Position numbers and translations under genes: made by a program. Below, in pieces: positions 1 to 64,000 of a stretch of 64,000 nucleotides of DNA (its first letter is position 1; the number at the start of each line of letters is the position of its first letter). The notes under the pieces are model-generated. The model saw only the letters and a list, made by a program, of their open reading frames with translations, did not search any database and was not told the origin of the DNA. Location: contig NZ_MVDE01000025.1 of NCBI RefSeq assembly GCF_002843385.1, forward strand, positions 1 to 64,000. Direction: 5' to 3'. This DNA is from Labilibaculum manganireducens. Lineage in GTDB: Bacteria > Bacteroidota > Bacteroidia > Bacteroidales > Marinifilaceae.

Positions 1-563
1 AAATTTTTAAATAGTTATCACTTGATAATAGATTGGGTAAATTCTGAATGAATATTTAGTCTTAATATTCACTATTTTCAAAATAACAAATCAATTATCA
101 CCCCTTTATTCCCCATAAAGCAAAAAGGTAACCCAAAAAATCAATAAATTTTATTGGTTATTATCCTGCAGCAGTATTACAAACTCCTTAAAGTACTATA
201 TTCACTGGTATTGAACATTATTAAACGCATTGTTTTTTTTGATGTAAAAACACATGCCTTATAGTACAAATGATTGATTCAATTCATAAAACATCACTCC
301 CCTATTATTTAAAATAGATATAAAGTGAATAATTTCCCAGTTATGTTTGTTTTATATGATCCGGTAAGTAATACCAAATACTTTTTGAATTGAACTTACT
401 TTGTTTCAGCTTCGGTATTGCAATTATACAAGGGCACACAAGAGTTTTTGTAATCCTGTAAAATTAAAAAGTTATCATATTAGTATTATTTAACTTGTTC
501 ATAATGCAATTATAATGTACTTTCAAAAAATATTTTGAAAATAAAAACTAATACCTGATTAAA
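1..563. other. AT-rich stretch with no gene seen
   Basis: No open frame of convincing length or composition is seen on either strand. The sequence is very AT-rich. It presumably holds the promoter of the DNA-binding protein gene that starts at 564, but I see no clear TAnnTTTG element at a good distance. Confidence 0.5.
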
Positions 564-1256
564 ATGATTGAATATTATTTGCATTTAAATCCATTAACCG
601 ATACTCCGGATGATTGCATAGCCAAACCATCTCCAATCGGCGTTTTAACCCGCGAAGATTTAATTAATGCATGTTGTGCCGAAGGTACAGGAATCACCCC
701 ATACGAGGCTGAGAGTATGTTTAAGCGTATCGAAACGGTGGTAACAGAGAATCTGGGAAAGGGTTACTCTATTAATACGCCATTGCTAAATATTTCGCCA
801 AGTATTACCGGGGTGTTCAATAATTGGGATGACAGTTTTGATGGATCCCGTCACAAACTGCGTTTTAAATCATCTCCGGGTGTGTTGTTGAAGGCTATTG
901 CTGATTCGAGCAAACTTCACAAAATTGACCGCAAAAAGAGTATCATCGATATCTATAGCTTTACGGATCATTCCATTGGTCAGGAAACTGACAGTCTTTT
1001 GCCTAATGGTGTGGGTGAATTAAGGGGGAAACGGTTAAAAATGGATCCTTCGGACGAAAATCAAGGCATATTCCTGATTGCTGAAGATGGCACAGAACAT
1101 CGGGTTGCGGTATATGTAACCAATACCGACAGCACTCAAATTTTTCAAATTCCTGAATTAACTGCCGGCAATTACGAATTACAAATAAGATGTATTGCCA
1201 AAAACAACAAAAAGCTTACCATTGGGTATTACGACAAAACTCTTAGCGTAAAATAG
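564..1256 (+). CDS. HU-like DNA-binding domain protein with C-terminal DUF4469-type domain
   Basis: The protein has 230 residues. Residues 1-120 look like the HU/IHF-type fold found in many Bacteroidota proteins: an N-terminal strand (YYLHLNPL), a helical stretch (LTREDLINACCAEGTGITPYE) and basic strands near 95-125 (RHKLRFKSSPGV). Residues 125-230 look like the small beta domain (DUF4469, immunoglobulin-like) that usually follows it. The C-terminal strands read IFLIAEDGTEHRVAVYV and ELQIRC. The likely role is binding DNA or acting as a nucleoid accessory protein, but the true function of this family is not known to me. It stands alone, is followed by a strong terminator and converges with the arginine operon. 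The assignment rests on fold-like patterns, not on catalytic residues. Confidence 0.7.
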   Translation: MIEYYLHLNPLTDTPDDCIAKPSPIGVLTREDLINACCAEGTGITPYEAESMFKRIETVVTENLGKGYSINTPLLNISPSITGVFNNWDDSFDGSRHKLRFKSSPGVLLKAIADSSKLHKIDRKKSIIDIYSFTDHSIGQETDSLLPNGVGELRGKRLKMDPSDENQGIFLIAEDGTEHRVAVYVTNTDSTQIFQIPELTAGNYELQIRCIAKNNKKLTIGYYDKTLSVK

Positions 1257-1262
1257 CACATA

Positions 1263-1289
1263 AAAAGCCGGTTGATCCGGCTTTTATTT
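1263..1289 (+). terminator. Rho-independent terminator of the HU-like gene
   Basis: A perfect GCCGG/CCGGC stem, extended by AAAA/TTTT, with the loop TTGAT and a T-rich tail. It lies 7 bases after the stop codon at 1256. Confidence 0.85.
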
Positions 1290-1325
1290 TATATCGCAGT
1301 CTCCTGTTTCACCCGGATATTTCCC

Positions 1326-1464
1326 CTTGCACTGCTCCAAAACTTTTCCCTTGCATAAGGCAATACTCTTTCCTTGTACTACTCCAAAGTTTTCCCTTGT
1401 GTTAGGCAATACTCTTCCCTTGTACTACTCCAAAGCTTTCCCTTGTGTTAGGGAAAGACCTTCC
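1326..1464. repeat. Three imperfect tandem copies of a 46-47 bp unit
   Basis: Copies start at 1326, 1373 and 1419. Each begins CTTGYACTRCTCCAAA and contains TTTCCCTTG about 20 bases later. Copies 2 and 3 are nearly identical over their first 35 bases, and copy 1 is more diverged. The shorter motif TTCCCTTG recurs within the array. The array sits between two convergent terminators and has no convincing coding frame. Confidence 0.8.
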
Positions 1465-1510
1465 CTTTAGGCAGGGAAATTCTTATTTCATTGTAAGGGC
1501 AGTATCAATA

Positions 1511-1549
1511 CAAAAGCCCCGATAGATTTCAGAAATCTGCCGGGGCTAA
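1511..1549 (-). terminator. Terminator of the arg-car operon
   Basis: On the minus strand an AGCCCCG...CGGGGCT stem, with inner GATTTC/GAAATC pairing, is followed by TTTTGT. It lies about 105 bases beyond the carB stop codon and is the best terminator candidate for the whole nine-gene operon. Confidence 0.75.
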
Positions 1550-1612
1550 AATAATGTATTACAATGCTATCAGGTTTGCAAATTGCCGAAAAGCAATAAG
1601 CTTTTGAAAGAA

Positions 1613-1643
1613 TTGGTACCCTCACTTATTGTGAGAGCACCAA
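1613..1643. other. Hairpin just after carB
   Basis: An inverted repeat, TTGGTACCCTCAC and GTGAGAGCACCAA, with a 5-base loop. It lies 10 bases past the carB stop and has no good U-tract on either strand. It may protect the mRNA 3' end or act with the next hairpin. Confidence 0.5.
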
Positions 1644-1653
1644 AAGTTATATT

Positions 1654-4600
1654 TTACCAATCCTGCTTTTTATCTACATAATCGCTGAAGCTGTCAATTC
1701 CTAAATCTTCTATTGATTTTTTGCAGAATGAATAGATAAAGGCTGAAGCCAGACGAGCATTGGTTATTAATGGTATGTTCAGGTCGATGGCTGTTCTTCT
1801 GATCAGGTAATCGTTATTCAACTCCGATTTGCTTAAGTTTTTGGGGATGTTAATCACCAAATCAACTTTGCGCTCTTTAATTAAATTGTGAGCAGTCACT
1901 TCAACATCTTCATCAGGCCAACCTACACTTTCGATAGTAACACCGTTCTCTTCCAGGAATTTTGCAGTACCTCTGGTGCCATACAATTTGTGCCCTTTCT
2001 CTTCAAGCATCTTCGCACTTTTTAAAAGTTCCACTTTCGAGCGAATAGGACCACTGCTGATTAGGATTGCACTCTTCGGTATGCGGTAACCCACTGACAG
2101 CATTGCTTTTAGTATTGCATCGTAGTAATCAGCTCCTATGCAGCCAACTTCACCGGTTGATGACATATCTACACCCAAAACCGGATCTGCTTTCGACAAT
2201 CTTGAAAAGGAAAACTGAGAGGCTTTTATTCCAATATGCTCCAATTCGAACATCGAGGGTAAATTGTTTGGAATAGGAACATCCAACATTGCCTGAGTGG
2301 CAGTTTCGATAAAATTAAAGTCCATTACCTTCGAAACAAAAGGAAAACTTCTACTTGCACGCAGGTTGCACTCGATAACCTTAATGTCGTTATCTTTTGC
2401 CAGCAACTGCATGTTGAACGGCCCGGTAATGTTCAGTGATTTTGCTATTTTAGCGGCTATTTTACGAATTCTGCGAATGGTTTCGAAATACAGTTTTTGC
2501 GGTGGAAATACCAAAGTAGCATCTCCCGAATGCACTCCGGCAAACTCAACGTGTTCCGAAATGGCATCAATAATAATGTCACCATTTTTAGCGACTCCGT
2601 CAAACTCGATTTCTTTTGCTTCCTGAATAAATTCACTAACAACAACCGGATACTGTTTAGATACCTGCGCAGCTAAATCCAGAAAATGGCCTAATTCATC
2701 CTTGTTCGAAACCACATTCATTGCAGCACCCGAAAGCACATAACTTGGGCGAATCAAAACAGGAAATCCTACTTCATCAATAAAGTCATTAATTGCCTCT
2801 TTGCTTGTCAACTCATTCCATCTTGGCTGATCAATTTTCAATTCATCAAGCATGGCTGAGAAAGTCTGGCGGTTTTCGGCTCTGTCGATCGATTCAGGAG
2901 ACGTTCCTAACACTTTTACATCTGCCTTGTGCAAACGCATCGAAAGGTTCTGAGGAATTTGTCCTCCTACCGATACAATTACACCGCGGGGCGATTCCAA
3001 ATCGATAATATCCAAGACTCTTTCGAATGAAAGTTCATCAAAGTACAAACGATCACACACATCGTAATCGGTACTTACCGTTTCCGGATTGTAATTGATC
3101 ATTACCGACCGTAGTCCTTCTTTATTTACTGCGTTCAGCGCATTTACGCTGCACCAGTCGAATTCAACTGAAGACCCTATTCGATAGGCTCCGGAACCTA
3201 AAACAATAACCGATTGATTGTCGTCTGCATAAGTAATGTCATTTTCATCACCACTGTAAGTCAAATAAACGTAGTTGGTTTGTGCAGGATACTCTGCAGC
3301 CAATGTGTCAATTTGCTTAACAACCGGAACAATCCCTTTTGCTTTACGATGTTTCCTCACCTCTAAAAGCTCCGATTCCATATCAGTTCTCTCTGGCTTT
3401 AAAACAAAGCGTGCTAACTGGAAATCGGAAAAACCGTATACTTTTGCAGCTTTTAGTAAAGTGTCAGGTAATTCCTGTAAGTTATTGTATTTCTGAAGAT
3501 CCCATTTCAATTTTGTGATGTGTTCCAGCTTACTTAGGAACCATTTATCAATTTTGGTGAGATCATGAATTTTATCAATGGAATATCCTTTTTCAAAAGC
3601 TTGCGCGATAGAGAAAATACGCATATCTGTTGGATGAGTTAATTCCCGATCAACATCGTCGAACTTTGAATGAACATTCCCAACAAATCCGTGCATTCCC
3701 TGTCCAATCATACGCAAACCTTTTTGAACGGCTTCCTCGAAATTACGACCAACGGCCATTACTTCTCCTACACTTTTCATGCTGGAACCAATCTCTTTGG
3801 TTACACCTTCAAACTTGTTTAAATCCCAACGTGGAATTTTACAAACTACGTAATCCAAAGCAGGTTCGAAACAAGCTGTTGTTGTTTTTGTTACAGCATT
3901 CTTAAGCTCGTGAAGGGCATAACCCAAACCAAGTTTAGCCGCAACAAAGGCCAAAGGATAACCCGTTGCTTTTGAAGCCAATGCAGATGATCTTGATAAA
4001 CGGGCATTTACCTCAATTACACGGTAATCTTCCGAATTGGGATCAAGAGCGTACTGAACGTTACACTCACCCACAACACCAAAGTGACGAATAATCTTAA
4101 TTGCCAGTGATCTTAGTTTGTGATACTCCGAATTGGTTAATGTTTGCGATGGTGCAATAACAATACTCTCACCTGTATGAATTCCCAGCGGATCAAAGTT
4201 TTCCATATTACAAACTGTAATACAGTTGTCGTATGCATCCCGAACCACTTCATATTCTACTTCTTTCCATCCTTTTAATGATTCCTCAACCAATATCTGA
4301 CTTGAATAGGATAAGGCATTTTCAGCCAACTTCTCCAATTCTGCCATATTAGAACAGAATCCACTTCCTTGTCCTCCTAAAGTAAAGGCTGCACGAACAA
4401 TAATTGGAAAACCTAGTTTTTCTGCCGCTTTTAATGCTTCAGGAATCGATTCAACAGCAAATGACTGCGGGGTTTTTACATCGATTCCACGAAGTTCGTT
4501 GGCAAATATCTCTCTGTCTTCAGTTTTAATAATGGTCTCGATTGGAGTCCCTAAAACCTGAAGATTGTATTTCTTTAGCAATCCGGCATTAAAAAGCTGA

Positions 4601-4896
4601 ATACCACAGTTTAATGCAGTTTGTCCTCCAAAAGCCAAAAGGATTCCATCAGGCTTTTCTTTTAAGATCACCTGTTCTACAAAATAAGGTGTAACCGGCA
4701 AAAAATAAATTTGATCGGCAATTCCTTTTGACGTTTGTACAGTTGCAATATTGGGATTGATAAGTACCGTATAAATACCTTCCTCCTTCATTGCTTTTAA
4801 TGCCTGTGATCCAGAATAGTCAAACTCCCCTGCTTCACCAATTTTAAGTGCTCCGGAACCTAATACCAGTACTTTCTTTATGTTGTCTTTTATCAT
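1654..4896 (-). CDS. carB: Carbamoyl-phosphate synthase large subunit
   Basis: This subunit makes carbamoyl phosphate from bicarbonate, ATP and the ammonia channelled from CarA, for arginine and pyrimidine synthesis. I start it at the ATG at 4896, giving 1080 residues beginning MIKDNIKKVLVLGSGALKIG, the normal start of the family. The frame stays open to 5013, but the extra 39 codons translate an intergenic repeat. Visible parts are the first ATP-grasp half with GEAGEFDYSGSQA near the N-terminus and GGQGSGF further in, a second homologous half beginning VIVLGSGAYRIGSSVEFDWC, and a C-terminal MGS-like regulatory domain containing LYGTRGTAKFLEENG and LVINIP. Length and domain order are normal. 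It is the last gene of the arg operon, about 175 bases after carA. The GTTCTCC/GGAGAAC hairpin in that gap might tune its expression. Confidence 0.97.
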   Translation of the reverse strand: MIKDNIKKVLVLGSGALKIGEAGEFDYSGSQALKAMKEEGIYTVLINPNIATVQTSKGIADQIYFLPVTPYFVEQVILKEKPDGILLAFGGQTALNCGIQLFNAGLLKKYNLQVLGTPIETIIKTEDREIFANELRGIDVKTPQSFAVESIPEALKAAEKLGFPIIVRAAFTLGGQGSGFCSNMAELEKLAENALSYSSQILVEESLKGWKEVEYEVVRDAYDNCITVCNMENFDPLGIHTGESIVIAPSQTLTNSEYHKLRSLAIKIIRHFGVVGECNVQYALDPNSEDYRVIEVNARLSRSSALASKATGYPLAFVAAKLGLGYALHELKNAVTKTTTACFEPALDYVVCKIPRWDLNKFEGVTKEIGSSMKSVGEVMAVGRNFEEAVQKGLRMIGQGMHGFVGNVHSKFDDVDRELTHPTDMRIFSIAQAFEKGYSIDKIHDLTKIDKWFLSKLEHITKLKWDLQKYNNLQELPDTLLKAAKVYGFSDFQLARFVLKPERTDMESELLEVRKHRKAKGIVPVVKQIDTLAAEYPAQTNYVYLTYSGDENDITYADDNQSVIVLGSGAYRIGSSVEFDWCSVNALNAVNKEGLRSVMINYNPETVSTDYDVCDRLYFDELSFERVLDIIDLESPRGVIVSVGGQIPQNLSMRLHKADVKVLGTSPESIDRAENRQTFSAMLDELKIDQPRWNELTSKEAINDFIDEVGFPVLIRPSYVLSGAAMNVVSNKDELGHFLDLAAQVSKQYPVVVSEFIQEAKEIEFDGVAKNGDIIIDAISEHVEFAGVHSGDATLVFPPQKLYFETIRRIRKIAAKIAKSLNITGPFNMQLLAKDNDIKVIECNLRASRSFPFVSKVMDFNFIETATQAMLDVPIPNNLPSMFELEHIGIKASQFSFSRLSKADPVLGVDMSSTGEVGCIGADYYDAILKAMLSVGYRIPKSAILISSGPIRSKVELLKSAKMLEEKGHKLYGTRGTAKFLEENGVTIESVGWPDEDVEVTAHNLIKERKVDLVINIPKNLSKSELNNDYLIRRTAIDLNIPLITNARLASAFIYSFCKKSIEDLGIDSFSDYVDKKQDW

Positions 4897-4976
4897 TTTT
4901 CTTAAGCTGAGAGCCATTAGCTTATCGCTTTTGGCTGTTAATTGATAATTGTTTTTCTTTAAAAATACCCTCCTCT

Positions 4977-5008
4977 GTTCTCCGGACATCTCCCCTAAAA
5001 AGGAGAAC
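4977..5008. repeat. Inverted repeat between carA and carB
   Basis: GTTCTCC at 4977-4983 is the reverse complement of GGAGAAC at 5002-5008, with a CCCCTAAAAAGG-type centre. I recall similar GGAGATGTCCGGAGAACAGA intergenic repeats from other Bacteroidota genomes. Read in frame with carB it gives a false N-terminal extension. Confidence 0.6.
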
Positions 5009-5026
5009 CGCATACAGATGGGACTT

Positions 5027-5089
5027 TTTTAACTTTTACCTTTCTCCTTTTTACCTTTTACTTTTCTCCTTTTACCTTTTAACTTTATG
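5027..5089. repeat. Pyrimidine-rich simple repeat overlapping the end of carA
   Basis: The plus strand repeats ACCTTT(T)CTCCTTTTT-like units at least four times. On the coding strand this is AAAGGTAAAAGG. The carA stop codon (5072-5074) lies inside it, so the repeat has grown into the 3' end of the gene and encodes the KVKR tail. A similar purine-rich tract stands before mnmE at about 33,788-33,842. Confidence 0.65.
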
Positions 5090-6160
5090 ATCTTCCATCA
5101 TTTTAATGAAATCGTCGAACAGAAATTCGGTATCTGTAGGGCCACTGGAAGCTTCGGGGTGAAACTGAGACGCGAAAAATGGTTTGCTTGTGTGCTTTAA
5201 TCCTTCGCATGTGCCATCATTGGCATTAACAAACAATGGCTCCCACTCTTTTGGCAAGGTATCCATATTAATGGCGTACCCGTGATTTTGAGAGGTAATA
5301 AAACAACGCTTGCTTCCCTTTAAAACAACCGGCTGATTGTGACTACGGTGTCCGTACTTCAGCTTATAAGTATCAGCACCGGCAGCAAGAGCCATTAATT
5401 GTGTTCCCAGACAAATACCCATAATTGGTGTATCCTGACCAAAAACTGTTTTTAGATTGGCGATTGCTTTTGTATTTTGTTTTGGATCACCAGGACCATT
5501 GGATATAAATAATCCATCGTATTCTTCCTTAGTGAAGTCGTAATCGTGTGGAACTCTGATTACTGTGGTATCTCTTTTTAACAAACAACGAATAATGTTG
5601 TTTTTCACACCACAATCCAACAATACTACTTTGTGTTTTCCATTTCCGTAAACAATTTTTTCGGGTGTGCTTACCTGAGCTACAAGATTCTCCAGATTTG
5701 GATCTTTCCATTCAGGTTCTTTGCCTTCAAAAACAATTTTAGCAAGCATACTGCCTTGTTCCCGAAGTTTTTTTGTTAGTGCGCGGGTATCAACACCATA
5801 TATTCCTGGTATTTTATGTTGTTTCATCCAGTCACCAAGGCTTAAACTCGCATTCCAATGACTGAATTCCTCGGTATAATCGGACACAATAAATGCAGAC
5901 ACCTGAATTTTTTCTGACTCATAAAAACGAAACAAGTCGTCTTCCTGCAGTGTTCCCGGCACTCCGTAATTTCCAATCAGAGGAAAAGTACTAACCAGAA
6001 TTTGTCCGCGGTACGAAGGATCGGTTAAACTTTCCGGATATCCGGTCATTGCAGTATTAAATACCATTTCACCGGAAATGGATTCCTGGTAACCAAACGA
6101 TGTACCGATATATTCCGATCCATCCTGTAAAATTAATTTAGCTTTTGTCTCTCCTGACAT
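5072..6160 (-). CDS. carA: Carbamoyl-phosphate synthase small subunit
   Basis: This is the glutaminase subunit that frees ammonia from glutamine for CarB. It has 362 residues, normal for the family. The N-terminal CPSase small-chain domain contains VFNTAMTGYPESLTDPSY. The C-terminal class I glutamine amidotransferase domain has the nucleophile Cys in MGICLGTQLMALA and the His-Glu pair in SQFHPEASSGP. NGPGDPKQ marks the oxyanion region. It lies downstream of argH with a gap of about 100 bases that shows no terminator, so it is probably part of the arg operon. Joining carAB to the arginine genes makes carbamoyl phosphate supply respond to arginine, although pyrimidine synthesis also needs it. 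Confidence 0.97.
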   Translation of the reverse strand: MSGETKAKLILQDGSEYIGTSFGYQESISGEMVFNTAMTGYPESLTDPSYRGQILVSTFPLIGNYGVPGTLQEDDLFRFYESEKIQVSAFIVSDYTEEFSHWNASLSLGDWMKQHKIPGIYGVDTRALTKKLREQGSMLAKIVFEGKEPEWKDPNLENLVAQVSTPEKIVYGNGKHKVVLLDCGVKNNIIRCLLKRDTTVIRVPHDYDFTKEEYDGLFISNGPGDPKQNTKAIANLKTVFGQDTPIMGICLGTQLMALAAGADTYKLKYGHRSHNQPVVLKGSKRCFITSQNHGYAINMDTLPKEWEPLFVNANDGTCEGLKHTSKPFFASQFHPEASSGPTDTEFLFDDFIKMMEDHKVKR

Positions 6161-6259
6161 AAAAGTTCTATAAAATGGTTAATATTTTTAGTGATTAGTT
6201 ATGAATTGAAAGTATTCTGTATTTTCCAATGCTGATTACTCTTTACCAGTTACTTCTAT

Positions 6260-7597
6260 TTATATTCTATTCAGTAAGTTCATGTAAGCCTCTTTGGTTT
6301 TGTTGAAATTAAAACCAACGAAAATCTCATTCATCTTATCTACAATTTTATCATTGCATAAATTGCCGATACTGCCTTCGTGAACATGATTCACTTTACC
6401 TTCGTATTTGAAAGTACCTTCCTCCACAATTTGTCCGATCTTTTTGTAAGCATCCCGGAAAGGAACACCGTTAAGCACCATTTGGTTGACTTCCTCAACT
6501 GTAAACATGTACTTATAACGTTCATCCTTCAAAACCTCTTTATTGATTTTAACTTCGGAAAGCATGATTCGTGTCATTTCCAGACAAGCAATCATTTTAT
6601 CGAAAGCAGGCATAAAGAACTCTTTTGTTAGCTGATAATCCCTATGATATCCCGAAGGAAGATTTGATGTAACTGCCTGAATTTGTGCCGGCAACATCTG
6701 CAAAGCATTTGCATGAGCCCGAATCAACTCAAAAACATCAGGATTCTTTTTGTGAGGCATAATGCTGCTTCCTGTTGTTAATTCATCAGGAAAACTTAAA
6801 AAATTGAAGTTCTGACTGTTATACAAACAGGCATCCATAGCTAATTTTCCGATTGTCATGGCCATACTAGCTAGTGCAGAAAGAACGGTAAACTCCATTT
6901 TGCCACGCCCCATTTGTGCATAAACTACATTATAACTTAAATCTCTAAAACCTAGTAAGTCAGTAGTCATTTGTCTGTTTAACGGGAATGATGAGCCATA
7001 ACCGGCACCCGATCCTAATGGGTTCTGATTAACCACTTTGTAGGCAGCCTGCAGCACCATCATGTCATCGGTCAAGCTTTCGGCATAAGCACCAAACCAT
7101 AAACCGAACGAGGATGGCATAGCCACCTGTAAGTGAGTATATCCAGGAATTAATACATCCTTATTTTCATTACTCTTTGCAATCAACTCATCAAAAAGCA
7201 ATCTTCCTTCCCGAACAATTTCTTCCAGTTTGTTTCTTGTAAAAAGCTTTAAATCCAAAAGAACCTGATCGTTTCTTGATCGTCCGCTGTGAATCTTTTT
7301 TCCAATATCACCTAAAGCTAAAGTAAGCTGATATTCAATTTGAGAATGAACATCCTCAGTGCCATCATCAATCACAAAATCATTATTTTTTATCGAGGAA
7401 TAAATTTTCCGTAATTCTTCCTGAATCAATTTTAATTCTGTTTTTTCCAATAATCCGATGGATTCGAGCATTTCAATGTGTGCAAGCGATCCCAGCACAT
7501 CAAACGCGGCAAGCTGCAAGTCCAATTCGCGATCCATTCCAACAGTGAATTGTTCAATTTTTTTATCAACTTTTACGCCTTTATCCCAAAGTTTCAT
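6260..7597 (-). CDS. argH: Argininosuccinate lyase
   Basis: It splits argininosuccinate into arginine and fumarate, the last step of the pathway, in the cytoplasm. It has 445 residues, in the usual range. The fumarase/aspartase superfamily signature GSSIMPHKKNP is present. The second conserved region is HSGRSRNDQ near residue 105, and the third is GYTHLQVAMPSSFG. It lies about 76 bases after the argE-like gene on the same strand. All regions expected for activity are present. Confidence 0.96.
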   Translation of the reverse strand: MKLWDKGVKVDKKIEQFTVGMDRELDLQLAAFDVLGSLAHIEMLESIGLLEKTELKLIQEELRKIYSSIKNNDFVIDDGTEDVHSQIEYQLTLALGDIGKKIHSGRSRNDQVLLDLKLFTRNKLEEIVREGRLLFDELIAKSNENKDVLIPGYTHLQVAMPSSFGLWFGAYAESLTDDMMVLQAAYKVVNQNPLGSGAGYGSSFPLNRQMTTDLLGFRDLSYNVVYAQMGRGKMEFTVLSALASMAMTIGKLAMDACLYNSQNFNFLSFPDELTTGSSIMPHKKNPDVFELIRAHANALQMLPAQIQAVTSNLPSGYHRDYQLTKEFFMPAFDKMIACLEMTRIMLSEVKINKEVLKDERYKYMFTVEEVNQMVLNGVPFRDAYKKIGQIVEEGTFKYEGKVNHVHEGSIGNLCNDKIVDKMNEIFVGFNFNKTKEAYMNLLNRI

Positions 7598-7673
7598 AGT
7601 AATTCTCTTTAAAGTTAGGTGTTAGTGTATATTATTGCTTAATCCGTTTTATTTTTCAACAAGTGATTTCCGG

Positions 7674-8738
7674 TTATATTTTCAAACCGTTCAACAAGTT
7701 ATAATATTTTTCAATTCCTTTTTCAATTTCATCCATGTAGATGAACTCGTCAGCGGTATGAGATCTGGCCGAATCTCCGGGACCCAATTTTAAAGTTGGA
7801 AATCCCTTCATAATTGCCTGATCGGATGTGGTTGGAGAACCGTAATACTTCATTCCTAAGTTCAATCCTGTCTGAATTAACGGGTGCTCCAATGGTATTC
7901 CTGAAGAATTCATTCTAAAGGACCGGGCTGTAACATTACTTTCCAACTTTTCTTTGATGATTGCAAATGCTTTTTCGTTAGAATAATGCTCATTCGTGCG
8001 GACATCCACTACAAATTTGCAGGATGATGGAATTACATTGTGCTGTTTCCCTGCATTAATTTGTGTTACAGTCATTTTCACTGCTCCCAGCATCTCAGAT
8101 TCCAAAGCAAATTTATAAGAATGAAGCCATTCTATATCCCTCATTGCAATAGTTATTGCGTTGACACCCTCGTTACGGGCTGCATGTCCGGGAACACCGA
8201 TAGCATCACAATCCAGCACCATTAAGCCTTTTTCAGCGATGGCCATTTCCATAAGAGTCGGCTCGCCTACAATTCCAACATCAATTCGTCCTATTTCATC
8301 CTGTATCAGCTCAAAACCTCCGGTTCCTGATATTTCCTCTTCGGCAGAAGCTGCAAAAACACGGTTGTAATCTTGATCAGTGCCTTCCAAGGCTAAAAAT
8401 GATGCAAATAAAGAAACCAAACAGCCGCCTGCATCATTGCTGCCCAATCCGTACAATTTGCCCTCGGACACTTCCGGATTGAAAGGATCTTTTGTATACT
8501 TTTCAGAAGGTTTTACGGTGTCTAAATGAGAATTCAGCAACAAAACCGGCTTTTTATCATCAAAATCCTTATTGAAAGCCCATACATTATTTCCTTTGCG
8601 GTGTACCTGATATCCAAAGTCAGTTAGTTTCTGCTCCATTACATCGGCAGCTTGATTTTCCTGTTTACTGTAAGATTGAATAGAAATCAATTGCTTAAGA
8701 GTGGTTAAGGCTATTTCGGTATACTTTTTTAAATCCAT
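7674..8738 (-). CDS. argE: M20-family N-acyl-citrulline/ornithine deacylase (ArgE-like)
   Basis: This is a zinc-dependent M20 amidohydrolase of 354 residues. Visible metal and catalytic motifs are LLNSHLDTVKP (His and Asp), GLGSNDAGGCLVSL (bridging Asp), AASAEEEISG (general base Glu and metal Glu) and a late SHTADEFIYMDEIEKG (metal His). In Bacteroidota the carbamoyl group is generally added to N-acyl-ornithine, so this enzyme probably removes the acyl group (acetyl or succinyl) from N-acyl-citrulline just before argininosuccinate synthesis. Choosing between acetyl and succinyl is not possible from this sequence. It follows argB by only 3 bases, so the two are probably translationally coupled. 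The similar DapE is less likely given the neighbours. Confidence 0.9.
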   Translation of the reverse strand: MDLKKYTEIALTTLKQLISIQSYSKQENQAADVMEQKLTDFGYQVHRKGNNVWAFNKDFDDKKPVLLLNSHLDTVKPSEKYTKDPFNPEVSEGKLYGLGSNDAGGCLVSLFASFLALEGTDQDYNRVFAASAEEEISGTGGFELIQDEIGRIDVGIVGEPTLMEMAIAEKGLMVLDCDAIGVPGHAARNEGVNAITIAMRDIEWLHSYKFALESEMLGAVKMTVTQINAGKQHNVIPSSCKFVVDVRTNEHYSNEKAFAIIKEKLESNVTARSFRMNSSGIPLEHPLIQTGLNLGMKYYGSPTTSDQAIMKGFPTLKLGPGDSARSHTADEFIYMDEIEKGIEKYYNLLNGLKI

Positions 8739-8741
8739 AAG

Positions 8742-9521
8742 CTAAGAATTAACAATTTGTGTTCCTGAGGAATGATTTGTCTCCATCGAAACAAAATTCC
8801 CGATTACGACCTCTTCCACTCCTTTTGATAAGGCATAAAATGCATTTTGTGTTTTGGGCAGCATTCCTGTATTTATCTTGCCCGATTTCACCATTTCAGA
8901 GCATTTTACGTTAGAAAGAACAGGCATTACACTGCTGTCATCCTCCGCATTCATTAATACTCCAAGTTTTTCGAAACTATAAATCAATTTCACCTTATAG
9001 AAACGACTTAAAGCAACGGCTACTTCTGTTGCCACCGTATCAGCATTGGTGTTGAATAATTGTCCCTTGCCATCATGAGTAATCGGGGCAATAACCAAAA
9101 CCGAATTGCATTCAATTTGCTTGCATAAAGCCAGGGTATTCACTGCTGTAACATCACCAACAAAACCAAAATCGACCTTTGTGTTGCTTCTTTTTTCAGC
9201 TTTTATAAGATCTAAATCGGCACCACACATCCCCATCGCATTTACTCCACGAGCTTGTAAAGCAGCAACAATGTTCTTATTAATTAGTCCGGCATAAACC
9301 ATGGTAACCAACTTCAGGTTTTCGGCATCAGTTATGCGTCTTCCATCCACCATTTTGGTTTGAACTCCAAGTTTGCCTGCTAAATCGGATGCTAGTTTTC
9401 CACCTCCGTGAACCAAAACAATCTTGCCGTTTAAATTTGAAAATGCATCAAGAAAATCATTTAGTTTTTCGGTATCGTCAATTACGTTACCACCAATTTT
9501 TACAACAGTTAAATCTATCAT
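8742..9521 (-). CDS. argB: N-acetylglutamate (or N-succinylglutamate) kinase
   Basis: It phosphorylates N-acylglutamate, the second step of the pathway. It has 259 residues of the amino-acid kinase fold. The N-terminal VVKIGGNVI and VLVHGGGKLASDLAGKLG motifs bind ATP and substrate, and MVDGRRITDAENLKLVTMVYAG is the N-acylglutamate site. Its ATG overlaps the TGA of argD (ATGA, 9518-9521), so the two genes are translationally coupled. In Bacteroides fragilis the matching enzyme is reported to use N-succinylglutamate. Which acyl group is used here is unknown. Confidence 0.94.
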   Translation of the reverse strand: MIDLTVVKIGGNVIDDTEKLNDFLDAFSNLNGKIVLVHGGGKLASDLAGKLGVQTKMVDGRRITDAENLKLVTMVYAGLINKNIVAALQARGVNAMGMCGADLDLIKAEKRSNTKVDFGFVGDVTAVNTLALCKQIECNSVLVIAPITHDGKGQLFNTNADTVATEVAVALSRFYKVKLIYSFEKLGVLMNAEDDSSVMPVLSNVKCSEMVKSGKINTGMLPKTQNAFYALSKGVEEVVIGNFVSMETNHSSGTQIVNS

Positions 9522-10651
9522 ACCATTATAATTTGGGTTAGTTTTTGAAATGCTTGAATGAATTGATCCACCTCTTTTTTGGTAATTGAAAGTGGCGGCA
9601 GTAAACGAAGTGTTGTACTACCTGATGATCCTGTGAAAATTCCATATTCCTCAAGAAGCTGTTTCCTGATTTTAGGCATATCCTCAAGATCAATACCAAT
9701 CATTAATCCTTTCCCCCTTATTGCTTTTATTGCTTTATTATCTTTTAATTCAGAGATTAAATAATCTCCCAATCTGTCTGCATTATCGATTAACTGTTCT
9801 TCTTCGATTGCCTCTAAAACTGCCATTCCCGCAGCACATGCCAAATGATTTCCCCCAAAGGTTGTTCCTAACATTCCGCTCCATGCTTTTATTGCAGGTG
9901 AGATAATTACTCCGGCAATTGGAAATCCATTTCCCATTCCTTTAGCTGTAGTTATAATATCTGCCTTAATACCAGCATGCTGATGTGCGAAAAATTTCCC
10001 TGTTCTTCCATAACCCGACTGAATCTCATCCAAAATAAGCATTGCTTTGTGAGCTTTGCACAAGCTTTCGGCAGACTTCAAGAAATCAGCCGAAGGTTCT
10101 ACAACACCGTTCACACCTTGTATTCCTTCGATAATCACTGCAGCAACGTCATTTTTCCCAAGAGCTTTTTCAAGTGCAGGAATGTCATTCATCTCTATAA
10201 AAACAACGTCGTGTTTTACATTAAATTCTGATGATAAAACTGGATTATCGGTAATTGCCAAAGCACCACTGCTTCTTCCGTGAAAAGCTCCTTTAATTGC
10301 AACAATTTTCGATTTACCAGTGTGAAAAGATGCCACTTTTAGAGCATTTTCATTGGCTTCGGCTCCTGAGTTACACAAGAATAAGTTGTAATCATCGTAT
10401 CCTGAAAGTGTCCCCAATTTATTAGCCAATTTCTCCTGCATATCATTTCTTACAGCATTCGAATAAAAGCCTAAACAATGAAGTTGGTGCTCCATTCTGA
10501 AAATATAGTGAGGATGACTGTGACCAATTGAAATCACACCATGTCCACCATAAAAATCTAAATATTTATTTCCTTTATCGTCAGATATGCCTGATCCTTT
10601 CCCATTAACCAGGTTTATATCGTAACAATTATATACGTTAAATAATTCCAT
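9518..10651 (-). CDS. argD: Acetylornithine (or succinylornithine) aminotransferase
   Basis: This is a class III PLP aminotransferase of 377 residues. It transfers the amino group of glutamate to N-acylglutamate semialdehyde. LFLCNSGAEANENALKVA binds the PLP phosphate, IVAIKGAFHGRSSGALA is the usual next motif, MLILDEIQSGYGRTGKFF carries the Asp that contacts PLP, and ITTAKGMGNGFPIAG carries the lysine that forms the Schiff base. It starts 12 bases after argC and overlaps argB by 4 bases. In many Bacteroidota a carbamoyltransferase gene sits near argD, but here the overlap with argB leaves no room. Confidence 0.95.
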   Translation of the reverse strand: MELFNVYNCYDINLVNGKGSGISDDKGNKYLDFYGGHGVISIGHSHPHYIFRMEHQLHCLGFYSNAVRNDMQEKLANKLGTLSGYDDYNLFLCNSGAEANENALKVASFHTGKSKIVAIKGAFHGRSSGALAITDNPVLSSEFNVKHDVVFIEMNDIPALEKALGKNDVAAVIIEGIQGVNGVVEPSADFLKSAESLCKAHKAMLILDEIQSGYGRTGKFFAHQHAGIKADIITTAKGMGNGFPIAGVIISPAIKAWSGMLGTTFGGNHLACAAGMAVLEAIEEEQLIDNADRLGDYLISELKDNKAIKAIRGKGLMIGIDLEDMPKIRKQLLEEYGIFTGSSGSTTLRLLPPLSITKKEVDQFIQAFQKLTQIIMV

Positions 10652-10663
10652 TTCTTTCTTTTT

Positions 10664-11629
10664 TTAAAATCCAACCGGCTTTAAGCCCAATCCCAATATT
10701 TCCGGCATTCCAAATAATAAATTCATATTCTGAACTGCCTGACCAGAAGCCCCTTTCAATAAATTATCAATCACTGAAATAATCATCAGTTTGCTGCCAT
10801 GTTTTTCAAGATACAATACACATTTATTTGTGTTTACAACTTGCTTTACATCGGGCGATATATTTGATATTGAAACGAATGGATGATTTTTATAATATAT
10901 TTTGTACTTCTCAACAGCTTCTTCAGCAGACCAATCACAATCGGTATAGATTGTGGCCATTATTCCCCGGCTAAAGTTTCCTCTAACGGGAATAAAATTA
11001 ATTTCTTTATCGAAACTGGGTTGAAGTTGCAAAACCGTTTCTGTTATCTCAGCCAAATGCTGATGAGTAAATGCTTTGTATACCGAAACATTGTTGTTTT
11101 TCCAGCTAAAATGTGAAGTTGATGTTGGATTCTGTCCTGCTCCAGTTGATCCTGTTATTGCAGTAATATGAACCTCCTCCTTCAATTTATTTTCTTTAGC
11201 TAAAGGCAATAATCCCAATTCAATACAGGTAGCAAAACATCCCGGATTGGCTATTTTATCAGCATTTACAATTTTATCTTTATTAATTTCCGGTAATCCG
11301 TAAACAAAACCTTTTTCATTTGCTTTTGGTCTGAAATCAGTACTTAAATCGATAATTTTTACAGTCTCAGGCAAATTATTCTCTTCCAAAAACAATTTGG
11401 TCTTCCCATGTCCCGAACAGATAAACAAAACATCAATTGCCTTATAATCAGCTTCGGAAAATGACAAATCAGTATCCCCTAACAAATCCCTATGGACATC
11501 CGATACCGGATGTCCCATATGACTTGTACTCTGCACGAAACTGATATTTGCCTGCGGATGCCAAATTAAAATCCGTAACAATTCTCCCGCCGTATATCCT
11601 GCTCCTCCTATAATTCCTACATTCACCAT
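10664..11629 (-). CDS. argC: N-acetyl-gamma-glutamyl-phosphate reductase
   Basis: It reduces the acyl phosphate made by ArgB with NADPH. It has 321 residues and belongs to the shorter, type 2-like group. The N-terminal Rossmann motif is VGIIGGAGYTAGELLRIL. The active-site Cys is in ANPGCFATCIELGLLPL, and the catalytic His region is YKAFTHQHLAEI. It starts 2 bases before the argG stop region ends, so it is tightly packed in the operon. All motifs expected for activity are present. Confidence 0.95.
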   Translation of the reverse strand: MVNVGIIGGAGYTAGELLRILIWHPQANISFVQSTSHMGHPVSDVHRDLLGDTDLSFSEADYKAIDVLFICSGHGKTKLFLEENNLPETVKIIDLSTDFRPKANEKGFVYGLPEINKDKIVNADKIANPGCFATCIELGLLPLAKENKLKEEVHITAITGSTGAGQNPTSTSHFSWKNNNVSVYKAFTHQHLAEITETVLQLQPSFDKEINFIPVRGNFSRGIMATIYTDCDWSAEEAVEKYKIYYKNHPFVSISNISPDVKQVVNTNKCVLYLEKHGSKLMIISVIDNLLKGASGQAVQNMNLLFGMPEILGLGLKPVGF

Positions 11630-11631
11630 AA

Positions 11632-12831
11632 TTACTGCTTATTTACGGTGTAATAAATCTTCAATGAATTAGCCAGAATATTGGTAAATCCTTTTGCATC
11701 ATCTGCTGTCCATCCTTTACTGCTTTCGCCGTACTGACCAAATAAATCAGTCATTAAGTCGTTGGGTGAAGTAATGCCTTCAACAAAGAAATGTTTTGGA
11801 TTCAAATTTAAAATAACTGTTCCTGTCACCTTTTTTTGAGTGTCAAGAAGGAAAGTCTCCATGTTTCTCATTACCGGCTCTAAGTACTGAGCTTCGTGTA
11901 ACAACATTCCATAGAAATTTGCAATTTGCTCTTTCCAGTGCATTTGCCATTTGGTAAGCGTGTGCTTTTCAAGAGTTTGATGAGCTTTAATAATCATTAA
12001 AGGCGCAGCAGCTTCAAATGCAACCCTTCCTTTTGTTCCAATAATTGTGTCACCAATGTGCATGTCTCTTCCAATGCCAAATTGAGAACCAATTGCTTCA
12101 ATTTTTTTAATTGCATCCAAAGGATGTTGTACTTTTTCTCCATTCACACTAACCAATTCTCCCTTTTCGAATCCTATGGTCAGCTTTTCCGATTCGGTTT
12201 TAACAACCTGTTTTGGATAGGCATCTTCCGGAAGAGGTTGATCTGAAGTTAAAGTTTCTTTTCCGCCAATACTTGTTCCCCAGATTCCTGCATTAATGGA
12301 ATATTTCATTTTTTCGAAATTGGCCGAAATACCATTTTCTTTCAGGTAATTGATTTCTGTCTCCCTGCTCAACTGCATATCTCTGGTTGGAGTAATGATT
12401 TCGGCATTGGGAGCCATTATTTTAAAAATAAGATCAAATCTTATCTGATCGTTACCAGCTCCGGTACTACCGTGAGCGATATAATCAGCATCAATGGAAT
12501 GGGCATATTGAGCAATTGCCATGGCTTGAAATGCTCTTTCTGAGCTTACCGACAATGGGTAGGTGTTGTTTTTTAAAACATTTCCCATTATCATGTATTT
12601 AATGCATTTATCGTAGTATTCTTCGGTAATATCAAGTGAGGCGTGCTGAACAACTCCCAGTTGTTTTGTCCTGTTCTCTATATCAGCTAATTCTTCCTTG
12701 CTGAAACCACCTGTATTACCCAATACTGTGTACACATCCATGTTTAACTCCTTAGACAAATAAAGTGCACAGTATGTTGTATCTAAACCTCCGCTATATG
12801 CTAATACTACTTTTTTCTTAGTTGATGTCAT
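11632..12831 (-). CDS. argG: Argininosuccinate synthase
   Basis: It joins citrulline and aspartate with ATP. It has 399 residues, normal length. The PP-loop is VVLAYSGGLDTTYCALYL near residue 8. The region YIAHGSTGAGNDQIRFD is the citrulline/ATP-binding segment. It is the second gene of the operon, 70 bases after the acetyltransferase gene, with no terminator or extra leader ORF between them. In this acyl-citrulline type of pathway it acts after the ArgE-like deacylase. Confidence 0.96.
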   Translation of the reverse strand: MTSTKKKVVLAYSGGLDTTYCALYLSKELNMDVYTVLGNTGGFSKEELADIENRTKQLGVVQHASLDITEEYYDKCIKYMIMGNVLKNNTYPLSVSSERAFQAMAIAQYAHSIDADYIAHGSTGAGNDQIRFDLIFKIMAPNAEIITPTRDMQLSRETEINYLKENGISANFEKMKYSINAGIWGTSIGGKETLTSDQPLPEDAYPKQVVKTESEKLTIGFEKGELVSVNGEKVQHPLDAIKKIEAIGSQFGIGRDMHIGDTIIGTKGRVAFEAAAPLMIIKAHQTLEKHTLTKWQMHWKEQIANFYGMLLHEAQYLEPVMRNMETFLLDTQKKVTGTVILNLNPKHFFVEGITSPNDLMTDLFGQYGESSKGWTADDAKGFTNILANSLKIYYTVNKQ

Positions 12832-12900
12832 TATATTGTTATTTGTAGATTTTCAAAATCTTGTTGATAAATTGATGAAATTGCTTTCTTTTCAGAATAA

Positions 12901-13470
12901 TTACTTTTTATCCTTTCTATTGGGATCATACAGCATGCCTGTACACAAACACATTTTCCGATTGGTTCGCTGCAATATGTCGTAATTCACACAACCACTG
13001 CATCCTTTCCAAAATGTATCATCTGTAGTTAGCTCCGAAAAGGTAACTGGTCTGTATCCTAATTCTGAATTGATTTTCATTACAGGAAGACTGGTGGTGA
13101 GTCCAAATATTTTGGCTTCAGGATAACGTTTTTGCGATAGCTCGAATGCCTTGGCTTTAATCATTTTAGCCAAACCTACAGCTCTGTAATCAGGATCAAC
13201 AATTAGTCCCGAATTAGCTACATATTTACCATGTTCCCAGGTTTCTATATAACAGAAACCAATAACTTTATCCTGATCAAAGGCGATAATTGCCTTTCCT
13301 TCCTGAATTTTTTGTACGATGTACAAAGCTTCTCTTTTAGCAATTCCGGTACCGCGGATTTTCGCAGCACTTTCAATCATATCACAAATTTCCTGGGCAT
13401 ATTCGTAATGCCTTAAACCTGCTATAATGACACTTAATTTTTGCTCAATTTCCATTGAAGTATCTATCAT
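12901..13470 (-). CDS. GNAT acetyltransferase, probable N-acetylglutamate synthase, with C-terminal Cys cluster
   Basis: It has 189 residues and is the first gene of the arg operon. Residues 10-145 look like a GNAT fold: IIAFDQDKVIGFCYIE is the beta4-beta5 region and LIVDPDYRAVGLAKMIKAKAFEL holds the acetyl-CoA loop (here R-A-V-G-L-A, close to R/QxxGxG/A). Its position and the lack of argA and argJ in the cluster suggest it makes N-acylglutamate, the first step. Residues 157-176 add Cys157-x2-Cys160-x13-Cys174-x-Cys176, a spacing that could bind zinc or an iron-sulfur cluster. I recall the same tail in related Bacteroidota proteins. The start at 13470 lies 15 bases after the stop of leader ORF 4. 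Met6 is an alternative start. Confidence 0.8.
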   Translation of the reverse strand: MIDTSMEIEQKLSVIIAGLRHYEYAQEICDMIESAAKIRGTGIAKREALYIVQKIQEGKAIIAFDQDKVIGFCYIETWEHGKYVANSGLIVDPDYRAVGLAKMIKAKAFELSQKRYPEAKIFGLTTSLPVMKINSELGYRPVTFSELTTDDTFWKGCSGCVNYDILQRTNRKMCLCTGMLYDPNRKDKK

Positions 13471-13485
13471 TTTATTTTAAATAAT

Positions 13486-13626
13486 CTAAATTTCCCAAAA
13501 AAGTGCTACTGCTGTTAAGCACAACCACCTGTTATTTAATTCTACAAAAAAATCCGCTCTTGCGGTCTGATTGTTTTGTTCCCGAAAACAGCGTCTTCGA
13601 TAGTCTAAGGAGTTGAAAAAATTCAT
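13486..13626 (-). CDS. Arginine leader peptide 4 (46 residues, unusual)
   Basis: It begins MNFFNSLDYRRRCFREQ, with CGA AGA CGC at residues 10-12 and more Arg at 15, 23 and 33. Unlike the others the ORF runs through two hairpin-with-U-tract candidates (13545-13565 and 13497-13522) and stops only 15 bases before the acetyltransferase ATG. Either it works by another geometry (ribosome transit opening the hairpin, or translational coupling to the first structural gene), or a frameshift has extended a once shorter leader. Confidence 0.62.
   Translation of the reverse strand: MNFFNSLDYRRRCFREQNNQTARADFFVELNNRWLCLTAVALFWEI
13497..13522 (-). terminator. Attenuator hairpin 4b, end of leader ORF 4
   Basis: On the minus strand GTGCT, a 10-base loop, AGCAC, then six T. 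Its distance from the Arg triplet (about 69 bases) matches units 1-3, so it may be the true fourth terminator. The stem is only 5 pairs. Confidence 0.5.
13547..13565 (-). terminator. Attenuator hairpin 4a, inside leader ORF 4
   Basis: On the minus strand CCGC, loop AAGA, GCGG, then A and seven T. The stem is short but GC-only. It lies only about 26 bases after the Arg triplet, closer than in the other units. Confidence 0.55.
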
Positions 13627-13647
13627 TTTTTTATTTTTAATTAATAC

Positions 13648-13680
13648 AAAAAAAGCTTACCGTCCGAAAACAGTAAGCTT
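13648..13680 (-). terminator. Attenuator terminator 3
   Basis: On the minus strand AAGCTTAC and GTAAGCTT form an 8-pair stem around TGTTTTCGGACG, followed by a run of T (7 including stem-end bases). It lies about 66 bases after the leader 3 Arg codons and 6 bases after its stop. Confidence 0.8.
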
Positions 13681-13685
13681 GTTAA

Positions 13686-13787
13686 TTATGATATTTCAAT
13701 AACAGAAACAGCAAGCTCATCCGTTCCCCCTGGGTAACAGTTACTACGCAAATGGCGTCGGCTTTGAGTATAGATGATTTGCTTCAT
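13686..13787 (-). CDS. Arginine leader peptide 3 (33 residues)
   Basis: It begins MKQIIYTQSRRHLRSNCYPG, with Arg at residues 10, 11 and 14, and ends VSVIEIS before TAA. TGAGCTTG inside the ORF (antiterminator arm, about plus 13712-13719) can pair over 8 bases with CAAGCTTA of hairpin 3. That is the best antiterminator of the four units. A ribosome stalled at the Arg codons would leave this arm free, while one that reaches the stop would cover it. Confidence 0.78.
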   Translation of the reverse strand: MKQIIYTQSRRHLRSNCYPGGTDELAVSVIEIS

Positions 13788-13811
13788 TTCTATTTGTGAT
13801 TATATAGTTTC

Positions 13812-13848
13812 AAAAAAAAGGCTTACCGGTAAAAACGGTAAGCCTTTT
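13812..13848 (-). terminator. Attenuator terminator 2
   Basis: On the minus strand a perfect 9-pair stem, GGCTTACCG/CGGTAAGCC, extended by AAAA/TTTT, followed by eight T. It is the strongest hairpin of the series. Because of the AAAA/TTTT flanks it could also work on the plus strand. Confidence 0.85.
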
Positions 13849-13863
13849 ATATATTGCTGTTAA

Positions 13864-13950
13864 TCATTGATTACAAGACAATACGACACCAACCGCTTTT
13901 CCTAAAGGAGCGCTCTGTCTTCGTCGTTGTATGTTGTAAAATAAAATCAT
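13864..13950 (-). CDS. Arginine leader peptide 2 (28 residues)
   Basis: It begins MILFYNIQRRRQSAPLG, with three consecutive Arg codons (CGA CGA AGA, residues 9-11), and ends LSCNQ and TGA. GGAAAAGC within the ORF (plus 13895-13902) can pair with GCTTACC of hairpin 2 with a small internal mismatch, a weak antiterminator. The stop codon lies 20 bases before the 5' arm of hairpin 2, as in classical attenuators. Confidence 0.78.
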   Translation of the reverse strand: MILFYNIQRRRQSAPLGKAVGVVLSCNQ

Positions 13951-13979
13951 TTGATGTTTTTTTCTGTTGTTTCAAGTTC

Positions 13980-14008
13980 AAAAAAAATGCTTCCCGATAT
14001 GGAAAGCT
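13980..14008 (-). terminator. Attenuator terminator 1
   Basis: On the minus strand GCTTTCC, loop ATATC, GGGAAGC (7 pairs including one G-U) then A and eight T. It lies about 58 bases after the Arg codons of leader peptide 1. Confidence 0.72.
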
Positions 14009-14038
14009 TGGAAAATTAAATATGCCAGAGCTTATACC

Positions 14039-14095
14039 TTATCGTTTGGATAAAGATCTAATAAAGCGTCGTCGAATAATTTGTAAATTTTCCAT
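14039..14095 (-). CDS. Arginine leader peptide 1 (18 residues)
   Basis: The translation is MENLQIIRRRFIRSLSKR. It has three consecutive Arg codons (CGA CGA CGC, residues 8-10) plus two more Arg, so 5 of 18 residues are Arg. The stop is followed by AAGCTCTGG (plus 14025-14033). That can pair, with one bulged base, with CCAAGCTT in the 5' arm of hairpin 1, giving an antiterminator. The peptide itself probably has no function beyond sensing tRNA-Arg charging. Confidence 0.78.
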   Translation of the reverse strand: MENLQIIRRRFIRSLSKR

Positions 14096-14117
14096 ACCTG
14101 TTCTTATTTGTTGCCTA

Positions 14118-14125
14118 CAAAGATA
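14118..14125 (-). promoter_or_regulatory. Probable -7 element of the arg operon promoter
   Basis: TATCTTTG on the minus strand fits the Bacteroidota TAnnTTTG consensus exactly. Transcription would begin near 14,111, about 16 bases before the first leader ORF. The -33 region is poor: only TTAGG at about the right distance. Confidence 0.6.
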
Positions 14126-14446
14126 AATGCAAAAAACAGTAATATCCTAATAAAACCATCTTTTTTTTAGTTCATCCTTATTTAAAACCTTTGCGTATAA
14201 ATTTCATGGTGTTTTTTAATGAAATACCATCAACAATCAGCACTCATCTTTCTGAAATTTCATGTTTTTTTGTAATGATAACGAATGGAATTCAATCAAA
14301 CAATTTAGATGAAACCATATCTTTTAGTCTAAAAAATAGTGCATTATAGTTTTTTAACAGTTCTAAATTCATTTTTTTAGCAACCATTTATAAATTGCGT
14401 CGTAGAATTGCATTAGTATCTAAATTTAAAAAGATTTGAAATTATC
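14126..14446. other. Intergenic region between the divergent arg operon and small membrane protein gene
   Basis: AT-rich, with no open frame worth reporting. It presumably carries the upstream part of the arg promoter and the promoter of the gene at 14447. No clear ARG-box-like palindrome was seen. Confidence 0.5.
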
Positions 14447-14722
14447 ATGGAGTTAAAAAAAATTGTTGGATTTGTGTTGTTGGGCTTAGCTGTTGTTACT
14501 TTCTTCCTTTATCTCTCCTTACCTTTTATTCTATCGGGTTCTAATAAAATCATTCTGCTAACTGCATCCGTTTATCTTCTGAATAAAGTTTTCTTTTATT
14601 CTTCAATTTATATTTTAGGGAAACAATTCATTTCCAAATTTGGAAAATATTTACCCAAATGGATTGAAAGACGATTGTTAAAATTATTAAAAGTTCAACC
14701 TGTTGTTGAAACAAACAATTAG
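14447..14722 (+). CDS. Small two-helix membrane protein
   Basis: It has 91 residues and two predicted membrane segments: about 7-28 (VGFVLLGLAVVTFFLYLSLPFI) and 34-57 (ILLTASVYLLNKVFFYSSIYIL). A basic, amphipathic C-terminal part follows (KWIERRLLKLLK). The pattern of a short helix, an LPF turn, a second helix and then ILGK resembles the so-called transporter suffix domain, but that is a weak memory-based match. It lies alone between the arg leader and gltB, and no function can be given. Confidence 0.55.
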   Translation: MELKKIVGFVLLGLAVVTFFLYLSLPFILSGSNKIILLTASVYLLNKVFFYSSIYILGKQFISKFGKYLPKWIERRLLKLLKVQPVVETNN

Positions 14723-14897
14723 CAATCTTCTTTGTAACACTAAACATAAATTTTAAAAGACAATTCCTTCGCATTCTTTGCAGATAAATGCCTCTTATTT
14801 TTATAAATGCCTGAATATCATGCAAACCTTTGCAGTGATAATTATCATGTTTTTTTCACTTTTCAAACGTTTCCGCTAATATACTTAACAATAATAA

Positions 14898-14929
14898 TTG
14901 CATATGTAGATTTAATTGTGTTATATTTG
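14898..14929 (+). promoter_or_regulatory. Promoter of gltB-gltD
   Basis: TTG at 14898-14900 and TATATTTG at 14922-14929 are separated by 21 bases, the spacing of a Bacteroidota housekeeping promoter. Transcription would start near 14,936, giving an mRNA leader of about 180 bases before gltB. Confidence 0.65.
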
Positions 14930-14993
14930 CTCAACGGATTAGACAAGCAAAAAATTGATCACCTCCATCTTTGGGTGTTTCTTGAATTAAGGC

Positions 14994-15071
14994 AACGACT
15001 CTCGGATTTATAAAAGTCGTTACTAAATGATATGGAATGGGGATTTCTATTCATTTCTTAAGGTCCTTAAG
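14994..15071 (+). promoter_or_regulatory. Structured gltB leader: hairpin and 15-bp palindrome
   Basis: ACGACT (about 14,995) and AGTCGT (about 15,015) can form a hairpin. CTTAAGG-T-CCTTAAG at 15057-15071 is a perfect palindrome about 45 bases before the gltB ATG. These could be RNA structures or a protein-binding site for nitrogen control. No known riboswitch is recognised. Confidence 0.4.
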
Positions 15072-15116
15072 TTTAAAAGATAAAATCATTTCCTGGCTTC
15101 GCACTAAAAATTGCCT

Positions 15117-18100
15117 ATGCGAAACCTTAGACCAAAACAGCAGGGTCTTTACGACCCTCAGAACGAACATGACAATTGTGGGATTGGCTTTGTAGCCAAC
15201 ATTAAAGGAAAAAAATCTTTCGAGATTATTACCCGTGGACTGGAGGTGCTTTGTAATATGGAACACCGGGGCGCGCGTGGTGCTGATAATGTAAGTGGTG
15301 ATGGTGCCGGTATTTTAATGCAATTGCCTCACAGTTTCTACAAAAAAATTGGAATCAAGCTTCCTTTAGCAGGAAGATATGGTACCGGTTTAATTTTCTT
15401 ACCAAAAGACGAAACCGAAGAAAAGTTCTGTCTTGAAGTTCTTATTCAGATTCTGGAAGAAGAAGGATTGGAATTTCTTCAATTACGTGATGTCCCAACG
15501 GACACCAATGCAATTGGTGAAATTGCAAGACAATCGGAACCAGTGATCAAACAAATCTTTGTTGGTGGAAATTACGAACAGGATGAATTGGAACGACGAC
15601 TCTATTTAGCTAGAAAACAAGCTGAAAGTTATATTCGCGCAACTAAAATGAAGGAAAAGGAGATGTTTTACATTCCTAGTCTTTCGTCTAAAGTTTTGGT
15701 TTATAAGGGAATGTTTGCAAGCGACCAACTGGGGAAATACTATAGTGATCTTCAGGATTCCCGTATGGAAAGCGCTATTGCAATGGTTCACTCACGTTTT
15801 AGTACCAACACATTCCCTTCCTGGGATTTAGCTCAGCCATTTCGTATTGTAGCTCACAATGGTGAAATCAATACAATAAAAGGAAACCGTTTGTGGATGC
15901 AAGCCCGTGAATCTCTTTTAAAATCGGAGATGTTTGGTGATGACATCAAAAAACTATTCCCGGTTGTTGAACCAAACAAAAGTGATTCTGCCTCTTTTGA
16001 TAATGTGCTTGAATTTTTATTCTTAACTGGAAGAAGTCTGCCGCATGCCTTGAGTATGATGGTGCCGGAATCGTGGAATGAAAAAAATCCTATCCCCGAT
16101 AGTCTAAAAGCATTTTACGAATATCATTCCACTTTTATGGAGCCTTGGGATGGACCAGCTTCCTTGGTATTTTCTGATGGCCGTTATATTGGCGGCACAT
16201 TGGATAGAAATGGATTGCGCCCTTCCCGATATGTAATTACTCAGGATGACATGATTGTAATGGGTTCTGAAGTGGGTATTCAACAGTTTAAAGCCGAAGA
16301 AATTAAAGAAAAGGGTCGTCTAAGACCAGGTAAGCTATTGCTTGTTGATACTCAGTTAGGAATCATCATTCCTGACCAAGAGGTAAAATCACAACTGACT
16401 TATCGTAATCCTTATCAAAACTGGCTAAAAGAGAATCGTTTGGATTTAAAGGCTATTCCTGTTGAAAAAAGGGTTCCTTCAGATATTGGAGATCATTTTA
16501 ACATTTGCCAGAAGACTTTTAACTATTGCAAAGAAGATTTTGAAAGAGTTCTTCTGCCCATGGCAACGGGCGCACAAGAGCCTGTGGGATCAATGGGTAA
16601 CGATGCTCCGATACCAGTGTTGTCGCCAAAACCGCAATTGTTTTTCAATTACTTCCGTCAATTATTTGCCCAGGTAACCAATCCTCCAATTGATTCAATT
16701 CGGGAGAATCTGGTGATGGATCTGACCAATTATATAGGATCAGTTCAGAAAAATCTATTGGATGAAACAGCTCAGCATTGTAAGTTAATTCGATTCAAAA
16801 GTCCGTTAATTACTAATACTGATCTTGGCAAGATAAAGAAACTTAAGCATGAAGAGTTCAGACATCAATCCATTGATATACTGTTTAAAGCATCTCAAAA
16901 TGGTGCTGGCCTGGAAAGTGCTCTGGATTCTATTTGTCTGTTAGCCGAAAAAGCTGTTGATGAACAGAAAAATTACATTATTCTAACGGATCGGAATATG
17001 TCCGAATCAATGGCTCCAATTCCTGTTCTTTTAGCTGTAGCTGCGGTTCATCATCATCTTATAAAAAAGAGAAAGAGGATGCAGATTGGTCTCGTTGTGG
17101 AAACGGGTGAGGCTCGTGAAGTAAATCATATTGCCTTACTGATTGCATACGGGGCTAGTGTTATTAATCCATACATGAGTTATGCGGTTATTGACAAATT
17201 GGTGAAAGATGGAAGAACCAGTCTTGAATATAAAACGGCTCGTAAAAACTATATAAAAGCCGTTGATAAGGGATTGCTAAAGGTGATGTCTAAAATGGGA
17301 ATATCAACCATTGGCAGTTATCTTGGTGCCCAAATTTACGAGGCTTTAGGTGTAAGCAAGGATGTTATTGACAAATACTTCACAGGTACAATTTCCAGAA
17401 TTGAGGGAATTGGATTAAAAGAGATTTCAGAAGAAATTCTTTGTCATCACAAGAAAGCTTATTCAGAAGAGGATCCTTTCGATAATCAGGATTTGCTTAC
17501 GAATAATGGAAATATTCACTACAGAAAAAATGGTGAGCCTCATAGCTGGAACCCTGAAACAATAGGATTGCTGCAATGGGCAACCAGAACAAATGATTTC
17601 AAAAAATTTAAGGAATACAGCACAATTGTAAATAAGGAAACTGCTTCTCCCCATTTTTTAAGAGGTTTCTTTGATTATAAAAAGAATCCTATTGATATCA
17701 GTGAAGTAGAACCGGTTGAAAACATCATGAAAAGATTTTGTACTGGTGCCATGTCATATGGTTCCATTTCAAAAGAGGCTCATGAAGCTCTGGCTATTGC
17801 CATGAATAAAATTGGCGGCAGAAGTAATACCGGTGAAGGTGGAGAAAGCTCAAAACGCTTTTATTCAAGTGCAAGAAGTTCAATTAAACAAATTGCTTCA
17901 GGTCGATTTGGTGTAAATGCTGAATATCTTGTAAATGCTGATGAACTGCAAATTAAGGTAGCTCAAGGTGCAAAACCGGGAGAAGGAGGTCAATTGCCTG
18001 GATTTAAGGTTGATAACATCATAGCTAAGCTTAGAAATTCTACTCCGGGGATTACACTGATCTCTCCTCCTCCACATCATGACATTTATTCAATTGAAGA

Positions 18101-19637
18101 TTTAGCACAATTAATTTTCGATCTGAAAAATATAAATCCAACAGCTTGTGTAAGTGTGAAGTTGGTTTCAGAAAATGGTGTTGGAACTGTTGCTGCGGGT
18201 GTTGCCAAAGCAAACGCTGATCTTATTGTGATTGCTGGTTGCGAAGGCGGAACAGGCGCAAGTCCGTTGAGTTCAATTAAACATACAGGATTACCTGTTG
18301 AACTTGGATTAGCAGAGGCGCAGCAAACACTTGTAATGAACGACTTGCGTGGTCGTATCAAATTACAAACCGATGGACAATTAAAAACCGGAAGGGATAT
18401 TATTTCAATGGCCTTGCTTGGAGCTGAGGAGTTTGGATTTGCTACAAGTGCCTTGGTTGTGTTGGGTTGTGTAATGATGCGTAAATGTCACCTAAACACA
18501 TGTCCTGTTGGAATCGCAACTCAAAACAAGGAGCTTAGAGAAAAATTCCTTGGTCGTTCAGAATGGCTGATTAACTATTTTACTTTCTTAGGAGAAGAGT
18601 GTCGTGAATTGATGGCAGAACTAGGAATTCGAAAATTTGATGATTTGGTCGGTCGATCTGATTTACTGGAAAAACGTAAAAACATCGAAAATTGGAAAGC
18701 AAAAACAGTTAGTATAGACAACCTAATTCATCTTCCTAATACTGATGGACACACCATATGTGGTGCAAACGCTAAAATAAAATCCATTGGTGAGGTTCTT
18801 GATCATGAGCTGATTAAACAATCTGCGAAAGCGCTACATGATGGAGAAAAAGTTTGGATTGATCAGAAAATCAACAATACAGACAGAACCACAGGAGCTA
18901 TGCTTTCGGGTAAAGTTGCTTTACTAAAACCAAAAAGAGTTTTAGACGAGGATACAATTCATTGCATATTCAGAGGATCTGCAGGACAAAGTTTTGGAGC
19001 TTTTCTGGAACAGGGAATTACTTTCCGCTTGGTTGGTGACTCTAATGACTATTTTGGAAAGGGCTTATCGGGTGGAAAGCTGGTTGTTTATCCTTCGGAG
19101 AAAAGCAAATTTAAACCTGAAGAACAAATTATTATTGGAAATACTGCACTTTATGGTGCAACCAGCGGATCGGCATATATAAGAGGAATGGCGGGAGAAC
19201 GTTTTTGTGTTCGTAATTCCGGTGGAATAGCTGTTGTTGAAGGTGTTGGTGATCATGGTTGTGAATACATGACCGGAGGTAGAGTTGTAATTCTAGGTAA
19301 AACAGGCAGAAACTTTGCGGCTGGTATGAGTGGTGGAATTGCTTACGTTCTTAATATGGAAGGACGATTGGATTATTTCTGCAATAAAAGTCTTGTTTCT
19401 CTTGAACCGGTCGAAAATATGCAGGATATTCATGAGCTTCAGGGAATGATCCACGAGCATTTGTTATTAACACAGAGTAGTGTCGCTTCTAAAGTACTTA
19501 CTCATTGGGAAGAATATCTACCACATTTTGTGAAAGTTATTCCTTATGAGTATAAAAAAGTTCTTGAGGAGAAAAAACTGAAGAAGATTCACCGAAAGTT
19601 AAAAGCGGCTCAATCGCAAACAGAAGTTCACGAGTAA
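15117..19637 (+). CDS. gltB: Glutamate synthase large subunit
   Basis: It makes two glutamates from glutamine and 2-oxoglutarate. I choose the ATG at 15117 (1506 residues). The open frame could begin at a TTG two codons earlier. Residues 1-20 form a propeptide that would be cut to expose Cys21 (HDNCGIGFVA), the N-terminal nucleophile of the glutaminase domain. Next come the central domain, the FMN-binding synthase domain (GEGGESSKRF, and AGCEGGTGASPLSSIKHTG), a 3Fe-4S cysteine cluster (CVMMRKCHLNTCPVGIATQ) and a C-terminal beta-helix domain (GDHGCEYMTGGRVVILGKTG). The length is normal for the bacterial enzyme. It is followed by gltD after 80 bases. Confidence 0.97.
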   Translation: MRNLRPKQQGLYDPQNEHDNCGIGFVANIKGKKSFEIITRGLEVLCNMEHRGARGADNVSGDGAGILMQLPHSFYKKIGIKLPLAGRYGTGLIFLPKDETEEKFCLEVLIQILEEEGLEFLQLRDVPTDTNAIGEIARQSEPVIKQIFVGGNYEQDELERRLYLARKQAESYIRATKMKEKEMFYIPSLSSKVLVYKGMFASDQLGKYYSDLQDSRMESAIAMVHSRFSTNTFPSWDLAQPFRIVAHNGEINTIKGNRLWMQARESLLKSEMFGDDIKKLFPVVEPNKSDSASFDNVLEFLFLTGRSLPHALSMMVPESWNEKNPIPDSLKAFYEYHSTFMEPWDGPASLVFSDGRYIGGTLDRNGLRPSRYVITQDDMIVMGSEVGIQQFKAEEIKEKGRLRPGKLLLVDTQLGIIIPDQEVKSQLTYRNPYQNWLKENRLDLKAIPVEKRVPSDIGDHFNICQKTFNYCKEDFERVLLPMATGAQEPVGSMGNDAPIPVLSPKPQLFFNYFRQLFAQVTNPPIDSIRENLVMDLTNYIGSVQKNLLDETAQHCKLIRFKSPLITNTDLGKIKKLKHEEFRHQSIDILFKASQNGAGLESALDSICLLAEKAVDEQKNYIILTDRNMSESMAPIPVLLAVAAVHHHLIKKRKRMQIGLVVETGEAREVNHIALLIAYGASVINPYMSYAVIDKLVKDGRTSLEYKTARKNYIKAVDKGLLKVMSKMGISTIGSYLGAQIYEALGVSKDVIDKYFTGTISRIEGIGLKEISEEILCHHKKAYSEEDPFDNQDLLTNNGNIHYRKNGEPHSWNPETIGLLQWATRTNDFKKFKEYSTIVNKETASPHFLRGFFDYKKNPIDISEVEPVENIMKRFCTGAMSYGSISKEAHEALAIAMNKIGGRSNTGEGGESSKRFYSSARSSIKQIASGRFGVNAEYLVNADELQIKVAQGAKPGEGGQLPGFKVDNIIAKLRNSTPGITLISPPPHHDIYSIEDLAQLIFDLKNINPTACVSVKLVSENGVGTVAAGVAKANADLIVIAGCEGGTGASPLSSIKHTGLPVELGLAEAQQTLVMNDLRGRIKLQTDGQLKTGRDIISMALLGAEEFGFATSALVVLGCVMMRKCHLNTCPVGIATQNKELREKFLGRSEWLINYFTFLGEECRELMAELGIRKFDDLVGRSDLLEKRKNIENWKAKTVSIDNLIHLPNTDGHTICGANAKIKSIGEVLDHELIKQSAKALHDGEKVWIDQKINNTDRTTGAMLSGKVALLKPKRVLDEDTIHCIFRGSAGQSFGAFLEQGITFRLVGDSNDYFGKGLSGGKLVVYPSEKSKFKPEEQIIIGNTALYGATSGSAYIRGMAGERFCVRNSGGIAVVEGVGDHGCEYMTGGRVVILGKTGRNFAAGMSGGIAYVLNMEGRLDYFCNKSLVSLEPVENMQDIHELQGMIHEHLLLTQSSVASKVLTHWEEYLPHFVKVIPYEYKKVLEEKKLKKIHRKLKAAQSQTEVHE

Positions 19638-19717
19638 TTAAATTTTATGGAAAGGTGAAAACAGGATTCGATCCTTTCCTTTAATTACTGCACTATTCAT
19701 TAACAAACAGAACGATT

Positions 19718-21139
19718 ATGGGAAATCCGAAAGGTTTTTTAGAAATAAAAAGAAAAGAAGCCGGCTACCGTCCGGTAAGAGATAGAATTGGGGATTTTGG
19801 AGAGGTTGAACAAACATTGAATCTTGATGACAGAATAGATCAAGCAGCCAGATGTATGGATTGCGGTGTTCCTTTCTGTCACTGGGCCTGTCCTACAGCC
19901 AGCAAAATTCCCGAATGGCAGGATGCTGTTTACAGAGAAAATTGGGAGGAAGCAAGCCAAATTTTACATTCAACGAACAGCTTTCCCGAATTTACAGGAA
20001 GAATTTGTCCGGCTCCATGCGAGAAATCTTGCGTGCTGGCGTTGCAGAAATCGCCTGTAACTATACGCGAAAATGAGGCCGCTGTTATCGAAAAAGCTTT
20101 TGAGTACGGCTATATCAAGGCCCGGCCTCCTAAAAAGCGTACAGGTAAAAGAATAGCTGTAATTGGGTCAGGACCAGCAGGATTATCTGTTGCAGATCTG
20201 CTAAACAGAGCTGGTCATAATGTGACTGTATTTGAAAAAGATGATGCGATTGGTGGATTGCTTCGTTACGGAATACCTGATTTTAAATTGGATAAAGGCG
20301 TTATTGATCGACGTTTGGAACTTTTTGTTGAAGAAGGTATCGAATTTAAAACCAATCAGGATGTAGGTGGAAATGTTTCATTTACTGAATTGGAAGCGGA
20401 ATATGATGCCATTTGCCTGGCAATTGGTGCAATGAAACCCCGCGATTTGCCAATTAAAGGCCGTGAACTGGAAGGTGTACATTTCGCTATGGATTTTCTT
20501 AAGCAACAAAATAAACTGATACGTGGCGACGAATTCACCAAGCAGGAAAGAATATCCGCTAAAGGTAAAAACGTTGTTGTTATTGGAGGTGGCGATACTG
20601 GTTCCGATTGTGTTGGGACTTCAATTCGTCAAAAGGCAAAATCTGTTTTGCAGATAGAATTGCTGCCAAAACCACCTGAAGAAAGAAAAGAGACCAATCC
20701 TTGGCCTTACTGGCCGGAAACTTTAAGAACTTCCAGTTCTCACCTTGAGGGTTGTGAGAGAAGATGGTCTCTTAGTTCTAAAGAGATTTTAGGTGAAGAT
20801 GGCAGCGTGAAAAAACTTACTATCACACAAATTGAATGGACTAAGGATGAAAAGGGCCAATTCAAAATGAATGAAGTTCCAGGAACTGAAGAAACCATTG
20901 ATGCTGATTTAATATTATTAGCCATGGGATTTGTTCATCCTGTGCATGAGGGATTAGTTAATGAATTAGGACTTGAATTGGATGGCAGAGGAAATATTAA
21001 AACTGATGCGAAAGGTCAAACTTCAAATTCGAAAATCTTCTGCTCAGGCGATGCAACATCCGGTGCAAGCCTGGTTGTTCGTGCATTGGATCATGGACGC
21101 AAAACAGCTCACGCAATTCACAAATACTTAGGAGCTTAA
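19718..21139 (+). CDS. gltD: Glutamate synthase small subunit
   Basis: It has 473 residues. It passes electrons from NAD(P)H to GltB. The N-terminal domain carries the two 4Fe-4S cysteine sets (CMDCGVPFCHWACPT and GRICPAPCEKSC). The first FAD/NAD Rossmann motif is IAVIGSGPAGLSVADLLNRAG near residue 145 and the second is NVVVIGGGDTGSDCVGTS near 288. FCSGDATSGASLVVRALDHGR is the C-terminal FAD motif. It follows gltB in the same operon, and a terminator follows it. Confidence 0.96.
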   Translation: MGNPKGFLEIKRKEAGYRPVRDRIGDFGEVEQTLNLDDRIDQAARCMDCGVPFCHWACPTASKIPEWQDAVYRENWEEASQILHSTNSFPEFTGRICPAPCEKSCVLALQKSPVTIRENEAAVIEKAFEYGYIKARPPKKRTGKRIAVIGSGPAGLSVADLLNRAGHNVTVFEKDDAIGGLLRYGIPDFKLDKGVIDRRLELFVEEGIEFKTNQDVGGNVSFTELEAEYDAICLAIGAMKPRDLPIKGRELEGVHFAMDFLKQQNKLIRGDEFTKQERISAKGKNVVVIGGGDTGSDCVGTSIRQKAKSVLQIELLPKPPEERKETNPWPYWPETLRTSSSHLEGCERRWSLSSKEILGEDGSVKKLTITQIEWTKDEKGQFKMNEVPGTEETIDADLILLAMGFVHPVHEGLVNELGLELDGRGNIKTDAKGQTSNSKIFCSGDATSGASLVVRALDHGRKTAHAIHKYLGA

Positions 21140-21182
21140 AAAATGCAATAAGTTACACTAAACATAGGCAGTTAAGTGGTTA

Positions 21183-21226
21183 GAACCGATAGTTTAATCT
21201 CGACAAAGATAGCTGTCGGTTCTTTG
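21183..21226 (+). terminator. Terminator of gltBD
   Basis: GAACCGATAG and CTGTCGGTTC form a 10-pair stem with one G-U, followed by TTTGTATAT. It lies 44 bases after the gltD stop. Confidence 0.75.
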
Positions 21227-21239
21227 TATATAAACAAAT

Positions 21240-21266
21240 AAGGAATGCTCAAAATGAACATTCCTT
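21240..21266. terminator. Second hairpin between gltD and the curlin gene
   Basis: AAGGAATG and CATTCCTT form a perfect 8-pair stem with an 11-base loop. On the minus strand it is followed by ATTTGTTT. It may serve as a back-up terminator for either of the convergent transcripts. Confidence 0.5.
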
Positions 21267-21397
21267 ATCTTGCTCTTAATAAAATCCAATTCACTTCCGC
21301 AATTTACAACCACACAAATTACGAATACTTTCCAGATTTTATCATTATTAAAGTTGACTCAACCTTTAAAACAAAATCAACTTAAAATTTTTAGAAG

Positions 21398-21427
21398 TAG
21401 CTGTCTTTAGAAATATAAAGACAGCTA
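21398..21427 (-). terminator. Terminator of the curlin-repeat gene
   Basis: TAGCTGTCTTTA and TAAAGACAGCTA form a perfect 12-pair stem with a 6-base loop. It lies 11 bases past the stop of the curlin-repeat gene, read on the minus strand. Confidence 0.75.
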
Positions 21428-21438
21428 AAATATTTTAA

Positions 21439-22881
21439 TTATGGATTTAAACTGGAATTAGTTTGATCTACTGTTGCACTATTTCCAATACCATACTGCA
21501 TTACTACACTTGAATGTCCATAACCTGACTGATATACATCAGCAGTATTGCCTGATCCATCCTGCGCAATTCCAGAATAATTGTAATCTCCAACCTGAGT
21601 AACTATTGCAAAATTATTGTCTCCGTTGTATTGAAGAACAACAGATTCGCTTAATTCACCATCCTGGAAAACATCAGCAACAGAATTTGTTACATTTTCT
21701 TGTAGGATACCTGAATAGTTACCATAACCATATTGCTCTATTATTGCAAGGTTTCCACCGCCACCAAACTGATAAGTTTCGGTATAATTCATTGTTCCAT
21801 CCTGTAATACTGAAATAGTGTTGTTCTCACCACCAACTTGTTCTGTATAAGAAAAGTTATCATCACCAATCTGGTAAACTTCTGCCAAATTTCCTTCGCC
21901 GCGAATTTGTTTCATCATTACAGTATTTCCATCGCCTGCCTGCTCTGCGTATGCTTCGTTATCAAAACCTTTTCTTTGAATAGCTGTGGCTTTATTGAAA
22001 TCACCATTTTGAACCAAACCGGCCCAATTAGATTCTCCCTTAATTTGTTTAATAGAAGCATCATTAGCATAACCAATCTGCGCGATACCTGCATAGTTAT
22101 CCTCTCCTTTTACCTGTGTAATTTTACCGTAGTTCCAGTCTCCTAACTGACCAACATAAGCACGATTCATAACACCGCCATACTGATTTACTATTGCAGT
22201 ATTACTATTCTCATATTGTTCAACTTCGATAGAATTGCCTTCGCCACCCATTTGAGTTGTAAATGCCCAATTATCTTCACCTTCTTGTGTAACGTAAGAA
22301 GAATTACCTATTCCATTAGCCTGATATACATCGGCTAAATTAAAGGATCCTGTTTGAATAACACCAGCCCAATTACTCTCATTACCGTATTGTCTTATTC
22401 TAGCTTGATTTGCAAAACCATCTTGAATAATTCCGGCAAAATCAAGAGAACCATTTGCCTGATCAACTTTAGCCCAATTAGAATCTCCAAATTGGTTTAT
22501 TAAAGCCTCTGACCATAAATTGTTCACTTGCTCAACATACGAGATGTTAAAATTACCATCTTGAAGTACATTTGCAATATCCCACACACTACTTTGATAT
22601 ACAGAGGAGAAATTCAAGAATCCGTATTGCTCAACGTAAGCTTCTACCCAAACACTATTAATCTGATTAATAAAAGAAGAATTTAAATCGCCTAACTGAG
22701 TAGCTGAAGCAATATTTAATTCTCCGGATTGATTTATTTGACTGTAATTCCAAACACCTACCTGATCAACTGTTGCTTCTTGATCTGTTCCAAATTGTTG
22801 TATTTCAGAAACATTTTGTTGAGCAAAAGATGCTGCTGCAGTAAAAACTACAGCGACCATAATTAACATTACTTTCTTCAT
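21439..22881 (-). CDS. Secreted curlin-repeat (functional-amyloid-like) protein
   Basis: It has 480 residues. Residues 1-20 are a signal peptide (MKKVMLIMVAVVFTAAASFA). The rest is about 20 copies of a 21-23 residue repeat with spaced Gln, Gly, Asn and Gln, such as QIGYANDASIKQ or QTGSFNLADVYQ, like the curlin repeats of CsgA and CsgB. Curlin strands stack into a beta-solenoid that polymerises as extracellular amyloid in biofilms. The protein is much longer than CsgA (about 150 residues) and is rich in Trp, Tyr and acidic residues. No csgE, csgF or csgG homologue is in the window, so any secretion genes must be elsewhere. It is transcribed alone with its own terminator. Export by another route is possible. 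Confidence 0.85.
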   Translation of the reverse strand: MKKVMLIMVAVVFTAAASFAQQNVSEIQQFGTDQEATVDQVGVWNYSQINQSGELNIASATQLGDLNSSFINQINSVWVEAYVEQYGFLNFSSVYQSSVWDIANVLQDGNFNISYVEQVNNLWSEALINQFGDSNWAKVDQANGSLDFAGIIQDGFANQARIRQYGNESNWAGVIQTGSFNLADVYQANGIGNSSYVTQEGEDNWAFTTQMGGEGNSIEVEQYENSNTAIVNQYGGVMNRAYVGQLGDWNYGKITQVKGEDNYAGIAQIGYANDASIKQIKGESNWAGLVQNGDFNKATAIQRKGFDNEAYAEQAGDGNTVMMKQIRGEGNLAEVYQIGDDNFSYTEQVGGENNTISVLQDGTMNYTETYQFGGGGNLAIIEQYGYGNYSGILQENVTNSVADVFQDGELSESVVLQYNGDNNFAIVTQVGDYNYSGIAQDGSGNTADVYQSGYGHSSVVMQYGIGNSATVDQTNSSLNP

Positions 22882-23673
22882 TGTTGAATTTTTTAAGGTT
22901 TAAATGAATATTTCGATGAAGTTATCTATTGAATAAATATGGTTGTGGTTTGAAAATATCCAAAACTTCATCAGGTTTATATAGTTTATCTTTTAATCAA
23001 TTAACACAAAAAATAAATAATTCGTTCTTGCTTCCAATTACACACATTCCAATTAATAGATGGTATTTTTGCTCCTAATAAGTTTTTTACTGACATGGTG
23101 GAAATACGATAAATAGCAGTTGCTAAAGAAAAAATTGAAGAACACGCTGTTTTATCTCTTTGAATTAGAGATGGCATTATATGATATAAATGAATACCAC
23201 AATTGACAAGGAATAATATCAAAAAATTATGTACGTGATTCACAGTCTAATTTTAAGGTTAATTAAAAATTGTTAAATAGAAACAGGGGCTTCTTACTGG
23301 TATTGGGACAAATCAAAATTTTAAAATCATAAAATCATAATTACATACCTATCTCCTCTCCCTAATCAACAAAATAAATTTACTGAAGTCATATTACATG
23401 AACTAAGACTTTTACATGAAACACCATAAAATAACCACAAAAACAACATTAATGAAGATTAAAATATAAAAGGCACTATAATTAGTTTATTATTGTTAAT
23501 TTTAATTAAACAAATAATTACAATTTTAGATATTCATCATAAGCGGAAAATAAAATTCACTAAAACAATTAGTCTGTTTTGGAAAGTAATAAAACTTCTG
23601 TACCTATTATAAAAGGGATAATTTTATTAGTAAATTTGCACCTAAGCAATAACTTTAAATTTTAGTAAAATAC
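22882..23673. other. Long AT-rich intergenic region with divergent promoters
   Basis: About 790 bases between the divergent curlin gene and the DUF6155-type gene. An 80-codon minus-strand frame at 23001-23243 has an unlikely composition and I do not call it. TAAATTTG at 23631-23638 fits a -7 element for the gene at 23674. Otherwise nothing is recognised. A large upstream region is compatible with a regulated biofilm gene. Confidence 0.45.
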
Positions 23674-24177
23674 ATGAGTAAAAAAGACTTAAAAGAATAC
23701 CTGCAGCAACTGAACAAAAAGCAGCTTCAGGAACAAATTACCGATCTTTATACCAGATTTAAAGATGTAAAGGAGTTTTACGATTTCGCATTTAATCCTC
23801 AGGAGAATAAATTGCTGGAAGAATGTAAATTCAAAATTTCGAAAGAATACTTTCCTTTATCTGGCCGTAAAGCGAAAATGAGACGTTCTGTAGCCCAAAA
23901 ATTCATTCGCCACTTTAAAAAGCTTGGTGTGGAACCAAACTTGATTGCAGATGTAATGCTTTATCAGATTGAAATAGCAATCACATACACTTCTGAAAAA
24001 TACATTAAACAGGAAGCCTTTTATAAAAGCATGCTTAAATCATTTGCCGAAGCGGTTACATATATCAATGAAAATGCGGTTAGAAATGATTTTAACGAGC
24101 GGCTAATTCGAATAGCAGATGATGTGACAGAGCAAAATTGGATTGGTTGGCGGGGATTCGAAAAACTTATAAAATGA
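23674..24177 (+). CDS. DUF6155-type small helical protein
   Basis: It has 167 residues, is mostly helical and highly charged, with no signal peptide or membrane segment. It begins MSKKDLKEYLQQLNKKQLQE, and VKEFYDFAFNPQENKLLEE and KFKISKEYFP follow. This pattern matches what I recall of DUF6155, a family of unknown function in Bacteroidota and Firmicutes. It ends with NWIGWRGFEKLIK. It is a single gene with its own probable promoter. No enzymatic motif is visible. Confidence 0.7.
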   Translation: MSKKDLKEYLQQLNKKQLQEQITDLYTRFKDVKEFYDFAFNPQENKLLEECKFKISKEYFPLSGRKAKMRRSVAQKFIRHFKKLGVEPNLIADVMLYQIEIAITYTSEKYIKQEAFYKSMLKSFAEAVTYINENAVRNDFNERLIRIADDVTEQNWIGWRGFEKLIK

Positions 24178-24254
24178 TCTGTTTTAATTTTAAAGAAATA
24201 GCTTACCTACTCTATTAAGGATTTTCGGCAACCTCCTTTCGTTAGAATTTCTGA

Positions 24255-24538
24255 TTAGACGTTCATGCCAATTATGGCTGCTATGCTTGCCGCAACTACA
24301 AGTAATACAACAATGCCAATTAAGCTAATAACTAAACCTGCAATGGCCAATCCTTTACCAACTCCAACTTTATTAGCTTTACTTAATCGAGAGCACTAAA
24401 AATAAGCCCTAACAGCCAAGTAACCCATCCAACAAAAGGAATCCAACCAAAAAGTACGGTAATAAGAGCCAAAACGAAACCAGCAGTTGCCATTCCGTTG
24501 CTTTTCTTCTCGACTATTTGAATAACTTGTTCACTCAT
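24255..24538 (-). pseudogene. DUF4190-type membrane protein broken by a one-base deletion
   Basis: On the minus strand the ATG at 24538 opens a frame giving MSEQVIQIVEKKSNG, then a membrane segment (MATAGFVLALITVLFGWIPF), then GLIFSALD and a stop at 24383-24385. From the same place the next frame continues LSKANKVGVGKGLAIAG, then a second membrane segment ending AAIIGMNV and TAA at 24255. Together they make one DUF4190-like protein of about 94 residues with the usual G-LSKANK linker. One missing G in what should be CTCGGATTAAG would explain it. The total length of 284 bases is one short of a whole number of codons. It could be a real pseudogene, a sequencing error or (less likely) a frameshift site. 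Confidence 0.8.
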
Positions 24539-24892
24539 TATTATTTTGTTTTTTTTACTACCTACTTCTATTTTAAGGTTAATTCGGCTTATTCCACCTT
24601 TAGTTTTATTATTGAAGCAATAATAATTGCACTCATATAATTATTACATAATAAAAGTAGTATTTCATATGATTATAATTTTAAGGTTTTGTCATATAGC
24701 CTGTCCCGAACTTGTTTCGGGAGAACTTACCATGCTTGGAATAATCATCCCCCTGTGTGTCAAAATCGCTTTGGCATGGACGTTTCATATTGATTAATTA
24801 AAACAATATGGTAATAATAATTATTATTACCGATATTATTTGAATAAAGTGGCTGTGCACTAGGTAATTCTTTACTTGCAACCATGAAAAGG
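24539..24892. other. Intergenic region with repeat hairpin and palindrome
   Basis: No gene is seen. It holds TCCCGAA-CTTGT-TTCGGGA at 24704-24722, a hairpin of a kind I know as a common intergenic repeat in Bacteroidota. It also holds a perfect 22-bp AT-rich palindrome at 24810-24831, made of GGTAATAATAA and its mirror. Confidence 0.5.
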
Positions 24893-25849
24893 TTAATTAT
24901 CAGCTTGGATTAAGCCAGATAAAACATCTTTGACAGAGCGAATGCTTTTAACACTTTCAATGCTTGGGCCTGCGCACCATACATTCTGATAACTTGCTTT
25001 AAATGCAGATTTTTTTACTTTACTCATTCCTTGCCAGGCAAGAATCAACTTTGCATATTTTTTAAGAATGGAACTATTATTAAATAACCACTCCCAAAAG
25101 TTTGCTTTGGTCCCAATTTTCTTCACATAAGCTGTGTTGATTACTGTGAGTGCTGAGCCGGTTAATTTTGTTGATTTTACAATATCTTTTGAGCCGTATT
25201 GAATCATTGCCTGCTTGTACTCCTTAGAAACATCAGATTCGTGAGTGGCAATAAAAATAGTGCCAACAGAAACACCGGATGCCCCCCACTCCATCATTTG
25301 TTTCACATCCGAATTATTACGAATTCCGCCCGCAGATACAATTGGTAAGCTTGTAGACTGAAATAATTGAGAAATTAATTCTTTTGCCGGTAAATGGCCG
25401 CAATGTCCGCCAGCCTGCGAGTTGACAGCAATAATTGCATCCGCGCCCAATTGCTCCACTTTTTGAGCGTATTCCACATCCGTAACATCACAAAAAACTT
25501 TAATCCCTAACGGTTTACACGATGCAATAACATCTTTAGGATTCCCCAGAGAGGTAATTATAAAATCTACTTTAAGATCAAGCAAAGTCTTTAATTGAGA
25601 CTTATATTTAAGATTGGATTTATTCACAATTAGATTAAAACCAAATGGTTTTGATGTCGCCCTCCTGATTTCCAATATGGCCTCGTGCAATTCCTTTTTT
25701 GTTCGGTAATTAAGAGCAGGAATTGCTGCTGTACAACCACAGCTCAGAGCTGCAACAACCATTTTGGTGTTGGATATTAAAAACATAGGAGCCAGCAGTA
25801 TTGAATGTTCAATTCCCAGAAGTTGACTTAAAGTGCATCGTTGCTTCAT
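24893..25849 (-). CDS. Nitronate monooxygenase / 2-nitropropane dioxygenase-like flavoprotein
   Basis: It has 318 residues from the ATG at 25849 (MKQRCTLSQLLGIEHSILLAPM). The frame is open 17 codons further, but that part does not fit the family. It is a TIM-barrel FMN enzyme: the N-terminal LLAPMFLIS, VDFIITSLGNP, ADAIIAVNSQAGGHCGH (the conserved GGHxG segment), LPIVSAGGIRNNSDVKQMMEWGASGVSVGT (phosphate-binding GG and GT motifs). Members oxidise alkyl nitronates or act in lipid metabolism (the related FabK). The usual active-site His may be the one in GGHCGH. It is single and not linked to fab genes, so nitronate detoxification is more likely. Confidence 0.85.
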   Translation of the reverse strand: MKQRCTLSQLLGIEHSILLAPMFLISNTKMVVAALSCGCTAAIPALNYRTKKELHEAILEIRRATSKPFGFNLIVNKSNLKYKSQLKTLLDLKVDFIITSLGNPKDVIASCKPLGIKVFCDVTDVEYAQKVEQLGADAIIAVNSQAGGHCGHLPAKELISQLFQSTSLPIVSAGGIRNNSDVKQMMEWGASGVSVGTIFIATHESDVSKEYKQAMIQYGSKDIVKSTKLTGSALTVINTAYVKKIGTKANFWEWLFNNSSILKKYAKLILAWQGMSKVKKSAFKASYQNVWCAGPSIESVKSIRSVKDVLSGLIQADN

Positions 25850-25914
25850 AATAAAATAATTGGTTTGAAGAAGATACAAAGAAAATCCAGAATTGAACAT
25901 TTAGATTTGGAGCC

Positions 25915-25950
25915 AAAAAAAAAGACCGATACTTTCGTATCGATCTTTTT
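25915..25950 (-). terminator. Terminator of tRNA-Leu
   Basis: On the minus strand GATCGATAC and GTATCGGTC form a 9-pair stem with a GAAA-type loop, followed by a run of nine T. It starts right after the tRNA 3' end. Confidence 0.85.
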
Positions 25951-25951
25951 G

Positions 25952-26033
25952 TGCGGATGAAGGGACTCGAACCCCCACGCCTCTCGGCACTAGATCCTAA
26001 GTCTAGCGCGGCTACCAATTACGCCACATCCGC
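25952..26033 (-). tRNA. tRNA-Leu, anticodon UAG
   Basis: On the minus strand a full cloverleaf of 82 nt: acceptor GCGGATG/CATCCGC, D-arm region with AATTGGTAG, anticodon stem CTAGA/TCTAG around loop CTTAGGA (anticodon TAG, reading CUN Leu codons), a class II variable arm, T-arm GGGGGTTCGAGTCCC. CCA is not encoded. It is a single gene with a strong terminator. Confidence 0.95.
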
Positions 26034-26218
26034 GTTTCATTTGATTGCGATGCAAAGATGGGGATTTTTTCTTATCCTCCAAATCTTTTTGCAAGAAAAA
26101 AATCACTGCACCTCTTTATTAATAGGCATTACAGGACTAAACGTTCTGAATTTCAAGTTTATCGCATCATTAAAAAAAATAAACTTTTTATGAATAATTC
26201 ATTGACAAAATAAAAAGA

Positions 26219-26246
26219 GAAGGCCGAAACATACGCTTCGGCCTTC
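26219..26246 (-). terminator. Terminator of nhaA
   Basis: GAAGGCCGAA and TTCGGCCTTC form a perfect 10-pair stem with an 8-base loop, followed on the minus strand by TCTTTTTATTTTG. It lies about 30 bases after the nhaA stop. Confidence 0.85.
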
Positions 26247-26274
26247 AAAGAATTAACTAAACTATGAAAAACAT

Positions 26275-27609
26275 TTATTTTGTTGATTGATTACCGAATA
26301 ATTTTAAAATGAAAAAACCTATCAAACCCGACATAATTGAAGCTATTAGCACAGCAATTTTTGCCTGATTTAAAATTAACGAATCAGAAAAGGCAAGTTG
26401 CGAGACAAAGAAGGACATGGTAAAACCAATTCCTCCCAAAAAACCAATTCCAATAATTTGTGACCAACATATTTTTTGAGATTTCTGAGCAATGCCCATT
26501 CTTACGCCTAAATAAGAAAACAGAAAAATGCCCAGTGGTTTCCCTATAAACAGACCTAAAATTATACCAAGGGAGATTGGATCAAAAGCTTTGCTCATTA
26601 AATCGCCATTTACAATTACACCTGCATTGGAAAAAGCAAATAAGGGAACTATTAAATAGGCTACCCAAGGATGAAATAAATGTTCTAACCTCTGCAATGG
26701 CGATATTACCTCAACACAATTAGCTGTTATGGCAGTAATTGAGGCTTGTATATTTTTCTCCTTTGACTTTTTATCTTTAGTAAGAGTAGTTCCCAATTGT
26801 TTTAATAGTATGGTATTGGATCGAATGAATTCGAAAACATTTCGGTTCGCCCTGGCGGGTATTGTGAAGGCTAATAAAATACCTGCAAGTGTTGCATGTA
26901 CGCCCGATTTTAACAAAGCAAACCAAAGCAAAACACCAAGAAATAAAAAAACAGGAATATTTCTGATTTTTAATAAATTGAGACACCATAAAACAGCATA
27001 TATACCACCGCCGTAAAGAAGATAAACCCAATCTATTTCACTGGTATAATAAAGAGCAATTACAATTACAGCACCTATATCATCAACAATTGCAATTGAG
27101 GTTAACAAAAGTTTGAGTGAAGTCGGTATTCTTTTGCCCAGAAGAAGTAATATTCCTAAGGCGAAGGCAATATCTGTTGCCATTGGGATTCCCCAGCCAT
27201 GTGTTCCTGATCCTGTTTGATTTAAACCAAAATATATTAATGCAGGCACCAACATACCTCCAATAGCTGCAAAAATTGGCAAACTTGCCTTTTTAACTGA
27301 TGACAGACCTCCTGTAAGCAATTCCCTTTTTATTTCTAATCCAACTACGAAGAAGAAAACTGCCATTAAGCCGTCATTAACCCAGTGTAAAAGAGTCTTA
27401 TTTAACTCCCAATCACCAAAATTAATACCGAAATATTGTTTCCAGTAAGATAAAAAGGATTCTCCAAATGCGGAATTGGTTAAGCCAATGGCTAGAATGG
27501 TAAAAAACATCAATACAATTCCTCCAAATGATTCCAGCCTTACAAATTCAACCAGAGGATTCTTATTTTTATCAAATATTCTTTTTTCCTTCAAAAATTG
27601 TATCATCAT
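26275..27609 (-). CDS. nhaA: Na+/H+ antiporter NhaA
   Basis: It has 444 residues and about 12 membrane helices. It exchanges Na+ for protons across the inner membrane for sodium and pH balance. Family signatures are GVLLWFALLKSGVHATLAGILLA, GIPMATDIAFALGILLLLGKR (with the conserved Asp pair region further on at IAIVDDIGAVIVIALYY, where the two Asp bind the ion) and the ending GGIGFTMSFFVSQLAF. The central loop at about 255-275 (TTLTKDKKSKEKN) is longer than in E. coli, as is common in this group. The second codon is also ATG, so either could be the start. A TAGGG/CCCTA palindrome lies about 120 bases upstream. Confidence 0.95.
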   Translation of the reverse strand: MMIQFLKEKRIFDKNKNPLVEFVRLESFGGIVLMFFTILAIGLTNSAFGESFLSYWKQYFGINFGDWELNKTLLHWVNDGLMAVFFFVVGLEIKRELLTGGLSSVKKASLPIFAAIGGMLVPALIYFGLNQTGSGTHGWGIPMATDIAFALGILLLLGKRIPTSLKLLLTSIAIVDDIGAVIVIALYYTSEIDWVYLLYGGGIYAVLWCLNLLKIRNIPVFLFLGVLLWFALLKSGVHATLAGILLAFTIPARANRNVFEFIRSNTILLKQLGTTLTKDKKSKEKNIQASITAITANCVEVISPLQRLEHLFHPWVAYLIVPLFAFSNAGVIVNGDLMSKAFDPISLGIILGLFIGKPLGIFLFSYLGVRMGIAQKSQKICWSQIIGIGFLGGIGFTMSFFVSQLAFSDSLILNQAKIAVLIASIMSGLIGFFILKLFGNQSTK

Positions 27610-27727
27610 TTATTTTTTATTCTCACTCAGCATCAATCCTTACACTACAAATAATAATTAATTAAACACCAAGCATTTATTTGGTTTAATATCCTGCGAA
27701 AATAAGCCTGAAAAGAGAATTGAACAA

Positions 27728-27741
27728 TAGGGAAATCCCTA
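27728..27741. promoter_or_regulatory. TAGGG-AAAT-CCCTA palindrome upstream of nhaA
   Basis: A 5-base inverted repeat with a 4-base spacer, followed by CTTCGG. A very similar palindrome stands before the universal stress genes at 32074-32090, and half-sites occur before the histidine kinase. It could be a site for the NarL-type regulator next door. This is inference only. Confidence 0.4.
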
Positions 27742-27844
27742 CTTCGGAATAAGAGCGATAATTAAACAAGACACGTGGATTTATGCCGATGTTCATTATC
27801 TGCATAAATATTTATTGAAACATGTACATTTCCGGAAAAACAGA

Positions 27845-28498
27845 TTAGAAATCCACAATTTGATGTTTAAAGCTAAAAATCACCAAATTTACAGTATTTA
27901 AAACACCTGTCTTTTGAAAAAGGCTGCTCTTATGTTTCTCCACCGTTTTAGGACTAATAAAGATTTTTTCTGCAATTTCTTTATTCCCAAATCCTTTACA
28001 AATTAATTCAAGGATTTCTTTCTCCCGATCGGTAAATACCGGCAATTCCATTTGTTGAACTTTGCGGCTGCGAAGGATATTTAATTTGTCAGAAAGTAAT
28101 GCGACAATTTCTGCTGAGAAATAATTTCCTCCTGAATATACTTTCAAAATTGCTTTTTCGAACTCCTCAATATCTGCATTCTTCAACATATAAGCTTCCA
28201 CACCTGCCATTAACATTTGTTCCAGATAATCATCATCCAGAAAGGTAGTAAGTGCTATGATTTTAAGATCCGGATATTTTTCGAGAGCTCTTTTACTTGC
28301 TTCTACACCATCAACATGAGGCATATTTATATCCATGAAAATAATATCAGGAATATTATCCTCAAGTACTTTTAATAATTCTAAACCATTTGAGGCTTCG
28401 CAAATTACATCAACATATGGAAAACTCTGCAGCAAAAGACGAAACCCATCTCTAAATATCTTATGATCGTCGACCAAAATAACTTTAATTGTTTCCAT
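27845..28498 (-). CDS. NarL/LuxR-family response regulator
   Basis: It has 217 residues. The receiver domain (1-125) has the acidic pair in VILVDDHKIF, the phosphoacceptor Asp56 in IIFMDINMP, a conserved Thr (IALTT) and Lys (MLKNADI). The LuxR-type helix-turn-helix (about 150-212) reads FTDREKEILELICKGFGNKE and continues with KTVEKHKSSLFQKTG. It lies 5 bases after the histidine kinase gene on the same strand, so the two form one two-component system. The signal is unknown. Neighbouring stress and ion genes suggest a role in stress response. Confidence 0.93.
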   Translation of the reverse strand: METIKVILVDDHKIFRDGFRLLLQSFPYVDVICEASNGLELLKVLEDNIPDIIFMDINMPHVDGVEASKRALEKYPDLKIIALTTFLDDDYLEQMLMAGVEAYMLKNADIEEFEKAILKVYSGGNYFSAEIVALLSDKLNILRSRKVQQMELPVFTDREKEILELICKGFGNKEIAEKIFISPKTVEKHKSSLFQKTGVLNTVNLVIFSFKHQIVDF

Positions 28499-28503
28499 AT
28501 AAT

Positions 28504-29781
28504 TTACTTATCAATTCCTAATTTAATTGTGATTGCAAATCCATTACCCGGGGTAGTATCAATTAAAGAATCACCTCCTATGGATTCAATCCGGTCAATT
28601 ATATTTAGCAAACCCATGCCGTTCTTTTCATGCAATGATAACTTTCTGCTGTCAAAACCCGAACCATTATCCTGATAATGAAGGGTAACTTTGGTGTTCC
28701 CTTTTAGAGTAATGAAGGCTTCTGTAGCATTTGCATGTTTTATGGTGTTATTGATTAACTCACTAATAATACGATAAATAATCACTTCGGTACTCTTATT
28801 CATTTCTCCAATAAAATTCTTCGATTCCAGATGGAGTTTAACATTTCCGATACTGTTGACTCGTGCACATAGTCTGTCCAATGATTCAACAAGACCATAA
28901 CGGTTTAAAATTGATGGATTCAGATTATTAATTACTTCAGAAACAGTTTGCAAGGCCTGATTTGATAACAAGGTAATTTGATTTAGTTGACCATGTATCT
29001 TCGGATCATCCTTAAATTTTTTCTCCAAAATCTTACTGTAGAGACCCACACTCGATAACATGGCACCTAAACCATCATGAAGATCCATCGCTATTCTCCT
29101 ACGCTCACTCTGCTCCACTTTCATTGTGTTGTGAAGAAGTACGCGGTTGGTTCTAATCAGTGAATCCATTAATCGAACAATTAAAACCAAACTAATAATC
29201 AGTATCGTAAATATGCTGGTAAGAAGAATAAACAGCTCACGTTTTAAACGATAATTATTTTCGCTGATAAAGGCGTGCAAAGTTTTGCCATATTCATCAA
29301 ACTTTAGCATAAATTCGAGATATGATCCGGCCAAATTAGAATCGACACTATTCACATCCTTGTTTATCTTAGTGCGTACAATTTCTTTAATCTGATGAAT
29401 TAAAAGTCTTAGTTCGGAAAGTTGATACAGAAAATGATTTTCCTTATCTAATTTGATTTTTTTAGTCTTCGAAATTATTTGTTCGATATCTGATATATAT
29501 TTTTCGGCTCTATCAAAACGTTCAAAAACAGAACTGTTTGTAATGGTTTTATTACCACTTAAAAGTTCATCCATTTTAATTCTCCCATTGAAAACTTCAA
29601 TTTCTACTTTCTCCGAGAATTCAACCAGTCGGATATGCTGAGAATCGAGCACAGCACTATTGCTAAAGGTGTAGATGATTCCTCCAAAAGCAAATAAACT
29701 AAAGAGCAATAAAACAAATATTACTTTTTGTTTAATGAACAGACTCTTTTTTATTTTCATGTGAGTATAATTTGTTTTCAT
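28504..29781 (-). CDS. NarX-like membrane histidine kinase
   Basis: It has 425 residues. Membrane segments are at about 19-40 and 183-204, with a helical periplasmic sensor of about 140 residues between them rich in charged and aliphatic residues. HisKA_3 phosphoacceptor His235 is in RRRIAMDLHDGLGAMLSSVG, and the C-terminal HATPase has NAT and GNGFAITIKLG-like motifs (ELINNTIKHANATEAFITLK, NGMGLLNIIDRIESIGG). Met8 could be the start instead of Met1. It pairs with the regulator directly downstream. The sensor domain has no recognised ligand motif. Confidence 0.9.
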   Translation of the reverse strand: MKTNYTHMKIKKSLFIKQKVIFVLLLFSLFAFGGIIYTFSNSAVLDSQHIRLVEFSEKVEIEVFNGRIKMDELLSGNKTITNSSVFERFDRAEKYISDIEQIISKTKKIKLDKENHFLYQLSELRLLIHQIKEIVRTKINKDVNSVDSNLAGSYLEFMLKFDEYGKTLHAFISENNYRLKRELFILLTSIFTILIISLVLIVRLMDSLIRTNRVLLHNTMKVEQSERRRIAMDLHDGLGAMLSSVGLYSKILEKKFKDDPKIHGQLNQITLLSNQALQTVSEVINNLNPSILNRYGLVESLDRLCARVNSIGNVKLHLESKNFIGEMNKSTEVIIYRIISELINNTIKHANATEAFITLKGNTKVTLHYQDNGSGFDSRKLSLHEKNGMGLLNIIDRIESIGGDSLIDTTPGNGFAITIKLGIDK

Positions 29782-30243
29782 TTGCCATATGAAACTCCCA
29801 AATTACACTCATCATCCTGCATGTAACACTATTGTATAGGGGCGTTTCATTCCAAAAACGTTTTAGGTACCATTCTGCAAAGTGTAACAAATTTACAAAT
29901 AATTGCAAAGCTTTTACTTCCGGGATTTAGTTGACTGAGTTTTGCCAAATAGAATTTCAAAAATTACAATCCATACCAATGAAAACATCATACACCAACT
30001 GTTTTTTATTCTTATTGTGACTATTCTAAAACTATTCATTTATAATTGTTAAATCAAATAGGGAAAGCCTGCACACCTTAACTATGTTTACACCATATAA
30101 TTATCTGTTGTGAAGCCTTCCTTCAGAATAATCACCGTACCATTCCCAATTACCGAAACTAATTTATTTGTGATTATTCCCTATTTGATTTTATTATCTA
30201 TGATTTATTAACTCCTCCAAATTTAAGGGCTGTTACTCAGGTG
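29782..30243. other. Intergenic region with a 15-bp inverted repeat 111 bases apart
   Basis: No gene is seen. AAATCAAATAGGGAA at 30051-30065 is the exact reverse complement of TTCCCTATTTGATTT at 30177-30191. The 141-base block could be a long-stem structure or a paired operator site. It has no visible target duplication or transposase. TATAGGGG also occurs at about 29,834. Confidence 0.5.
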
Positions 30244-31164
30244 TTAATTGCTCACTTTATACTTAATTGGACTGTAGTTGCCAGCCCCCAGTAAATTGGC
30301 AAAGAAACAATTCTGATCAATCCCCAGACACAATACAGGAACCGATGAACTATGCAAAAAACCGGTAACCAATTTTGCTCCTTGCCCACCACTAAAAATC
30401 ATTTCCTGATGCCCTTGAACCATAACCAGATCGGCCGATTGTTTTTTTGCTCCCAATAGAAGTGCATTCAATCTGGTTTCTTCCTCTCTCTCTACAATAG
30501 TTACTTTGCAGTTCACTCCTGCCCTTACTATGAGTTCTTTCATGATATGAGCCTTTTTAAAGGCAAGGCTTCGTTCCAATTTAATTTTAACCTGCAAGGC
30601 AGTGAGTAAATGAATTCTCGCATTTAGTAAGTTTCCCATAAAAATAGACCATTCCAGTAAATCTCTTGATCTCCTTGAAACATCTACAGGTACTAAAATG
30701 TCTCTAATACCTCTATTCGTCCATCGGCTTTCCACCGCTAAAACAGGACAAATTGAATCATCAATAAGTCTATCAGCACTGTGTTTCTTAAATTTATCGA
30801 TTAAGGCATTGCTCTTTTTAGTTTTATTAATAATTATCAGGTCAAAGTTTTCATCTCTTGCTATTTCTGCTGTTTTTAAAATATGCGATCCAATTTCCAC
30901 CCTTAATTCTATATTTTCAGGTATTCTGCCTTTAAAATGAATTTTTACAAATCGAACCAAACGAACCATGGCTCTTGCCTGCAAACTCCTAACTATATCC
31001 GATTGAACAACATTCCCAAATCGTGAACCAGATGAAACGACATGAAGTAATGTAATTTTAGCAGATAATATTCTTCTAAAAAACAATGCTTGTTTAAAGG
31101 CATTTTCTCCATCTCCAGCTAAGCTTACCGGCACAAGTATCTTGTTTATTTTCAGTACTTTCAT
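30244..31164 (-). CDS. Tandem universal stress protein (two UspA-like domains)
   Basis: It has 306 residues: two UspA-fold halves, 1-145 beginning INKILVPVSLAGDGENAFKQ and 150-290 beginning IRDILVPVDVSRRSRDLL. The nucleotide-binding loop normally written G-2x-G-9x-G-S/T is degenerate in both halves (GHQEMIFSGGQGAKLVTGF in the second), so ATP binding is doubtful. Such proteins are linked to stress survival and often to low oxygen. It lies 10 bases after the next gene on the same strand, forming a two-gene operon. Confidence 0.85.
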   Translation of the reverse strand: MKVLKINKILVPVSLAGDGENAFKQALFFRRILSAKITLLHVVSSGSRFGNVVQSDIVRSLQARAMVRLVRFVKIHFKGRIPENIELRVEIGSHILKTAEIARDENFDLIIINKTKKSNALIDKFKKHSADRLIDDSICPVLAVESRWTNRGIRDILVPVDVSRRSRDLLEWSIFMGNLLNARIHLLTALQVKIKLERSLAFKKAHIMKELIVRAGVNCKVTIVEREEETRLNALLLGAKKQSADLVMVQGHQEMIFSGGQGAKLVTGFLHSSSVPVLCLGIDQNCFFANLLGAGNYSPIKYKVSN

Positions 31165-31174
31165 GGTAATTTAT

Positions 31175-32005
31175 TTAGTGATGGCCAATAATTATCCCTT
31201 TACTTCTTACCAACCACAAATCCAGGCAGGATTTTAAGCTTCTGGTAAACTTTCTATATCGATTCTGATCAAAAATCATGATCCTTTGCCCTTTCTCTGT
31301 TGCAAAATCATTAAATTCTTCCTGACCATTGCCTTTTCCCGCCTCCAAAAATAACAAACGGGCATTCCTGCAATTATCTCTGTAGATTATTTTCTGTTTT
31401 TCAGTTGACTCTCGTGATTGTTCTGAGGAATTAAGGCATACCCGAAAGAAAGATTTGCCCTCTGCGGTAATATTACTGAGAGCTTCAAGAACCTGCTGAG
31501 AAGGATTATTTGTATCGGATAATACAAAACCATCTGATCTAAATCCAATTCCTTTCCATCCAGACAGGATGTACAGCGAATGTCCAACCTTATCAATAAT
31601 TTCAAGAATTCTTGGATTCTCAGATAATTGGTATCCATCTTCGCCCGAAGCCATTACTACCTGCCAATTTTTGCCGGCATATAAGTTACTTGTGAAAAAT
31701 GCAGTTAAATCTCCTTCAAAAGGAAATAGGTGAATTTGAGAATCTGAAAGAGTGTAACTCGACAAAAGCTTTCTTTTTAGTGTTTCCAATTCATTTTCTG
31801 CGTTTTTCTGTAGAATAGGAGAAAGATCTCTGACCATGGAAAACCCAAAATTTGGTCTGTGCCAAGTCTGAACTATACCTATTTCTGAATGTGTTCTATA
31901 AAGATATTTCATCGCAAATTGTATTGCGTCCCAATTCCCATCAGAAAAATCTGCAAGAATTAAAATATTCTCTCTGGTTCGGCATGTTTCACTCACTAAT
32001 TGCAT
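31175..32005 (-). CDS. Universal stress protein-like protein
   Basis: It has 276 residues. The N-terminal half has an UspA-like start (ENILILADFSDGNWDAIQFAM) and strand-helix pattern up to about residue 145. The second half (from about 155, GFRSDGFVLSDTNNPSQQVLEAL) is a diverged second domain. No ATP-binding glycine motif is clear. It is the first gene of the two-gene Usp operon and lies about 70 bases after a TAGGG/CCCTA palindrome. It is probably a regulator or stress factor with no enzymatic role visible. Confidence 0.72.
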   Translation of the reverse strand: MQLVSETCRTRENILILADFSDGNWDAIQFAMKYLYRTHSEIGIVQTWHRPNFGFSMVRDLSPILQKNAENELETLKRKLLSSYTLSDSQIHLFPFEGDLTAFFTSNLYAGKNWQVVMASGEDGYQLSENPRILEIIDKVGHSLYILSGWKGIGFRSDGFVLSDTNNPSQQVLEALSNITAEGKSFFRVCLNSSEQSRESTEKQKIIYRDNCRNARLLFLEAGKGNGQEEFNDFATEKGQRIMIFDQNRYRKFTRSLKSCLDLWLVRSKGIIIGHH

Positions 32006-32073
32006 GTTTCTAATTTTTATAACAAAAGTATAGATGATGGCAATGATGTGAAACAGGGCTGTTCCTACTTCGT

Positions 32074-32090
32074 GTAGGGGAATACCCTAC
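32074..32090. promoter_or_regulatory. GTAGGG-GAATA-CCCTAC palindrome upstream of the Usp operon
   Basis: A 6-base inverted repeat with a 5-base spacer, directly preceded by another CCTAC at 32064-32068, so two overlapping palindromes can be drawn. It closely resembles the site upstream of nhaA, including the trailing CTACTT. It is a candidate operator of the neighbouring two-component system. Confidence 0.45.
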
Positions 32091-32138
32091 TTTTAAATGC
32101 ATAAAAAGAAACAGTACTGCTTTGCGCTGGATTTTTTA

Positions 32139-32146
32139 TACATTTG
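32139..32146 (+). promoter_or_regulatory. Probable -7 element for the small anchored protein gene
   Basis: TACATTTG matches TAnnTTTG and lies 19 bases before the ATG at 32165. The nearest TTTG upstream is at 32121-32124, which is closer than usual. Confidence 0.45.
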
Positions 32147-32164
32147 CGCAACTAATATAGAATC

Positions 32165-32461
32165 ATGAAAAATCTATCGGTTTTACTGATATTCTTATCG
32201 CTGCTATTGCTTGTGATACCGATCATACAACAAATGATTAAGGTAAATCAAGAAAATAAACCTGCGTTGGCAACCGATTTGATAAGCGAAACAGATGTGT
32301 CTTCTTCGGAATATGATGATACTGATATAGAAGATCTGGATGTGTATTTCGACAGCAAAACAGAGTTCTATTTGCATGATAACGACAGTTCTAAGAATTC
32401 AAATACAACAATAAGTAATCCTAGTAGACGAGAACTGGAATCTCCGCCTCCCAAAGCCTAA
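32165..32461 (+). CDS. Small acidic protein with an N-terminal membrane anchor
   Basis: It has 98 residues. Residues 4-24 are one hydrophobic helix (LSVLLIFLSLLLLVIPIIQQ). The rest is acidic and polar, with many Asp and Ser (SSSEYDDTDIEDLDVYFDSK), and ends NPSRRELESPPPKA. It is probably inserted in the inner membrane with a disordered outer tail. The family is not recognised. It lies divergent from the Usp operon and near the TAGGG palindrome. Confidence 0.55.
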   Translation: MKNLSVLLIFLSLLLLVIPIIQQMIKVNQENKPALATDLISETDVSSSEYDDTDIEDLDVYFDSKTEFYLHDNDSSKNSNTTISNPSRRELESPPPKA

Positions 32462-32677
32462 GTATTCTTTTCTTTAGTAAATCTCTGCAATTACAAATTT
32501 GCTTCAAAAAATATTTAACCATCGATATTGAGCTGATTTGTAAAAACACGCATCACTAATTACATTCATGTTTCATAGTTTATCTATCTGGCAGGTACAA
32601 ATATGTAATCAGATTCAAAATAATTCCCAGAGATGCTTTTCAAAATTCAATTTCCTGATTAAACAGATTAATACTTA

Positions 32678-33301
32678 ATGAAAACAAATATTGTGCGAAA
32701 AAATCGCAAACCAAAAATTCAACTTCTGCATCAATATTACTCATATACAGGCTTCTACCAATTTGTTGGGGCAATTCTAAAGAAGGTTGCTGTTCCTTTT
32801 GCTGTGCTTGTTGGTCTCATTCTTTTTCTGGAATATTATGTACTTGATTTTCATAGTTTGTTTCATGAAACCACAAAAGATTATTCACCAATCAGTGTTT
32901 TTATGATCTTTTTTACTTCAGAATCCATATTAGGCTTAATTCCCCCTGAACTATTTATTGCCTGGGTAAAAACACTGCCTGATCCAATGCTTCAGCTTTC
33001 TTTACTGGCTCTACTCTCGTATCTGGGAGGTTGCGTATCCTATTTTATTGGGAAAACGATACTTAGCATTCCTTCTGTTAAAAAGACAGTAGAAAACAAG
33101 ATGAAAAAACACATTACAAACCTAAAAAAATGGGGCGGCTTACTTATTGTTGTAGGAGCACTGCTGCCATTGCCATTTTCTATGGTGAGTATGGCATCGG
33201 GGATTATCAATTTTAGCTTTAAAAGATATCTATTGTTTGGATTGTTCCGTTTTTTGCGATTTTATCTGTTCGCCCTGGCTATTTTCAACATTATGAATTA
33301 A
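32678..33301 (+). CDS. VTT/DedA-like (SNARE-associated) membrane protein
   Basis: It has 207 residues. Membrane segments are at about 38-58, 70-95, 105-130, 150-172 and 180-202. The segment ESILGLIPPELFIAW and the glycine-rich ALLSYLGGCVSYFIGK resemble the VTT domain (YqaA/DedA group), with the conserved G...P motif at VVGALLPLPFSMVSMASGI. This family is proposed to move lipids or help membrane homeostasis. It has a basic N-terminal tail. It lies alone and is followed by a bidirectional terminator. Confidence 0.75.
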   Translation: MKTNIVRKNRKPKIQLLHQYYSYTGFYQFVGAILKKVAVPFAVLVGLILFLEYYVLDFHSLFHETTKDYSPISVFMIFFTSESILGLIPPELFIAWVKTLPDPMLQLSLLALLSYLGGCVSYFIGKTILSIPSVKKTVENKMKKHITNLKKWGGLLIVVGALLPLPFSMVSMASGIINFSFKRYLLFGLFRFLRFYLFALAIFNIMN

Positions 33302-33336
33302 AGAGTGTTACAAAAGCCAAAGCATTTCAACAAAAT

Positions 33337-33370
33337 AAAAAAGATCGGTGCACGAGCATCGATCTTTTTT
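33337..33370. terminator. Bidirectional terminator between convergent genes
   Basis: GATCGGTGC and GCATCGATC form a 9-pair stem with one G-U and a 4-base loop, flanked by A6 and T6. It serves the plus-strand VTT gene and the minus-strand hypothetical gene. Confidence 0.8.
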
Positions 33371-33392
33371 ATGCAAATCACTGAGATAAATT

Positions 33393-33749
33393 CTATTGCA
33401 ACTCAATAAATTCCATTACAAACACACCAAAACAATCATGGTCATCGTAACTATGACCTACTATCTGATTATTCGCGTTTAAAATTCCTTCCCAGGTATC
33501 CAGATGGTATTCAAACTGATTTTCGACATCAAGTAATTCAACTTTTGTTCCTGTCACTTTAAAATTAACACCATCAAAATTCCCTTCAACCTCCTGCTGA
33601 ACTCTGAATGGAGTTTCATCATCAATTCTTTCGGTATAAACCACCACTCCTGTTATTGAATCACCTTCCTGAGTAAATTCTGCAAAGCCTTCGTCCTTGC
33701 CAAAGCCAAAATCTTCGTTAAATGTCCAACGACCGCTTAGTGATATCAT
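33393..33749 (-). CDS. Small beta-rich hypothetical protein
   Basis: It has 118 residues. There is no signal peptide or membrane segment. The pattern of alternating strands (LSGRWTFNEDFGFGKDEGFA, ITGVVVYTERI, FKVTGTKVELL, WEGILNANNQIVGHSYDD) looks like a small lipocalin-like barrel, with the G-x-W start typical of that fold. It is acidic. The family is not identified. It is the only gene on this strand between the terminator at 33,337 and the repeats before mnmE. Confidence 0.6.
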   Translation of the reverse strand: MISLSGRWTFNEDFGFGKDEGFAEFTQEGDSITGVVVYTERIDDETPFRVQQEVEGNFDGVNFKVTGTKVELLDVENQFEYHLDTWEGILNANNQIVGHSYDDHDCFGVFVMEFIELQ

Positions 33750-33787
33750 ATTCTTAGTTGATTTAATTCTGTTTTATATTTTAAGCT

Positions 33788-33918
33788 CAAAGGTAAAAGA
33801 TAAAGGCGAAAGGAAAAAAGCGAAAAGGAAAAAGAGGAAAACAAGCAGTAATAGTAAAGAATCAGGTCGCCACAGCATTCATAATTCACAATTCATCATT
33901 TATAATTCGTAATTCTCT
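33788..33918. repeat. Purine-rich tract and AATTC-type simple repeats before mnmE
   Basis: Positions 33788-33842 are nearly all A and G (AAGGTAAAAG, GCGAAAAGGAAAAAG). Positions 33876-33918 repeat ATTCATAATTC-like units four to five times. Similar low-complexity sequence stands at the carA-carB junction. These look like expanding simple repeats between genes. Confidence 0.6.
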
Positions 33919-33920
33919 TC

Positions 33921-33928
33921 TATCTTTG
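33921..33928 (+). promoter_or_regulatory. Probable -7 element of mnmE
   Basis: TATCTTTG, an exact TAnnTTTG match, 29 bases before the mnmE ATG. No clear -33 TTG at the right distance. Confidence 0.5.
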
Positions 33929-33956
33929 TATTTCATTATTTACAATTGGAACAACT

Positions 33957-35354
33957 ATGATTGATCAATCTACTATATGTGCAATTTCAACAGCTCCTGG
34001 TAACGGCGCCATTGCAATCGTGCGCCTTTCGGGAGCTGATGCTCTTACAATCTGCGATAAAGTATTTACAGCTGCAAGCAAAAAGCTCATTGCTGATCAA
34101 AAAGCAAACACCGTTCATTTTGGAACAATTCAGGATGGCGAAGAAATTATCGACGAGGTTTTGGTGAGTGTTTTTAAAGCCCCTCACTCCTACACAGGTG
34201 AAAACAGCATTGAAATTGCTTGCCACGGTGCTCCTTTTATTCAATATAGAATTCTTCAGGTTCTGCTAAAAAATGGAGCCCGCAGCGCCAATCCAGGTGA
34301 ATACACACAACGTGCCTTTTTAAACGGCAAAATGGATCTTTCACAAGCCGAAGCTGTCGCCGATTTAATCGCATCGAGTTCGGCTGCAGCTCATAAAGTG
34401 GCATTGCAGCAAATGCGCGGTGGTTTTTCGAACGAAATTGCCAACTTACGTGGACGATTATTGAATTTTATATCGCTGATTGAATTGGAACTCGATTTTG
34501 GCGAAGAAGATGTAGAATTTGCCGATCGCACTCAACTGACCAATTTGGTGAACGAAATACAAAGTCTGATTCAGAAACTGGTCAACTCTTTTGAGTTGGG
34601 AAATGTGATTAAAAACGGTGTTCCCGTTGCTATTGTGGGAAACACAAATGTGGGCAAATCGACACTGCTGAATGCTCTTTTAAACGAAGATCGTGCTATT
34701 GTTTCGGATATTGCAGGAACAACACGTGATGTAATTGAAGACACCATTAACCTTGGCGGAATAACTTTCCGCTTTATCGATACGGCAGGAATTCGAACCA
34801 CTCTTGACCGAATTGAAAGTATGGGTATTGAACGTACCTACAGCAAAATGAAACAGGCTCAAATCGTTCTTTTACTGATTGATGCCGACCGGGATATGGA
34901 AAACATAAATGATTCTATCTCGAAAGTAAATCAGACCATAGACCGCGAGACTCAACACCTAGTGGTTTGCATCAATAAAATTGATTTAATTCCTGATCCT
35001 CAGGGGCTGGCAAAACGATTAACCGGACTGGACGTAGAAGACAAAATCATTTTTATTTCGGCCAAACAAAAGCAAAACATCGACTCCTTAACCAACGAAC
35101 TGCTGAAAACAGTAAACATGGGTGCTGTTAATGAACAGGATGTAATTGTAACCAACATCCGCCATTTTGAAGCTCTTAAAAACGCATTGGGAAGCATCGA
35201 CAGAGTTAATAACGGTTTGGAAGTAAATATCCCTACAGACTTTTTAGCTCAGGACATTCGCGAATGTCTTCACTTCCTTGGCGAAATAACCGGAGACATT
35301 TCAACTGATGAAGTTTTGGGAAATATCTTTAAGAACTTCTGCATCGGGAAGTAA
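33957..35354 (+). CDS. mnmE: tRNA-modification GTPase MnmE
   Basis: It has 465 residues and is a homologue of TrmE. With MnmG it adds the carboxymethylaminomethyl group at C5 of wobble uridine. The N-terminal tetrahydrofolate-binding domain starts DQSTICAISTAPGNGAIAIVRLSG. Helical and G domains follow, with P-loop GNTNVGKSTLLN near residue 226, the switch I DIAGTTRDVIED, switch II DTAGIR and NKID for guanine. It ends with FCIGK, whose Cys is the family's C-terminal catalytic residue. Single gene, ordinary length. Confidence 0.97.
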   Translation: MIDQSTICAISTAPGNGAIAIVRLSGADALTICDKVFTAASKKLIADQKANTVHFGTIQDGEEIIDEVLVSVFKAPHSYTGENSIEIACHGAPFIQYRILQVLLKNGARSANPGEYTQRAFLNGKMDLSQAEAVADLIASSSAAAHKVALQQMRGGFSNEIANLRGRLLNFISLIELELDFGEEDVEFADRTQLTNLVNEIQSLIQKLVNSFELGNVIKNGVPVAIVGNTNVGKSTLLNALLNEDRAIVSDIAGTTRDVIEDTINLGGITFRFIDTAGIRTTLDRIESMGIERTYSKMKQAQIVLLLIDADRDMENINDSISKVNQTIDRETQHLVVCINKIDLIPDPQGLAKRLTGLDVEDKIIFISAKQKQNIDSLTNELLKTVNMGAVNEQDVIVTNIRHFEALKNALGSIDRVNNGLEVNIPTDFLAQDIRECLHFLGEITGDISTDEVLGNIFKNFCIGK

Positions 35355-35694
35355 ATAAGTTGGAAAAACATCAAAACCCATCTTTACTACTGATAATCAA
35401 CACATGTAGAGCCCTTTAAAATAGAAGGAATGGTAAGCAATTCCTCCAATATCGTAAGTAGAAGCAGTATTTTTCCATCCTGACTTACTTTCTCTCAAAA
35501 TCGGCATTATTTACACAGTTTAATGCATTGTAGATATATCCATAGGTCTGTTGGTGCTTGTTTACATCCTGTATTCCATTTATAAATCAAGTCCAAATCT
35601 TGCCTTCCCAATGGAAAATAAAAAAGTCCATAAATCATTTGATTTACAGACTTTTTTATTTTTACGAAGTCAAATAGCACATCCTAAATATACC
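35355..35694. other. Gap between mnmE and GH89, with possible gene-end remnants
   Basis: On the minus strand a stretch ending TYGYIYNALNCVNNADFERK before TAA at about 35,495 looks protein-like, and another frame in the same gap gives DIGGIAYHSFYFKGLYM. Neither has a full gene. They may be a decayed minus-strand gene beyond the GH89 terminator. Confidence is low. Confidence 0.35.
35629..35661 (-). terminator. Terminator of the GH89 gene
   Basis: AAAAAAGTC and GACTTTTTT, with TAAATCA/TGATTTA inside them, form a nearly perfect hairpin, interrupted by two unpaired pairs. It lies 34 bases past the GH89 stop and is symmetrical, so it could act both ways. Confidence 0.75.
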
Positions 35695-37902
35695 TCAATA
35701 ATTACATAGATTATAAAGCGGTTTGTATTTGGCATATATTTCTTTCACAATTCCCAATGAATTTCCTTGCGGCTTAATCGTGAATTCTGATCGCTGATTA
35801 GTCCAGTCCCACTCAAAAGATGCCATATTTTTATTGATAGAATCCATATTTAATGGTTTGTTTTCTTTAAGGCTTTGCTGAAGAATATCAAAGAACTTTT
35901 GCCATCTAACCTTATAGTACGATGAGATAAGACCTGATAAATCTCGACTGGCGTAATCAATTATTCCATTACCTTCATTACCCCAAGTAGTTATTAACAC
36001 CCGAGCATTTTTTTCGTAATATGCTTTACTGACTGAATCGTTTCCGAAACTTCGTGCATCGTTTATCCATTTCCCAAGCAAGAATTCTGATTGAGTAGCA
36101 AGTAAGCGATCTGCGTCATCAAGAATTCCGGTAAATATTTCAGTTTGTTTTTTAAGTTCAACCGAATCCTTATTAGCATAAGCCTCATTTATCTTTTTCC
36201 TTATGGGAATGATCAGGTTATCCAAAACCTGCTTGGTCACCACAACGAGATCTTTTTGGTATTCAATGCTTTGCATACTTTTTTCATTAGCACTCAACAT
36301 CGCTCCCAAGATTTCTGTAAGCTTCTGATAATTATATTTATTGGGACGCTGATACCCTTTCACGCCAGTTAAAAATGGTCGGGCTTGCATCAGGCTTCCT
36401 GTTCCAACATCTGATACCTGATCGTTGTAAACCATTTCAATCATCCTTTTGTAGGCATCATATGCTGCCAGATCATCGTTTTTAGTTTTGGATTTTGTAT
36501 ATTCTTCAATCCACTCTTGAAGATCTGTGACATTTTTATCCCAAGCATAGTCAAACAGCCATTCAAACATAAACCGGTTAACATTAAATCCTTCCAGAGT
36601 AGAACCAATACCTTTCAATTTTCCGTGATCAGGGTCATTTTCAGCTTCAGAAAGTCGTTTTGCCACGTTTATGATGGGGGCAGCCATTTCAGTATTACCC
36701 CCGAAATTACCAAGATAACACCAAATAAAGGGTGCACCATACCAAGCTTGTGTATTTCTCCACACTTCTTCTTTTTCTGCAAAATAATCCAGAATGATCA
36801 TTTTGTTTTCAGGTACAGCCTTTATCATCGCCTCTAAACGTGCAGGATCTTCTTTCCATAGTTTCATATAATAGAATGTCCAACCCATTTGAACCCATTT
36901 TGCATCCGGGTCGATACTACTCATACCGTCGTATATCGTTTTTGATACCGAAGCCAAATATTCGGGTGTTGTTTCAGGAGGATCCATTTCATTAAACGGG
37001 TCGGCACCATAAAAATGATCCGTACCAAATAGCTTAGTTTGCACGGTTAAAAACTTTTGCTGAATTTTTAAGAACAGGGAATCCATTGGATCAAGAAAAT
37101 AAGCCTGGTATTGGTCGCCGACTCCATACGATCCGAGGGAAGTGATTTTTGCATCCGGGTATTTTTCGTTAATGACTTTAGGAACATGACCTGCAAAAGC
37201 CGGGAGTACAGGGGTCATACCCAATGAACGCTCCCTTTCAAGTATCTTTTTCTGTAATTTAAATTGATGGTCTATGTAACTTTGTGGTAAGGGACCTAAA
37301 AATCCGTCGAGATTCCCCATTCGGTGCCAGGGCAAATGCGCCGGACCAGTAAAGTAGGCTCGAATTTCATCTTCTGTCATGCCGAAATCTTTCCATACTT
37401 CCATCCAAACAGCTTCCTGTCCGGTTATAGCCAATGGCATATTAATTCCATTTAAAGCCATCCAGTCGATGAATCGTTCCCAGTCATCCCATTGCCAAGA
37501 AAGCATGGTGTAGCCAAAAGTACAATAATTTAAGAAGAACCGCTTTTCAAAACGGCATTCCTGTGTTACAGGTTTTTCAACCATAGGCAACTCATCCGGA
37601 ACAACAACAGGGTCATCAAGATACCACGAAACAGAAGTATTGCAATACTTTTTCAGATAGCTTCCAAAAGCCTTTGCGAAAGCCATGTCATTTGTGGCTT
37701 TAATGACAATTTTCCCATTATTACCTGATAGCTCAAAAATCTCCCCCTCCTGATCTTTCATATCTTCCAAAACAAATTGAGATGATTTACCCGGGAGAAT
37801 TCGTTCGATAAGCTGATAGATGTTTTGATGTTCAACCCTTTCGGTTTTACATGCACTAAATCCAACTATTATAAGCAACAAACCAATAATAAGCTTTTTC
37901 AT
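35695..37902 (-). CDS. GH89 alpha-N-acetylglucosaminidase, lipoprotein
   Basis: It has 735 residues. Residues 1-18 are a lipoprotein signal (LLLIIVGFSAC, lipidated at Cys18), so it is anchored to a membrane surface. The NAGLU N-domain (about 20-110) is followed by the (beta/alpha)8 barrel and C-terminal helical domain. FNEMDPPE carries Glu305 and GIGSTLEGFNVNR carries Glu437, the two positions matching the acid/base and nucleophile of human NAGLU (Glu316 and Glu446). The enzyme releases terminal alpha-linked GlcNAc from glycans. It lies at the end of a run of GH92 genes on the same strand. Together they suggest a glycan with alpha-mannose and alpha-GlcNAc ends. Confidence 0.9.
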   Translation of the reverse strand: MKKLIIGLLLIIVGFSACKTERVEHQNIYQLIERILPGKSSQFVLEDMKDQEGEIFELSGNNGKIVIKATNDMAFAKAFGSYLKKYCNTSVSWYLDDPVVVPDELPMVEKPVTQECRFEKRFFLNYCTFGYTMLSWQWDDWERFIDWMALNGINMPLAITGQEAVWMEVWKDFGMTEDEIRAYFTGPAHLPWHRMGNLDGFLGPLPQSYIDHQFKLQKKILERERSLGMTPVLPAFAGHVPKVINEKYPDAKITSLGSYGVGDQYQAYFLDPMDSLFLKIQQKFLTVQTKLFGTDHFYGADPFNEMDPPETTPEYLASVSKTIYDGMSSIDPDAKWVQMGWTFYYMKLWKEDPARLEAMIKAVPENKMIILDYFAEKEEVWRNTQAWYGAPFIWCYLGNFGGNTEMAAPIINVAKRLSEAENDPDHGKLKGIGSTLEGFNVNRFMFEWLFDYAWDKNVTDLQEWIEEYTKSKTKNDDLAAYDAYKRMIEMVYNDQVSDVGTGSLMQARPFLTGVKGYQRPNKYNYQKLTEILGAMLSANEKSMQSIEYQKDLVVVTKQVLDNLIIPIRKKINEAYANKDSVELKKQTEIFTGILDDADRLLATQSEFLLGKWINDARSFGNDSVSKAYYEKNARVLITTWGNEGNGIIDYASRDLSGLISSYYKVRWQKFFDILQQSLKENKPLNMDSINKNMASFEWDWTNQRSEFTIKPQGNSLGIVKEIYAKYKPLYNLCNY

Positions 37903-38041
37903 TTTTTATAATTTTATTTTTACTTGTGATCTTATTTTAAAAATATTTACAAACGAGAGAAGTAGCTGCCATTTCGACTCCGATGTCAAAACCGGTCAAC
38001 TCACAACATAATACCCCAGGATGGCTTTTTCTGTCTGCCTG

Positions 38042-38295
38042 TTAATCTAACTTTTCAATGCTTCCAGAGTTTTCCAGCTGAAAGGGAGCATCAATAAATC
38101 CGAGAGATCGATAAGAAGAATTCAATCGTCCTTTTTCTTTACAAAATCGTCCGGGTATTGTAAATCCTGAATAATTTTCCCGCCGTACAAACGAATTCAC
38201 GAACGGAACGTGTCTTTTCCTTCTGTTAATTCGAAAACTCTGGTTCCATTGGATTTTTCGTTGTTATAGACGGTATCGCATCCGCTGAAACGCAT
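38042..38295 (-). pseudogene. Decayed gene remnant between GH89 and GH92
   Basis: On the minus strand the region from ATG 38295 gives MRFSGCDTVYNNEKSNG and EGKDTFRS before a stop, then continues in frame as IRLYGGKIIQDLQYPDDF and another stop. A different frame then gives SLGFIDAPFQLENSG up to a stop at 38042. The protein-like stretches in two frames with in-frame stops suggest a broken gene end. I cannot name the family. It sits on the same strand as the neighbouring hydrolase genes. Confidence 0.45.
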
Positions 38296-38361
38296 TTACA
38301 TTATCCATGTATAAAATATCCTCTGTTTAACGACTTTAAATCGTGACTGAATTCTATCTGT

Positions 38362-40674
38362 TTATTTTTCGTTGGAAAATGAATACGGAGAATCTTTTTT
38401 CTTTACTCCCCGTTTTTTATTAGGTATCGCCCCCATTTGTAAATTGATTTCTGCCCCTTTCATTAATTCTTTATGAGACAGGTAATTCTTGGTATACTTC
38501 TTCTTATTTATATCCATTTGAACAATGTATTGATTTTCCATTGTATTATTATCTGCTTTTATGCTTATTTGTTTTCCGTTTTCAAGTTCAATCTTTACGG
38601 ATTTAAACAACGGTGACCCTAATACATATTCATCGCTTCCTGGGCATACCGGATAAAATCCCATTGCACTAAAAACATACCATGCCGACGTTTGTCCATT
38701 ATCTTCATCGCCGCAATAACCATCGGATTGTGGCTTGTACAAACGGTTCATTACCTCCCGAACCCTGCATTGTGTTTTCCAGGGTTGACCCGCATAATTG
38801 TACAAATAAATCATGTGCTGAATTGGCTGGTTTCCATGCGCATAGTTACCCATATTCATAACTTGCATCTCCCTTATTTCATGAATAACTTTCCCATAAT
38901 ATGATTCATCGAAAACCGGAGGCACCCTAAAAACGGAATCCAGCATATTAACAAATTCCTTTTCCCCGCCCATTAAATCAATCAACCCTTGCATATCATG
39001 AAAAACAGACCATGTGTAATGCCAGCTGTTTCCTTCAGTAAAGGCATCGCCCCATTTAAAAGGGCTGAATGGACTTTGAAAAGTGCCATCTTCATTTTTA
39101 CCACGCATTAATTTAGATTCTTTGTCAAACACGTTTTTATAATTCATGGCTCGCTTGGCAAAAATCTCAATCTCACTTTCCGGTTTCCCCAGTTCTTTTC
39201 CGAATTTGTAAATACAAAAATCGGCAAACGCATACTCCAGAGTGCGGGCAACATTCTCATTAACACCAACATCGTATGGAACATATCCCAATCTATTGTA
39301 ATAATCCACGCCATATCGGCCAACAGAATGCATTGGACCTTCGTTTTCTGAATTTTTCACAACAGCCTCCCATAATGTCTCTGTATCGTAACCGCTTCCT
39401 CCTTTTAAATAAGCATCGGCGATTATTGTAGCTGAATTTGAGCCAATCATACAATTGCGGTGACCGGGGCTTGCCCATTCAGGTAAAAATCCACTTTCTT
39501 TATACGTGTTGACTAAACCTTCCTGTATCTTTTCATTAAGTGATGGGTACATTAAATTAAAAAATGGAAATACTGCCCGGAAAGTATCCCAGAAACCGTT
39601 ATCAGTAAACATATAACCCGGTAATACTTCCCCATTATAGGGGCTGTAATGAACAACATTTCCATTCTCATCATATTCGTAAAACTTACGAGGGAAAAGT
39701 AATACACGGTACAGACAAGAATAAAAAGTTTCTATCTGATCATCCGAACCGCCTCCAACTTTAATACGCGAAAGTTCTTTATTCCAAATATCTGCCCCTT
39801 TAGATTTTACTTGATCAAAAGAATCAGTACCCAATTCTTGCAAATTTCGCTCAGCCTGTTTGTAACTAATAAAAGAAGAAGCTACCCGAGCATGAATTTG
39901 CTCTCCTCTTTTAGTTTTGAATTGAAGAGCAGCTCCCACATGGTCATCCTCCAACTCAGTTTTCCCTTCAATAATATGGTCTTTACTCCAAACATTACTT
40001 TCAGTAAAACTTTTGTCGAAAACAATCACAAAGTAGTTTTTAAAATTATCGGGGACTCCCCCACTATTCCGGGTTGTAAATCCAATAATTTTATTTTCTG
40101 AAGGAATAATTTTCACATACGAGCCACGGTCGAAAGCATCAACCAAAACATACGACTTTTCATTTTCGGGAAAAGTAAAACGAAACATTGCAGCACGTTC
40201 AGTTGGAGTAATTTCTGTCGTCACATCGTAATCTGCCAAATACACTTTATAAAAGTTCGGCTTAGCCGTTTCCGCTTTGTGCGAAAACCAACTTGCGCGT
40301 TCTTCTCCGGTAATTTTTAAATCCCCCGTTAAAGGGAAAAGAGAAAACTGACCGTAATCGTTGATCCACGGACTTGGTTGATGGGTTTGTTTAAATCCCT
40401 GAATTTTATTGTCGTCGTAACCATAAACCCAACCATGTCCCATCTTGTTGGTTTGAGGTGTCCAAAAATTCATTCCCCAAGGCAAAGCAATGGCAGGGTA
40501 AGTGTTTCCGTTGGATAATTTTGAATTAGAATCTGTTCCCATTAAAGGATTGACATACTCTATCAAACCACCATCCTGGGCGGAAACACTTGTTAAAGTT
40601 AAACAAGTCAAGAATAGTAGCGAAATTGCTCTTCTAAGCGGTAATATATTTTGCACAAATATTATTCTTCTCAT
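38362..40674 (-). CDS. GH92 alpha-mannosidase-type enzyme (1 of 5)
   Basis: It has 770 residues. The signal peptide runs about 1-33 (ISLLFLTCLTLTSVSAQ), with no lipobox seen, so it is periplasmic. The GH92 N-domain starts IEYVNPLMGTDSNSKLSNGN and the catalytic (alpha/alpha)6 barrel follows. Near the C-terminus is GYCGDEDNGQTSAWYVFSAM. In this motif the family normally has D/N-D/E-D-x-G-x-M-S-A-W; Thr replaces Met here. The family is calcium-dependent exo-alpha-mannosidases acting on alpha-1,2, 1,3, 1,4 or 1,6 links. The exact linkage cannot be given from sequence. It is the third of three GH92 genes in a row on this strand (38362-45076), 57 bases after the next. Confidence 0.92.
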   Translation of the reverse strand: MRRIIFVQNILPLRRAISLLFLTCLTLTSVSAQDGGLIEYVNPLMGTDSNSKLSNGNTYPAIALPWGMNFWTPQTNKMGHGWVYGYDDNKIQGFKQTHQPSPWINDYGQFSLFPLTGDLKITGEERASWFSHKAETAKPNFYKVYLADYDVTTEITPTERAAMFRFTFPENEKSYVLVDAFDRGSYVKIIPSENKIIGFTTRNSGGVPDNFKNYFVIVFDKSFTESNVWSKDHIIEGKTELEDDHVGAALQFKTKRGEQIHARVASSFISYKQAERNLQELGTDSFDQVKSKGADIWNKELSRIKVGGGSDDQIETFYSCLYRVLLFPRKFYEYDENGNVVHYSPYNGEVLPGYMFTDNGFWDTFRAVFPFFNLMYPSLNEKIQEGLVNTYKESGFLPEWASPGHRNCMIGSNSATIIADAYLKGGSGYDTETLWEAVVKNSENEGPMHSVGRYGVDYYNRLGYVPYDVGVNENVARTLEYAFADFCIYKFGKELGKPESEIEIFAKRAMNYKNVFDKESKLMRGKNEDGTFQSPFSPFKWGDAFTEGNSWHYTWSVFHDMQGLIDLMGGEKEFVNMLDSVFRVPPVFDESYYGKVIHEIREMQVMNMGNYAHGNQPIQHMIYLYNYAGQPWKTQCRVREVMNRLYKPQSDGYCGDEDNGQTSAWYVFSAMGFYPVCPGSDEYVLGSPLFKSVKIELENGKQISIKADNNTMENQYIVQMDINKKKYTKNYLSHKELMKGAEINLQMGAIPNKKRGVKKKDSPYSFSNEK

Positions 40675-40731
40675 TTTATATTTTTTGAGTATTGTTTTTA
40701 AAACCTAATTCTAAAAAAACTATTCTGAAAG

Positions 40732-42795
40732 TTATTCCACTCCCCAGGATTTATTTGGCACTTCGGATGTTTCGATTACTAGTTCTCCACCATTGATTAT
40801 TTCTTGATGAGTTAACCAGTTTCGTGTTAACGTTTCTCCGTTCAGTTTTACACTTTTTATATAAAAGTTATCCTTATTGTAGTTTTTTACCTTGATGTCG
40901 AAAATTTTACCATTTCCCCAATCCAGCTTAACCGACTGGAAGATAGGAGCTGTAAGGTAATAAACCGGCTCGCCAACATTAACTGCCGATAGCCCCAGAC
41001 TACGCAAAACAAACCAGGATGACATCGTTCCAGCATCATCGTCCATCGTACGCAAATAAGCACGTGGCTGATTTTTATAAATGCGGCCAACGTAAGGATC
41101 AATGCCTTTACTGTTATTATTAAAATAGCATTGAACAACAGTGTCTAACAACAACTCACGAAACAGCTTCTGAGATTTCCATGGCTCATTTGTGGCATTG
41201 TATAGTCCGGGTACCTGAAGATCGGGTTGATTGGCGTGATTATAATTGTTTTCGTCAAAAAAACGGTCGAGCTGCTGAATAAAGGCGTCCTCTCCGCCGG
41301 CCAGTTGTTTTAACCCAGCTACATCAAAAGGAACAAACCAGCGATATTGCCAAATAGTACCCTGGTAAAGACCTCTGGCCTGCATTCTGTCGATATCGTT
41401 TTTGGTAAGATCTGCAAAATCTTTCAGCCAATACGTTTTATATTCCATGGCCTTTTGCCGGTATTTTTCGCTGAGGTCGTCGTCTCCCGTAATTTTTAAA
41501 ATCCTGGAAAGTGCCCAGCAATCATAGCTCGATTCCAGCGCTTTATCAGGTGCTCCATAATCCAAATGCTCCGCTTCGTCAAGCAAAAAAACTTTAATTT
41601 CATCCAACGGAATATCGTACCCTTTTTCCCAGGCATCTAGCAAAACAACCATCGCATGCTCGGTGCGAACTGTCGGCGAAGGCTCATGTTTTGTTGCCCA
41701 ATTATCTTTTCCGTAAGGATATAAATTGGCGATAGATTTTGCAATATCTCCATATTGATCGGGATAAAATAATGAAAGCATAGGAAGCTGTTCGCGGTAA
41801 TTATCCCAAATGGCCCACCCGTTATAGATGGCATCGCTGCTATGTTGCACCGAACCATCAATGGCGGTATATGTGCCATCTTCTTCCGAAATAAGATAAG
41901 GAGCTTGCAAGCCCCGATACAACAACGAATAAAATAGGTTTACTCTATCGTCCTCACCAGTAACCTGAATCTGATTTAATAGTTTATTCCACTGCGTCTC
42001 AGCACTCGAGCGAACTTGTTGGAAACTGTTTTTTTTAACTCGTTCCTTAGCATAATCGGTATTTACCGAAGAGAAACCAATATAAACCTGAAGATCGGCC
42101 GTTTTATTTCCTTCAATTAGTAATTTATGTTCGCCTACCTCAGTAATAGATTGGCATCCCGGCACTTCCAGGCAATAGTAAATCCTGTATATTCCACGGC
42201 TACAGGTTGTTTTGGTATCAATCCAGCCACTAATCGAATTATCAGAAAGCGTGTGTTCCTCGTTTACAAACCTGCCCGACAAAGCATAGGAAAGATCTAT
42301 AAATAACTCGTTTTTGTTTTGGGGAAAGTGATACTTATGAAGACCAAAATTATGAGCTACCGTCATTTCAGATTTTATACCATTTTTGAACGACACCTCG
42401 TAATATCCCGGCCTTCCCTGTTGGCTTTGTTTTATCAGTTCGGTTTGAATATTACCGTTCAGTATTGGTTTTATAAGAATATTACCGCCTGAACCGGTAC
42501 ATCCAACACCTTCGAGATGCGTGTGTACAAACCCGTTATACTTTTTGGCATAATACTCGTAACCGGTATGTATATGCGGAGTTGTTACCGGGCCAATACT
42601 TAACATGCTAAATGGGTACGATGCTGATGGCGACATTTGTCCATGGTCGCCCGAAGTACCAAGAAATACATTCACCACATTCACTTTTTCTACGGCACCA
42701 GGCAACTCCATTCCATCTTTTGCAGTTTCTGTTGAGCAAGAAACAAACATTAAAAAAACTGTAGCAACTAGTTGCCAAAATACAATTCTCGTCAT
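40732..42795 (-). CDS. GH92 alpha-mannosidase-type enzyme (2 of 5), lipoprotein
   Basis: It has 687 residues. It begins MTRIVFWQLVATVFLMFVSC; Cys20 is a probable lipidation site. The start of the mature part is VNVVNVFLGTSGDHGQMSPS, and the sugar-binding loop is HTHLEGVGCTGSGGNILIKP. The C-terminal motif reads RTMDDDAGTMSSWFVLRSLG, so the family Asp pair is kept but the following WY is WF and AM is SL. It is diverged from the other four and may use a different linkage or substrate. It lies 31 bases after GH92 number 3. Confidence 0.9.
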   Translation of the reverse strand: MTRIVFWQLVATVFLMFVSCSTETAKDGMELPGAVEKVNVVNVFLGTSGDHGQMSPSASYPFSMLSIGPVTTPHIHTGYEYYAKKYNGFVHTHLEGVGCTGSGGNILIKPILNGNIQTELIKQSQQGRPGYYEVSFKNGIKSEMTVAHNFGLHKYHFPQNKNELFIDLSYALSGRFVNEEHTLSDNSISGWIDTKTTCSRGIYRIYYCLEVPGCQSITEVGEHKLLIEGNKTADLQVYIGFSSVNTDYAKERVKKNSFQQVRSSAETQWNKLLNQIQVTGEDDRVNLFYSLLYRGLQAPYLISEEDGTYTAIDGSVQHSSDAIYNGWAIWDNYREQLPMLSLFYPDQYGDIAKSIANLYPYGKDNWATKHEPSPTVRTEHAMVVLLDAWEKGYDIPLDEIKVFLLDEAEHLDYGAPDKALESSYDCWALSRILKITGDDDLSEKYRQKAMEYKTYWLKDFADLTKNDIDRMQARGLYQGTIWQYRWFVPFDVAGLKQLAGGEDAFIQQLDRFFDENNYNHANQPDLQVPGLYNATNEPWKSQKLFRELLLDTVVQCYFNNNSKGIDPYVGRIYKNQPRAYLRTMDDDAGTMSSWFVLRSLGLSAVNVGEPVYYLTAPIFQSVKLDWGNGKIFDIKVKNYNKDNFYIKSVKLNGETLTRNWLTHQEIINGGELVIETSEVPNKSWGVE

Positions 42796-42826
42796 ATCAA
42801 CCTTCTTCTTTAAAAATCAAAATATT

Positions 42827-45076
42827 TTATTCAACACCCCAATTCTGGTTTGCCTTTGGCCCCATTTCAAAAATCAGTCTTCCTCCATTTTCAATGGCTT
42901 CGTGCGAAATCCAAGGAGTACTTAGTTTCTCGCCATTTAATGTTGCCGACTGAATATATTTATTTTCATCCGAAGCATTCTCTGCTTTAATCTCAAATGT
43001 TTTCCCATCTTCTAAACGAAGCGATACATGTTTAAACATCGGACTTCCAATCGAATATTCAGGAATACCAGGAGTAACCGGATAAAATCCCATTGCCGAG
43101 AAAACAACAAAAGCAGACATTCCTCCGCCATCTTCATCGCCGGGAACACCCATTAAATCGTTTCGGAACCATTCTTTAATTAATTTCCGGATAAGCTTCT
43201 GCGTTTTCCATGGTTGGCCGGCATAATTGTATAAATACGGAATATGCAACGAAGGTTCGTTGGCCATTGTAAATTGTCCCACGTTTCCAGTTTGGTCGGG
43301 TAATTGAGCATAAAAACCAAATTTACTGCGTCCCAGTGATTCAGAAAATGTTCGATCGAGCTTGTTCACAAACTGCTCCTCTCCTCCCATTAACTCAATC
43401 AAATCCGGGATGTTATGCTGCACATCCCAACGATAAGTCCAGCCATTATTCTCGCCATAATAGTCTCTCGCGCCCATTCCTCCCGAGAATTTATAATCAA
43501 ACGGTTCTATAAATTTTCCCGTTTTATCTTTTGGATGAAAAAAACTAGTTTTCTCGTTAAACAGGTTACGGTAATTGTATGATGCTTTTTTGAAAAATGC
43601 TGCATCATCGTCCTTATTTAGTTCTTCGGCAATTTGCGCCAAACACCATTCATCGTACGAAGTACCCAACGTTACGGCAACCGGCTGACGCTTTTCGCCT
43701 GAACTAACCTCCGGAATTGTTTCTTTTTCGCCTGGATGTAGAGCGGGAATATAGCCATACTCTTTATAAAATGCGTCTAACTCGCCAGCTGGTTTTCCCG
43801 ACCACGGAGCTAAGGTTTTTTCTGTAATTGCACCTTTACAAGCTTCGTATGCTTTCTCCAGGTCGAAATTTCGCACTTTTTTTCGGTAGCCATCAATAAC
43901 CGAAGCTACGCCATGGTTGGAATTCATACGGCGGCTATCGCCGGTTATTTCAGGGAAAGTTGGCCACCAATTGTGCTCCATTTGTTCCGACATCAAAACA
44001 AATGAGTTCAAAATATCTTCTTCTTTCTTTGAGTCAATTAAAACACGCAGCGGGTGATGTGCGCGATACGAATCCCAAATCCAATCGTCGGTATAAAACG
44101 GACGCCCTTCGTCGGTATGTACTTGTTTATCAGATGCACTGTAATACCTTCCATCTTCTGATATACAAACCGGGCGCTCGTAACATCTGTACAACGAGGT
44201 ATAAAAAACCGTTCTCTCGTCGGCACATCCGCCTTCTATTTTTATCTTACCAAGTTCTTTGTTCCAAATTTCACGGCCTGCTGTTTGAAGTTTAGCAACT
44301 GACTTGCCTGCTACTTCACGAAGCATATTTGCTTTTGCCTGCTCTGCATCAATAAATGAAATACCATAATGAACATTTAGCTTTTTTGTTCCTTTCGGGT
44401 ATTTCAGAACGAGACAGGCATTTCTGCCTTCCATACTCTTCGATTCTGTTAGATTGCCGTGTTCCAACGTAGAAACACGTGCAGGTTGTTCTTGTGTCAC
44501 CAGGTAAACATAAACCTTTGTATCATTGGCAATCCACTGATAACCACTTAATGCCTTGCCATCCCAACTTAAGGCACCATTCCCCGAACTTAAAATCAAA
44601 TAGGAAGGATCATGCTTTTCAAATTCGATTTCGTAGGCTGCCGACTGATGCGACAAACCATAATCTACCTGAATTTGCTGCTCGTCTAAATAAACAGAGT
44701 ACGAATAAGGTGTAAGTTTTTCCTGATCATAACTGTAACTCATTACCGGCCTTAACTGCTTTTCACTTCCCTGAAACGGGCTTAACCGAAAAGCAGAATT
44801 TCCGCGATGACTAGTAACTACCAACGGCAAAGCATGTAATTCTACACTTGTATAATCGCCACGCTCGGGATAAACACGCAACATACTGTTGGGCAAGTGG
44901 ATAGTGGGATATGTTGGCACCAATAAGTGGCTAATATTTCCGATATATGGGTTTACAAAATCCACGGGTTTTTCTTCATCTTTACTGTTCGCACCTTCAC
45001 TTTCAACAAACAGAAATAAAAGGATTGCAATGCTTAAAAGCACTACTTTTTTAATAATAGGTATCATTGGTTTCAA
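42827..45076 (-). CDS. GH92 alpha-mannosidase-type enzyme (3 of 5)
   Basis: It has 749 residues. It starts with a hydrophobic signal (VLLSIAILLFLFVESEGA), probably secreted without lipidation. The N-domain has KPVDFVNPYIGNISHLLVPT, and unusually continues TYPTIHLPNSMLRVYPERGD, unlike the G-x-G start of many members. The C-terminal motif is GVPGDEDGGGMSAFVVFSAM (Phe for the usual Trp). It is the first of the three consecutive GH92 genes. An epimerase remnant stands 22 bases upstream, so the promoter of this group is not obvious. Confidence 0.92.
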   Translation of the reverse strand: MKPMIPIIKKVVLLSIAILLFLFVESEGANSKDEEKPVDFVNPYIGNISHLLVPTYPTIHLPNSMLRVYPERGDYTSVELHALPLVVTSHRGNSAFRLSPFQGSEKQLRPVMSYSYDQEKLTPYSYSVYLDEQQIQVDYGLSHQSAAYEIEFEKHDPSYLILSSGNGALSWDGKALSGYQWIANDTKVYVYLVTQEQPARVSTLEHGNLTESKSMEGRNACLVLKYPKGTKKLNVHYGISFIDAEQAKANMLREVAGKSVAKLQTAGREIWNKELGKIKIEGGCADERTVFYTSLYRCYERPVCISEDGRYYSASDKQVHTDEGRPFYTDDWIWDSYRAHHPLRVLIDSKKEEDILNSFVLMSEQMEHNWWPTFPEITGDSRRMNSNHGVASVIDGYRKKVRNFDLEKAYEACKGAITEKTLAPWSGKPAGELDAFYKEYGYIPALHPGEKETIPEVSSGEKRQPVAVTLGTSYDEWCLAQIAEELNKDDDAAFFKKASYNYRNLFNEKTSFFHPKDKTGKFIEPFDYKFSGGMGARDYYGENNGWTYRWDVQHNIPDLIELMGGEEQFVNKLDRTFSESLGRSKFGFYAQLPDQTGNVGQFTMANEPSLHIPYLYNYAGQPWKTQKLIRKLIKEWFRNDLMGVPGDEDGGGMSAFVVFSAMGFYPVTPGIPEYSIGSPMFKHVSLRLEDGKTFEIKAENASDENKYIQSATLNGEKLSTPWISHEAIENGGRLIFEMGPKANQNWGVE

Positions 45077-45375
45077 ACTTTATTTTATTAAACATAACTA
45101 ATCCTTTTGAGTAGCCTTAATTACACCGCGAATAAATCCAATAAACTCCGCGATTCCCATAAAAGGATCGCGCCTGTTACGTTCGTGCTCTATACTTATC
45201 ATTCCCTTACACTTAACATTACGAAGCATCTTTACAACTTCCGGAATATCAATGGTTGCTACCATTTTGTCAAACATTTCGGGCCAATAATAGAATAATT
45301 AAAAATGCAAATGCTTTTCTCATTTGTTTCTATTTTCCAAGTGTACATGTCGATACTATAAGTTTTCAATTGATT
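45077..45375. other. Gap with epimerase stump, no intact gene
   Basis: Between the third GH92 gene and the CE1 esterase gene. Apart from the epimerase remnant I see no gene, promoter or terminator. It is the boundary between two blocks of hydrolase genes. Confidence 0.5.
45098..45300 (-). pseudogene. C-terminal remnant of a sugar phosphate isomerase/epimerase (TIM-barrel family)
   Basis: On the minus strand a frame from about 45,300 to TAG at 45098 gives FYYWPEMFDKMVATID, then KCKGMISIEHERNRRDPFMG, then IAEFIGFIRGVIKATQKD. The segment I-x-IEHE...DPFMGIAESIGFxRGxxKAT is what I recall as the usual C-terminus of xylose-isomerase-like sugar epimerases. There is no start or N-terminal part: the frame is closed by TAA a few codons upstream. 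It is a stump left by a deletion. The ORF on the opposite strand at the same place is not a gene. Confidence 0.8.
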
Positions 45376-46197
45376 TCATAGATCTTTCCGGATATTGAAA
45401 TAATTGCTCATAAATAGCATTTGAAATTTTACAGCATTAGCCCAGTATGACCAGGAATGACTCCCCGGTCGGGTAATGTAATCGTGAGGAATATTGCGAT
45501 ACAGCAATTGCTGGTGGAGCTTTTCATTCACCTTATAAAAAAAGTCATCGGTTCCGCAATCAATAATAATTGCCAGTGAGTTTGGGGTTAGTACATTAAG
45601 CCGATTTATTACTGTATTTTTCTCCCAACGTTCAGGATATTGGACATAAGTTCCAAATCGTTTGGCTATGTCCCAGTTGTTGGGAAATGGACGAATATCT
45701 ACTCCTCCACTCATGCTTCCACAAGCGCCAAAAACGTCCTGATGATTAAATGCGAGGAACAGAGCGCCATGCCCGCCCATACTAAGCCCGGTAATGGCCC
45801 GGCCCTTACGATCTTTAATGGTTTTATATTTGGCATCAATCTCTTTGACCAATTCGCCTGAAACAAATGTTTCGTACTTCGAGGTCGGATCAACCGGGCT
45901 GTCCCAATACCAACTGCTAGCTCCACCATCAGGACAAACAATAATCAAGTTAAACTGATCGGCATCTTTCTCAACCCCTTTTACTTTGCTGATCCAGTCG
46001 AGGTGATTGCCGCCGTATCCATGAAGCAAATACACCACCGGCAATTCTTTGGCCGAAGCATAACTATCGGGAGTAATAATTATCGCCTCAATACTTTTCT
46101 GCATCGATAAACTGTAAACCTGAATGGTGTCGACAATAGCAGCCTGCGCTGGAACTAGCGCCCAAATACAAAATAAAAATGTAATCAACCGTTTCAT
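45376..46197 (-). CDS. CE1-like secreted esterase
   Basis: It has 273 residues. The signal peptide is MKRLITFLFCIWALVPAQA. It has an alpha/beta hydrolase of the esterase D/feruloyl esterase group: LPVVYLLHGYGGNHLDW (oxyanion region), nucleophile Ser139 in AITGLSMGGHGALFLAF, Asp in IIIDCGTDDFF and His in PGSHSWSYWANAV. It probably removes acetyl or other acyl groups from sugars. It lies 15 bases after the SGNH esterase gene, in the block that continues from susC. Confidence 0.87.
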   Translation of the reverse strand: MKRLITFLFCIWALVPAQAAIVDTIQVYSLSMQKSIEAIIITPDSYASAKELPVVYLLHGYGGNHLDWISKVKGVEKDADQFNLIIVCPDGGASSWYWDSPVDPTSKYETFVSGELVKEIDAKYKTIKDRKGRAITGLSMGGHGALFLAFNHQDVFGACGSMSGGVDIRPFPNNWDIAKRFGTYVQYPERWEKNTVINRLNVLTPNSLAIIIDCGTDDFFYKVNEKLHQQLLYRNIPHDYITRPGSHSWSYWANAVKFQMLFMSNYFNIRKDL

Positions 46198-46212
46198 CTG
46201 TTTTCTTTATTT

Positions 46213-46884
46213 TTATAACGTTTCTTTAATTGCACGATTGATGATGGGTCGCATTATATCATACCCAGCAGAGGTGGGATGTACTCCATCTTTTGTAAGC
46301 TCTTCCTTCATGCCATTTTTATCGTTTGCCATTGGACTAAAACAATCAACGTAAGTCACATTTGCCTCTGTGGCATATTCCTTTATCATTTTATTTAATT
46401 CCGGAATTTTTGTATTTGGCTCTTTGCCCGGTCTCCACGGATAGTCATATGCGGGCAGTACAGAACAGAGCAAAACTTTAATGTTGTTACTTTTCGCAAT
46501 TTCGGTCATCGATTTAAGGTTATCCAAAATCATTTTAAGTGATGATGGGCCCTTGTTTCCGGCAATATCATTTGTCCCGGCCAAAATAATAACTGCTGCT
46601 GGTTTAAGGTCCACGACATCGGACCGAAAACGAATTAGCATTTGCGGCGTTACCTGACCACTAATCCCTCGATTTACAAAGTGTTCGGTAAAATAATCAG
46701 GATAAGTTTTAATCCAACCTTCGGTAATGGAATTTCCCATAAAAACAACCCGTTCTGAATCATTTGCCTGTTCCATTAATTTCTGATTTGCTTCTTCAAA
46801 ACGGCCAAGATCCGGCCAATCCTGCGCCCGAACTGATGCTCCAAGAAACAGCGTTAAGCTTAAAATACATAATAATATTTTCAT
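46213..46884 (-). CDS. Secreted SGNH/GDSL-family esterase
   Basis: I start it at the ATG at 46884 (MKILLCILSLTLFLGASVRA), which gives a clean signal peptide. The 16 codons before it are open but not family-like. It has 223 residues. Block I is VVFMGNSITEGW (catalytic Ser), block II NRGISGQVTPQ (Gly), block III IILAGTNDIAGNKGP (Asn) and block V DGVHPTSAGYDIM (Asp and His). It is likely a carbohydrate deacetylase. With the CE1 enzyme next to it, the target glycan is probably acylated. Confidence 0.9.
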   Translation of the reverse strand: MKILLCILSLTLFLGASVRAQDWPDLGRFEEANQKLMEQANDSERVVFMGNSITEGWIKTYPDYFTEHFVNRGISGQVTPQMLIRFRSDVVDLKPAAVIILAGTNDIAGNKGPSSLKMILDNLKSMTEIAKSNNIKVLLCSVLPAYDYPWRPGKEPNTKIPELNKMIKEYATEANVTYVDCFSPMANDKNGMKEELTKDGVHPTSAGYDIMRPIINRAIKETL

Positions 46885-47006
46885 CTTCTTATAATTGTTT
46901 ATTTCTCTGAGAACAAATAGAATCCGCATCATTTCACTTATTTTTTTATTGATGCGAGTTCTATTTTTATGCTAATTTTATTGGTTGCAAAAAATCAATA
47001 TTCAAA

Positions 47007-49430
47007 TCATTGTTCGATTATTTCTTTAATCACGAACTGTTCCTTTAATCGAATATCCTTTGAACTACTTCCGAGTAACACTTCAAATTCACCAGGCTCA
47101 ACAGTCCAGTTCATATTCTTATCCAATATTTGAAGGTCATCCGGTTTTATGCTAAAATGAACCGTTTTTGTTTTTCCCGGCTCTAACGAAATACGATCAA
47201 AACCTCGCAATTGCATAACATAACTAATTACACTACTTACTTTATCTTTTACGTAAAGTTGCACAACCTCGTCTCCTTTGCAATCGCCAACGTTTTTAAT
47301 GTCAACAGAAACTTCAATATTGCCCTGTGCATACTGTTCCTTTGGAGAAACGCTTAAGTTACTGTATTCGAAATCGGTGTAGCTTAAACCGTAACCGAAA
47401 GGGTACAAAGCACCAACAACCTGTGTTTTTCCGTAACCATTTGGACCAGAAGTTGACTGCCCACTCTGAGACCCCGGTTTATAGGGAAAATTAAGTTGAA
47501 TCTGCCCTAAGCTTTTGGGGAAAGTAATTGGAAGTTTACCTCCTGGATTATAATCTCCGAATATTGTTTCGGCAATTGCTTGTCCTCCTTTGGCATTTGG
47601 GAACCATGCTTCCAAAATTGATGGGATGTATCGATCGGCCCAATTTATGGTGAGCGGCTGTCCGTTAATTAAAATTAAAACAATTGGTTTCCCGGTTTCT
47701 TTTAATGCCATCAACAAATCGCGTTGTCTTCCTGGTAAATCAAGTCCTGTTCTGGATTTACTTTCACCACAACGTTTTTCATCTTCACCCAAAACGGCAA
47801 TAATAACATCTGATTTTTCAGCTTTTTCAACTGCCTTCTGAATACTTTGCTTCTCTTCATCAGACAAGGGAGTTGGAATAATCTCACTTTCGGGCCAATT
47901 GGCATTAACAACTTCGCAGCCTTTTTCAAAATCGACATTAGCCTGGTTCCCAACATAATTTTTTATCCCTTCCAAAACATTAGTGATATCCAGATTTTGT
48001 GGGCCGTAGCGACTAACATAAGCCGACTCGTCGATAGCAAGAGGTCCGGTAACTAAAACATTGTTAAGCTTCTTAATATCAAGTGGCAGAAGCTTTTCGT
48101 CATTTTTTAGCAGAACAAGTGATTCGTGCGCCATTTTTAAAACAAAATCATCGGTATTTACAGCAACCACTTTATCTGCCATTTTCGGGTTTTCCACATA
48201 AGGACTATCAAACAAACCCATCTCGAATTTAACCCGTAAAACATCGGTAACGTTACGGTCAAGTGTTTCCATCGACAGTTTACCTTCTTTAACCAATTCG
48301 CGTAGGGGTTGTATATACTTTTCCGGAGCAGAAAAATCTGTTCTTACATTTAAACCTGCTTCAGCAACTTGCCTTACTGCGTCTTTATTATCAACAGCCA
48401 CATGATGTTTGGCATAAACCTGCTCAACTGCATAGCTGTCAGAAACCACGTATCCGCGGAAGCCAAATTCTCCACGAAGCAGCTCTGTAAGAAAATAATG
48501 GCTGGCTGAAACAGGTACACCGTCCCAATCATTATAACTGCTCATTACGCCAAGTGGATGACATTCTTTTATAACCTCTTTAAAAGGATACAAAAACAAT
48601 TGATGCATTTCGCGTGGGGCAACATGAGGATCTGTTCGTGCATTTCCATCGCGCCCGCCTTTGGGCACACTATAAACTGCAAAATGTTTTAATGTTGAAG
48701 CCACTCCCTGCGATTGGATTCCATTCACCATTTGTTTGCCTAACTCGGCAACTAAATATGGATCTTCGCCGTAACATTCCAGCACCCTGCCCCAACGTTG
48801 ATCGCGGGCGACATCTAAAATTGGAGCATAAACATTGGTATAACCTAACACTTTGGCTTCGAGGCCTACAATTTCGCCGGCTTGATTCACTAAATCCTTA
48901 TTCCAGGTGCTTCCAATTGAAATTGGTGCTGGCAGCGGAGTTGCTCTGTCATGGTTTAATCCGTGAATACCTTCGTTGGTAAAATCAACAGGAATACCCA
49001 ACCGGGTTTCTTCAATAAACCATTTTTGAATCGTATTGATTGCTTCGGCATGTTTGCTAAATGGATATGAATATTGTGTGCGCTTTAACCCATTCAATTC
49101 TTCGTCGATATTAGCAATACCATCTTTCCATATCTCATTTTTCCATTCAGGTGTTGGCATTTCATCTCTTAATACTCTTTTGTAGCCATAAAGCGTAGCA
49201 CACTGACAAGTCTTCTCATCAACTGCCATTTGCGACAACAAATTAGCTACCCGAATATCAATAGGTTGAGTGGAATCTTCATAAATGTCTTTCTTTCCAT
49301 TCTTGTTAAAGTCAATCCATCCTTTCTTATAAATACCACTTTTCTGTGCTAATGCTATATTTGAAAAGAATAGCAAACACATGAACAACATCAATGAGAT
49401 TTTCTGAAATATTTTATACATATCTATCAT
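47007..49430 (-). CDS. GH3 beta-glycosidase, secreted
   Basis: It has 807 residues. The signal peptide ends SNIALAQ (about residue 29); Met4 or Met14 are alternative starts. Residues 36-52 contain DFNKNGKKDIYED, an EF-hand or dockerin-like calcium loop seen in several Bacteroidota GH3 proteins. The catalytic Asp331 is in FGFRGYVVSDSYAVEQ. ECYGEDPYLVAELGKQMVNG and KHFAVYSVPKGGRDGNA are typical GH3. The second domain is followed by a fibronectin-type III-like domain (ISLEPGKTKTVHFSIKPDDL). Activity could be beta-glucosidase, beta-xylosidase or beta-N-acetylglucosaminidase. I lean to beta-glucosidase/xylosidase because the hexosaminidase KH(F/I)PG variant is not seen. Confidence 0.9.
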   Translation of the reverse strand: MIDMYKIFQKISLMLFMCLLFFSNIALAQKSGIYKKGWIDFNKNGKKDIYEDSTQPIDIRVANLLSQMAVDEKTCQCATLYGYKRVLRDEMPTPEWKNEIWKDGIANIDEELNGLKRTQYSYPFSKHAEAINTIQKWFIEETRLGIPVDFTNEGIHGLNHDRATPLPAPISIGSTWNKDLVNQAGEIVGLEAKVLGYTNVYAPILDVARDQRWGRVLECYGEDPYLVAELGKQMVNGIQSQGVASTLKHFAVYSVPKGGRDGNARTDPHVAPREMHQLFLYPFKEVIKECHPLGVMSSYNDWDGVPVSASHYFLTELLRGEFGFRGYVVSDSYAVEQVYAKHHVAVDNKDAVRQVAEAGLNVRTDFSAPEKYIQPLRELVKEGKLSMETLDRNVTDVLRVKFEMGLFDSPYVENPKMADKVVAVNTDDFVLKMAHESLVLLKNDEKLLPLDIKKLNNVLVTGPLAIDESAYVSRYGPQNLDITNVLEGIKNYVGNQANVDFEKGCEVVNANWPESEIIPTPLSDEEKQSIQKAVEKAEKSDVIIAVLGEDEKRCGESKSRTGLDLPGRQRDLLMALKETGKPIVLILINGQPLTINWADRYIPSILEAWFPNAKGGQAIAETIFGDYNPGGKLPITFPKSLGQIQLNFPYKPGSQSGQSTSGPNGYGKTQVVGALYPFGYGLSYTDFEYSNLSVSPKEQYAQGNIEVSVDIKNVGDCKGDEVVQLYVKDKVSSVISYVMQLRGFDRISLEPGKTKTVHFSIKPDDLQILDKNMNWTVEPGEFEVLLGSSSKDIRLKEQFVIKEIIEQ

Positions 49431-49451
49431 TTTACTAATTAATAACCTTCT

Positions 49452-51719
49452 TTATAAAGTTGACTTAGGTCTATCTTTATATGAAGAACCAAAATTATAA
49501 TTTGGAGTATTACCCATACCAAATTTCAGAGCTCCTCCAGCCATAATATCCTGGTGTGTTATATAACTTTTTGAATAAGGCTGACCATTTAACTCAACCG
49601 ACTGGATGTAAATGTTTTCTTTACTGTTATTTACTGTTTCAACTGCAAAGGTCTTTCCGTCAGGGAGACTAATTGTGGCTTTGTCAAACAAGGGACTACC
49701 AAAAACATACACTCCGTTAGAAGGATTTACAGGATAAAAACCAAGTGACGACATTACGTACCATGCCGACATTTGCCCACAGTCTTCATTACCAATTAAT
49801 CCATCTGGTTTGTTCGTGTAAAACTCATTAAGAATATAACGAATTTTCTCGGCTGTTTTCCATTGCTCCCCGGCAAAAGCATAAAGGTATGCCATATGAT
49901 GACATGGTTCATTTCCTTGTGCGTACGTACCAATTAATCCGGTAATATCCGCGGAAGCGTGTTCCCCCATGTCACCAGTAATAGTAAACAAAGAATCAAG
50001 CTTATCGGTGAATTTATCGTCGCCACCCAATAATTCGATTAACCCTTCCGGATCCTGCGGAACCAAAAATGTATATTGCCAGCCGTTTCCTTCCGAGAAA
50101 TCGCCTACTATATGAATTGATTCCATCGGATCGTAAGGTAATGCCCAGGAACCATCAGACATTCTTGGGTGAACAAAGCCAGTAGTTTTATTAAAATAAC
50201 TTTTATAAGTTTCGGCTCTTTCCATAAAGTATTTAAAGTCTTCTTCTTTACCAAGCCCCTTTGCCATTTGGGCAACACTCCTGTCGTCTATCGAATTTTC
50301 CAAGGCTACCGAAGTTGCTTCGCGGGCTTTATCTCTGGGTATAAATCCATATTCCATTAATGGAGCAATGCCACGTTGAGATTGAAAAGTTCCAGATGCT
50401 TTCAATGCTTCAAAAGCCAGTTCTTCATCAAAACCATCAAATCCTTTTTGCCAGGCATCAACTACCACAGGAGCAGCGCTATAGCCCAACATAGCGTTCG
50501 TTTCATTTCCCATAAGATGCCATTGCGGCAATTTGCCCTGCTGTTGGTAAATCGCCAACATTGAATTGATAAAATCATTTACCCTTTCCGGCTGAACGAT
50601 GGTTAGTAGTTCGTGCTCTGTACGGTAGGTATCCCATAACGAAAACACGGAATAGTTCTCAAATCCAGGATTGTTGTATACTTCTTTATCTGTGCCTCTG
50701 TAACTTCCGTCGGCATCGTTAAACAAAACAGGGGCAATAAACGAATGAAACATGGCAGTATAAAATATCTCTTTTAAAGTCGGATCAGTGGTTTCTATCT
50801 CGATCTTTGAAAGTTCATGATTCCATTTCGCCTCTGCCTGTTTGACTATTTTGTTGAAATCCCACCCGGGTGCTTCTGAATTTATATTGGCCAGTGCATT
50901 TTCTGAGCTTACCGGCGAAATACCCACTTTAAAAATCACTTCTTTGGGATTGCCGGCAAATGAGATTACTCCTTTTGCTCCCTGAGCTTTTATAACATCC
51001 TCTCCGACAGGAGTAGCATTGTCGAATACCTCAAGTTTCTCAATTTCCTGATTGCTTTTCAGTGTAAACCAAATGCGCTGGTCCTTCGCCCATCCTTTTG
51101 AAAAACGGTAACCTTCAATGGTGTGTGCATCAACTTTTTTCAGGTAGGTATCAGTAGATTTATCGCCGTTTCCTTCTTTTAAATCAATAATAACATGGTT
51201 GTTATTTTCTGATGGGAAAGTATATTTATGAATTCCAACTCTTTCGGTTGCGGTTAGTTCTGCTTTGATCTTGTATTTATCAAGAATTACAGAATAATAG
51301 CCAGCTTTTACTTCCTCGTTATCGTGACTAAAATAGGAAGCATAAGCATTACTTATATCGTCTTGACGTCCTCTTTTTACGCTAACCTCTCCATTTACGG
51401 GCATCAACAGAATATCACCCAAATCGGAACCACCGGTTCCGCTTAAGTGAGTATGTGAGAAACCAATCACAATGCTATCTGAGTAATGATATCCTGAACA
51501 CCAGTCCCAGCCCTTAAAAATATTGCTTGGTCCCAGTTGAACACCTCCAAAAGGCACGCTTGCGCCAACGAAAACATGACCATGCCCTCCGGATCCAATA
51601 ATTGGATCAACATGATCGGAAAAATTCGTTTTTTTTCCCGGTTGGGAGCACATGCAAAACGCTGGCAATAAAAATATTATCAATACAAATCTCTTTAATC
51701 TCTCTTTACTCATTATCAT
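49452..51719 (-). CDS. GH92 alpha-mannosidase-type enzyme (4 of 5), lipoprotein
   Basis: It has 755 residues. It begins MIMSKERLKRFVLIIFLLPA, and CMCSQ makes a lipobox with Cys near 23 or 25, so it is probably an outer-surface or periplasmic lipoprotein. The N-domain DHVDPIIGSGGHGHVFVGAS and GWDWCSGYHYSDSIVIGFSH are classic GH92. The C-terminal motif is GLIGNEDCGQMSAWYVMSSL, fully canonical. NEPCHHMAYLYAFAGEQWKT is the usual substrate region. It is the first enzyme gene after susD, but a terminator-like hairpin lies between them at 51806-51844. Confidence 0.94.
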   Translation of the reverse strand: MIMSKERLKRFVLIIFLLPAFCMCSQPGKKTNFSDHVDPIIGSGGHGHVFVGASVPFGGVQLGPSNIFKGWDWCSGYHYSDSIVIGFSHTHLSGTGGSDLGDILLMPVNGEVSVKRGRQDDISNAYASYFSHDNEEVKAGYYSVILDKYKIKAELTATERVGIHKYTFPSENNNHVIIDLKEGNGDKSTDTYLKKVDAHTIEGYRFSKGWAKDQRIWFTLKSNQEIEKLEVFDNATPVGEDVIKAQGAKGVISFAGNPKEVIFKVGISPVSSENALANINSEAPGWDFNKIVKQAEAKWNHELSKIEIETTDPTLKEIFYTAMFHSFIAPVLFNDADGSYRGTDKEVYNNPGFENYSVFSLWDTYRTEHELLTIVQPERVNDFINSMLAIYQQQGKLPQWHLMGNETNAMLGYSAAPVVVDAWQKGFDGFDEELAFEALKASGTFQSQRGIAPLMEYGFIPRDKAREATSVALENSIDDRSVAQMAKGLGKEEDFKYFMERAETYKSYFNKTTGFVHPRMSDGSWALPYDPMESIHIVGDFSEGNGWQYTFLVPQDPEGLIELLGGDDKFTDKLDSLFTITGDMGEHASADITGLIGTYAQGNEPCHHMAYLYAFAGEQWKTAEKIRYILNEFYTNKPDGLIGNEDCGQMSAWYVMSSLGFYPVNPSNGVYVFGSPLFDKATISLPDGKTFAVETVNNSKENIYIQSVELNGQPYSKSYITHQDIMAGGALKFGMGNTPNYNFGSSYKDRPKSTL

Positions 51720-51805
51720 TATTTTCTTGGGTTAAAAGTTTTCTGAACAGGATGAATTGGTTTTTTTATAAAAACCCACAAGTGTTGCATACAAAAAGGA
51801 AAAAC

Positions 51806-51844
51806 AGAACTTCCTGCATGCAAAACTGCATTCAAGGAAGTTCT
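51806..51844 (-). terminator. Hairpin between susD and the GH92 gene
   Basis: AGAACTTCC and GGAAGTTCT form a perfect 9-pair stem, with TGCATGC-like inner pairing, followed on the minus strand by GTTTTTCCTTTTT. It could partly stop transcription after susCD, so that the binding proteins are made in excess of the enzymes. It may also stabilise the susCD message. Confidence 0.65.
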
Positions 51845-51896
51845 TAAAATAACTATACCGATTAGTTGGTACAGAATTATACCTCATGAGAGATTA

Positions 51897-53594
51897 CTAC
51901 TCATAACCAGGATTTTGCTCTAAAACAGCTCCTGTATTTAAATCAATTTCAGTTTGAGGAATTGGCCATAGATTCTGATAATCCTGAATACTTAAACCGG
52001 GATTTCCAGGATTGTTATTATAAGCACTAACACGTTCAACCAATTTCCCTAAACGCATAAGTGTTAACATACGCCATTCTTCTGTGTATAACTCCCGAGC
52101 TCTTTCATCCAGAATATAATCGATAGTCACATCGCCTGCTGATATCGGCTTAGCATTTGACCTTTTCCGTACTTCATTTATATCGTCGGCTGCCTTTCCG
52201 GGTTGTTTTAATCCCAAATATGCCTCTGCTCTTAACAAATAAGTTTCAGCCAAACGAATTGCATAAACATCTTTATGGTTTACACCACCTCCTGCTCTAG
52301 ATAAATCAGTGTAATGATCATTGGGAGCTGCAGCTTTCATGAAATAAGGATATATGTATTGGGTGGTATCTTTAAACGCACTTGAACGAGACTCGTACAA
52401 GCTCCAGTCAATTTCCATTCCATCGTATGCTGAATTCGGATTATTGAAATAGAAATGTCTTTTAATACAAGCCTCTGCATTTCTATAATCATTATCCCAG
52501 TCGCTTTTCCAAATACTATAAGCAGTGTAATTTGTAGGCCTTGACCATCCTACCGGACGTCCGAGTGTATCGCTGTATCCGGTATAAGAGCCATTATTAA
52601 TATCACCCAAAAAGGCTTTGTATCCGTCCGGGGTGTTACCCATTCGGTAATAAGCGCATCCATACCCTCTTTCTCCGGCATAAAAACCTCCTCCTGTTAC
52701 ATCAGGATCATTTTGTATCACCCAGATTGCTTCTTTATTGCTTCCCAGGTTATGGTTTTCTTTTGTAAACAGGTCGAAATAGACATTTTCGGAACCAAAC
52801 AAATTAGGTTGTGAGCCAAAACGTTCCCGCATTAAATCGTAACCGTAATCGTTGATTACATGTGTTGCGGCATCTACAGCCAACTGATATTTGTTTTGTG
52901 CCAAATAAGTTTCGCTTAACATGTGCCATGCAGCGCCTTGAGTTAATCGTCCGGCTGTAGCTTCTTGTCCGTTTACGGGAAGTTTATCAGCAGCAAAAGC
53001 AAAATCTTCTTCCATTAATTTATAGATGTCAGCTTTAGGTGCTCTTACAAAATTGGTTTTAGGAGTTGCAATCGGTTCTACTACCAATGGAACATCTCCA
53101 TATAATGTAACAAGAATACGATAATTGAAAGCACGGAAAAAACGGGCTTCAGCCAAATACATATTCTTTTTTTCTTCATTATTCCACTCCAGATTCTCGA
53201 TACCTGCAATTACTGTATTTGATTGATATACCAAATCAAAAGCTTTGGTCCAAAACCTTTCTGGCAAATCGCTGGTTGGTGTAATATCGGTATCCCAGTT
53301 ACTCATGTAACCTCCGGCCGGGTCTTCTCCGAAATAGGCCAGATCCGTTCCCAAGGCAGTAAAGACAAACATATATTTTTCGTTTATTGCCGAATACCAA
53401 TCGCGCCCTAAACTGTACAGTCCTACAACTCCCATTTCTACATCATCGGGCGAATTAAAAGCATTTGTTGTTGAAATAAAATCAAGAGGGGTTTCATCAA
53501 GTACATCTTCGTTACAAGAGTACATTCCCAAAAGTAAGAGTACCAAAGCGATACTTCCACTTATATATTTTTGTATTGAATTCTTTTTTTTCAT
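51897..53594 (-). CDS. SusD/RagB-family glycan-binding lipoprotein
   Basis: It has 565 residues. The lipoprotein signal runs to LLLLGMYSCNED (Cys near 27). It then follows the SusD pattern: DETPLDFISTTNAFNSPDDV, an N-terminal TPR-like part (AEARFFRAFNYRILVTLYGDVPLV), the mid part AWHMLSETYLAQNKYQLAVD, and the C-terminal domain with RLAETYLLRAEAYL and LDERARELYTEEWRMLTLMR. It caps the SusC channel at the cell surface and binds glycan. It lies 58 bases after susC, which is the normal pairing. The ligand cannot be given from sequence. Confidence 0.96.
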   Translation of the reverse strand: MKKKNSIQKYISGSIALVLLLLGMYSCNEDVLDETPLDFISTTNAFNSPDDVEMGVVGLYSLGRDWYSAINEKYMFVFTALGTDLAYFGEDPAGGYMSNWDTDITPTSDLPERFWTKAFDLVYQSNTVIAGIENLEWNNEEKKNMYLAEARFFRAFNYRILVTLYGDVPLVVEPIATPKTNFVRAPKADIYKLMEEDFAFAADKLPVNGQEATAGRLTQGAAWHMLSETYLAQNKYQLAVDAATHVINDYGYDLMRERFGSQPNLFGSENVYFDLFTKENHNLGSNKEAIWVIQNDPDVTGGGFYAGERGYGCAYYRMGNTPDGYKAFLGDINNGSYTGYSDTLGRPVGWSRPTNYTAYSIWKSDWDNDYRNAEACIKRHFYFNNPNSAYDGMEIDWSLYESRSSAFKDTTQYIYPYFMKAAAPNDHYTDLSRAGGGVNHKDVYAIRLAETYLLRAEAYLGLKQPGKAADDINEVRKRSNAKPISAGDVTIDYILDERARELYTEEWRMLTLMRLGKLVERVSAYNNNPGNPGLSIQDYQNLWPIPQTEIDLNTGAVLEQNPGYE

Positions 53595-53652
53595 TTTATT
53601 GTTTTTAAAGTATTAATAACTGATTGTTTTGTTTTTACAATTAGTATTCTGA

Positions 53653-56600
53653 TTAAAAACTAATATTTACACCGCCAATAATACTTCTCATCATTGGGCT
53701 TCCTGTTTCAGGATCCCAGCCCGACCAATCAGTCCAGGTATAAAGATTTTTCCCACTTACATAAACCTTCAGGTTGTCGATTTTTAAACCTGACAGAAAG
53801 CTATTATCGAATGTATATCCTAAAGAAACATCTTGCAGGCGCACAAAACTTTTTCTTTGATATACTCCTGGATTTTTTTTCGGATTATAATAAATACCAG
53901 GAGCATCATTGACAGCATTATCTGGTCTCCAGTAATCGCGTATGGCTGTTCTGTTTAAACGGTAGGCAGAATCTGTTCCTCCCGCTACAACAGCTCCCGA
54001 ATTATTTCCAAGGTAATAGTTGTTCCCTCCTTGTATAGAATTTAAGAAGAAGCTGAATGTGAAATTTTTATAGGTTAAGATATTATTCATACTAATGCGA
54101 TAGTTCGGATCAGTTGTGCCAAGTATTTTTCGGTCTTCCTCGGCAGTAATTTCTCCATCGTCGCTTAAATCGCGCACTTTAAATTGTCCAGGGTAATAGC
54201 CTTCCATAATAGTACCGTTAAACAAATCTTCTTCCTGCCAAACACCATCGTTTACATAGCCGTAAATTGTGCTGATAGGTTCCCCTACAAACCAACTGTT
54301 CCCCAAGTCTTCAGTTACCTCGTCGTAGAGTTTGGTAATTTTATTTCGAACCAAAGAGAATGCAAAAGCAGTTTTCCATTTAAAATCGTGGGTTTTGATG
54401 TTTTCAGTAACAAGACTCACTTCAATACCATTGTTCTCTATTCCGCCAATATTGGTCCAAACACTAGAGTTACCGGTGGTTCTCGGAATGGATCTCTGCA
54501 CTAATACATCAGTTGTTTTTGCGTGATAAGCATCAACACTTCCAGAAATTCTGTTGCCGAAGAAATTGAAATCAACTCCCACGTTAAAAGAGGCTGTTTT
54601 TTCCCAACCTAAATCAGCATTCCCAAGCGAAGATGCATAGAGACCTACTGCAGTAGTGCCATCGAATACAGTTTCTGTACTTCCCATTTTTGATTGGCTG
54701 GCATACCGACCAATTCCCTGGTTCCCATTTACACCATATGACAAGCGGAGCTTAAGAAAATCCATCCAGTCCGCGTTGTCCATAAACGACTCTTCTGAAA
54801 TAACCCATCCGAGTGAAACCGACGGGAAGTTTCCAAATTTCTTATTTCCACCAAAACCCGAGAAACCATCTCTTCTGATTGTTGCTGTAAGTAAATAACG
54901 GCTATCAAAACTATAGTTTATACGCCCCATGTACGAGAGCGTATTCTCTTCGTAAGCCGAAGTAGAGACCTCCTGGTTTTCGCCAAGTTCCAAGGCATTA
55001 TATCCCAAAATTTCATTGGCAAAACCATAAGCATACAAATACGAGCCATCTCCGGAAACATTTTCACGACTGTATAAGAAATTTGCATTAATCTTATGTT
55101 TATCATCAAAAGTTCTGCTATAGGTAAATAAACTGTTTAATAACCATGTTCTTTGGTTCGAATTATCAACATAGCCAGAGCCGTCGGTTTTCGATCCGTC
55201 AGCCATAGAAGTTGGATAATAACGTGAGGTTTTATCAAAATCATAGGTTTTTGAATAATTCGCCTCATATTTTAACCCTTTTACCCAAGGAACTTTGATC
55301 GCCCCTTTTAATACCAGACTAAAATAATCTCTTGGCGAACTATCATCTGCCAACAAGTTTCCAAGCGGATGATAATTGTAAGATTCTTCGGCGATATAAA
55401 CCGGATAGTCTCCATTTTCATCGTACATATTTCCTAGCGGGCTTGCCTGCAAAGCATAACCGGCCGATGCACTAACACCCGAATAGTCACGGTGCGAAAA
55501 AGTTGGGTCAAAACCCAGAGTTAACCAGTCTGTAATTTCGCTTTCGAAACGACCGCTAAAAGTTAAACGTTCATAGTTGTCGTTCAGTAAAATTCCTTCC
55601 TGATCTAAATAAGAAGTTGACAAGTAATAATTGGTGCGATCCGTTTTCCCGGATACACTTAAACTGTACGACTGAATTGGTGCGGTTTGAAAAACTTCAT
55701 CAACCCAATCCACTTCTTTTCCTGCTAAGTAGTTAAGCTGTTCTTCTTCGGTTCTCAGGTACGATGCAACCAAATTGCGATCAGTAACATCAGGTCTAAC
55801 CGGACGTCCGTCGGCACTGGTTGGCCCGGTTTTATACCAGTCGTACAAATCCTGCTGGTAGTAGTAATCCACCAAACGAACTGCATATTGCTCTGCATCC
55901 ATAACATTCGTACGATCAGTGTTTGATAATCCCTGAACACCATAGTAAGCATTGAACGTAAATTTTGGTTTTCCTGAACTTCCTTTTTTTGAAGTAACAA
56001 CAAGAACACCATTAGCCGACCTTGAACCGTAAACAGCAGCAGCACTGGCATCTTTCAGAATGTCGACAGACTGAATATCATTAACGTTTAAATCGTTAAT
56101 ACTCCCGTTATAAATAATTCCATCTAAAACAATAAGTGGCTGATCACTTGCTGACAAAGAAGTTCTTCCCCTAATTGAAAAAGAGCCTCCATCGCCTGCA
56201 CTGGATCCTCCTGAAGCGTTCAATCCCGGCGAATACCCTTGTAAAGCCTGCACCAAACTGGTATTTGCTGCTTGCTCTTTCCCACCCATTTCCATGCGAA
56301 CAATTGAGCCGGTTAAGTCTTTTTTCTTCTGAGTACCGTAGCCAATAGCCACAACCTCATCCAAGCCAATGGTTTCATTTTCTAAAAGCACATCAATAGT
56401 TGTTTTTCCGGCAACTTTAATCTCCTCGCTTTTCATCCCTACAAAAGAAAAAACCAAGGTACTATTCTCTGGAATTTGTTTCAAATTATAAATTCCATCG
56501 ACATTAGTTGTAGTTCCCATGGTTGTGCCTTTTATAAAGACAGCAACACCTGGTAATGGGAAACTCTTAGAGTCAGTAACCTTACCCATTATTGTTTTTG

Positions 56601-56718
56601 AACCTGCTTGTCCTATAGCTTCCACGCTATGGAAAAGCATCAAAGGCAGAATTAGAAGATAAAGTATTAAATACTTTCTTCGTGAAATTTGTTCTTTCAC
56701 TTTTCGCATTACATTCAT
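53653..56718 (-). CDS. SusC/RagA-family TonB-linked outer membrane transporter
   Basis: It has 1021 residues. The signal peptide is about 1-37 (YLILYLLILPLMLFHSVEAIGQ); Met4 is an alternative start. It has a carboxypeptidase-regulatory-like domain (VTDSKSFPLPGVAVFIKGTT) and a plug with the RagA signature PLIVLDGIIYNGSINDLNVN and DILKDASAAAVYGSRSANGV. A TonB-dependent 22-strand barrel ends WSGWDPETGSPMMR...GGVNISF. TonB-dependent uptake of oligosaccharides is expected, partnered with SusD downstream. Its promoter and candidate HTCS operator lie about 280-345 bases upstream. Confidence 0.96.
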   Translation of the reverse strand: MNVMRKVKEQISRRKYLILYLLILPLMLFHSVEAIGQAGSKTIMGKVTDSKSFPLPGVAVFIKGTTMGTTTNVDGIYNLKQIPENSTLVFSFVGMKSEEIKVAGKTTIDVLLENETIGLDEVVAIGYGTQKKKDLTGSIVRMEMGGKEQAANTSLVQALQGYSPGLNASGGSSAGDGGSFSIRGRTSLSASDQPLIVLDGIIYNGSINDLNVNDIQSVDILKDASAAAVYGSRSANGVLVVTSKKGSSGKPKFTFNAYYGVQGLSNTDRTNVMDAEQYAVRLVDYYYQQDLYDWYKTGPTSADGRPVRPDVTDRNLVASYLRTEEEQLNYLAGKEVDWVDEVFQTAPIQSYSLSVSGKTDRTNYYLSTSYLDQEGILLNDNYERLTFSGRFESEITDWLTLGFDPTFSHRDYSGVSASAGYALQASPLGNMYDENGDYPVYIAEESYNYHPLGNLLADDSSPRDYFSLVLKGAIKVPWVKGLKYEANYSKTYDFDKTSRYYPTSMADGSKTDGSGYVDNSNQRTWLLNSLFTYSRTFDDKHKINANFLYSRENVSGDGSYLYAYGFANEILGYNALELGENQEVSTSAYEENTLSYMGRINYSFDSRYLLTATIRRDGFSGFGGNKKFGNFPSVSLGWVISEESFMDNADWMDFLKLRLSYGVNGNQGIGRYASQSKMGSTETVFDGTTAVGLYASSLGNADLGWEKTASFNVGVDFNFFGNRISGSVDAYHAKTTDVLVQRSIPRTTGNSSVWTNIGGIENNGIEVSLVTENIKTHDFKWKTAFAFSLVRNKITKLYDEVTEDLGNSWFVGEPISTIYGYVNDGVWQEEDLFNGTIMEGYYPGQFKVRDLSDDGEITAEEDRKILGTTDPNYRISMNNILTYKNFTFSFFLNSIQGGNNYYLGNNSGAVVAGGTDSAYRLNRTAIRDYWRPDNAVNDAPGIYYNPKKNPGVYQRKSFVRLQDVSLGYTFDNSFLSGLKIDNLKVYVSGKNLYTWTDWSGWDPETGSPMMRSIIGGVNISF

Positions 56719-56795
56719 AGTTTTAATTAATAAAATAAAGGTTATAGATTTTATATAAATTAGGTTCCAACTGCCGTTAACAGTTTGGTCTTTTA

Positions 56796-57000
56796 TTATA
56801 TACTTATTGATAATTTTGAATGATTATTACATTTTAGGTTCCCAGCCCTTTCATATTCTTTACCCAAAAGTTTCATAGCATCCCGATCGTAAATGCGACC
56901 ATTTTCAGTATCAACCTGAAAAGGTTTTCTAATAGGATTACTTCCCAAAACCCAAATATGATGGCTGTAAACATCGTTTTTTACAGAAGTAAGTATTCAA
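56796..57000 (-). pseudogene. Protein-like remnant in the susC leader
   Basis: On the minus strand a frame from about 56,998 gives VKNDVYSHHIWVLGSNPIRK, then DTENGRIYDRDAMKLLGKEY, then ERAGNLKCNNHSKLS to TAA at 56796. It has no start codon upstream before an in-frame stop. It reads like a real protein end, but I cannot name the family. It would lie within the roughly 270-base 5' leader of susC. Another frame gives a 33-residue hydrophobic peptide from an ATG, so the remnant idea is not certain. Confidence 0.45.
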
Positions 57001-57005
57001 AAGTA
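56998..57005 (-). promoter_or_regulatory. -7 element of the susC promoter
   Basis: TACTTTTG on the minus strand fits TAnnTTTG. It has the same sequence as the element at 59953-59960 before the fifth GH92, and the same distance (22 bases between) to the repeat pair upstream of it. The TSS would be about 56,990. Confidence 0.7.
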
Positions 57006-57027
57006 AACATGTGCACTTTCTTGATAT

Positions 57028-57064
57028 GGTGTTTTTGTTTCAGATAGAGATGCTTTTGTTTCAT
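57028..57064. promoter_or_regulatory. Candidate HTCS operator upstream of susC (two direct repeats)
   Basis: GGTGTTTTTGTTTCAG at 57028-57043 and GATGCTTTTGTTTCAT at 57049-57064, on the plus strand, have a 21-bp period. The second promoter at 59983-60019 has almost the same pair. Their matching position just upstream of the -33 region of each promoter suits an activator such as the AraC-type domain of the HTCS. Confidence 0.75.
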
Positions 57065-57234
57065 CTGTCAATTTTTTCTGCAAAAGGATAAAAAAGGCAA
57101 TAAGCCATTCTTCGGAAGCCATACATAACAACCACATAAAGAGACGTTTGACAACTTATTGAACTAAGGAACAACTAATGATTTTATTATGCCTTATTTT
57201 ATTTTTTTGAAACGAATAAGACACTTTTGAAACA

Positions 57235-57411
57235 TTATCGGAGATTGGTAGTGATAGAATACTGAGGAAAATACGAATCAAGTCCATGATCGTCCTCTCC
57301 TGCCAGAACGTAATTACAAATTGAGTCTAATAGAACATTGAAGCGCAAAGAATAAAAATCCCAGTATAACTTATTTATATACCTATCATCTTTATAAATT
57401 CGTTCAAAAAT
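57235..57411 (-). pseudogene. Remnant of an unidentified secreted protein between the fifth GH92 and susC
   Basis: On the minus strand from 57411: IFERIYKDDRYINKLYWDFY, then SLRFNVLLDSICNYVLAGED, then DHGLDSYFPQYSITTNLR and TAA at 57235. A TGA closes the frame upstream. The pattern WF-ER...D-x-(Y/F)...W...LR...VL.D resembles CotH-kinase or similar repeats, but this is a weak guess. It is read as the C-terminal stump of a lost gene. Confidence 0.5.
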
Positions 57412-57485
57412 TCATTTCTGTTCTATTATATACGTGGAATGAATTATTGCAGTAGATTCAAGTATATTACAATTGAACTCAACAT

Positions 57486-57535
57486 AAAAAAGGAAAGGAC
57501 TTCCCAATTGTTTTTAGCAATTCAAGAAGCCCTTT
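57486..57535 (-). terminator. Terminator after the fifth GH92 and SusE-like stump
   Basis: AAAGGACTTC and GAAGCCCTTT with inner CAATT/AATTG form a long imperfect stem, followed on the minus strand by CCTTTTTT. It lies about 75 bases beyond the stop of the SusE-like remnant, as would fit the end of the gene that remnant once belonged to. Confidence 0.65.
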
Positions 57536-57608
57536 TACTAACTAAAAAAGAAGCTGTCAACCGCGTTTAACGATCAACGTTATTTTAAACGGAACCATTT
57601 TATATCAA

Positions 57609-57785
57609 TTACAAATCATCTCCATACAAAGAGATTTCTCCAGTATTCACACAGTTTGTATTTTGCCAATTTGGGAATTTCACCAAAATACGAACATACC
57701 AAACCTGCACTCCAATCTCGTTTAAGTCAAACTCAAAACCTTCATAACGGGCAACCTTACCGCCGTCACTGTTGATAAACCCGTT
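57609..57785 (-). pseudogene. C-terminal stump of a SusE-like / discoidin-like surface protein
   Basis: On the minus strand a frame gives NGFINSDGGKVARYEGFEFD, then LNEIGVQVWYVRILVKFPNW, then VNTGEISLYGDDL and TAA at 57609. The ending W-YVRI-V..NW.....EISLYGDDL is like the carbohydrate-binding F5/8-type domain of the proteins that often follow susD in GH92 loci. The stump begins directly at the stop of the fifth GH92 in a different frame, with no start codon. A deletion probably fused the GH92 end to this end. The stop and terminator of the lost gene are kept. Confidence 0.75.
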
Positions 57786-57787
57786 AT

Positions 57788-59884
57788 TTATTGAGCGGTT
57801 GAGAAATCAATCTTCCCCCCGTTTTTTATCTCATTCCACTTGATCCAATACTTTTCGTGTTTTTTAGTATTTAGTCTTAATGATTTTATTTTAGAAGCAG
57901 TTTTTGAACCACCAGTAATAGATAGATTTCCACCGGGTAACTCGATGTTTACATTTGAAAACCGCGGAATATTGACTGAAAAATATCCAACTCCAGGCAC
58001 CATTGGATAAAGTCCAACGGACGCAAAAACATACCATGCTCCCATCGCTCCCAAATCATCGTTACCGGGGAGCCCGGAAGATGAGCTATTATATACTTCA
58101 TGAAAAATCCGTTGAAGAACTTTATTGGTTTTCGAAGGTGAATCAGTCCAATTGTATATCCAGGGAATTTGGAAATCTGGCTCGTTGCCGGCTGCAAACC
58201 AATCATCATCATAAGATGCATCAAGTCGAACAAAAAGAGAATCCAGCCTTTTTTCGGCTGCTCTTTTCCCGCCAATAGTATCAATTAAGGTTTCCAAGTC
58301 GTAAGGAACCATCCAGAAATAATTCTTATGGCTGGCTTCTCTCCAATCCGATTTAATACTTTTCCATTTGCCATTTTCATGTCTGGAACAAAGCCAGTTT
58401 AATTGTGGATTATATAGGTTTTTCCAATTCTCCGAGCGATTAATAAAGAACTCTGCTTCGCTTTCATAGTGTAACGATTGGCGAGCAAATTCACCAATAG
58501 CATAGTCGGCAGCAGTATATTCCAAAAGCATTGAAGCAGGTGCAATACCTACTTCATTGTATTCTTTTAAAAACGGACGAATTTCCCGATCCTGTGAATA
58601 TAAGTGTGGAATTGTCGCGCCTTTTTTCATGAAATCAAAGGCCCTTCTAACATCGAAGTCAGTTGCTCCAAAAGCAAAGGTATTGGCAATTAAGATAGAA
58701 GTTGGATCACCTTGCATAATGCCGGTTTCAATGTTGGCCAAAATCCACCGGCCATAACCACCGGCCTGATCTGCAAATTCAACCAGCGATTGCATCATAT
58801 CACCTGCTTCCCTTGGATAGAGCATTGCAAGCAACTGCGCCTGTGTCCGATATGTATCCCAAACACTAAACGAGCTGTATGCTTCGTGCCCTGTAGCAAC
58901 CTGATGAACCTGATAATCAGCTCCAATAAATTCACCGTTGGAATCGCTCACTACATTAGGATGAATTAAAGTATGATACAAATGCGTATAAAACTGTCTC
59001 TGTTCGTCTTGGCTATCACTTTTCACCTTAATCTTTCCAAGATGAGCATCCCATACCTTTGCAGTAAAATTTCGGTATGTCTCGAAGCTATTCTGCATTG
59101 CCGATTTTTTAAGGTTTTCGCGAGCATTTTCGACCGAAACAAAAGAAATGGCAATTCTATACTCCACTTCTTTATCTTCGTTGGTATCGAATGTAAAATA
59201 AGCTCCCGATTTTTTACCATAAGCGCGTTTTGCCGAATGGAGTAAAGTTCCTTTCATCCATGTTCCTGACCGATCTGCGTCGCGATCAAATTCAGCTGCA
59301 AAATAGATCGTATAGCGGGTTTCTGCTCCGCAAAAATCACCACCATAACTAAAACCTTCACATGTTGAAGGCGATGTTATTTCCACTGCAGCATTCTCAA
59401 CAAATGTTGCGTTTATGCCAGAGCCAATAAGCACGGTCCCGTTATTCGAATCAAAAGTAAACTTGGCAATACCCGAACGTTTGTTAACTGTCAACTCTGC
59501 AAGCGTGTTATCTTTCATACTTACCGAAAGATAGCCGGCATTTGCCTCATTAACCTTCTGGTATGGAATAAATTCATCCATGTCGTTTGGCGATTTTTTA
59601 AGTATTCCTGACAATGGCAACACCGGGAAATTACCCATATTAGCACAGCCGGCTCCACTTAATTGAGTGATGGCAAATCCATGTTGCGGGGTAAAAAAGC
59701 CAGGCGAAAATTGAACCATTCCAAACGGATAAGTCGCACCGATAAAACAATAACCACATCCAAGTCCATCTCCTTCACTACCAATTAGAGGATTTACTAG
59801 TTTTGATAAAGATTGTGCTCTCAAATGATTTGTTAAAAACATCATCAGAGCCAGCATAAAAATTAGGTTTATTCGATTTTTCAT
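57788..59884 (-). CDS. GH92 alpha-mannosidase-type enzyme (5 of 5)
   Basis: It has 698 residues. The signal peptide is LIFMLALMMFLTNHLRAQS, cut near residue 24, with no lipobox. GH92 N-domain: LVNPLIGSEGDGLGCGYCFI and GATYPFGMVQFSPGFFTPQH. The C-terminal motif is GLPGNDDLGAMGAWYVFASV, with Gly for the usual Ser. It is the gene nearest the HTCS, divergently transcribed from it, with a clear TACTTTTG promoter and a candidate operator. It ends exactly where the SusE-like remnant begins, so its 3' side is a deletion junction. Confidence 0.93.
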   Translation of the reverse strand: MKNRINLIFMLALMMFLTNHLRAQSLSKLVNPLIGSEGDGLGCGYCFIGATYPFGMVQFSPGFFTPQHGFAITQLSGAGCANMGNFPVLPLSGILKKSPNDMDEFIPYQKVNEANAGYLSVSMKDNTLAELTVNKRSGIAKFTFDSNNGTVLIGSGINATFVENAAVEITSPSTCEGFSYGGDFCGAETRYTIYFAAEFDRDADRSGTWMKGTLLHSAKRAYGKKSGAYFTFDTNEDKEVEYRIAISFVSVENARENLKKSAMQNSFETYRNFTAKVWDAHLGKIKVKSDSQDEQRQFYTHLYHTLIHPNVVSDSNGEFIGADYQVHQVATGHEAYSSFSVWDTYRTQAQLLAMLYPREAGDMMQSLVEFADQAGGYGRWILANIETGIMQGDPTSILIANTFAFGATDFDVRRAFDFMKKGATIPHLYSQDREIRPFLKEYNEVGIAPASMLLEYTAADYAIGEFARQSLHYESEAEFFINRSENWKNLYNPQLNWLCSRHENGKWKSIKSDWREASHKNYFWMVPYDLETLIDTIGGKRAAEKRLDSLFVRLDASYDDDWFAAGNEPDFQIPWIYNWTDSPSKTNKVLQRIFHEVYNSSSSGLPGNDDLGAMGAWYVFASVGLYPMVPGVGYFSVNIPRFSNVNIELPGGNLSITGGSKTASKIKSLRLNTKKHEKYWIKWNEIKNGGKIDFSTAQ

Positions 59885-59952
59885 AGAATATCAGTTTATA
59901 GTTTATTTTGTCTTAATTCTACTTTCAAAACAGGAGTAGTTTAAATTCTTTT

Positions 59953-59960
59953 CAAAAGTA
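59953..59960 (-). promoter_or_regulatory. -7 element of the fifth GH92 promoter
   Basis: TACTTTTG on the minus strand, about 70 bases before the GH92 ATG. It is identical to the susC element and 22 bases from the paired repeats. Confidence 0.7.
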
Positions 59961-59982
59961 TTGTCGTAAAATTCACACATAA

Positions 59983-60019
59983 GGTGTTTTTGTTTCATAT
60001 AGTGGTGTTTTTGATTCAT
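59983..60019. promoter_or_regulatory. Candidate HTCS operator between the fifth GH92 and the HTCS gene
   Basis: GGTGTTTTTGTTTCAT at 59983-59998 and GGTGTTTTTGATTCAT at 60004-60019 have a 21-bp period. The second repeat ends 20 bases before the HTCS ATG, so a bound regulator could also repress its own gene. The pattern matches 57028-57064. Confidence 0.78.
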
Positions 60020-60039
60020 TTGTTTATTTTAGTGCCATC

Positions 60040-63000
60040 ATGACGAAACCTACCAATCTCAATCAACTACAAAAGACACTATTAGTCTTATTCTTGCTGT
60101 CTCCCATACTGAAATTCAGCTCAAAAGCACAACATATTCGCTTTGATTATTTTGATACTGGAAAAGGACTTTCTCAGAACAACATTAATAGTCTTATTGT
60201 AGATTCAACGGGCTATGTTTGGTTCGGAACAATTGAAGGAATTACACGTTTTGATGGAAGTAATTATGATATTTTTCGTTCTACTCCTTCCATTGAGAAC
60301 TCATTGGAAGGAAACTACATTGAGCAATTATCGTCATGTCCAAATGGGAATATATGGGTACATATACAAGAAAGAGGAATAAACAAGTTTGACGCCTCAT
60401 CGAACGACTTCCGAATATACCCGGATAGCTGTTTTTCTCCTGGTGATGCAGTTCATTTATCAAGTATGGTATCATTCTCAGATTCTGTTCTTTGGTTTAC
60501 CGATCCAAATGGATTATATAAATACAATGCAGAAACGAATGTGACCACCAAATTTGAGGTTCCTTTTAAAAACGGACACTTGATTTATGGTGGTAATAAA
60601 AAAGTATTTTATTGGGGATCTGGTGGAATATATAGCTATCCGAAGAACAAAAGCAACGATTTAAGTGGCAAAATGATAATTAATTCGGTTGTACAAAGTG
60701 TTTCGCCCATTTACAACGATTCACTTATTTTATTCAATTCGAATCAATTAAAAGTTCTCAACCTTAACAACAACCATACAATCCCACTAAAAACAAATGC
60801 AGAATACAATGGATTCAGAAATAAAAACAGAATATTATCGATTGCCGGATACAAAAATGAAATTTGGTTAGGATTAGAAGACGGATTAGCCCTTTTGCAA
60901 AATCAAAATGACACGATAAAGGATATCACAAAATACTCATATGATCCATTTAATGATTATTCATTTCATGGAAAAGATGCCAAAAATCTTATCTTCGATA
61001 AAGCAGGAAATTTATGGATAGGAACCTCAAAGTATGGCGCAAACTTATATTCCAGAAGAGAAAATATTTTTGGACACCATTTAATTTCTGTATTATCAAA
61101 ATCGGATCAGGAAATTGATCCGATACGAGCAATTTGTAAAACTTCAGATGGCAATATATGGATTGGTTTCGACCGGCTTGGTCTGGTATGTATTAAAACA
61201 GACAATTCACAAATCTTGTATTCGCAAATCTATTTTCCAAAAACAACCACCAAATCGCTGGAAAATATCAGATCTTTATATGAAGACTCCAATAAAGAGT
61301 TATGGATAGGTACAAACAACGGACTTTGTAAATATAATGCAATCAAAAATCAGATTGAATCGTGCCAAATTCAATACAACTGGGATTGGCCAGATGTCTG
61401 TTATCATCTTAAAGAATATAGCCCGGGAGAATTAACTGTAACCAATTTTAACGGAATTGCAACAATTAATCTAAAAACGGGAGAATTGAAAGAAATATCA
61501 ATGCCCGATAACTATATTAAAGCATCGATTCGTAGCCTAACAATCGACAAAAAATCTAACTATTGGTTTATATTAGGTGATTATGGACTGTGCAAATTAA
61601 CACCTAATTCAAACCTAAGCTATTTCACTTACGAAAAAAACAATTTAACAGACAACAAGCTATATGCGCTCGAACTTATTGGCAATACCATGTGGATTGG
61701 CAGTAACAATGGATTAATGGCTTTCGATATTAAAAAAGAGAAAGTAATCGCTACGTTCTTTGAGACTGATGGATTATCGAATAACCTCATATATAGCGTA
61801 ATTCATGAAGATGGGCAATTATGGATGAGTACGAACCGTGGAATCAATAAACTTAAACTGAAAGATAACAGTATAGAACGTTTTTTGACTGAAAATGTGT
61901 TTATGGATGATGCCTTTTTTCAAGATTCTGAAGGTAAAATCTATTTTGGGGGTTACAATGGTTTTATAAGTTTCGATCCACAAACAACGAAAAAAATCAC
62001 AATTCCTACTCATCCCATTATTACTGACTTGTACATAAATAACCAAAAAGTTAAAGTTGGAGAGAAAATCGATGATCAACTAATTTTACCTCGTTCGATA
62101 CAAAATCTGAATTCGCTTAATTTAAACTATAGCTCAAATGCCTTTTCACTTTATTTTAATGCTTTTCCGTTCAACTATCCCGATTTATCACAATTCAGAT
62201 ACCGTTTAAAAGGGCTATCATCCAACTGGGTTGTTACTTCCCAAGATGCAAACCGGGCTGTATTTACAAATCTTTCTCCAGGCAATTACACCTTTGAAGT
62301 TGAGGCAAGTCAAGATGCTCAAATATGGAGTGCACCTGCACAACTTTCCATATCAATAATACCTCCCTTTTATCGAACAGTATGGTTTAAATGGATAAGT
62401 TTATCACTTGTTGTTATTGTTATTCTTACTGTTTTTAAGATTCGATTATACACCATTAAACGGTGGAATTTGCAACTGGAAACACAAATTAGAGAACAAA
62501 CTTTTTCCATTGAAAAACAAAAGAATAAAATCATTGCTCAAAAAGAAAAAATGGTAGAAATGAGCAATCAGTTACATGAAGCCGATCAAGCCAAATTAAA
62601 ATATTATACAAACCTCTCGCACGAATTCAGAACGCCTTTAACAATTATCATGGGAAATATTGAAACACTGCGGGAACAAGGTGTAAATCAATACATACTA
62701 AAAAACATAAAAAAAAGCTCTGATCGTCTGTTTCGCCTGGTCAACCAATTTATTGATCTTCGAAAATATGATCAGGGTGAACTCAAACTAAAAATTACCC
62801 ATTTTGATATCGTTTCATTTACGAGTGAAATTACCGATTCATTTAAAGACCTTGCTCTACGGAAGAATATTAATATTGAGATATTAAATACTAACGATAA
62901 GATTTTACTATGGTTTGATATAGATAAAACAGATAAAATCATTTATAATATTTTATCGAATGCCTTAAAATACACTGAAAAAGGAGGCTCTGTGATTATT

Positions 63001-64000
63001 GATTTTGTAAGACAAGAGGATGGGCTCGTTTTAAGAATTACGGATACTGGTACAGGCATTCCTGAAGACGAACAAGAAAATATTTTTAAACGTTTTTTCA
63101 GGGGCGAGAAGAATTCGCATAACATTGACGGACATGGAATGGGACTGGCATTAGTAAAAGCGTTGGTTGATATACAGCAAGGAAATATAAGATGTACAAG
63201 TCAATTAGGAGAAGGCACTACTTTTCATCTCTTCTTTAAATGGGGAAACAAACATTTTAAAGAGTCGGACATTTTTGAAGAAGAACCTCTTCCAGATATT
63301 CAAAGATATGAAACACGTGGTCCAATTGTTATAGAACCCGGAAATCCATCAGGCGATAAGGTATTGTTGGTTGAAGATAATCCCGAGCTTTTGGAATATC
63401 TTTCGTCTCTTTTGTCCAAATATTATAAAATTGAAACCGCCACAAATGGCAGAGAAGCCCTAAAGAAGCTAAAACTAAATATTCCCGACCTTATAATTAC
63501 AGATTTAATGATGCCTGTAATGGATGGGATTGAATTATCAAAAACGGTTAAAGAAGTACCGGAAACTCGTTTCATTCCAATTATTATTCTAAGTGCAAAA
63601 ACAGATATATCCTCAAAAATTGAAGGTTTTCAAACCAATATCGACGACTTTATTGAAAAACCTTTTGATCCAAATCTCTTTCTGTCTAGAGTCAGCAATA
63701 TTATTAACAAGCATCACGAAATCAGGAAAAACATTGAGCAGTTTGCAATAAACAAAAACGACAGTTGGAGCATAAATGACAAATCATTTTTCAAAAAAAT
63801 TCTCATTATTCTCGACAATAATTATCCTGACCCTGCATTTAATGCAGATACTCTAAGCAATATGGTGGGTATGAGCCGCGTAACATTATATCGCAAGATG
63901 AAACAATTGGGACAAGAAAGTCCGGGAGAATTTATACGTAAGTACCGTTTAAAAAAAGCAGCCAATTTAATTAATGAAGGAAGCAAAGCAATTAATGAGA
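60040..64000 (+). CDS. Hybrid two-component system sensor-regulator (HTCS), partial at window end
   Basis: It starts at ATG 60040 (MTKPTNLNQLQKTLLVLFLL), with an N-terminal hydrophobic signal/anchor and then two 7-bladed beta-propeller (Reg_prop) repeats over about residues 35-690, with recurrent G-x-L/V-WFGT motifs such as GYVWFGTIEGI. Then follow a Y_Y_Y domain (about 700-775), one membrane helix (about 782-802), a HisKA with His861 in YTNLSHEFRTPLTII, an HATPase (about 964-1067; NAL and GTGIPEDE motifs), a receiver with Asp1155 in LIITDLMMPVMDG, and an AraC-type HTH (from about 1266; TLSNMVGMSRVTLYRKMKQL). 1320 residues lie in the window and the C-terminus runs past it. It senses a periplasmic oligosaccharide and drives the neighbouring locus. 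Confidence 0.96.
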   Translation, partial: MTKPTNLNQLQKTLLVLFLLSPILKFSSKAQHIRFDYFDTGKGLSQNNINSLIVDSTGYVWFGTIEGITRFDGSNYDIFRSTPSIENSLEGNYIEQLSSCPNGNIWVHIQERGINKFDASSNDFRIYPDSCFSPGDAVHLSSMVSFSDSVLWFTDPNGLYKYNAETNVTTKFEVPFKNGHLIYGGNKKVFYWGSGGIYSYPKNKSNDLSGKMIINSVVQSVSPIYNDSLILFNSNQLKVLNLNNNHTIPLKTNAEYNGFRNKNRILSIAGYKNEIWLGLEDGLALLQNQNDTIKDITKYSYDPFNDYSFHGKDAKNLIFDKAGNLWIGTSKYGANLYSRRENIFGHHLISVLSKSDQEIDPIRAICKTSDGNIWIGFDRLGLVCIKTDNSQILYSQIYFPKTTTKSLENIRSLYEDSNKELWIGTNNGLCKYNAIKNQIESCQIQYNWDWPDVCYHLKEYSPGELTVTNFNGIATINLKTGELKEISMPDNYIKASIRSLTIDKKSNYWFILGDYGLCKLTPNSNLSYFTYEKNNLTDNKLYALELIGNTMWIGSNNGLMAFDIKKEKVIATFFETDGLSNNLIYSVIHEDGQLWMSTNRGINKLKLKDNSIERFLTENVFMDDAFFQDSEGKIYFGGYNGFISFDPQTTKKITIPTHPIITDLYINNQKVKVGEKIDDQLILPRSIQNLNSLNLNYSSNAFSLYFNAFPFNYPDLSQFRYRLKGLSSNWVVTSQDANRAVFTNLSPGNYTFEVEASQDAQIWSAPAQLSISIIPPFYRTVWFKWISLSLVVIVILTVFKIRLYTIKRWNLQLETQIREQTFSIEKQKNKIIAQKEKMVEMSNQLHEADQAKLKYYTNLSHEFRTPLTIIMGNIETLREQGVNQYILKNIKKSSDRLFRLVNQFIDLRKYDQGELKLKITHFDIVSFTSEITDSFKDLALRKNINIEILNTNDKILLWFDIDKTDKIIYNILSNALKYTEKGGSVIIDFVRQEDGLVLRITDTGTGIPEDEQENIFKRFFRGEKNSHNIDGHGMGLALVKALVDIQQGNIRCTSQLGEGTTFHLFFKWGNKHFKESDIFEEEPLPDIQRYETRGPIVIEPGNPSGDKVLLVEDNPELLEYLSSLLSKYYKIETATNGREALKKLKLNIPDLIITDLMMPVMDGIELSKTVKEVPETRFIPIIILSAKTDISSKIEGFQTNIDDFIEKPFDPNLFLSRVSNIINKHHEIRKNIEQFAINKNDSWSINDKSFFKKILIILDNNYPDPAFNADTLSNMVGMSRVTLYRKMKQLGQESPGEFIRKYRLKKAANLINEGSKAINE

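Follow-up and report, generated by a model that had tools for sequence, protein, structure and literature searches.

How is the arginine biosynthesis operon of Labilibaculum manganireducens regulated, and what is the function of the long leader in front of it? The window, as we call the whole stretch of 64,000 nucleotides analysed here, carries this operon on the minus strand, with a GNAT acetyltransferase (12901..13470; Pfam Acetyltransf_1, E 2.7e-6) as the first structural gene, followed by argG-like, argC, argD-like, argB, argE-like, argH, carA and carB genes (1654..12831). The GNAT protein of the window matched no NCBIfam family and presumably takes the role of N-acetylglutamate synthase. 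A leader of ≈0.65 kb separates the GNAT gene from a -7-like promoter box, TATCTTTG (14118..14125, minus strand), of the type TAnnTTTG, which we take to be the -7 promoter consensus of Bacteroidota. An earlier note on this DNA had described the leader as four serial Arg-specific attenuators. This is supported for units 1 to 3, in which Arg codons, terminators, pairings and a modelled switch were found, and not for unit 4, the terminator of which is not conserved. The leader probably consists of three serial arginine leader-peptide transcription attenuators and a conserved upstream open reading frame (uORF) beside the first arg gene.

Some further features of this genome are recorded here. The arg operon of the window is without a carbamoyltransferase; the genome encodes two OTCace_N proteins (L207 on G000:C29 and L208 on G000:C1), one located after a 334-aa carbamate-kinase-like ORF and one PyrB-like (names assigned by eye), and no Arg-cluster leader was found before either gene. 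The minus strand of the window also contains a match to the Rfam DUF805b RNA (24204..24238, 50.3 bits) and codes for a 480-aa Q/G/N-rich repeat protein with a curlin-type look, as judged by eye (21439..22881).

All four short minus-strand ORFs with clustered Arg codons that the earlier note had listed were found in place. They comprise, including their stops, the leader ORFs of unit 1 (MENLQIIRRRFIRSLSKR, 14039..14095), unit 2 (MILFYNIQRRRQSAPLGKAVGVVLSCNQ, 13864..13950) and unit 3 (MKQIIYTQSRRHLRSNCYPGGTDELAVSVIEIS, 13686..13787) and the uORF of unit 4 (MNFFNSLDYRRRCFREQNNQTARADFFVELNNRWLCLTAVALFWEI, 13486..13626), which has the Arg cluster RRRCFR and a TAG stop and is present in 22 loci of the window's family and in one locus of another family (L199). 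Such a number of Arg-rich ORFs is not expected by chance: when the 660-nt leader was shuffled 2000 times with preservation of dinucleotides, ATG-initiated ORFs of 8–60 aa with at least three Arg in five codons were missing in 1787 shuffles, occurred once in 202 and twice in 11, compared to four in the real leader. One ORF on the opposite strand of the leader passed the same threshold. CGA accounts for 7 of the 17 Arg codons in the four leader ORFs versus 16 of 217 in 12 coding sequences of the window, and over 21 loci its share of the Arg codons is 0.56 in unit 1, 0.75 in unit 2 and 0.41 in unit 3. Such a bias would be expected if slow codons had been chosen. RR or RRR clusters of units 1 to 3 precede the arg operon in 22/22 family loci. 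The leader scans used ATG starts and the first in-frame ATG, by which some ORFs were hidden or lengthened (e.g. ORF4 of L009) and were later recounted; for unit 3 of L009 the recount gave an overlapping frame, and the ORF itself is visible in, and was taken from, separate scans. Searches of ORF2 to ORF4 against Pfam and NCBIfam yielded weak matches alone, far under the family cut-offs.

The promoter box has the same position throughout the family: either TATCTTTG or TACATTTG is located ≈22 nt 5′ of ORF1 in all 22 loci (L001–L022). A promoter inside the array had been named as an argument against serial attenuation. We see no sign of one: when the 850 nt before the GNAT gene of the window were scanned for TAnnTTTG, the TATCTTTG box, which precedes every unit, was the single match.

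Intrinsic terminator stems followed by U-runs are present for units 1 to 3 in all 22 loci. In the window they are formed by AAGCTTTCC and GGGAAGC in unit 1 (13981..14009; stem −8.5 kcal/mol), by AAAAGGCTTACCG and CGGTAAGCCTTTT in unit 2 (13809..13848; core stem −15.8 kcal/mol) and by AAGCTTACTG and CGGTAAGCTT in unit 3 (13648..13680), all on the minus strand, with 100%, 99.5% and 98.0% of the alignment cells paired over 20–21 distinct rows. Structure counts and folds refer to 21 loci (L003 and L011, which are close to L002 and L010, were omitted and L118 was included), in which the stem energies range from −7.3 to −9.2, from −13.3 to −18.3 and from −9.0 to −14.7 kcal/mol for units 1, 2 and 3, respectively. 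The unit 1 terminator of L001–L011 was missed by the energy scan and was located by pattern. ORF3 reads through its own terminator in four of the 22 loci (L012, L013, L015 and L017). The claim that each ORF is accompanied by a hairpin and a U-run is thereby confirmed for units 1 to 3; the hairpin of unit 4 lies within the ORF and is found in 7/22 loci.

Each of these terminators faces a competing helix. The antiterminator of unit 1 (14004..14033) pairs AAGCTCTGG (14033–14025) with CCAAGCTT (14011–14004) and has 86.4% of cells paired in 20 distinct rows; that of unit 2 (13831..13900) pairs AAAAGCGGT (13900–13892) with ACCGTTTTT (13839–13831), with 90.0% in 21 rows, and that of unit 3 (13669..13725) pairs AACGGATGAGCTTG (13725–13712) with CAAGCTTACTGTT (13681–13669), with 96.9% in 20 distinct rows. 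Unit 3 additionally has a region 1:2 hairpin of CTGTTACCC and GGGAACGG (13721..13740; 90.0% of cells paired). All of these lie on the minus strand. A 1:2 helix can be drawn for unit 2 as well. Of the antiterminators proposed earlier, those of units 1 and 3 are possible as described; for unit 2, the pairing of which had been called weak, a better partner was found, with AAAAGCGGU pairing to ACCGUUUUU. Control helices slid along the alignment were 18–66% paired for the antiterminators and 14–71% paired when the terminators and the 1:2 hairpin of unit 3 were included. Base changes within the helices are largely one-sided, e.g. from G-C to G-U. Two-sided changes were restricted to one pair in one row each for the unit 3 antiterminator and the unit 2 terminator and to one pair in five rows for the unit 3 1:2 hairpin, and there were none in the antiterminators of units 1 and 2 (20 and 21 rows). 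Only the unit 3 1:2 hairpin stands out against column shuffles, none of 500 reaching its covariation score; for the other helices the observed score was reached by 45 to 500 of 500 shuffles, and covariation therefore provides little proof of these helices.

The tail of the unit 2 ORF is kept as RNA, with a pN/pS of 0.84 in frame and similar values in the other frames (pN/pS values were determined from nine of 20 aligned loci). Unit 3 is mixed: its peptide core SRRHLRSNCYP.G.DE is invariant in nine alignment rows (pN/pS 0.18), one Ser codon being AGT in some loci and TCG in others, yet part of the same bases builds the 1:2 and 2:3 helices.

The dependence of these structures on ribosome position was modelled by masking a ribosome footprint codon by codon and scoring the pairing of the terminator 5′ arm in a transcript ending before the 3′ arm. 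With the Arg codons in the A site, mean sequestration of the 5′ arm was 0.84, 0.81 and 0.92 in units 1, 2 and 3, versus 0.63, 0.52 and 0.59 with the ribosome at least six codons further on; the difference amounted to at least 0.15 in 13, 20 and 17 of the 21 loci. Units 2 and 3 thus show the switch of the partial transcript most strongly, and unit 1 shows it less strongly, with mixed results between loci; it is absent from unit 2 of L012 and from unit 3 of L021 and L022. When the upstream sequence of eight loci was shuffled 60 times each, the switch of unit 2 was reached by 0–3 shuffles in seven of the eight loci and by 49/60 in L012, and that of unit 3 by 0–2 in all seven loci run (without L022). 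Values for unit 1 ranged from 0 to 23 of 60 over the eight loci, and several of these loci did no better than their shuffles (L001 11/60, L014 12/60, L016 23/60). As controls, partial transcripts of Escherichia coli trpL gave 0.7–0.8 at the key codons and 0.0 afterwards and those of thrL dropped from ≈0.6 to ≈0.0 past the key codons; the hisL control failed, showing no change by the same measure.

Full-length transcripts folded at equilibrium behave differently. With the ribosome on the Arg codons, the terminator probability never fell below 0.5 in 16, 17 and 11 of the 21 loci (units 1, 2 and 3); in the other 5, 4 and 10 loci it dropped under this value at one Arg codon or more. Averaged over the later codons, the terminator was formed in 21/21 loci for each unit and lost in none; losses in full-length folds occur at the Arg codons or farther upstream and not, on average, after them. 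Since the terminator persists in the full-length equilibrium folds of most loci, a kinetic mechanism is needed there, and we prefer the partial transcripts because they are closer to the order of events during transcription.

Unit 4 is probably of another kind. Its conserved C-terminus NNRWLCLTAVALFWEI (13486..13536, minus strand; consensus NN[KR]WL.LT[AG]VALFWE) ends 15 nt before the ATG of the GNAT gene of the window. Over nine loci, the last 15 codons of ORF4 have a pN/pS of 0.08 in frame versus 1.78 and 1.75 in the other two frames, and the preceding 12 codons have a value of 0.56. Twelve positions do not vary among eight rows including L199, the stop is TAG in 20/20 aligned loci, and the distance from the stop to the GNAT ATG is 7–17 nt. 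Conservation at the level of the peptide, as is expected of a ribosome arrest peptide, is thus found in ORF4 by both its pN/pS and its 12 invariant residues, and from its sequence the ORF4 peptide is a candidate for an arrest peptide that has not been described. The ORF4 stop would be near enough to the GNAT start for termination-reinitiation or for a block of initiation by a stalled ribosome, and we think that unit 4 works on GNAT translation, via coupling or via nascent-peptide arrest.

Could unit 4 nevertheless be a classical attenuator of the same kind as the other three, with its terminator within ORF4 or at its end? The Arg cluster of ORF4 is present in the rows read, and both hairpins with their U-runs exist in the window. 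However, the internal hairpin named in the earlier note (CCGC/GCGG plus AT7) occurs in 7/22 loci, all of them from the window's own genus, the hairpin at the ORF4 end passed the energy scan likewise in 7/22, and the C-terminal codons change synonymously, so that we regard four units of one kind as unlikely. A fourth terminator unit was accordingly rejected, since neither terminator is conserved and the C-terminal peptide is selected instead; unit 4 is more likely a peptide-type uORF, as judged from the sequence comparison. It might also be argued that one or two units are functional and that the remainder are leftovers of duplication. The weak modelled switch of unit 1 in several loci and the similar terminator cores of units 2 and 3 would agree with this, but all three terminators and Arg clusters have been retained in 22/22 loci of six genera, which makes relics quite improbable.

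Two other explanations dispense with leader-peptide attenuation. Direct binding of arginine by the RNA as a tandem riboswitch, with the ORFs being incidental, could draw on the strong RNA conservation in parts of units 2 and 3; it leaves the CGA-biased Arg clusters unexplained, and neither the leader of the window nor 10 related loci matched any Rfam family at gathering scores, for which reason a known riboswitch was set aside. We consider this explanation very improbable. The short terminated transcripts or the leader peptides might also function in trans, as has reportedly been found for peTrpL. Peptide conservation in ORF3 and ORF4 would agree with this; the ORFs, however, stand in tight register with the terminators and with the GNAT start, and action in trans appears scarcely probable. 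We retain the reading of three serial attenuators followed by a conserved uORF.

GNAT is present in 43 of 56 genomes of the window's family. The alignment of relatives that the earlier note had called for showed that the four ORFs and the three terminators are kept in all 22 GNAT-positive genomes of six genera (L001–L022); one genome of an array genus (G037, 80% complete) had no GNAT match. Marinifilum (L118) and Ancylomarina (L119) are named representatives. In the closest named relative, Labilibaculum euxinus, GNAT is 99% identical and the leader stretch is identical to L004. The array is absent from L023–L030, i.e. from 8 of 21 GNAT loci in other genera of the family, two of which have just 213 and 89 nt of upstream sequence. 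Partial versions exist outside the family: L086 of family f63 carries a pair of Arg-leader units with terminators and lacks ORF4. In L199 an Arg-containing ORF precedes each of two terminators, and a clear relative of ORF4, MEFYINHQPHRRNTGKTGKSLAEFTVELNNKWLSLNAVCLFWET, ends 15 nt before the GNAT gene. A profile of the ORF3 peptide scored strongly for the window's genome alone in an order-wide draw of 295 genomes. The ORF4 profile (draws of 295 and 393 genomes) scored strongly, among the 393, just for the window's genome and for G350, the source of L199 (E 1.2e-21). The window's family is sparsely represented in these draws, and other matches to the two profiles had E-values of 0.001–0.1. A plasmid search with the leader gave zero matches.

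Leaders of other types were observed upstream of GNAT in more distant genomes. A second class in Flavobacteriia and others has one Arg-rich ORF that ends in RRRP and a stop (e.g. ...RPFTSRRRRP) and is mostly located ≈70–90 nt before GNAT (L126, L133, L134, L142, L144, L155, L157, L164, L183, L187, L190 and L194). L126 and L128, the latter with an ORF ending in VRRFFPRPLGL, share a similar stretch with AGGTGAGTCC downstream of the ORF; Rfam gave no match in L126, L128 or L133. Two Arg-rich leader ORFs precede GNAT in L128 (Tenacibaculum) and in L123, e.g. MHTNNKTNQITVRRRPNGRR and one ending in DSITRVRRFFPRPLGL. Most Flavobacterium GNAT leaders (e.g. L154) have a TAnnTTTG box ≈336 nt upstream, and the scan found no Arg-rich ATG-initiated ORF in them.

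How do the array genera compare with their relatives in the arginine repressor ArgR? None of the 23 genomes from the six array genera gave a match to the Pfam ArgR domain, compared with 24 of the 33 genomes from elsewhere in the family. Nine family genomes outside the array genera are also without ArgR (seven of them 64–84% complete, G033 94% and G055 97%), and the association of array and missing ArgR may thus partly reflect descent. In G350 (82% complete) the search for ArgR gave no match. G221, the source of L086, has two GNAT copies, L086 after the two-unit attenuator leader and L203 near argR on a different contig; two operons or a contamination are possible. Of 109 loci scanned (29 order-level and 80 named), 17 have an argR-like ORF of 153–174 residues with TQATLSR, presumably a motif of ArgR, whose 3′ end lies no more than 132 nt before the GNAT match. 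All 17 are order-level loci (17/29), and these 29 are the best-scoring portion of 78 GNAT-positive genomes; the first 60 residues were tested for four of the 17 ORFs and matched ArgR in all four. The array therefore occupies the place that argR has in many relatives of the order. In the ArgR-bearing genera of the window's own family, argR was not beside GNAT in the places listed. The array apparently stands in for ArgR.

The mechanism that we propose draws on computational results, namely conservation, terminators, pairings, the modelled ribosome switch, peptide selection and the lack of a detectable ArgR. At low levels of charged Arg-tRNA a ribosome would stall in the CGA-rich stretch of a given unit; region 2 would then pair with the emerging 5′ arm of the terminator and RNA polymerase would continue to the next unit. 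If Arg-tRNA is charged, the ribosome would advance, region 2 would be covered or paired with region 1, and the terminator would form, presumably resulting in premature termination at each unit. With three such gates one after another, repression would be multiplied; unit 4 would add its own action on GNAT translation, and the whole leader would perform the job that ArgR has in relatives. An ordinary His leader of a single unit, MKFTAIHHHHHYTYQPVS, and a strong terminator precede hisG in this genome (L209, G000:C3), which supports the use of the mechanism in the organism studied here. More tentatively, the leader may be a hybrid cascade that replaces ArgR, in which three attenuators sense tRNA charging and the ORF4 peptide arrests or hands over the ribosome before GNAT in response to arginine or an intermediate. 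If so, arginine supply would be gated at transcription and, separately, at the translation of the first enzyme.

Leader-peptide attenuation is customarily described as one switch per operon. The trp, thr and his leaders of E. coli resemble the array in having an ORF with codons for the end product, a competing antiterminator and an intrinsic terminator before a biosynthetic operon, and the modelled switch of trpL and thrL is the same as that of the array units. They differ in having one unit per operon, in contrast to three units for the same signal and a conserved-peptide uORF. The speF leader RNA of Salmonella is said to shift its conformation with arginine, as the array presumably responds to it; unlike the array, it reportedly controls polyamine synthesis and is apparently a single leader.

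In mgtCBR of Salmonella, two leader ORFs likewise act on a single transcript, and one of them senses an amino acid by tRNA charging; according to the parts of the report available to us these tandem attenuators respond to two different signals and are termed a singular example, genes for nutrient biosynthesis normally being under a single attenuator (PMC3641672). The responses of the two ORFs to ATP and proline are additive (PMC3641672); the array has no fewer than three ORFs, apparently for one and the same signal. In Staphylococcus aureus rbfL, as far as the text available to us describes it, ribosomes paused on rare Arg codons obstruct the ribosome binding site of the next gene (PMC13009471). 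This arginine-sensing leader ORF may serve as a model for unit 4; it differs in acting as one translational unit ahead of a regulator gene and in repressing at low arginine (PMC13009471). Within the same phylum, a Flavobacterium transcriptome study speaks of 'strong clues' that amino-acid operons are preceded by leader-peptide attenuators, and its accessible part does not mention a serial arrangement (PMC9723704). A survey of premature terminators lists, in the portion at hand, rimP with a second terminator in tandem (PMC2965389), and serial units are not mentioned in the accessible parts of two other papers (PMC4833913 and PMC4997734). In the open-access literature searched we recognised no description of serial leader-peptide attenuators for one signal, nor of an arrangement like this one in front of an arginine operon.

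A further counterpart is the ArgR repressor itself (PF01316). Both have the same target operon and the position just upstream of GNAT in common; ArgR is a DNA-binding protein, unlike the RNA array, and is not found in the array genera. A conserved series of switches for the same signal in genera with no detected repressor, at the place where relatives have argR, suggests that control by RNA, with a wide range, may have replaced a protein repressor.
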